In this document: positions 1 through 26,562 of the stretch, in pieces | Layout: the number at the start of each line of letters is the position of its first letter | Position numbering within the stretch: position 1 is the stretch's first letter | IMG/VR virus record: IMGVR_UViG_3300035698_017446 | Location: 1-26,562 of that record | Strand: one strand, 5' to 3' | Length of the DNA stretch: 26,562 nucleotides | From: a virus | Made by a program: the position numbers and the translations under genes | The notes under the pieces: model-generated | Seen by the model: only the letters and a program-made list of their open reading frames with translations | What the model was told of the DNA's origin: nothing | Database searches by the model: none

Positions 1-1784
1 ACTTCAGCATCTTCTCCAAACATAGATAAAAATTCATCATCTGAAATTATTTCTTTTAAAGAATCAACAGTATCAGCTATAGAAGATTGATATGCTAAAT
101 TAAACATACGATCTTTTAATTCTTTATCTAATTCTATTTGTCTGCTTTCTTCTGAAAGTTTTCCATAATCTATAGATACTTCTATTTCTCCATCTTTGTT
201 TTTATATTCATAAACTTCTCCTTCTGTTATAGCTTTAATCCTATCTGAATTTTTTTGTAATATTTCTGCTCTTGCTACTAATTTTTGTATATCAGAAAAT
301 TGTTTAGCTTGTGCAGCAGTTCCATTACCTCCTTGCACAGCTTGTATAGCTTTCCCTGTTCCTTCAAACACTACTCCACCTATAGTTCCCCAAAAAGCAG
401 ATTCCCATAAATGACCATCAGATAAATATTCGTCAGCTCTACTATTTATATTTTTTTCTTTTTCTCCAGCTAATGTATTACCATAATAAGTACCTTCTTT
501 AGCAGCGACAAAATTTACCATTTCTTCTATGCCTTCTGTACTTTGTCTTGCTAATACAGCAGCACTTGTATTTAATCCTTTTCTAAATCTTGAAACAGGT
601 TTAGAAGGTTCTGCATCAACTCTAATTCTTTTAGGTTTTTTTAATTTTACTTTACCTATTGTACCTAATTTAAGAAGTGGAGCCATTTGTATCATATCAA
701 AAACAACATTAACTGCATCTAATTGATAAGTTCTCCATGCTGCTTTAGCTCCTATATGTATTGCTAAATTTTCTTGATTTACTTTTACACCTTGTGCTTG
801 AAGATCTTTTGCTGTTTGTGATGTTGAAGCATTGCCCCAAGCAAGAGGATCATTTTTCCATTTATCAATAAGACTTTCTCTCATTTCTTGTCCTACTAAA
901 GAAGATTCCATAAATCCTTCTGCATTACGCATAACAGAAGCAGAAGATACTAATTTAACAATATCATCTGTTGTTTTACTTGCTAAAACTTTTCCTGTTT
1001 TAGAAATAAGATTTGCAGGAGAATTTTTAAAAACAGCAGCAATAGCTCTAACTGATTTACTTGCAATTTTAGCTCCAAGTAAACCTGGGCCTAATAAACC
1101 TACTGTACTTGCAACAGAAGTTAAACCTTCCATCCACCAAGCAAAATCTCCAAAATCAAATGTAGCACTGGGATTTTCTTTGTATATAGGAAATTGATCT
1201 TTTGAATAACCTTTAATTGCGTTAGACCACTCTATTAAAGTGTTATTAAAATCAGCAGGTCTATTATTTGCGTAATCAACAATAGCTTCTCCTATACCTC
1301 CTACAGAACCTACTGCTCCTATAGATTGTCCTACTATACCATCTAAAACACTTTGAGCTACAAAATTACCAAATTGGTCCCAACTAGTTTGACTTAAAGC
1401 TCTTAGTTTATCATTATCTTCTCCTATACGTAATTGAAAAGGATATTTATTAGGATTAGTAGTAATATCTAATTTACCACCATCTATAGTAGTCATTTTA
1501 TCTATAAAAGAAGAATTTAAAATATTGTCTAAATCTGCTTCTTGAAAAATTACTTCTTCTTCTTCTTCTGTATTTTGTTTTGTAGAATCTGGTTTAGGTT
1601 CTTTTGTAAAAACTCTATCTAATTCTTCTTCATTAAAAATTATTTCATCATCTTCTTTTTCTACAGAAGATGAATTATTAGCTTTTTTTAAAGAATCTAT
1701 TTTTTCTTTTGTTGGTTTAACAGTATCAGAAATAATAGTATCAGTATTTACAGGAGGTATAGGTAAATTTTTAAGTTTGTCCAT
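1..1784 (-). CDS. Large cargo/ejection-type virion protein, partial (C-terminus beyond left edge)
   Basis: An uninterrupted minus-strand frame starts at the ATG at 1784-1782 and stays open to base 1, giving about 594 residues with no stop, so the gene continues outside the window. The ATG shares one base with the TAA of the upstream gene (TAATG), which suggests coupled translation. The first 95 or so residues are acidic and disordered, with runs of Glu and two similar short blocks (EIIFNEEELDRVF and EVIFQEADLDNIL). Next comes a Gly/Ala-rich hydrophobic stretch around residues 145-170, a second hydrophobic stretch around 215-255, and helical Ala/Lys-rich sequence. No catalytic motif is visible. 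Its position after the muzzle gene and two other cargo-like genes matches crAss-like phages, where very large proteins are carried in the virion and delivered to the cell. The role is inferred. It could also be the N-terminus of a still larger multidomain protein. Confidence 0.75.
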   Translation of the reverse strand, partial: MDKLKNLPIPPVNTDTIISDTVKPTKEKIDSLKKANNSSSVEKEDDEIIFNEEELDRVFTKEPKPDSTKQNTEEEEEVIFQEADLDNILNSSFIDKMTTIDGGKLDITTNPNKYPFQLRIGEDNDKLRALSQTSWDQFGNFVAQSVLDGIVGQSIGAVGSVGGIGEAIVDYANNRPADFNNTLIEWSNAIKGYSKDQFPIYKENPSATFDFGDFAWWMEGLTSVASTVGLLGPGLLGAKIASKSVRAIAAVFKNSPANLISKTGKVLASKTTDDIVKLVSSASVMRNAEGFMESSLVGQEMRESLIDKWKNDPLAWGNASTSQTAKDLQAQGVKVNQENLAIHIGAKAAWRTYQLDAVNVVFDMIQMAPLLKLGTIGKVKLKKPKRIRVDAEPSKPVSRFRKGLNTSAAVLARQSTEGIEEMVNFVAAKEGTYYGNTLAGEKEKNINSRADEYLSDGHLWESAFWGTIGGVVFEGTGKAIQAVQGGNGTAAQAKQFSDIQKLVARAEILQKNSDRIKAITEGEVYEYKNKDGEIEVSIDYGKLSEESRQIELDKELKDRMFNLAYQSSIADTVDSLKEIISDDEFLSMFGEDAE

Positions 1785-3967
1785 TATTTTTTTGCTTCTT
1801 TTGCTTCTTTTGCTTCTTTTCTTTCAGCTCTAACTAACATTACTGCTTCTGCATACTTTTGCATATCAGCAAGCAACGCTGATTTAGATGAATATGTTTT
1901 TACTTGTTCTATTTTTTCTCCTGTTTTTAATATTTTAGGTACAATCATTCTATAAGGACTAGTTGCTGCTGTAGGATATTTTATACTTCCTACATCAGTA
2001 CTTTGCATTATATCTACAGTTAAGCCAAATTCTTTTAGTGTGCCTTGTTTACTGTAAGATTGTTCTAAACTTCCTACAAAATTACTTAACATCATTCTTG
2101 CAAAATTAGTATGATTTTTTTCAAGAAGATACCCTATTATATTATCAGGAGCAACAACTTTATATTTTCCCGCAGCTATTTTTCTATCACCACCAGTTGC
2201 TTTCATAGCATCAAAAACAAACTCTACTCTTTTATTTTTTCCACTATAAGTTACTCCTACAAAAGTAAGATCATCAAAAGGTTTATCTTCTGCTCCTGTT
2301 CCTGCTTTAATTATAGTTTTATCTTCATCTAATTCTTGTGTATGTATTCTTTCTAAATTATGTGTTATTGCGCCACCATCTACACCTGCCATAGTTCTAA
2401 CTAAAGCAGTTCCAAGTTTATTAAATTTTGCATCTTCTGTAACAAGAATACCTATATTTTGTACAGTAGGAACAGCTCTATTTTTTAAAATATCATTATA
2501 TTTTTTATATTTTGGAGCTTTTAAAGCTTCTGCTATAGCATCTTTTTTTGCTGTTCTTCTTATATAATCTAAAGTGTATGGTTCATAACCTCTGTCTTGC
2601 CTTCTTGAAGAACTTGCTTCTAAATCCGTAACTTCTGCTCTATAAAGAGGGTCGTATATATTATCAAGAACTTGTTGTGTTACTTCTGCTTCTTTTAATG
2701 CTGATTGTTTAGCTCTAGTTAAATCATTATGCATTAATTTATTTTGAGATACAACAGCTTCTAAATCAGTAATAGTATCTGTTACATCTTGTCCTTGGGC
2801 ATTTATATTACCTTCTACTATACCATTAACTTTTTTATATTCTTCTAAAATATTAATACTAGCGTCAATATTAGCTTGAGCTGATTCAATACCTATGTCT
2901 AATTTATCAGGACTATCAAATTCTAAACCTTGTGTTCGATCTTTTACTTCTACAACAGCACCATTATTCCATAAAGAAGGAAATGGATTTGTAGTAGGAG
3001 TAGTTTCTCTATTATCTACTTTAGTAGTTCTTTGAGGAATATAACCTGTAAGCTTTCTAGCAACACCATTTATTATATCAAATTGTTTTAATATTCCCCA
3101 TTGTTCTTGGGAATTAAAATTTTTAATATTGCCTCCTGTTAAATTATCAAAAGCTTGTTTTTGAACTCCTTCTAAATTATCATTTAAATACTTAAATTGA
3201 GCATTTATATTTTCAGGTATTATTCTTCCTAATTCTGTATCTATAGTTAAATCTTGAAGTAAAGAATTTTTTATTTTACTATCATTTCTAAAAGCATTAG
3301 AAGCAACAGAAAATGCTTTTTCATAAGCTACTCCTTTACCTGATTGATCAATAATTAAACCGTCTTTAAAAACAATACCTTCTAAATTTCCATCTTGTGC
3401 TATGTCTCCTACTACTTTAGTTAAAGCATCATGATATTGAATTTCTTCATTAACAGCCATAGTTCCTATAGGATTATAACCTCCTTGACCATCACGTAAA
3501 TCAGGAGTTCTATTATCTGCTATTATTTTTATTTCATTTGCTTTAGTTCCTGAAATAACACCATCTTCAACAGCTTTATCTATTTTAGCATGATAAGCTT
3601 TTAATTGATCTGATCGACTTTGAATAGCAGCTAATTCTCCTCTTGTAGTATCTTTATAAATTTTTCTAGCAAAAGCTTTAGCTTGTGATCCTGCTTTACT
3701 TAAATCTCCATTTACATCTCTTGATATGTCAAGATAGCCTTTATCGTATTCATTTAATTTTTCTTTTTTACGATCAGTGTCTTGCTTTATAGAATCAACA
3801 TTAAGTTGAAGCATACTTTCATCTATTTCAGATTCGTTATCATCATAAGATTTTTGTCTAGCATCTAACACTTCTTTAATTTCTTCTATAGGTGCTTCTA
3901 TAGCTTGAGGAACAAAAGTTTCAACTATTTGTGATTTAGCAGGAGTATCAAATCTATTAATAGCCAT
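1784..3967 (-). CDS. Cargo/ejection-type virion protein (727 aa)
   Basis: I recognise no enzymatic domain. The protein is hydrophilic and mostly helical. The first 150 residues are rich in Asp, Glu and Lys and look coiled-coil-like. Residues of about 300-480 contain Asn/Gln-rich helices, and a mixed alpha/beta C-terminal part follows. It ends in a Lys/Glu/Ala repeat (KEAKEAKEAKK) encoded by a perfect 9-base DNA repeat. There is no signal peptide and no clear membrane segment. It lies between the 511-residue cargo-like gene (3 bases upstream) and another large gene that starts on its stop codon (TAATG). In crAss-like phages the genes after the muzzle encode proteins stored in the capsid or tail and ejected with the DNA; that role is inferred from position and size only. 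Confidence 0.72.
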   Translation of the reverse strand: MAINRFDTPAKSQIVETFVPQAIEAPIEEIKEVLDARQKSYDDNESEIDESMLQLNVDSIKQDTDRKKEKLNEYDKGYLDISRDVNGDLSKAGSQAKAFARKIYKDTTRGELAAIQSRSDQLKAYHAKIDKAVEDGVISGTKANEIKIIADNRTPDLRDGQGGYNPIGTMAVNEEIQYHDALTKVVGDIAQDGNLEGIVFKDGLIIDQSGKGVAYEKAFSVASNAFRNDSKIKNSLLQDLTIDTELGRIIPENINAQFKYLNDNLEGVQKQAFDNLTGGNIKNFNSQEQWGILKQFDIINGVARKLTGYIPQRTTKVDNRETTPTTNPFPSLWNNGAVVEVKDRTQGLEFDSPDKLDIGIESAQANIDASINILEEYKKVNGIVEGNINAQGQDVTDTITDLEAVVSQNKLMHNDLTRAKQSALKEAEVTQQVLDNIYDPLYRAEVTDLEASSSRRQDRGYEPYTLDYIRRTAKKDAIAEALKAPKYKKYNDILKNRAVPTVQNIGILVTEDAKFNKLGTALVRTMAGVDGGAITHNLERIHTQELDEDKTIIKAGTGAEDKPFDDLTFVGVTYSGKNKRVEFVFDAMKATGGDRKIAAGKYKVVAPDNIIGYLLEKNHTNFARMMLSNFVGSLEQSYSKQGTLKEFGLTVDIMQSTDVGSIKYPTAATSPYRMIVPKILKTGEKIEQVKTYSSKSALLADMQKYAEAVMLVRAERKEAKEAKEAKK
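1792..1818 (-). repeat. Perfect 9-bp tandem repeat, three copies
   Basis: The plus-strand unit ttgcttctt is repeated three times without change. It encodes the Lys-Glu-Ala repeat at the C-terminus of the 727-residue protein. As an in-frame repeat it can change copy number without breaking the frame. Confidence 0.85.
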
Positions 3968-3970
3968 TAT

Positions 3971-5506
3971 TTAAAAATTAAAAATATCGTCAAACATTGT
4001 ATTAGGGTCTTCAAAATCTAAAGAAGGATTAGATTTAAATACTTTAGCATCTTTAGATGCAGCAGGAATAGTATTGATAGTTGGTAAAACTGGTTCTCCA
4101 AAAGAAATATCTACTCCTTTTCTTTTTAAAGATAAAGGAGCTAATTCATTATTATGTAATATTTTACCTTTTTTATTTACAGTATAAATTTGATTATACT
4201 GTTGAGAAATAAGATCAAGTTTAAAATCTTCTCTAGCTGCTGTAGCATCATCTTTTTTCTTTAATTGATTATTTTTAACAAGAGTTTGAGAGGCTAAAGA
4301 AGAATCAGAAATAGCTTGTCTTCTAAAAGCTCTTTGTGCTGCTTCATTTTGAGAATCCATAACATCAAATTGAACATCTAAATTAACATTAGCTTGTTGT
4401 TCTTGATTATCTAATTGAATATTAGCGTTATCTAATTCTTGTTCTCTAGCTGTTCTGTCTGCTATTACTTTAGTTTTTAATTTATTTCTTCTCGTAGAAG
4501 CAGCACCTAAATTAGAAAGAGCAACTCCTGCACTTCCTCCTGATTTTTTAATAATATTATCTGTATCAGCTCTAAAAGTTTCTTCTGCTTCATTTATTTG
4601 TTCTTGCGAATTATCAACAAATTTAAATTTTTTAGTGTCTACATATCTACGATTAGTTTTTTCAGCAGGTTTATTTCCTTCAGCAAGATTAAAAATAGAT
4701 GGAAGCATTTGAGCAGCAAAAGCAAAAGAATTATTATTTAATCCATCTTTTGCTGTTCCTTCTACGGTGTCAACAGGAAGTTTTAAACGTAAAGTATTAA
4801 ATTTAGGAGCATCTTTTTTAGAAATAGTACCAGATTTATCTAACATGTTCATAACTTGTTTTCTTTTTGATCCGGGAATTATAGTATCATCTGGTCGTAC
4901 TGTAGTATCTACACCTCCATTTTTATGTGTTTTTTCTCCTGCATAATCAGCAATTAATTTATATCTATTTCCTTTGCTTTTTCTAAAATGTAATTCATCT
5001 TTTTCTACTTCTACACTTTTTGTATTATCCATAGCTTGTGTTCCTTTTGTATATCTCTTACCATTTTTAGCAATACTTTGAACAGACGTAGAATCAGATG
5101 TTATTTTATTGTTACCAATTCTTTGTGCTTCTTTTTGATTAAAATCAAGTTCTGCTTTTTTTTGTTCTTTTTTTATTCTTTTAGATTGGATTATTGATCC
5201 TAAAATAGGAATAGCTTCTTTAAAATTACCATCAAGAGCAGACCCAATTCCTGAAAAAGGATCAATTATATCTCCAATAATATTACTTCCATTTTTAGTT
5301 TGATCACCTGCAATAGTTTTTCCTGCACCAGAAAGCAAACCTGCAACAGCACCTGCGCCAGGAAGTGCCATATCTAAACCTGTAGTAAGAAGACCATCAA
5401 CAGGACTACTTTTAGCAGAAGTATCTTCTGGTATATATTTATTATATTGAGAAGAAGGCATTACATTTTGAACACCTTTACTATAAATTGGTTTATATCT
5501 TTTCAT
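3971..5506 (-). CDS. Cargo/ejection-type virion protein with Gly-rich hydrophobic region (511 aa)
   Basis: Residues 36-105 are a Gly/Ala/Ile/Leu-rich segment of the amphipathic kind seen in phage ejection proteins that meet the host membrane. This is followed by a short basic, Lys/Gln-rich helix (106-130). Residues 163-225 form a predicted beta domain with the blocks VEVEKDEL and HKNGGVD. I recall a similar pattern in many Bacteroidota phage virion proteins, with an E-x-E start and an H-x-x-GG-V/I centre. Residues of about 300-440 are strongly helical and rich in Gln, Asn and Ala. The gene starts 2 bases after the TAA of the muzzle-type gene, so they are very likely co-transcribed. Function as a cargo or ejection protein is inferred from position and composition. 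No enzyme motif was seen. Confidence 0.75.
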   Translation of the reverse strand: MKRYKPIYSKGVQNVMPSSQYNKYIPEDTSAKSSPVDGLLTTGLDMALPGAGAVAGLLSGAGKTIAGDQTKNGSNIIGDIIDPFSGIGSALDGNFKEAIPILGSIIQSKRIKKEQKKAELDFNQKEAQRIGNNKITSDSTSVQSIAKNGKRYTKGTQAMDNTKSVEVEKDELHFRKSKGNRYKLIADYAGEKTHKNGGVDTTVRPDDTIIPGSKRKQVMNMLDKSGTISKKDAPKFNTLRLKLPVDTVEGTAKDGLNNNSFAFAAQMLPSIFNLAEGNKPAEKTNRRYVDTKKFKFVDNSQEQINEAEETFRADTDNIIKKSGGSAGVALSNLGAASTRRNKLKTKVIADRTAREQELDNANIQLDNQEQQANVNLDVQFDVMDSQNEAAQRAFRRQAISDSSLASQTLVKNNQLKKKDDATAAREDFKLDLISQQYNQIYTVNKKGKILHNNELAPLSLKRKGVDISFGEPVLPTINTIPAASKDAKVFKSNPSLDFEDPNTMFDDIFNF

Positions 5507-5507
5507 A

Positions 5508-8500
5508 TTAAATAATATTACGTCTAAATGCTAATTTTAAATAAGTAAGAAAAATAGTAAATTCATCAGGTTCATTTTTTAATACTAAATCAAGAATAGC
5601 ATATTGTCCTTTCATTCTTCCTTTAAATAATTTATTAGGATTACGATTACTTATATCTTGTATATCTTTTGTTCTTTCTTCATTTTTTATTGTATCTAAA
5701 GGTAAAGTTATTCTATATTCTTTTCCTTTATATTTTGCTCTTACTGCATCACTTGGCACATTATCATACAAAGAATTTGTAGCAACAAATGATTTTTCTC
5801 CTGTATGTTGATCTACAGTATATAAATTCATGTAACTAAAAAATTTAAGTGGTTTTAATACTTCATTTTCATCTAGTATTTTTGCTCCTACTGTTAAATT
5901 ATCATATATTTTTTCAAACAAAGGTTCATTTAACACAAAACTTAAATAATTATCATCTCTACTTTGTAATTCATATTTAGCTCTTTCACCAATATTAAGT
6001 TCATATATAAAACCTTCTGTAGAATATAAAAAATCTTTATCTTTATTTATAAACCAATTAGGAAAATAAGTATGTGAACCTGTCCATGAATTAAGTTTTA
6101 AAGCAAAGCTATAAGTAAATCCTTCAATACCTAATTTAGTTAAAATGTATCTACTATTAATATAATCAAAACCTGAAATATATCCTATATTGTTGTTAAT
6201 TGATTCTTCTAATACTTCGATATTTTTTTCAAAAAAAGTACGTTTACCTATATCACTTATTTCTTTAACTGTATCAGTAAATTGAAAAATTTTACCTCTA
6301 GCATTACCTATAAAAAATACACCAAAAGGAGTAATAACAGTAGCTTGTTTAGATGTACTTCCTAAATATCCTCCTTCTATATCAAATAATTCTGTAGGAG
6401 GTCTAGAAAATATACCTCCTGTTCCTAATACTATTTGAGATACATCTGTTATTAATTGTTCAGTACTATTTATATATGTTTTATAAAATCCTCTATTAGT
6501 ATGTATAAAAAATACATCATTATAAACAAACGTATTTGTTATTATACCTTTATCTTTAGGAATATCTTGAAAATTATTAGGTAAAAATATTCTATAATTA
6601 TCTGATATTTCACCATCAAAAGATATTTCAGATCGTATAGTTCTATTTAAAAAACTTGTTACTTCTGTAAATAATAAAGGTTTACCTATAAAAGATTTAA
6701 TATCTTTTTCTTTGCTATATTGTTTATTATATCCTTTAGATTGACCAAAAGATAAATTATAATTAAATAATCCTATTGGTTCATCAGGAGAACTTAATAT
6801 TTTGTATTTAGGAAAATAAGGTAAAGAAGAAGTGTTTTCTACACTATCTTCTTCATAATGTCGAAAACTATAATTACCTATTGTTTCTAAAAAAGTATAA
6901 ACAATACTTTTTATTTCAGCAAAATCATCATTGATTCCATGACTATCTCCCATTAATATTGCTATTTTATTAATATAAGTATCACCGCCTGAAAACTTTT
7001 TTATACCATAACTATCTACAGAACCTAATATTGAACCACATTCAATATAAGAAGCATCTTCTACTTTTCCATATTGTCTATTAGTTAAATTTAATATACT
7101 TATTATAGGTATATTAGAAGTTTCATTGTTTACTTGATAATAATCATCAGCTCCACTATCAAAATAAAAATCATCTGCAACATAATTAGCAGGATTTTGA
7201 CCTCCATTAGTACAAAAAACTAAGTGGCCATTGCTTGCACTAAGAACATAAGAAGTAGTACTTAAACCAGTAAAAGGCAAAGTAAAACCTCTGTTAATAG
7301 AGGCTACTCCTGTAGCAACAGTAGTTAAATCAAAAGGAGCAGATTCAAAATAATCTCCTTGTAATGAAGTAATAACATGTCCATTATCTGTATTTATTTC
7401 TCCTTTACAATCAATTAAACTATATGCTTGTATATCTTGTCTTTCTTCTCTGCTATCGTATGGCCTAGTTCCTAATACTGTAGCTTGTCTTAAACAATGA
7501 GTAAAAGAAAACTGATTAATCATTCCAAAAATATTATCAGGAGCATATAAAACAAAAGGAGTAGATTCTGTATCTTCTAAAGAATCAGGATCATCAATAA
7601 GTAAACCTTGAGTTGCAGTAAAACCATATCCAGGAACAGGTGTAAGAAATGTACCTGTTTTAAATAATCGTTTTCCTAATCCATGAAGTACAACACTTCT
7701 ATTATTGGAACTATTTCTTTCTTGTCTTACTATTTTAAATCCTTGTATTTTATTTTGTAGAGAAACAGGTAAAGAAGGAAGTTCTATTTTAAGTGTTATT
7801 ATTCTAACAAAAGTAGTATTATCAACAACTCTAGTTGTTAATTCCTGCTCTAAATTAGGCATTCTATGATGTCTAACATTTCCTGAAGGGTATCCTTTAC
7901 CAGAAGGATAAATTTCATCAGAACGATATGTTCCTAATAATCCTGTAGTTTTGTTGGCATTAGAATTAGTTAAACTTACAGCAGGTATATGATAGCTAAA
8001 TCCTTCTGTAGCTCCTTTAAATATAGGAACTAGAGCAAAAGAATATATTTCATCTCTCATATAACTTACTTTTAAAGAAGCTACAAGTTCGTTTCTATAA
8101 TCTTGAGGAATATCTTTAGATATATTTATTTCAACATTAGATGTTGCTTTTTCAAAACCTGTATTAGACTCTTTATTGCTTGTATGTTCCCAAACAACAC
8201 CATTAACATTAGCTTCTATATTTTCTGTAGAAGGAAGTTCTTCTATTTCATAATATAATTTAGTATTATTAGCAACATCTTGAAATTCTAAATCAAGAGA
8301 TTCTGCAACTAAACCTGATAATAATAAAATATTATCTTTTTGTTGTATGTGTCTAGCTGATTTATATACAGTAGGTTGAACAGTAAAATCTTCTTCTATA
8401 AGTTCTCCTAATATTTGAGTATCAGAAAAATAAGTAAAATCAGTAGTTGTTGCTGTTATTTCTTTTCTACCTATAATAGAATATTTAGGTATATTACTAA

Positions 8501-9278
8501 CTCCTACATAAGTAATAACTACTATTTCAATAAAAGGATAATTTTTATCTATATTTTCTATATTTACTGTAATAGCTTTTGAAGAATTACTTTGAGGCGG
8601 TGCGCCATCTGTATCTACAGAATTAATATTATCATCAGTAAGTTTAATAGGACTACTTAATATTCCTATACTAGTAGCATTACCCCCATTAGTTAAATAT
8701 CTAGCTCCTAATATATAAGTTCCAGTTAATAAATCTCCTGTATCTGTAATAGCTTTTACTTCAGTTCTGCATACAGTAAAACTAAACTGTAAAGGTGTTT
8801 CAGTTGTAAAAGAACTTTCACTAGGTAATGCATCTAAATTAATTCTTCTGTTTGCATTTATACCATCTACTAAATATACAATTCTTTCACCTAAATAATT
8901 AAGTCTGGCTTCTATATCAACAAGGCTAGAGAAAGGAAATTGTAATAAATTGGTATTAGTATAAAGTTTAGAATTAGTATCTAAATTAGATACAAAAGAA
9001 ACATAATTATAATCTTTATCACAAACACCTAATTCTGATACATTTCCATTTGATGAAGATAAAGCAAGTATTATTTCACCATTTAAAATAAAATTACCTA
9101 CAATAGACATTCCATTAGGAATAGATAATTTAAGAACAGTTCCTTTTTCTGTTATTAATTGCCCATCTTCATTACGAAGATAATTAATAGCTTTTCTATA
9201 AGAACCTTTAGGTTGTTTTTCTACAGAAAAATCGTCATGCTCTCCTTTTTCAAAAGTATAAATAGATTCTTCTTTCAT
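5508..9278 (-). CDS. Tail muzzle / tail tubular protein B-like stabilisation protein (1256 aa)
   Basis: This is the largest complete gene in the window. The N-terminus (about residues 9-47) carries a G-x-x-DD-F-S ... PKGSYR-x-A-x-N ... EKGT pattern. This is the usual opening of the long beta-rich proteins that close podovirus tail tubes (T7 gp12-like; 'stabilisation' or muzzle protein in crAss-like phages). The rest is Ser/Thr/Asn/Tyr-rich beta sequence, consistent with propeller-like repeats, and has no membrane segment. Its ATG overlaps the TAA of the 240-residue connector gene by one base (TAATG), which suggests matched synthesis of two tail components. It probably forms the distal end of the short tail and plugs the DNA channel. 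The family call is from sequence pattern, size and position, and is fairly secure. Confidence 0.85.
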   Translation of the reverse strand: MKEESIYTFEKGEHDDFSVEKQPKGSYRKAINYLRNEDGQLITEKGTVLKLSIPNGMSIVGNFILNGEIILALSSSNGNVSELGVCDKDYNYVSFVSNLDTNSKLYTNTNLLQFPFSSLVDIEARLNYLGERIVYLVDGINANRRINLDALPSESSFTTETPLQFSFTVCRTEVKAITDTGDLLTGTYILGARYLTNGGNATSIGILSSPIKLTDDNINSVDTDGAPPQSNSSKAITVNIENIDKNYPFIEIVVITYVGVSNIPKYSIIGRKEITATTTDFTYFSDTQILGELIEEDFTVQPTVYKSARHIQQKDNILLLSGLVAESLDLEFQDVANNTKLYYEIEELPSTENIEANVNGVVWEHTSNKESNTGFEKATSNVEINISKDIPQDYRNELVASLKVSYMRDEIYSFALVPIFKGATEGFSYHIPAVSLTNSNANKTTGLLGTYRSDEIYPSGKGYPSGNVRHHRMPNLEQELTTRVVDNTTFVRIITLKIELPSLPVSLQNKIQGFKIVRQERNSSNNRSVVLHGLGKRLFKTGTFLTPVPGYGFTATQGLLIDDPDSLEDTESTPFVLYAPDNIFGMINQFSFTHCLRQATVLGTRPYDSREERQDIQAYSLIDCKGEINTDNGHVITSLQGDYFESAPFDLTTVATGVASINRGFTLPFTGLSTTSYVLSASNGHLVFCTNGGQNPANYVADDFYFDSGADDYYQVNNETSNIPIISILNLTNRQYGKVEDASYIECGSILGSVDSYGIKKFSGGDTYINKIAILMGDSHGINDDFAEIKSIVYTFLETIGNYSFRHYEEDSVENTSSLPYFPKYKILSSPDEPIGLFNYNLSFGQSKGYNKQYSKEKDIKSFIGKPLLFTEVTSFLNRTIRSEISFDGEISDNYRIFLPNNFQDIPKDKGIITNTFVYNDVFFIHTNRGFYKTYINSTEQLITDVSQIVLGTGGIFSRPPTELFDIEGGYLGSTSKQATVITPFGVFFIGNARGKIFQFTDTVKEISDIGKRTFFEKNIEVLEESINNNIGYISGFDYINSRYILTKLGIEGFTYSFALKLNSWTGSHTYFPNWFINKDKDFLYSTEGFIYELNIGERAKYELQSRDDNYLSFVLNEPLFEKIYDNLTVGAKILDENEVLKPLKFFSYMNLYTVDQHTGEKSFVATNSLYDNVPSDAVRAKYKGKEYRITLPLDTIKNEERTKDIQDISNRNPNKLFKGRMKGQYAILDLVLKNEPDEFTIFLTYLKLAFRRNII

Positions 9279-10000
9279 TATCTAAGACGATTATTACCGC
9301 TTAAATTTAAGCTTTCTTGTTTACCTAAACCTACAAAATTACTTTGATATGATTGAGGATTAATAACTAATCTATGAAATTCATTTTTAAGAACTTCCAT
9401 TAATTCTTTATCAGGCATACGAGCTTGGCCTCTAGCTTGTTTACAGTAAAACCCCCATCGACCATAACTATAATCTAAATTGTTTAATTCAGGTACATTA
9501 AAAACATGCCCTCTCAATCTAGATTGATATGCTACTTTCCATAATAAAGCATCTTTATAAGACACACTATCAGGTATTAAAAGAAAACCATCTTTATCAA
9601 TAGGCAATAACAATAATTGAAATTTCATTATTCCTTCAGGAAAAGAAGTTATTACTTCTCTAAATTGAATATTATAATCATTACTTGTTATTTTAGTATT
9701 GTTTATAAATACAGATAAATCTTCTACATCATCATCAGGAGTAAGCATAGGATTAAGATTATACTGATAACCATCTAGCAATGCAGAAACTTTATATGTT
9801 TCACAAGGAAGATGGCCTGTATAGTTTTTAATTATTACTTCTCTTATTTCTTCTCGAAATTGACTTTTAACACCTATATGTTTTAAACCTTCAATTACCC
9901 ATTCTTTAAAATCATTAAAAGGAATAGTAGATTCTCCTAAACCTAAATCTCTTATGATTTCTTGTATTACTACGTTAATGCTTATTAAATTATTTATCAT
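9278..10000 (-). CDS. Tail tube/ring connector protein (crAss tail-stabilisation, P22 gp4/T7 gp11-type) (240 aa)
   Basis: The protein has a helical N-terminus (FKEWVIEGLKHIG, residues 31-43), a beta middle that begins with a LPCE-x-YKV block at 64-71, and a helical C-terminus. The C-terminus has W182, C186 and ARGQARMP at 189-196, followed by an amphipathic helix. This architecture fits the head-to-tail connector or 'tail tubular protein A' class, which sits between the portal rings and the distal tail. It directly precedes the muzzle-type gene (TAATG overlap) and overlaps the upstream gene by 4 bases (ATGA). In crassviruses several such small proteins stack as rings to form the tail barrel. 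Which ring this is cannot be told from sequence alone. Confidence 0.75.
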   Translation of the reverse strand: MINNLISINVVIQEIIRDLGLGESTIPFNDFKEWVIEGLKHIGVKSQFREEIREVIIKNYTGHLPCETYKVSALLDGYQYNLNPMLTPDDDVEDLSVFINNTKITSNDYNIQFREVITSFPEGIMKFQLLLLPIDKDGFLLIPDSVSYKDALLWKVAYQSRLRGHVFNVPELNNLDYSYGRWGFYCKQARGQARMPDKELMEVLKNEFHRLVINPQSYQSNFVGLGKQESLNLSGNNRLR

Positions 10001-10443
10001 TCTAAGAATTGTTTATGACCTCCTTCAGTTTGCATTATTTTTGATAAAGCTCTTTTATTAGTACTTGTTGCTTCAAAAGCAAACATATAAGAACCTGCTA
10101 CTTGACAACTTTCTTTTTTCCAATAATAAGCTGCTCTATATCCATCACTATGATGATTAAGATGTTTAATTTTTTCACCTGTTTTCATTAAATGAGGTAT
10201 GTCTATACTTGCATATTTAACATTTAATTTTTTCTTTCTTATTCTAAATTCTCCTAATTTATATGGTAAATTAAATATAACACCTTTAAGAAGTGCTTTA
10301 AACATTTTTTTGTTAAATAAGTATATTATTTTTTTAAAAGTATTTATACTTATTTGATAACTAGGATCATAATTTTTACTTAAAGGTTTAAAAAACTTTA
10401 AATATATTACAGCAGCACTATATCCTTTATCTGGAAAAGTCAT
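9997..10443 (-). CDS. Virion ring/connector candidate, conserved small basic protein (148 aa)
   Basis: This is a basic protein with a hydrophobic, Lys/Phe-rich first half and a conserved-looking C-terminal block HLNHHSDGYRAAYYW at residues 94-108. I associate that block with uncharacterised tail-region proteins in Bacteroidota phages. There is no signal peptide, and no metal-site spacing I can assign despite the His cluster. The start overlaps the preceding stop by 4 bases (ATGA), and its own TGA overlaps the next ATG the same way, so the 215-, 148- and 240-residue proteins form a tightly coupled trio. From its place between other connector genes I infer a ring or tail-assembly role. Confidence 0.65.
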   Translation of the reverse strand: MTFPDKGYSAAVIYLKFFKPLSKNYDPSYQISINTFKKIIYLFNKKMFKALLKGVIFNLPYKLGEFRIRKKKLNVKYASIDIPHLMKTGEKIKHLNHHSDGYRAAYYWKKESCQVAGSYMFAFEATSTNKRALSKIMQTEGGHKQFLE

Positions 10444-11087
10444 GCTTCATTACCATCATTAGCATCATCTTCAGGAACAACAAGACTAAAATTAATTTCA
10501 CCTTTCATTAACATTTCATATATTATTTGTAAATGAGTTCCTGAAATAGGATATTCAACATTATAAGTTTTAAGTGTTTCTTTGTTTTTATATTCAATAG
10601 CTTTTAAAGGATGTTTAAATACTCCTACAATAGGAATCTTTTTTACAGATTTATCTCCTGTTAATAAAACTATTTTATTTGCTCCATAAGGAAAAAAGTA
10701 ACCTGCTCTAGATGTGTATCTAGCAAACTGTACATAAGGAGCGCGATGTTGTTGTATATAATCAAAAGTATTAATACCTTGACCTATTCTTCTTACAGCT
10801 AATCCATCATCTAAAGATAATAATTGTGGTATATCTTTTGTTATTCTAAAATTTTTATCTAAGTCAGGATAATTTTCTACATTATTTTCTACTTCTACTC
10901 TTCCTATAGATTGATCTAATCCATCAAGAACATTTCTTTTTTTTCTATATTCTTGACTTATAAGTCTTTCCCTATAATAATCAATTATAAAAATAGTTTG
11001 TTCATCACTTAGGTCTACATCATCTGATTGTAGTCCACCACCTCTTAAATTTTTGATATTATATATAATCTCTGATGCTAAAGCCAT
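10440..11087 (-). CDS. Virion ring/connector protein candidate (215 aa)
   Basis: The N-terminus carries the pattern LRGGGLQSDDVDLSDEQ (residues 14-30) followed by the helix DYYRERLISQE (36-46). I recognise this opening from virion proteins encoded between the capsid and tail genes of crAss-like and related Bacteroidota phages. The middle is mixed alpha/beta, and the C-terminus is acidic (EDDANDGNEA). It is the first gene after the strong terminator at 11101-11136, so it needs readthrough or a promoter in the short 13-base gap. The downstream gene starts in a 4-base ATGA overlap. Role as a tail-ring or adaptor protein is inferred from order and pattern. Confidence 0.72.
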   Translation of the reverse strand: MALASEIIYNIKNLRGGGLQSDDVDLSDEQTIFIIDYYRERLISQEYRKKRNVLDGLDQSIGRVEVENNVENYPDLDKNFRITKDIPQLLSLDDGLAVRRIGQGINTFDYIQQHRAPYVQFARYTSRAGYFFPYGANKIVLLTGDKSVKKIPIVGVFKHPLKAIEYKNKETLKTYNVEYPISGTHLQIIYEMLMKGEINFSLVVPEDDANDGNEA

Positions 11088-11100
11088 ACTAGTATAATAT

Positions 11101-11136
11101 AAAAAAAAATAGCCAATAAGAAAAACTTATTGGCTA
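11101..11136 (-). terminator. Rho-independent terminator after the 399-aa virion gene
   Basis: An 11-bp perfect inverted repeat (11110-11120 paired with 11126-11136) encloses a 5-base loop. On the minus strand it is followed immediately by nine T residues. It begins 28 bases past the TAA of the 399-residue gene, and its T tract ends 13 bases before the next start codon. Confidence 0.9.
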
Positions 11137-11164
11137 TAACTTTAGGAAAAAATTCTATCTAATT

Positions 11165-12364
11165 TTAAACATTAGGTAGACCTGCACCTGCCATCCAAGA
11201 ATCAAGAATACCTTCTACTGCATTTAATTTAGTAGCAGCACTTGATCCATCGAAAGCAATAATTGTAGTAGCAGGACTTTTATATAAACCTAATGCTCCA
11301 TTTACTTCAATAAAATGTTCAATAGTTAACAAAACATAAGCACCAGTTGGCACTGCAATAGGAACAAAATCATCAACAGGAAATGACGTTTTGTTAGTTA
11401 TTCCTCTACGAGAAGATTCATTAAATTCCATATCACGTACTTGTTCCCAATAACCAGAACCAATATCAGCAACAGTGGTAGTAACAGCCATTTCAGAACC
11501 AGTTACACCATTAACAGGAGCTAAGTTTATTGTAAATTCTGCTTGTTGATAATAATTAACTGATTTAGTAGGTATAGCTACACCTGTTAAAATAAGAGCA
11601 ATTCCAGTAGGAGAAGCAATACCTCCTGCTTGATCAGCAGTAGCACTTACATCTACAGTAACAGTATCTCCTGTATAAGGTCTATCTAGTTCAAGAACTC
11701 CTGCACTTATTACTTTACCTACTTTATAAACAATATCTATAAGACTTATATAAGCACCTACAGCTAAACCATGACTAGCACAAGTAACTACTTTGCTGCC
11801 TTTAGTTGCAGTAGCATCATTAGTAAATTCAGTAATAGTTCCTGCACTTGCTGTAACAGTACATATTACTTTGTTTTGATGTCGTGAACTATCTTTATTT
11901 ATTTTAGCAGCTAAAGAAAGAGCAGCATCAATATCACTAGCACTAGCTCCTGTAGTATAGTAATAGTCTAAAGAACTAGCTCTATGAGGCATAAATCTAT
12001 GACGATCTTTAGTTGTTAGTCGAAGTCTATATTCTGTCAAAGCAACTAAAGATACAGCTAAACTTGTTATTTGCTGTGAAGGAGCAACATAAACTGACTT
12101 TTTATAAGATGTTACATTCTTAGCAATAATATCAGAAGACAATCTTAATTTTTTATCACTATCAGGTAAACCTACTGGTAAACCTAAAGCAATTCTAATA
12201 ACATCATTTCCTACTGCTGAAACAGGAGTAGGTGTACCTGTTATGTTTGTGTTATTTTTATTTAACACAAGAACATCGCCTGCAACAATACTTGTCAGAC
12301 TAGTTCCTGTATTAGCACCTCCTATATTTGAGACTAATACAGATTCTACGTTGTTAATGTTCAT
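11165..12364 (-). CDS. Abundant virion structural protein candidate, beta-rich (399 aa)
   Basis: The protein is rich in Thr, Ala, Val, Ser and Gly with few charges, as in beta-sandwich capsid accessory, fibre or tail-tube proteins. A more polar centre (residues of about 110-160) contains YRLRLTTKDRHRFMPHR and a Tyr-rich stretch, and could be a separate subdomain. There is no signal peptide or transmembrane helix. The gene has its own strong terminator directly downstream and is isolated by 26 bases upstream. In a genome this compact, that suggests separately tuned and probably high expression. Its place between connector genes leaves three options: a capsid auxiliary/decoration protein, a head fibre component, or a tail ring. 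I cannot decide between them from sequence. Confidence 0.7.
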   Translation of the reverse strand: MNINNVESVLVSNIGGANTGTSLTSIVAGDVLVLNKNNTNITGTPTPVSAVGNDVIRIALGLPVGLPDSDKKLRLSSDIIAKNVTSYKKSVYVAPSQQITSLAVSLVALTEYRLRLTTKDRHRFMPHRASSLDYYYTTGASASDIDAALSLAAKINKDSSRHQNKVICTVTASAGTITEFTNDATATKGSKVVTCASHGLAVGAYISLIDIVYKVGKVISAGVLELDRPYTGDTVTVDVSATADQAGGIASPTGIALILTGVAIPTKSVNYYQQAEFTINLAPVNGVTGSEMAVTTTVADIGSGYWEQVRDMEFNESSRRGITNKTSFPVDDFVPIAVPTGAYVLLTIEHFIEVNGALGLYKSPATTIIAFDGSSAATKLNAVEGILDSWMAGAGLPNV

Positions 12365-12390
12365 AATTGTATATATTTAATTTAAATTGG

Positions 12391-13086
12391 TTACTCTACA
12401 TTTGCTTTCTTAACTGCAAAAGATTGAACACGTTTTGATTCAATTATTTCTAATGCACTATCAACAGCAAGTTTAACTATCTCTCTATGAGTATGTTCAG
12501 ATAAATCTAATTCAGTTTCCATATTTGTTGAATCAACAATATTAAAACGTCTTAGATACGTTATTCTTAATTTAGGAATAATTGTTGAAAATCCAATTAA
12601 ATCCAAAGGTTTTTTTATAACTATTTTGTCTCCTTCAAAATATCCTCTTGGTCTTTTATACGAACTTTGATTAAAAGGATCATCTTCTACTATATCAATA
12701 TTATCGTGTTTATCTAATTTAACTCCTTTATATATAGATACATCAGATTCACTTACTTGAAATTGACCTCTTAAATAAAATTGATATTTAGGATTAGCAC
12801 TTGATAAAGTATAATTTATAAGAGAAATATCTTCAGCATCTACTTCTCCTATTAAAGTTATTTTAGTTACTAATACTCTTAAATCATCTATGCGTTTTTG
12901 TATAGCTTCAAATCCTTGACCACGCAAAGCAAGTGTTTCTATAGGCAAATATTTGTTTTTAATATATTGCTCAAAAGTATCATTAAATATAACATCTATT
13001 ACTTCATTTTCTATTTCAGGTGTTGCTCCTGTATCTAGTTTATCTAGTAAAACTCGAAATAAAATATATGCTTTATTTATAGTCAT
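12391..13086 (-). CDS. Head-tail adaptor / ring protein candidate (231 aa)
   Basis: The layout is a helical N-terminus (1-75), a beta-rich insertion with KRPRGYFEG at 144-152 and ITYLRRF at 175-181, and a C-terminal amphipathic helix (about 196-220, EHTHREIVKLAVDSALEII). This helix-beta-helix plan with a 'PR-x-Y-F' turn and a final 'EIVKLAV' helix is one I associate with the adaptor rings below the portal in crAss-like and related short-tailed phages. It starts 2 bases after the stop of the 286-residue gene, so the two are co-translated or co-transcribed. It is likely one of the four ring-type proteins in this block (231, 215, 148 and 240 residues). Confidence 0.72.
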   Translation of the reverse strand: MTINKAYILFRVLLDKLDTGATPEIENEVIDVIFNDTFEQYIKNKYLPIETLALRGQGFEAIQKRIDDLRVLVTKITLIGEVDAEDISLINYTLSSANPKYQFYLRGQFQVSESDVSIYKGVKLDKHDNIDIVEDDPFNQSSYKRPRGYFEGDKIVIKKPLDLIGFSTIIPKLRITYLRRFNIVDSTNMETELDLSEHTHREIVKLAVDSALEIIESKRVQSFAVKKANVE

Positions 13087-13088
13087 TA

Positions 13089-13949
13089 TTAATCTTGTAA
13101 TTCTTTAATTAATTTATCTGTATCTTCTTGTAAAGGTAATTTAGGTTGACTTTTTTCTTTCATTAAATCAGTATATGTACTTGCAACAGCTCCTGCAATT
13201 TCATTGTTAGCTGGTCTTTTTAGAAATTCTATAGCTAAATCAGCACTTGCTCCTAACAATGTATCTCCATATAGAAAAAGATTACCTTTTTGTTTTATAA
13301 TATTATTAGAAACGTATTTAAAAAGTTTTATTCTACTTTTATAATTATCAGATTTAATTCTATTTAAAAATTCTAAAGAATTATTTTCTACATCTCTACC
13401 AACTAAATCAATTATAACACTCGGAGTTACAGTATCTACAATTCTACCTTGTGATATTAAATAATCTAGTCTATCTTCTTCACTCATTTTTCCAAAAGCA
13501 ATAAAAGCATCTGTTTTACCTTGCAAACGTCTATTATCTTTTTGTGCTTTTTCTTCTTCATTGTGTAATTCTAAAGTAGCAGTTGCACTAATTTCTCCTC
13601 TTGAACAAACAAGACCTGAAGCTTTAAGAACTTGCACAATCATTTCTTGTTCATCTTGATTTGTATCTAATAAAACACCTTTTTCTGGTATTTCTAATTT
13701 AAAATTAACCCAATATTCAGATTTTAAAGAACCATCACTTAGATTTAACTGGTCAGTTAATGCTCCTTTAGATAATCCTAAAGTTTTTTCATAACTAGCA
13801 ATTTGTTCTGGTGTAAGACCTAAATTAAGTCTTTTTGTTTTTTTACTTATAGAAGGAGTAAAAGCCATAGTTGTGTCTCTATATGATTTTACACCTGACC
13901 ACTTGTTAGTTCCTTTTATTGTTAATGTATATAATGGTTTGTTTTTCAT
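13089..13949 (-). CDS. Conserved virion-region protein of unknown function (286 aa)
   Basis: I do not recognise a named family. The first 35 residues are basic. Residues 35-130 are mixed, with a region that could be an alpha/beta domain, and the single Cys lies in an LVCSRGEI block. Residues of about 180-250 hold the most regular part: an Asn/Lys-rich helix, then NLFLYGDTLLGASADLAIEFL. The last 30 residues are Pro/Lys/Glu-rich. It is the first gene after the capsid terminator and lies just before the adaptor-type gene, a position where crAss-like phages encode capsid- or connector-associated proteins. A structural or assembly role is inferred from neighbours only. Confidence 0.65.
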   Translation of the reverse strand: MKNKPLYTLTIKGTNKWSGVKSYRDTTMAFTPSISKKTKRLNLGLTPEQIASYEKTLGLSKGALTDQLNLSDGSLKSEYWVNFKLEIPEKGVLLDTNQDEQEMIVQVLKASGLVCSRGEISATATLELHNEEEKAQKDNRRLQGKTDAFIAFGKMSEEDRLDYLISQGRIVDTVTPSVIIDLVGRDVENNSLEFLNRIKSDNYKSRIKLFKYVSNNIIKQKGNLFLYGDTLLGASADLAIEFLKRPANNEIAGAVASTYTDLMKEKSQPKLPLQEDTDKLIKELQD

Positions 13950-13977
13950 AACTTATTAATTTTTACTTTATATAATA

Positions 13978-14005
13978 AAAGGCATTACTGAATTGTAATG
14001 CCTTT
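13978..14005 (-). terminator. Rho-independent terminator after the major capsid gene
   Basis: An 11-bp perfect stem (13978-13988 with 13995-14005) with a 6-base loop lies 14 bases past the capsid gene stop. On the minus strand the stem ends in TTT and runs into TATTATAT, a short T-rich tail, so termination may be partial. It sits between the capsid gene and the 286-residue gene. Confidence 0.85.
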
Positions 14006-14019
14006 ATATTTACTTTTTA

Positions 14020-15477
14020 TTATGCATCTAATCTAAAAATCAACTCTCCTGCTGAAGTTGGGTCTTGCATTTGAATACCACATTCACTTAACATATGAAC
14101 TCTGTATCCATCTATACCACTTCCTCTCATAGTAGAAATAGATTTTGCAACCCCTCCATAAGGATCAGTAGAACCTGCTTCATGCCACATTGCATTTTCA
14201 CTATCTGTAAGAGATACTTTTCTAATATTGTTTTTACCGTCTTTTCTACCAAAATTAAGAATAGTAAATCTATAAGATTCTACTGGACGTTGAGTAATAG
14301 GATGTAACTCTCTATTGTGTACTAAATCATCGTAAGGATCAAATTCTTTAACAGTTAATTCAATACCATTTAAAAATTTAACAGTTCTATATTGTCCTTG
14401 AAAAGTTAAATCTTGTCCTTCACCATTTATAAATACTCCACCATCAGTAACAACAATACCTCTAGCATTAGCTTCATTTCTAATAGCTCTGTCAAATTCT
14501 CTCATTCCCATTTTACCAGTAAGAGCAACAAACTTATGATCACCACCCCATGCATTAGCAGCATAAGATAATTTCAATAAGAAATCATCAAGTAGTGTAT
14601 AAGTTAAATTGTTGTAATACTGTACGTTTGAAGGAGAAATTTGTTGACGTACACCTGCTCCATGATATACAGGTCGTTGAGATTGACCTCTTACAACAGT
14701 ATTAGAAACAGGAGAAGAATTGAATTGAGTATAAATCATACTTCTATCAATTTCTCTTTGCCATTGTGCAAGAGCTGTCCATTCACCTATTTTAGTCCAC
14801 AATCTTGTGCTTTTACTTGGATCAACAGGATCATGTAGTTTTAGTATCATAACTGCTTTAGAAGCAGTACGAGAAACATCATAATGTTTTCTTAATGTAG
14901 TAAGTTGATTAAGCAACTGTACAGGTGTAGAATAATTTGTACCACCACCTTTACTAGAATATTCTTCTACAGTAGAATACATTTTAGATACTTCATTGCC
15001 TTTACCTAAAACAGAAGGATCAATAAAATCTACATCATTATCAACAAGTTGAACAGGGTAAACAAAAAATACTCCATCTTGATAAGGTTCATCACAAACT
15101 CTTATCATATTACCATTATCAAGTCTTAGATTATCAGTAGCTTCATAATGATTTTCTTCAAGGATTAAATCAAATTTAGACTGACCTAAACCTGCTTGGG
15201 TAGCTGTAACTGCTTTTGCAATTTTTACAGTAATTTCTGTTTGTCCGTGTACATCCCATTTGTACTGTCTATCAGAAGTTTCTTTAGTATTACCTATACC
15301 GCCAGTCAACATATTTAACACATTATTACCTGTCATACCAAAGGCATAAGCAAGTACACCTTCCATTTTAGTAGGCTCTGTTAAATAAGCATTAGCAAGG
15401 TGATTACTTTCAGTTAGTCCTGAAAAATCTCTCGATACATTTAACTGTAAAGGAGAGAGGTTATCTTGTGTTTTCAT
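14020..15477 (-). CDS. Major capsid protein, HK97-fold, crAss-like (485 aa)
   Basis: Length, position and sequence style match the crAss-like major capsid proteins. The N-terminal arm (about residues 1-45) contains SRDFSGLTESNHLANAYL, followed by a GGIGNT turn. A long body has the mixed basic/acidic loops of an HK97 shell protein, and the C-terminal strand ends MLSECGIQMQDPTSAGELIF. It is preceded by a coiled-coil scaffold-like gene 29 bases upstream and followed by a terminator, as expected for the most abundant virion protein. There is no obvious N-terminal scaffolding domain of the HK97 delta type, which agrees with a separate scaffold gene. No capsid protease gene is visible in the window. 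The assignment is strong. Confidence 0.9.
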   Translation of the reverse strand: MKTQDNLSPLQLNVSRDFSGLTESNHLANAYLTEPTKMEGVLAYAFGMTGNNVLNMLTGGIGNTKETSDRQYKWDVHGQTEITVKIAKAVTATQAGLGQSKFDLILEENHYEATDNLRLDNGNMIRVCDEPYQDGVFFVYPVQLVDNDVDFIDPSVLGKGNEVSKMYSTVEEYSSKGGGTNYSTPVQLLNQLTTLRKHYDVSRTASKAVMILKLHDPVDPSKSTRLWTKIGEWTALAQWQREIDRSMIYTQFNSSPVSNTVVRGQSQRPVYHGAGVRQQISPSNVQYYNNLTYTLLDDFLLKLSYAANAWGGDHKFVALTGKMGMREFDRAIRNEANARGIVVTDGGVFINGEGQDLTFQGQYRTVKFLNGIELTVKEFDPYDDLVHNRELHPITQRPVESYRFTILNFGRKDGKNNIRKVSLTDSENAMWHEAGSTDPYGGVAKSISTMRGSGIDGYRVHMLSECGIQMQDPTSAGELIFRLDA

Positions 15478-15506
15478 CTTATTAAATAAAGTTAATTAAA
15501 AATTTT

Positions 15507-16703
15507 TTATCTTAAAAAAGAAGGTAATGCACTTATAAAATCTTGTACAGTATTTCCTTCTTGTTCTTTATTAGTATCTGCTCTTTTTTGTCCTTGTGAA
15601 CGTGAAAGATCAGCTTTGCTTACTTTATCTAATTCTTTTTTAAGGTCTGTAACTGCTTGACTTTTTACTTTACTTTCAAGAGATTTAAATTTAAAACCTT
15701 TTTTAACAAAAAAAGCTTGTTTAACTAAAGTAACCGGATCAGCAGTATCAATTTGAAATTGTGTTTTACCTTCTTTAACTGGTTTAAGTATATAATTATA
15801 TAACTCTTGTTTTTCTTTTTTATCTATTTTAAAACCTTCAATATCTTCCATATCAAATATTGTAGTTTTATATTTTTCTAATTTTTTAGCAGCTTTTTCT
15901 CTTTCATTTTTAGAAAATGTACTAGCTGTTTCAAGTTTTATTTGTTTATCACTATCAGCTTTTTGTTTTAATTTTGTAGCTGCAAATTTAGCTTCTTTAC
16001 CTAATTTATCATTAGTTTCTAGTAACTCAATTTTTTCAAAAATATCTTCTGTTGACATTCCTTGTGTTTTATAATAATCAGTTATAAGAAATTTTTGATT
16101 TTGAGCATCATCTAAATCAACATTATCATAATCAGGTGAATCTAAAACTGTTTCATAATCAGAAGGATCACCACCATTATCTACAAATGTTAAATAATCT
16201 TGAACTTTTTGTGGAAGATTGTTTTTATAATCACTTAAAGCTTTTTCTTTATTATGATTAATAATTTTAACAAAGTCTTCTTTTTTAGTTAAATCAAATG
16301 CTGTATCAGTTTCTTTTAATTCAGGAATATCTAAAGTTCCATCACTACTTAATTCATCTGTTATTTTTTTATATCCATTAGTATCTTCTACTTCTGCATA
16401 TTTAGAATAAAACTCTATTTGATCTTCTGTTCTATCTGTTTCTTTAATTTTTTTTATAGTTTCTAAAGTAGTTTTTTTTTGCTCTTCTAAAGCAATTATA
16501 TCATTATCAATAGGTTTATCTTGGTCTAACTTTGCTGCTTCTTCTATTTCTTCAGGAGTTAAATTTGATTTTTTATTAACTTCAGCAGTTTCAGCAGCTT
16601 CAGCAGCTTTATCTGCAATTTGTTTTTCTGTTTTAGTTTCTTCTTCAACAGTATCTTCTGTGTATTCTTGTCCTTCTAACTTAAAATGATCTAATCCACT
16701 CAT
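15507..16703 (-). CDS. Probable capsid scaffolding protein (398 aa)
   Basis: This is a strongly charged, Glu/Lys/Asp-rich protein with very few aromatic or hydrophobic residues. The first 65 residues are acidic and Ala-rich. Several predicted coiled-coil stretches follow, including the regions around residues 65-105 and 250-300. It ends in a short mixed tail, DFISALPSFLR (388-398), that could dock on the shell protein. Composition and position directly before the major capsid gene and after the portal are those of phage scaffolding proteins, which fill the procapsid and leave or are cleaved before packaging. No protease motif was seen in it. It begins after a 109-base non-coding gap with palindromes, so it may head its own transcript. 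Confidence 0.7.
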   Translation of the reverse strand: MSGLDHFKLEGQEYTEDTVEEETKTEKQIADKAAEAAETAEVNKKSNLTPEEIEEAAKLDQDKPIDNDIIALEEQKKTTLETIKKIKETDRTEDQIEFYSKYAEVEDTNGYKKITDELSSDGTLDIPELKETDTAFDLTKKEDFVKIINHNKEKALSDYKNNLPQKVQDYLTFVDNGGDPSDYETVLDSPDYDNVDLDDAQNQKFLITDYYKTQGMSTEDIFEKIELLETNDKLGKEAKFAATKLKQKADSDKQIKLETASTFSKNEREKAAKKLEKYKTTIFDMEDIEGFKIDKKEKQELYNYILKPVKEGKTQFQIDTADPVTLVKQAFFVKKGFKFKSLESKVKSQAVTDLKKELDKVSKADLSRSQGQKRADTNKEQEGNTVQDFISALPSFLR

Positions 16704-16750
16704 AACTTTATTTGATTTTAACTTATACTAATATAATACTTTTTTTTTAC

Positions 16751-16790
16751 TGTCATAATTTTAATGACAAGTCATAATTTTTTTTATGAC
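16751..16790. promoter_or_regulatory. Nested palindrome cluster before the scaffold gene
   Basis: Two hairpins lie side by side. TGTCAT at 16751-16756 pairs with ATGACA at 16764-16769, and GTCATAA at 16771-16777 pairs with TTATGAC at 16784-16790. The join between them is itself a palindrome (ATGAC-AA-GTCAT, 16764-16775). The 11-base block GTCATAATTTT is a direct repeat at 16752 and 16771. No T tract follows on the minus strand, so it is not a standard terminator for the upstream gene. It could be an operator, a phage promoter region or a transcript-processing site for the scaffold and capsid genes. Confidence 0.5.
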
Positions 16791-16812
16791 AATAACGTGA
16801 TAAAAAGGGTTC

Positions 16813-17100
16813 TTACTCTTCTGTTTTAGTTTCTTTTACTTTAAATGATAATATACCAAAATCAGAATCTATATCTCCTATAGATTTATTAGCTTCTTTA
16901 ATATTCCATTCATCTGCTTCTCTAGAACCTGTTTGTCGAATTTTAACAACAATTTCATATTCTTGACCTGTGGCCCAATTTTTTATTTCAGGTAAATCTT
17001 TAGAACTTACATTTAAATGTCCTTTATAATTAGGTACTGATACTTTTTTACCTTTATTCTCACCATATTTTACTTTTGTTACTTTTACGGGTACTCCCAT
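16813..17100 (-). CDS. Small conserved protein between portal and scaffold, function unknown (95 aa)
   Basis: This is a compact, probably beta-rich protein (VPVKVTKVKYGENKGKKVSV at the start, EYEIVVKIRQTG in the middle) with an acidic tail. It has no Cys, no signal peptide and no membrane segment. Its ATG shares a base with the TAA of the portal gene (TAATG), so translation is probably coupled to the portal. A 109-base gap follows. Proteins here may be head-completion, capsid-decoration or portal-associated factors; the sequence does not settle which. The codon and amino-acid style match the neighbours, so it is very likely a real gene. Confidence 0.7.
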   Translation of the reverse strand: MGVPVKVTKVKYGENKGKKVSVPNYKGHLNVSSKDLPEIKNWATGQEYEIVVKIRQTGSREADEWNIKEANKSIGDIDSDFGILSFKVKETKTEE

Positions 17101-19517
17101 TATTTTTTATTTTTAGTGTCGTATTGATTTTTGTTTTCTTTAGCTATTTTTAATTGATTGTCAACTTGTTTTTGCTTTATTTTTAAATCTTCTTTTTTTA
17201 TAATCATATCATCTTGATGTTTTCTTTCAGCTAAAGATTGCTTTTGATTATCAAGATACATTTTACTTGTTTCTATTACATCAGGAATATTGTTTTTATT
17301 AACATCTTTATCTTCAGAAAAACCAAGTGCTTGTATAGTAGCAACTCTTATTCTAGTATTTGATTCTAAAGTTGCTCTAGCATCTTCTCTTTCTTGAACG
17401 ATTTCTTCTTTTCTTGTTTCTTCTTGTTTTGCTGCTATTATAGCATCTTGTTGTTGTTTTTGAACTCTTTGTTCATATATACGTTTATCTTTTTCAGATA
17501 TTTCGAGAGTAGTCATTTTTTCTGCAAAAGAACTAGAGTTCATTATTTTAATATAATCTTTCAAATCTACAGTACTAGCTTGTAAAGCATATTCAGCACC
17601 CCTTTCTATATTAGCTAATTTTTCTTTGTGTTTAGCACCGTTTGTAATAAAGATAGCATAATCGCTATCATTCAATTCAGTGCCATCTATGTCCATCATA
17701 ATAGGAAAAGATTCGTCTACAAAGAACCTGCCTTTCTTGCCGTCAGCATATAATATTTGCGCAACTGATATAAGCTGTGTGAGAACGTCTTTTTTGCATT
17801 GATCATGTGTATAAAAGTAAGGAGCTGTAATAGTTGTACTATTTCTTACTGCTCTTTCAACTCCTGTTGCTGTTTCACTTGGAGAAACAGAACCTTGTCT
17901 TTGTGGACTTATGCCGCTTATTCTATCTACTAGTGATTCTATTTTTTGTAGAATACCTATATATTGACCTATAACTGCGGAAGCAGCTCTATCTATTTCT
18001 GTAAATTGATTAAATGCTGGACTTTTACCTGCATTTAAACCTTCACCTTCTTCAAAAGAATTAATAAACATTACTCCTGCATTATTTAAATAATGAATCC
18101 ATTCTGTAATATCCATGCCTTCACTTTTAGGTAATTGAGCTAAGTCCATTATAACTGCTTTACCTTTAGCTTTAGCTAGTTCATCTTCTAATCTATACCA
18201 TATAATATTATATATGTATTGATGTGGTTTTAACATATCTACAAAAGATGTTGCTTTTGCATTAACGTTATTGTAAACTCTACCTACATAAGGAAGTTTA
18301 CCATTAGATTGATAAGGTAATTCTTCTACATCTGCATAAATATCAGTACCTATACAAGTACCTTGATATATTGAATTTATCCATCTCCATTCTAAAACTG
18401 CTCCTGTTTCTTTTTGTTCAGGAGTTAATATATATGTATCATCAACTATAGTTTCTTCTACTTCTCCTTCAAGAGTTATTTGTTTAACAAATCCAATTTT
18501 TTTAGGAGACTTCCAAACAAAAGTAGCAACTTTTATATATTCAGAATTACTATTATAAGATGAAGTACCTCTACTTGAAACATTTACTTTAAGATCAACA
18601 GGTTGATATAAATAACCAGGAAAAAAATGACTTGTTGATGTACCATTACTTATATCACCATCACTAATTCTTTTTATTTCTGCTGTTGTTAATTCTTCAC
18701 TATATTCATCTATTATTTGACTTGAACTTAAATATCTTTCTTCTCTACCCCAACTTGCATCTTGAATTTTTTTTAATTCAGGACTTTTATCCCATTCAAA
18801 ATTTAAAGGATTAACTACTCTTACATCAGGTTTTCCACCTATAGAACCAGTAAAATATATTTCTTCACTTACAGCAAGACCATGACCAAGACCTTCATTA
18901 AATTTTTCTTTTAAATCTAATTGTTCATAAAAAATTTTTAATAAATTATTAGTATTTATTTCTCGTATATCTTTAAATGTTTTTTCAAAATTTTCAACAA
19001 CTCTTTGAGGATCAGGAGGGGGTATTTTATTACCTTCTTCATCTGTAGTAGCTTCAAGTCCTAATTCTCTTCTAACAAGAGCTTGCATTGTTTCAGCTAA
19101 TAGCTGTTGTTTTTTTTCTTCTATAGAAGTAATTACTTCACCTGCTGTACCTATTGCTGTCCATTCAAAAGGAGTTTCTAATTCTTCTCCCATTAAACTT
19201 TGAAATTTATCTGCTATAAGATTTATATTTCTAAATCTAGCAGGAAGAGATTCTTCACTAATTCCTATATTAAACTGATCATAAACATATTTAAAATCCG
19301 AAGGATCAAATATATTATTAAGTAAATTATAATTAGTTTGTTTTTCGTCTCTAGATAAACGACCATTTAAATTATAAGCATTAGAAAAACCTTCTAAAGC
19401 TTCCATTGTTTTAATAGCCCAATCTCTTGTTTTTTGTCTAGATGATATTGCTTGCGGAGGAAGACTATTAGTCATACTATTTGCTGCACCACCACTATAT
19501 TGTGTTTGCTGTTTCAT
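17100..19517 (-). CDS. Portal protein, crAss-like (805 aa)
   Basis: Portal proteins form the twelve-subunit ring through which DNA is packaged and released. Size, position directly after TerL and sequence style fit the crAss-like portal family of about 800 residues. It has a Gly/Asn-rich N-terminus, a clip/wing region that begins after LPARFRNINLIADKFQSLMGEE, and a long Lys/Gln/Glu helical C-terminal part (about 673-805) that would form the barrel. Within the C-terminal part, residues 738-746 read DVNKNNIPD. This D-x-N-x-N-x-x-x-D pattern, at a hinge between two helices, resembles a calcium-binding loop. The gene starts 8 bases past the TerL stop, and its TAA overlaps the next ATG. Confidence 0.88.
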   Translation of the reverse strand: MKQQTQYSGGAANSMTNSLPPQAISSRQKTRDWAIKTMEALEGFSNAYNLNGRLSRDEKQTNYNLLNNIFDPSDFKYVYDQFNIGISEESLPARFRNINLIADKFQSLMGEELETPFEWTAIGTAGEVITSIEEKKQQLLAETMQALVRRELGLEATTDEEGNKIPPPDPQRVVENFEKTFKDIREINTNNLLKIFYEQLDLKEKFNEGLGHGLAVSEEIYFTGSIGGKPDVRVVNPLNFEWDKSPELKKIQDASWGREERYLSSSQIIDEYSEELTTAEIKRISDGDISNGTSTSHFFPGYLYQPVDLKVNVSSRGTSSYNSNSEYIKVATFVWKSPKKIGFVKQITLEGEVEETIVDDTYILTPEQKETGAVLEWRWINSIYQGTCIGTDIYADVEELPYQSNGKLPYVGRVYNNVNAKATSFVDMLKPHQYIYNIIWYRLEDELAKAKGKAVIMDLAQLPKSEGMDITEWIHYLNNAGVMFINSFEEGEGLNAGKSPAFNQFTEIDRAASAVIGQYIGILQKIESLVDRISGISPQRQGSVSPSETATGVERAVRNSTTITAPYFYTHDQCKKDVLTQLISVAQILYADGKKGRFFVDESFPIMMDIDGTELNDSDYAIFITNGAKHKEKLANIERGAEYALQASTVDLKDYIKIMNSSSFAEKMTTLEISEKDKRIYEQRVQKQQQDAIIAAKQEETRKEEIVQEREDARATLESNTRIRVATIQALGFSEDKDVNKNNIPDVIETSKMYLDNQKQSLAERKHQDDMIIKKEDLKIKQKQVDNQLKIAKENKNQYDTKNKK

Positions 19518-19525
19518 TTAATCTA

Positions 19526-21814
19526 TTAAAAGATGTTTAGTAAAGGCTTTCTATCTCCTGACTTTAAATCAGACACGTAAGAATGTTGTTTAGAAAGATG
19601 CGAAATATCTCTCGGATTTCCTAATAAATTTTCTCTAAATGCTTTAAAAAATTTATCTCTATGGTCTTTGTCCTTAGCTTTCTTTATTCGTATGTTAAAC
19701 ATTTGATTATCATACAAAATAAGTAACATTAAAGCTATCATTCTATCGTAATTACCAAATTCTAAACTAAATGCAGCAGCTTCTTTAAGTAATGGTATTG
19801 ATTTAATTGTATGTAAATACAATTCGCCATCACCATTAGGTACTATTGTTTCAAAATATTCTTTAACAAAAAATATTAAATCTTGTTGTTGTTTAGGAGG
19901 CATACCTATACCTTTATTTCCTCTACCTGAACCTGTTTTAACTCTTTTTTGACTATTATCTTGTGTTTTAATTATATCTGGTGTATCGGCTAATAAATGC
20001 AAAGAATGTTTTTGTTCAAAATGCATTTTAATAGAGTTACGTTCATTCTCATATAAATCAGTAGCACCATAATGTAACAATAACTTTCTTACATTTTCAT
20101 GATGAATACGAGCTAATTGGGGTCTACCTGTATATTCAGCTACTATCTTTTTACATATTCTTCCATCAATTTCATATCTTTTCATTAATAAAGTACTGCC
20201 CATAGAAGCTGTATTATCAGCTTTATCTTGATCATAAGGATCAGTAGCAGCAATGTACATACCATAAAGAGGATTTTCTTCAGGGTCTTCCCAAATAACA
20301 AAACAACCATCTGGTTGTTGTCCTAATTTAATAGGAAAATCAGCAGGATAAAGTTTACCTTTTGTATCTCTTATAAATTTAGTTTTTCCTGTTTCTGTAA
20401 TAACAATATCTCCATATTTACCTCTAAATTCAGTTTTCTCTTGTTGAGATTCTAAATATTTAATATGATCTTCTATAGCAGGTATATCAAAAATATTATC
20501 TGTTTCACTTAAAAAAGCTTCACTTGGTTTTTCAGGTCTATTTTGTAATTCAGAATTATATACAACTCTGTCATTTGCTTTAAGTGCTTTTTCTCTTCTT
20601 AATTCATTTTTACGTTTAGCTTTTTTACTATCTAAAATTCCTTCACTATCTCTAAATTCATTAAAGCCTACATGAGAAGGAACAAATAAACCAATTTTTC
20701 CTTTATGTTCATATATATCATCAAAAGATAAACACTCGTAAGCTTCTGTATTATAAAATACTTTTTTAGATTGAACAGTACTTCCACCTTCCATATCACC
20801 ACCAGTACCCATACACCAAATAACTCCAAACTTATTATCTCCTGTATATGTACAATCTTTTAATGCTCCTAGTGTTCTACTAAGATTAGACATAAAACCA
20901 ACTTCTTCAATATAATTAAGATTACCTCTAGTACCTGCTCCTGCAAAAGGATTATCTTTAAATGTACGATGTTGTATTTTACTTCTAGTACCTTTAGTTT
21001 GCCATTGTCCACCTATTTTAATATCATATTCATTAATAATAGTTTTACTAGGTTCCCATGAACCACTATAAGCTTTAATTAAAGGAGATGGATAAGTTTT
21101 TTTATTAACAACAACACTACCAGGAAGTGAAGATAATCCTAGTTTTACTTTTTTAAGAAGATCAGCAGAATATTTTGCATCATAAGCACCTACAAGTGTT
21201 TCAGATGAATATGGTTCTTTTTCTTTAATTCTTTCAAAATAATCATCGTAATCTAAACAACCATCTGTTAAAAAATTATGACCTATATTTGAAGCAGCAT
21301 AATAACTTTTACCTGTACCTCTAGCTTCAATATCCATAACATTACTAGCTGGATTTTCATATTTAGCTTTACCTAAATCAGAACCATGATAAGTTCTTAA
21401 ATAGTTTCGTACATCTACATATTTATAATTTTTATAAAAATCATATACATCAGGATAAAGTTCTTTACATATAGATATATTATTAGGAGCAAGTAATCTT
21501 AAACATGTAACTTTAAAATCTTTTTCAAAACCACTAAAACCTTTTGCTTCTTGATATATTAAAGATTTCTCCCAATCTAAATCTCTTAAATCTGGTCTAC
21601 CTAGTTTTTTATTTTTAGATAAAGGGTCTTTACTTAAAAGTATACGCCAAAAATTAACATAAAAATAAAGATCAGGAGGCATCCATTTACCTCCCATCCA
21701 ATGACCTTGTATTATACGTCTTTTTTGTTCTTTCCAGTAAGATAATCTTTGTGGATCAAAAGGACTATAATGAGGTATAGTAGGTTCTAAAAAAACTTGA
21801 TTACTTATTAACAT
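19526..21814 (-). CDS. terL: Terminase large subunit (762 aa)
   Basis: This is the packaging motor ATPase and nuclease. The ATPase domain has a Walker A loop at residues 163-170 (EARGTGKS), a Walker B strand at 299-303 (LNYIEE region, catalytic Glu about 302-303) and a coupling motif near 334-340 (CMGTGGD). The RuvC-like nuclease domain follows: first acidic residue D525 in AATDPYD, a second acidic cluster near E589-E591 (YENERNSI), and D690 in NYDRMIALML. The order and spacing are those of a complete TerL. The N-terminus (1-100) is longer than in many families, as in crAss-like enzymes. The start codon lies inside the end of the IHF-like gene (14-base overlap), so the two are translationally linked. 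Portal follows at once. Confidence 0.93.
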   Translation of the reverse strand: MLISNQVFLEPTIPHYSPFDPQRLSYWKEQKRRIIQGHWMGGKWMPPDLYFYVNFWRILLSKDPLSKNKKLGRPDLRDLDWEKSLIYQEAKGFSGFEKDFKVTCLRLLAPNNISICKELYPDVYDFYKNYKYVDVRNYLRTYHGSDLGKAKYENPASNVMDIEARGTGKSYYAASNIGHNFLTDGCLDYDDYFERIKEKEPYSSETLVGAYDAKYSADLLKKVKLGLSSLPGSVVVNKKTYPSPLIKAYSGSWEPSKTIINEYDIKIGGQWQTKGTRSKIQHRTFKDNPFAGAGTRGNLNYIEEVGFMSNLSRTLGALKDCTYTGDNKFGVIWCMGTGGDMEGGSTVQSKKVFYNTEAYECLSFDDIYEHKGKIGLFVPSHVGFNEFRDSEGILDSKKAKRKNELRREKALKANDRVVYNSELQNRPEKPSEAFLSETDNIFDIPAIEDHIKYLESQQEKTEFRGKYGDIVITETGKTKFIRDTKGKLYPADFPIKLGQQPDGCFVIWEDPEENPLYGMYIAATDPYDQDKADNTASMGSTLLMKRYEIDGRICKKIVAEYTGRPQLARIHHENVRKLLLHYGATDLYENERNSIKMHFEQKHSLHLLADTPDIIKTQDNSQKRVKTGSGRGNKGIGMPPKQQQDLIFFVKEYFETIVPNGDGELYLHTIKSIPLLKEAAAFSLEFGNYDRMIALMLLILYDNQMFNIRIKKAKDKDHRDKFFKAFRENLLGNPRDISHLSKQHSYVSDLKSGDRKPLLNIF

Positions 21815-22073
21815 CTTGTAATTGTTCTAGTAATCTTTTAAAATTCTTTTGACGAATTTCAGATATAATTTTACGTCTTGTTTTCTTTACTTTAAATTTA
21901 CCTAAATAATTAAGTATAATAGTAGGGTCTTCTTCTGTAGATACATTTTGTTTCATCTTAACTGTTAAGAATTTAAAAACAGAAGTAACAGATAAAGAAA
22001 CAATATTAATATCTAAATCAAGTTCTTCAGCAATTTCTTTTAATATTTTAGTAATACTTACATCTAATGCCAT
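21801..22073 (-). CDS. IHF/HU-like DNA-bending protein (90 aa)
   Basis: The fold pattern matches the HU/IHF family: two N-terminal helices (residues 5-43), then a strand-turn with LGKFKVKKTRRK (57-68), which is the family's G-x-F-x-V-R block. The usual long DNA-inserting beta arm with its Arg-Asn-Pro tip is missing. After RRK the chain passes straight to a short helical, Lys-rich C-terminus, so the arm is reduced. IHF-like genes next to the terminase are a known feature of crAss-like phages. Here the gene starts on the stop of the helical 179-residue gene (TAATG) and its end overlaps terL by 14 bases. A role in bending DNA for packaging or compaction is inferred. Confidence 0.78.
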   Translation of the reverse strand: MALDVSITKILKEIAEELDLDINIVSLSVTSVFKFLTVKMKQNVSTEEDPTIILNYLGKFKVKKTRRKIISEIRQKNFKRLLEQLQDVNK

Positions 22074-22612
22074 TATATATTTCCTTGATCTGATTCACTT
22101 AATTCTTCATCACCTTTTTTACTTGTGCTATTTCCTTTTTCTTTTTCTTTAGATGCTTTAAGTTTTTCTAAAAGAATATGTTGTTTATCCATATTAAGAA
22201 TAGTCTTATCTAAAAAATCAAATGTTTCTTCATCGTATTGTGTTATGCCTATTAAATCTCTTTTTTCTTCTAACTTTAATTCTATAACAGCTATAGTTTT
22301 TTCTACAGAAGTAAGAGTAATATTAACATAAGCTTCTTCTAAGTCTTTTATATTTTTATCATTTATTATTTTATCTACATCTTCACCTAATACAATTTTT
22401 ATAGCATTAGCTTTTCTATCAAAAACATTTAAATTACTTAGAATACTTAAAGGATGAAAAACAAATTTTAAATACCACATTAATTTACTTGAACTTTCAG
22501 GTTCTTGTTTATTAAGAGTATAAAATTCATTAAAAGGATCAACATGTTTATATTGAGGATGGCTTACCCAAAAATCTAAAGATGCATCAAAGTTTTCTTC
22601 ATGATTTGCCAT
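22073..22612 (-). CDS. Helical protein upstream of IHF-like gene and terL, small-terminase candidate (179 aa)
   Basis: I recognise no named domain. The first 60 residues are aromatic-rich (FWVSHPQYKHVDPFNEFY), followed by helices (60-160) with regular Leu/Ile spacing and a charged, low-complexity tail (Lys/Glu/Ser/Gly) from about 155. The overall size and the mainly helical, oligomer-like layout with a disordered tail resemble small terminase subunits. A small terminase would be expected immediately before TerL, and no other gene in the window is a clear match. Its TAA overlaps the start of the IHF-like gene (TAATG), which ties it to the packaging block. This is an inference from position, and the neighbouring winged-helix protein is a rival candidate. 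Confidence 0.62.
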   Translation of the reverse strand: MANHEENFDASLDFWVSHPQYKHVDPFNEFYTLNKQEPESSSKLMWYLKFVFHPLSILSNLNVFDRKANAIKIVLGEDVDKIINDKNIKDLEEAYVNITLTSVEKTIAVIELKLEEKRDLIGITQYDEETFDFLDKTILNMDKQHILLEKLKASKEKEKGNSTSKKGDEELSESDQGNI

Positions 22613-22613
22613 T

Positions 22614-23114
22614 TTATGATATTGTTACTTTTATTGGATTACTTTCATCTAATAATTCTTCTTCTTCTTCTTCTAATAAATTAGTAGCTTCTAAAAGAGG
22701 TTCTTCTTGTAATATTTCTTTTTGTTTTGTTTCTGGAGGAAAAGAAGTTTCTGATAAAACACTAATATCTTTAAATACAAAAGTAACAGCATTAATAGGA
22801 AATAAAAAAGCAGACAATTCTTTTTTGTTTTGTCCAAAAATACCTTTCTCTCTTAAACTACTGATAGTATTATTAAATGTTGATTCATCTATTTCTAATT
22901 GTTGTTGTACTTCTTTACGTCTGTCTGTAGAAAGAACTAGTTCAGTTAAATAAGGTTCTTTAACTTGTTCTTTAAGAGTGGAATAATACAGAACTAATTT
23001 TACTAATACATTAAATTCTTGCTTTGTTAAAGCACTTTGAAATGCAAATAAACTTAGATATAAAGAAACATATTCTTCTTTACTAGAATAAGTAACTGTT
23101 ATTCTTTTTAACAT
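22614..23114 (-). CDS. Winged-helix DNA-binding protein (166 aa)
   Basis: Residues of about 30-110 look like a winged helix-turn-helix: an LTKQEFNVLVKLV helix, then LSTDRRKEVQQQLEID and the recognition-helix-like STFNNTISSLREKGIF, followed by a short beta wing (SAFLFPINAVTFVF). The C-terminal third is acidic and disordered, with a run of Glu (about 148-153). It ends one base before the helical gene that precedes the IHF-like protein and terL. It could be the DNA-recognition part of the packaging machinery (small terminase), a late-gene regulator, or a replication-initiator-like protein; the fold does not separate these. The leader ends in TAAAGTAAAAATG, similar to other starts in this block. 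Confidence 0.68.
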   Translation of the reverse strand: MLKRITVTYSSKEEYVSLYLSLFAFQSALTKQEFNVLVKLVLYYSTLKEQVKEPYLTELVLSTDRRKEVQQQLEIDESTFNNTISSLREKGIFGQNKKELSAFLFPINAVTFVFKDISVLSETSFPPETKQKEILQEEPLLEATNLLEEEEEELLDESNPIKVTIS

Positions 23115-23137
23115 TTTTACTTTATTTAAAATTAACT

Positions 23138-23467
23138 TTAACCTCTTAATCCTGATGTAAACAAATAATCTGCTATAATTTTTTTATCTACAACTTGATG
23201 CCATTTAGTTACTAACTTTTTTCTTATAACAGGTCTTTCACCTGTAACAGTTTGTATAACTATTTTTTCTGATCCTAAATCTTTTTTAAGAACCCATAGT
23301 GTATAAGATAATCTTATAAGAACAAATTTATCTTTAACCCATTTAGACCCTCTTTCTATACCATCACCTATTTCTATAACAAAACCATAATCTTCTGGTT
23401 TCCAATAAATAGAATCTTCTTCTACAGTTTCAATATGTTCTTTATTACTTTTTATTTTATCTTTCAT
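23138..23467 (-). CDS. Hypothetical protein, first gene after the accessory-operon terminator (109 aa)
   Basis: I do not recognise this protein. The N-terminus (1-20) is charged and flexible. The rest alternates strands with aromatic residues (YWKPEDYGFVIEIGDG, then a WVLKKDLG block) and a basic stretch RPVIRKKLVTKWHQV, before a helical end. It has no Cys and no signal peptide. It begins 25 bases downstream of a strong terminator and so probably heads the packaging transcript. The leader contains TATAAAGTAAAATG. Base composition and codon use are like the neighbours. Confidence 0.6.
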   Translation of the reverse strand: MKDKIKSNKEHIETVEEDSIYWKPEDYGFVIEIGDGIERGSKWVKDKFVLIRLSYTLWVLKKDLGSEKIVIQTVTGERPVIRKKLVTKWHQVVDKKIIADYLFTSGLRG

Positions 23468-23485
23468 TTTACTTTATATCATACA

Positions 23486-23517
23486 TAAAAAAACCTATTG
23501 TCTTTCGACAATAGGTT
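23486..23517 (-). terminator. Rho-independent terminator closing the accessory operon
   Basis: An 11-bp perfect stem (23492-23502 with 23507-23517) has a TTTC/GAAA tetraloop. On the minus strand it runs directly into seven T residues. It begins about 40 bases past the stop of the 88-residue gene. Confidence 0.92.
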
Positions 23518-23556
23518 AAAATAAATAATAATTTATTAATTACACTATAAATGCAA

Positions 23557-23823
23557 TTATCTTATTTTAGTTTTTTTTTTACCAGTTTTTTTGGCAGCAG
23601 CTACTTTTGATTTAAGAATTTTTTCATCAATAGCAAGACAAGAATCAATAATTTTAGATACAACTTCTATAGCTTCTTGTTTTGTTTTTTCATCTTTTTC
23701 ATAACATCTTAAATCAGTAGCAAGTTGTTTTGAATCTTCAACATTCATTCCTTTTTTTTGAAATAAATCAAATAAAGGTTTTCTGCTCTCTAGGTTTTTT
23801 TGTAATAGTATTTCAGCTTTCAT
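23557..23823 (-). CDS. Small Lys-rich hypothetical protein (88 aa)
   Basis: This is a helical, charged protein with two Cys (about 40 and 62) that are not arranged as a metal site. It ends in a very basic tail (KVAAAKKTGKKKTKIR) that could bind nucleic acid. No family is recognised. It is the last gene before the terminator at 23486-23517 and starts one base after the stop of the zinc-ribbon-like gene. Confidence 0.6.
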   Translation of the reverse strand: MKAEILLQKNLESRKPLFDLFQKKGMNVEDSKQLATDLRCYEKDEKTKQEAIEVVSKIIDSCLAIDEKILKSKVAAAKKTGKKKTKIR

Positions 23824-23824
23824 G

Positions 23825-24049
23825 TTAATTAAATTTTAGTTTAAAATTTTCAATCGGTTTATCTTTAGTTGTTATTTTTTTTATAACAAAATCTTTAACT
23901 TCTTTTTTAACAGCACCTATTGTTATTATTCTAAAACAATTTTTACTACTACATTTATATCTACCTTTACCATTAACAGGTTGTATTTTATTAAGTATGC
24001 AATAATCATTACTGCATGAAGAATCAATAGTGCTTATTTGTTGAGGCAT
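23825..24049 (-). CDS. Zinc-ribbon-like small protein (74 aa)
   Basis: Four Cys are placed as two knuckles: C12-x4-C17 and C33-x4-C38, with the turn NGKGRYKCSSKNCFR between strands. This looks like the zinc ribbon of small DNA- or RNA-binding phage proteins. A Lys-rich tail (49-74) follows. Spacing within each pair is longer than the usual two residues, so metal binding is probable but not certain. It starts 4 bases after the stop of the GroES-like gene in the same operon. The function is unknown. Confidence 0.6.
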   Translation of the reverse strand: MPQQISTIDSSCSNDYCILNKIQPVNGKGRYKCSSKNCFRIITIGAVKKEVKDFVIKKITTKDKPIENFKLKFN

Positions 24050-24053
24050 TAAT

Positions 24054-24473
24054 TTAACTATTTTTTATTATAGATGCTATTTCATGCACATAAAATTCAT
24101 TTAAAGTGTAACCATTTAATATAGATTCAGTTCCACCTTTAATAGGAAGAATATAATCTCCTGCATTTAAATTATAATTAAATTTATCAACTATAGTAGG
24201 ACAAAAAGCTATAACTTTCATAGCATATCGAATAGAATCTACTTTAAGACTATGTTTGTTTACAGTATCAGAAAGTAAAATTTTACTATTTGTTGATTCA
24301 AATAATATATCAGGAATAGGTAAAACAGCTATTCTTGAATTAATTGGTTGATACCCTTTAAGATCATTTAAAATATCTTCAAATTTTTTATGAAGTTGAT
24401 TATATTTTATTAAATCTTGTTTACTTAATTCTTTTATTTCTTTTTCACTTAATTTTTTATATTGTACTTTCAT
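24054..24473 (-). CDS. Probable GroES-like (gp31-type) co-chaperonin (139 aa)
   Basis: Residues of about 43-139 follow the GroES fold plan. INSRIAVLPIP (44-54) is the first strand. Residues 56-72 look like a mobile loop with a hydrophobic triplet (KILLS, 64-68) where GroES has its GroEL-contacting Ile-Val-Leu. AMKVIAFCP (84-92) matches the 'V-x-A-V-G-P' strand, NAGDYILPIKGG (103-114) the 'V-K-x-G-D-x-V-L' strand and roof-loop region, and YVHEIASII (128-136) the closing 'E-x-D-I-L-A-I' strand. About 40 helical, charged N-terminal residues are extra compared with GroES (about 95 residues). Phage T4 gp31 and similar proteins replace GroES during capsid-protein folding, and this phage may use it for its capsid protein. 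The call is from pattern only. The ATG overlaps the upstream TGA (ATGA). Confidence 0.55.
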   Translation of the reverse strand: MKVQYKKLSEKEIKELSKQDLIKYNQLHKKFEDILNDLKGYQPINSRIAVLPIPDILFESTNSKILLSDTVNKHSLKVDSIRYAMKVIAFCPTIVDKFNYNLNAGDYILPIKGGTESILNGYTLNEFYVHEIASIIKNS

Positions 24474-24727
24474 CTTAATTCTAATTTAAATCTTATATTA
24501 TTAATTGATAATTTTAATGTTGTAGAAGATCTTAATGCTTCTGGTTTTGAATATGTTAAATGTCTATTATAAAGTTGTAAACAAATCATATCGTAAGCTT
24601 TTTCTTCTAGTACTATAGTAAAATAATGACAATTTTCATTTAAATTTTTACTTAGTTTAGATAAAGCATCACTTATTTCTTCAGCAAATAAAATCAAATC
24701 ATTATAATTTTGTATATTATATATCAT
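24470..24727 (-). CDS. Small hypothetical protein (85 aa)
   Basis: I do not recognise this protein. It is a compact alpha/beta protein with an N-terminal helix (ILFAEEISDALSKLSKNL, about 12-29), a beta middle with YFTIVLEEKAYDMICLQLY, and a C-terminal pair of strands. It has two Cys (34 and 54) and no signal peptide. It starts 1 base after the preceding stop and overlaps the GroES-like gene by 4 bases (ATGA), so its synthesis is probably coupled to that gene. Confidence 0.6.
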   Translation of the reverse strand: MIYNIQNYNDLILFAEEISDALSKLSKNLNENCHYFTIVLEEKAYDMICLQLYNRHLTYSKPEALRSSTTLKLSINNIRFKLELR

Positions 24728-24728
24728 T

Positions 24729-25079
24729 TTATTTAAACTTTAATACAAAAGAAGAACGAGATTTTCTTTTTTCTTTTACTTTTTTTTCTTTCTTAATTGT
24801 TTGTCCATTAAATACTAAACGAGCAATAGCTTTTTCTCTTTCATTATTTTCTTTAACATAAAAACTATCATCAGAAACAAATGTTTCTTTTTTAGAATAA
24901 TGTATAGAATTTTGATTAAAACCAGAAGGTAAATAAGCAAAAAGACCTTGACATGTTAAACATTCAGGTTCTTTTTTTGGATGTATACGTCTGTGAATAA
25001 CTGCTTTATTATATATCTTAGCAGGTAAACTTTCTTCATTTTCTATATGATCAAATATTTGTCGGCCTTTTAATATCAT
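24729..25079 (-). CDS. Small basic protein with a possible zinc site (116 aa)
   Basis: This is a basic protein with a single Cys pair C40-LT-C43 preceded by H29 and H33 (HRRIHPKKEPECLTC), which together could bind one zinc ion. The C-terminal 25 residues are almost all Lys, Arg and Ser, ending VLKFK, and would favour contact with nucleic acid. No family is recognised. It begins 4 bases after the stop of the previous gene and ends 1 base before the next, within the six-gene accessory operon. Confidence 0.58.
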   Translation of the reverse strand: MILKGRQIFDHIENEESLPAKIYNKAVIHRRIHPKKEPECLTCQGLFAYLPSGFNQNSIHYSKKETFVSDDSFYVKENNEREKAIARLVFNGQTIKKEKKVKEKRKSRSSFVLKFK

Positions 25080-25083
25080 AGTT

Positions 25084-25434
25084 TTATCCTATTACGTTTA
25101 AAATTTTTTCCCATGTTTCATCTGAATATAGTAATACAGTATTTAAACCATTACGTTTTTCTACTATAAGAAAACCTTTTTCATTTACATACATACAACT
25201 AATATCTTCTCTTAAATTTTTCATTTTAAATACAAATTTTTTAAATTCATATTTAGGTTTAGGTAATTCTTTAAGATAATAATCTTCTGTAGCTTTTTCG
25301 TTTTCTGCTTGAATTTTAGCTATTTCTTCAGTATTTGTTACTAGTACTACTTTAGCTTCTAATGCATCCATAACTCTATTTAGTGGTTTAACTTTTATTT
25401 CATTGTTTAACAATATTGAACTTTTCATTTTCAA
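25084..25434 (-). CDS. Small hypothetical protein, first gene of the accessory operon (116 aa)
   Basis: I do not recognise this protein. The N-terminal 60 residues are helical and charged. The C-terminal 50 alternate basic strands with YVNEKGFLIVEKRNG and end in a short helix (DETWEKILNVIG). Two in-frame ATGs stand at the start (MKMKS); the first, at 25434-25432, is chosen, but the second is equally possible. It follows a 112-base non-coding leader with a promoter-like element and a hairpin, so it probably opens the transcript that ends at 23486-23517. Confidence 0.6.
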   Translation of the reverse strand: MKMKSSILLNNEIKVKPLNRVMDALEAKVVLVTNTEEIAKIQAENEKATEDYYLKELPKPKYEFKKFVFKMKNLREDISCMYVNEKGFLIVEKRNGLNTVLLYSDETWEKILNVIG

Positions 25435-25460
25435 ATATCGGAAATAATGCTTTAAAATGC

Positions 25461-25481
25461 AAAAGAAAAGGCTTTTCTTTT
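25461..25481. other. A/T-rich hairpin in the leader of the accessory operon
   Basis: Nine perfectly paired bases (AAAAGAAAA at 25461-25469 with TTTTCTTTT at 25473-25481) surround a 3-base turn. The stem is weak and no T tract follows on the minus strand. It may be a partial terminator for the upstream genes or a leader hairpin for the downstream one. Confidence 0.35.
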
Positions 25482-25503
25482 TAATTTAGTTAAAAAAATT
25501 TTG

Positions 25504-25511
25504 CAAATATA
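25504..25511 (-). promoter_or_regulatory. Candidate Bacteroidota-type -7 promoter box
   Basis: On the minus strand the sequence reads TATATTTG, a full match to the TAnnTTTG box used by the Bacteroidota primary sigma factor. It lies about 70 bases before the first ATG of the accessory operon. A clear TTTG box at the expected -33 distance was not found, so the call is tentative. Confidence 0.3.
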
Positions 25512-25617
25512 AATATAAAAAAGACCTAGAGAAAGAAGAACCGAATTTAATTTTTATTATTAAATTTATCTCTTTCTTTATGGTTATTACATTCATTATC
25601 TTCTTTTATTTTTTCTA

Positions 25618-25630
25618 TTATTTTTTTAAA
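25618..25630 (-). promoter_or_regulatory. Candidate -1 ribosomal frameshift (slippery) site
   Basis: The minus strand reads T-TTA-AAA at 25630-25624 in the zero frame. This matches the X-XXY-YYZ heptamer for -1 slippage and is followed by one AAA codon and the TAA stop. The seven-A run would also allow transcriptional slippage. No downstream pseudoknot was recognised by eye. Confidence 0.35.
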
Positions 25631-25812
25631 GTTTTATTAAATCTATTAATTAATTCTCCTACAAGAAGATCATAATCTTCATTTGGTCTTGCTGGAATAT
25701 GTCTAGCAGGTACTTTTTGATTTTCCATCATAGTATCTGTTATACTGTCCACTTTTTCTAATAATTTTTTATCTGATAAAGTGCATAATTCAAAATTTAC
25801 TAATGCATTCAT
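25618..25812 (-). CDS. Small hypothetical protein (64 aa), with possible -1 frameshift extension
   Basis: This is a helical, charged protein beginning MNALVNFELC, with no recognised family. I place the start at the ATG 25812-25810, which forms a 4-base ATGA overlap with the upstream stop like several other pairs here. A GTG three codons earlier is possible but less likely. The zero-frame ends TLKK-TAA at 25618. Just before this stop lies T-TTA-AAA-AAA, a shift-prone run. The -1 frame stays open to a TAA at 25547 and would add 24 highly charged residues (IIEKIKEDNEC...), giving about 88 in all. That extension has no start codon of its own, so it is either reached by slippage, the result of one missing A in the assembly, or not used. 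Confidence 0.6.
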   Translation of the reverse strand: MNALVNFELCTLSDKKLLEKVDSITDTMMENQKVPARHIPARPNEDYDLLVGELINRFNKTLKK

Positions 25813-26396
25813 AATTCCCACTCATTTAATAAACAATATGTTATAACTTCTTGATCTACAGTTTTAAATAAAAAATCATTCCATTGTGCGCCATTATTAA
25901 GAACTTGACAAGCTGTTGACCATCCATTAATGTGCTCTTTAAATTCATCAGCATTTCCCGTTTTTACATCATGTATATGTGCATGTATAATATGATCATT
26001 AATTACTTCGCCTAATTCTTCTACTTTTTCATTTTTATTATTATCTCTATAATAAGGCCAAGCTTTATTTTGTCTATAAACTAATCTACCTTTAGATTGT
26101 CCTCTTTTATGAGAATCATATACTATTCTATCAGCTTCTAATACAGCTACACCATCTTTGTTATAAGTATTAAATTTTTTTAAACCTCTAGAACCTGTGT
26201 TAGTAGTGCCATGATATTGTCCTATATATCTAGTTTCTAAAAACAAATAAAAAGTATCATCAAATTTATTATAAGCATCTTCATCGCTTCTGACACCTAT
26301 TAACCAATAATCTTCAGGTAGTTGTTTAAATCCTTTTGCATTACTAATTACTCTATTAATCAATTGTCCACTTGTATATGGTTTTACATTTTTCAT
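25809..26396 (-). CDS. His/Cys phage protein, possible L,D-transpeptidase (YkuD)-like lysis or wall enzyme (195 aa)
   Basis: The order of blocks matches a phage family I recall: FDDTFYLFLETR (45-56), GTTN (63-66), DGVAVLEADRIV (81-92), YYRDNNKN (115-122), HAHIHD (138-143) and GWSTACQV (158-165). The last two resemble the His and the Ser/Thr-x-x-Cys of cysteine peptidoglycan enzymes of the YkuD/L,D-transpeptidase kind, where His and Cys are catalytic; the likely nucleophile is C163. There is no signal peptide or membrane segment, so export would need a holin or similar factor. The start overlaps the upstream TGA (ATGA), and the gene ends in an ATGA overlap with the next. It may be an endolysin or a wall-modifying protein. 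The enzymatic role is inferred from motif layout only. Confidence 0.6.
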   Translation of the reverse strand: MKNVKPYTSGQLINRVISNAKGFKQLPEDYWLIGVRSDEDAYNKFDDTFYLFLETRYIGQYHGTTNTGSRGLKKFNTYNKDGVAVLEADRIVYDSHKRGQSKGRLVYRQNKAWPYYRDNNKNEKVEELGEVINDHIIHAHIHDVKTGNADEFKEHINGWSTACQVLNNGAQWNDFLFKTVDQEVITYCLLNEWEL

Positions 26397-26562
26397 GTTA
26401 TTATGTTTAATTGTTTTAATAATACTTTTAACTCAGATTTATTTTTTACTGTACCTACAAATAAAATACTTGTTAATCTATTTTTTACATGATAAATAAA
26501 TATTTTATGCTCATTATTGAACTCAAAAAAATAATGTTTAAAGGTATAAGTATCGTATTCTA
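26393..26562 (-). CDS. C-terminal part of an unknown gene (55 aa visible, N-terminus beyond right edge)
   Basis: A minus-strand frame is open from the right edge to a TGA at 26395-26393, which overlaps the ATG of the His/Cys protein by 4 bases (ATGA). The visible residues start EYDTYTFKHYFFEFNNEHK and end KVLLKQLNIIT, with alternating strands and a final helix. The composition is like the neighbouring small proteins. No function can be assigned. The matched ATGA junction is the best sign that it is a true gene. Confidence 0.65.
   Translation of the reverse strand, partial: EYDTYTFKHYFFEFNNEHKIFIYHVKNRLTSILFVGTVKNKSELKVLLKQLNIIT

Follow-up and report, generated by a model that had tools for sequence, protein, structure and literature searches.

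The window, i.e. the whole 26,562-nucleotide stretch of viral DNA analysed here, encodes a terminase large subunit (19526..21814, minus strand; PHROG 6681, E 6.7e-91), a portal protein (PHROGs match, E 1.8e-122) and a major capsid protein of 485 aa and 54.2 kDa (14020..15477, minus strand; PHROG 11589, E 1.4e-102), and these matches indicate that it is a fragment of a crAss-like phage genome. The best phage record for the terminase is Cellulophaga phage phi14:2, at 33% identity, and the capsid protein shares 43% identity with its counterpart in the gut phage cr55_1. Upstream of the terminase, at a distance of 2.2 kb and in the same-strand operon, lies an open reading frame of 139 codons with an ATG start, which occupies positions 24054..24473 exactly as originally predicted; the prediction had given no strand, and the frame was found on the minus strand (24473 to 24054), the plus strand of this interval being riddled with stops. 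Its product, of 139 aa and 16.0 kDa, is the putative GroES-like co-chaperonin described below. There is a 4-base overlap between the start of the gene and the stop of its upstream neighbour, and 4 bases past the gene's own stop the next gene begins; the gene is therefore one member of a co-directional run of small minus-strand genes leading into the terminase. Its immediate neighbours are small genes of unknown role, and the capsid gene is approximately 9 kb away. Directly downstream, positions 23825-24049 (minus strand) encode a 74-aa four-cysteine zinc-ribbon-like protein, and elsewhere in the window a 195-aa protein (25809-26396, minus strand) has a weak PHROG endolysin match (E 0.0023).

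Single-sequence methods are insufficient to reveal the GroES likeness of the 139-aa protein. Taken alone, it gave no acceptable match in Pfam, PHROGs, NCBIfam, PDB sequences, annotated phages or IMG/VR, and as a query against phage records and viral contigs it found no match. Pfam Cpn10 (PF00166) searched directly against the window likewise found nothing; the PF00166 cut-off, a detection limit and not a biological feature, is not reached by this protein. Its Pfam matches to DUF2019 (E 0.02) and Ku (E 0.15) fall below the cut-offs and were taken as chance, and an AlphaFold model built from the single sequence (pLDDT 37) was discarded. When compared with a Cpn10-positive clade of relatives using hhalign, the protein alone gave 0.13 and the protein together with its nearest relative gave 1.8e-5. 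The same two-sequence profile searched against the PDB yielded no Cpn10, and its weak capsid match (E 0.022) was deemed chance.

Approximately 160 related contigs were gathered through terminase and capsid alignments, and the top weak matches of the 139-aa protein in these contigs included small open reading frames just upstream of the terminase. Some of these encode a plain GroES, e.g. that at L041:9199-9483 (37 bits against Pfam Cpn10, cut-off 21), and both this relative and L066 lie above the PF00166 cut-off. Iteration from the Pfam-positive clade collected 34 proteins, every one of them sharing the strand of the terminase and lying 0-5.7 kb upstream of it, a range that the 2.2 kb of the window gene fits. 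Random profile hits would not cluster in this way. Among 37 loci with at least 6 kb of sequence upstream of the terminase, 12 carry a gene of this GroES-like type, 10 carry a gut type described below and 15 carry neither by these models, a split that does not amount to a survey, as a gut-type query had been used to retrieve the gut-type loci. In each of two contigs (L052:8783-9415 and L054:3030-3710), a longer protein (211-227 aa) encoded upstream of the terminase apparently holds the GroES-like barrel within longer extensions, the call being borderline for L054. A further crAss-like contig (L180; record G014, 34574-34828, plus strand) encodes a canonical Cpn10 (50.6 bits) that, unlike the rest of the family, lies on the opposite strand to the terminase, at a distance of approximately 13 kb.

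The membership of the 139-aa protein in this family is borne out by leave-out profiles. A profile of related crAss-like proteins from which the 139-aa protein was excluded scores it at 20.4 bits (E 2.7e-4 among 10,324 open reading frames), a score reached by none of 4,994 shuffled sequences (best shuffle 13.1), and the next best of 15 window proteins tested obtains 6.7 bits. With the nearest relative left out too, the protein scores 14.0 bits and all shuffles remain lower (best 12.2). The GroES-like strand order noticed at the outset is thus beyond chance. The profile members were collected by iteration, during which the profile E-value ranged from 73 to 4e-4, with a final value of 0.024. The best identities are 20-28%. 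A profile built from the 139-aa protein and eight relatives, with the Pfam-positive clade excluded, gives Cpn10 as its top PDB match (E 1e-6). A sensitive search for a Cpn10 match, as originally suggested, therefore succeeds through the relatives but returns nothing from the libraries for the protein by itself.

The conserved place of the gene is evident from the nearest phage, L095, whose capsid protein is 70% identical to that of the window and whose genes are syntenic with those of the window, gene by gene, from the terminase upward. Genes of 90, 179, 166 and 109 aa match between the two (E 3e-4, 6e-15, 2e-16 and 2e-9, respectively), followed in L095 by two short genes (83 and 75 aa) in matching positions with no significant similarity, of which the 75-aa gene, at the place of window positions 23825-24049, also carries zinc-ribbon-like cysteines. 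The place of the 139-aa protein is then occupied by a 151-aa protein, 21% identical over the barrel and with a similar N-terminal extension. In NCBIfam, this L095 protein matches only three co-chaperone GroES models (best E 9.5e-4), and the matches fall well short of those models' own cut-offs.

AlphaFold, supplied with a 25-row alignment of relatives, predicts a Cpn10 beta-barrel for the 139-aa protein (pLDDT 76.4, pTM 0.64), with a confidence of approximately 90 for the strands at the C-terminus and low values for the mobile loop; a fold without the barrel, which would have spoken against the original prediction, was not obtained. In a Foldseek search against the PDB with this model, the top 34 of 34 matches were Cpn10/GroES proteins, T4 gp31 (1g31, rank 33) included, with modest E-values (best 3e-3) and TM-scores of 0.4-0.7, and the best named viral fold matches were phage GroES proteins. 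The alignment included Cpn10-positive rows, so that the evidence from the fold is to some extent tied to that from the profiles. Ahead of the barrel, the helical N-terminus of approximately 40 residues anticipated from the sequence is also predicted, with helices at residues 10-14 and 18-37 (residues 10-37, 24363..24446, minus strand; pLDDT approximately 85). The GroES-like barrel domain spans residues 40-137 (24063..24356, minus strand), with the profile match covering residues 35-137. Within it, alignment places the mobile-loop segment at residues 53-86 (24216..24317, minus strand), with low model confidence at residues 59-62 and 73-80, and the roof segment at residues 91-104 (24162..24203, minus strand). 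The ILL triplet (residues 65-67; 24273..24281, minus strand) lies in the low-confidence, flexible segment, at the position where E. coli GroES has its GroEL-binding IVL, and this triplet and the GDYILP strand (residues 105-110) are both present as described at the outset.

The protein shares with GroES/Cpn10 (PF00166) the predicted barrel, a mobile loop with a hydrophobic triplet, the G-D turn before the roof-side strand and the order of the C-terminal strands. It differs from GroES in lying below Pfam detection, in its 40-residue helical N-terminus and in the lengths of two segments. Between the same anchor columns, the mobile loop has 34 residues, compared to 25 in E. coli GroES and 30 in gp31, and the roof segment has 14 residues, compared to 19 and 12, respectively. 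Loop lengths in the family are mostly 30-38, with a few extremes down to 21 or up to 58, and most members have a roof segment of 10 residues. By contrast, the loop measures 24-25 residues in six other GroES proteins of phages, five of which have a roof segment of 18-19. The comparison with gp31 made in the original prediction consequently holds, as the short roof segment is a family trait and the long mobile loop is found in most members. Like gp31 and RB49 CocO, the 139-aa protein is phage-encoded, with a long loop, a short roof without a hairpin and a fold match to 1g31, and it differs from gp31 in its N-terminal extension and in that its service to the capsid is our inference. The resemblance does not extend to a closer relation in sequence, since the family profile matches GroES at E 7e-8 and gp31 at E 1.3.

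It had also been suggested that such a factor would be unreported in crAss-like phages, and this was not borne out. A gene of another type is carried by 33 phage records, mostly Crassvirales, and in most annotated cases (approximately 30) it is named chaperonin or putative chaperonin. These gut genes, e.g. that of cr55_1, approximately 4.2 kb upstream of the terminase, are likewise small, lie 3-7 kb upstream of the terminase on its own strand and resemble GroES in their C-terminal half; however, they constitute a sequence family of their own, marked by a conserved IDFDLFKD motif, and their profile link to the present GroES-like family is weak (P 0.01). A PDB profile search with the gut genes gave no GroES match, and their name is taken here, unconfirmed, from the records. 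In 2017, 36 marine genomes belonging to the same group as Cellulophaga phage phi38:1 and IAS virus were reported to encode GroEL homologs (PMC5332604), and the core genes given for another flavophage family include Cpn10 (PMC8776804). A full-text search of open-access papers found none discussing GroES in crAss-like phages in detail. The 139-aa protein is therefore new and very divergent, but the kind of gene is already known; what may be new is that the loop and roof resemble those of gp31 and that the place of the gene is conserved among environmental lineages.

The crAss-like relative phi14:2 also encodes a protein, g096, 0.6 kb upstream of its terminase that joins the GroES-like profile family. 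This GroES-looking protein, annotated as hypothetical (L003:32264-32653, minus strand; IIAVGNGTEFKPGD), is accompanied in the same genome by a GroEL, and this cultured phage may thus carry a full chaperonin pair. The phi14:2 gene g104, which lies beside the GroEL gene, was considered as a possible GroES and shows no GroES pattern. Unlike phi14:2, 20 records nearer to the window yielded no GroEL gene, which suggests that the partner of the 139-aa protein is probably the GroEL of the host. When bacterial genomes were scanned for the capsid protein, most matches were contigs from metagenome bins spanning mixed phyla, so that no host was assigned. Some crAss-like capsid genes (L188-L193) were found in bins of Sphaerochaeta, Lachnospiraceae, Bacilli and other non-Bacteroidota, and these contigs are probably mis-binned, the alternative being unusual hosts.

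Taken together, the family profiles, the synteny and the predicted fold provide good support for a co-chaperonin identity of the 139-aa protein. By homology with GroES and gp31, the protein would form a seven-membered lid, which would dock via its ILL mobile loop on the GroEL of the host and so cap the folding cage with phage proteins inside. The longer loop of gp31 and its lack of a roof are considered to make the cage larger and more open for a capsid protein of 56 kDa (PMC6318259, PMC3012670), and the gp31-like loop and roof lengths found here suggest that the cage would most likely be roomier or more open to accommodate a large phage protein, for which the 54-kDa major capsid protein would be the best candidate. 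We consider it probable that the gene encodes a phage GroES-type co-chaperonin of this kind, i.e. a ring docking on host GroEL, with a roomier or more open cage and the capsid protein as the leading candidate client.

The protein could instead be a general co-chaperonin that adds to or substitutes for host GroES in the folding of many proteins and has no special role for the capsid, as all essential folding in E. coli can proceed with T4 gp31 or RB49 CocO in place of GroES (PMC3012670), and the gene sits among small genes of unknown role at a distance from the capsid gene. The family's conserved place beside the packaging and head genes, and loop and roof lengths like those of the capsid-adapted gp31 and unlike those of ordinary phage GroES proteins, make such a general lid rather doubtful. 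It is less probable still that the GroES barrel has been kept while the co-chaperonin work was lost, the protein now serving e.g. as a head or packaging accessory: its extreme divergence, its helical extension, its place next to the terminase and the longer proteins in which some relatives (L052, L054) carry the domain would agree with this, but the hydrophobic triplet and the flexible loop, which serve GroEL docking, have been retained. That the likeness to GroES is due to chance or profile drift in an unrelated protein, as the absence of any direct match in a curated library might suggest, is rendered very improbable by the shuffle test, the synteny and the fold search.

The co-chaperonin reading provides a function for a gene overlooked by all standard libraries. 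Across environmental crAss-like phages, a GroES-like gene upstream of the terminase is a recurring feature, and its loop and roof are similar in length to those of T4 gp31. We tentatively propose, as a possibility that may well prove too broad, that in many of these phages a fast-diverging gp31-like co-chaperonin encoded at a conserved place upstream of the terminase remodels the host GroEL cage for the capsid protein, and that a T4-type capsid-folding strategy is therefore common but unrecognised in the order. If the capsid protein does depend on the co-chaperonin, this would help to explain how heads are built in these abundant phages, and it would matter for the laboratory expression of crAss-like capsid proteins.
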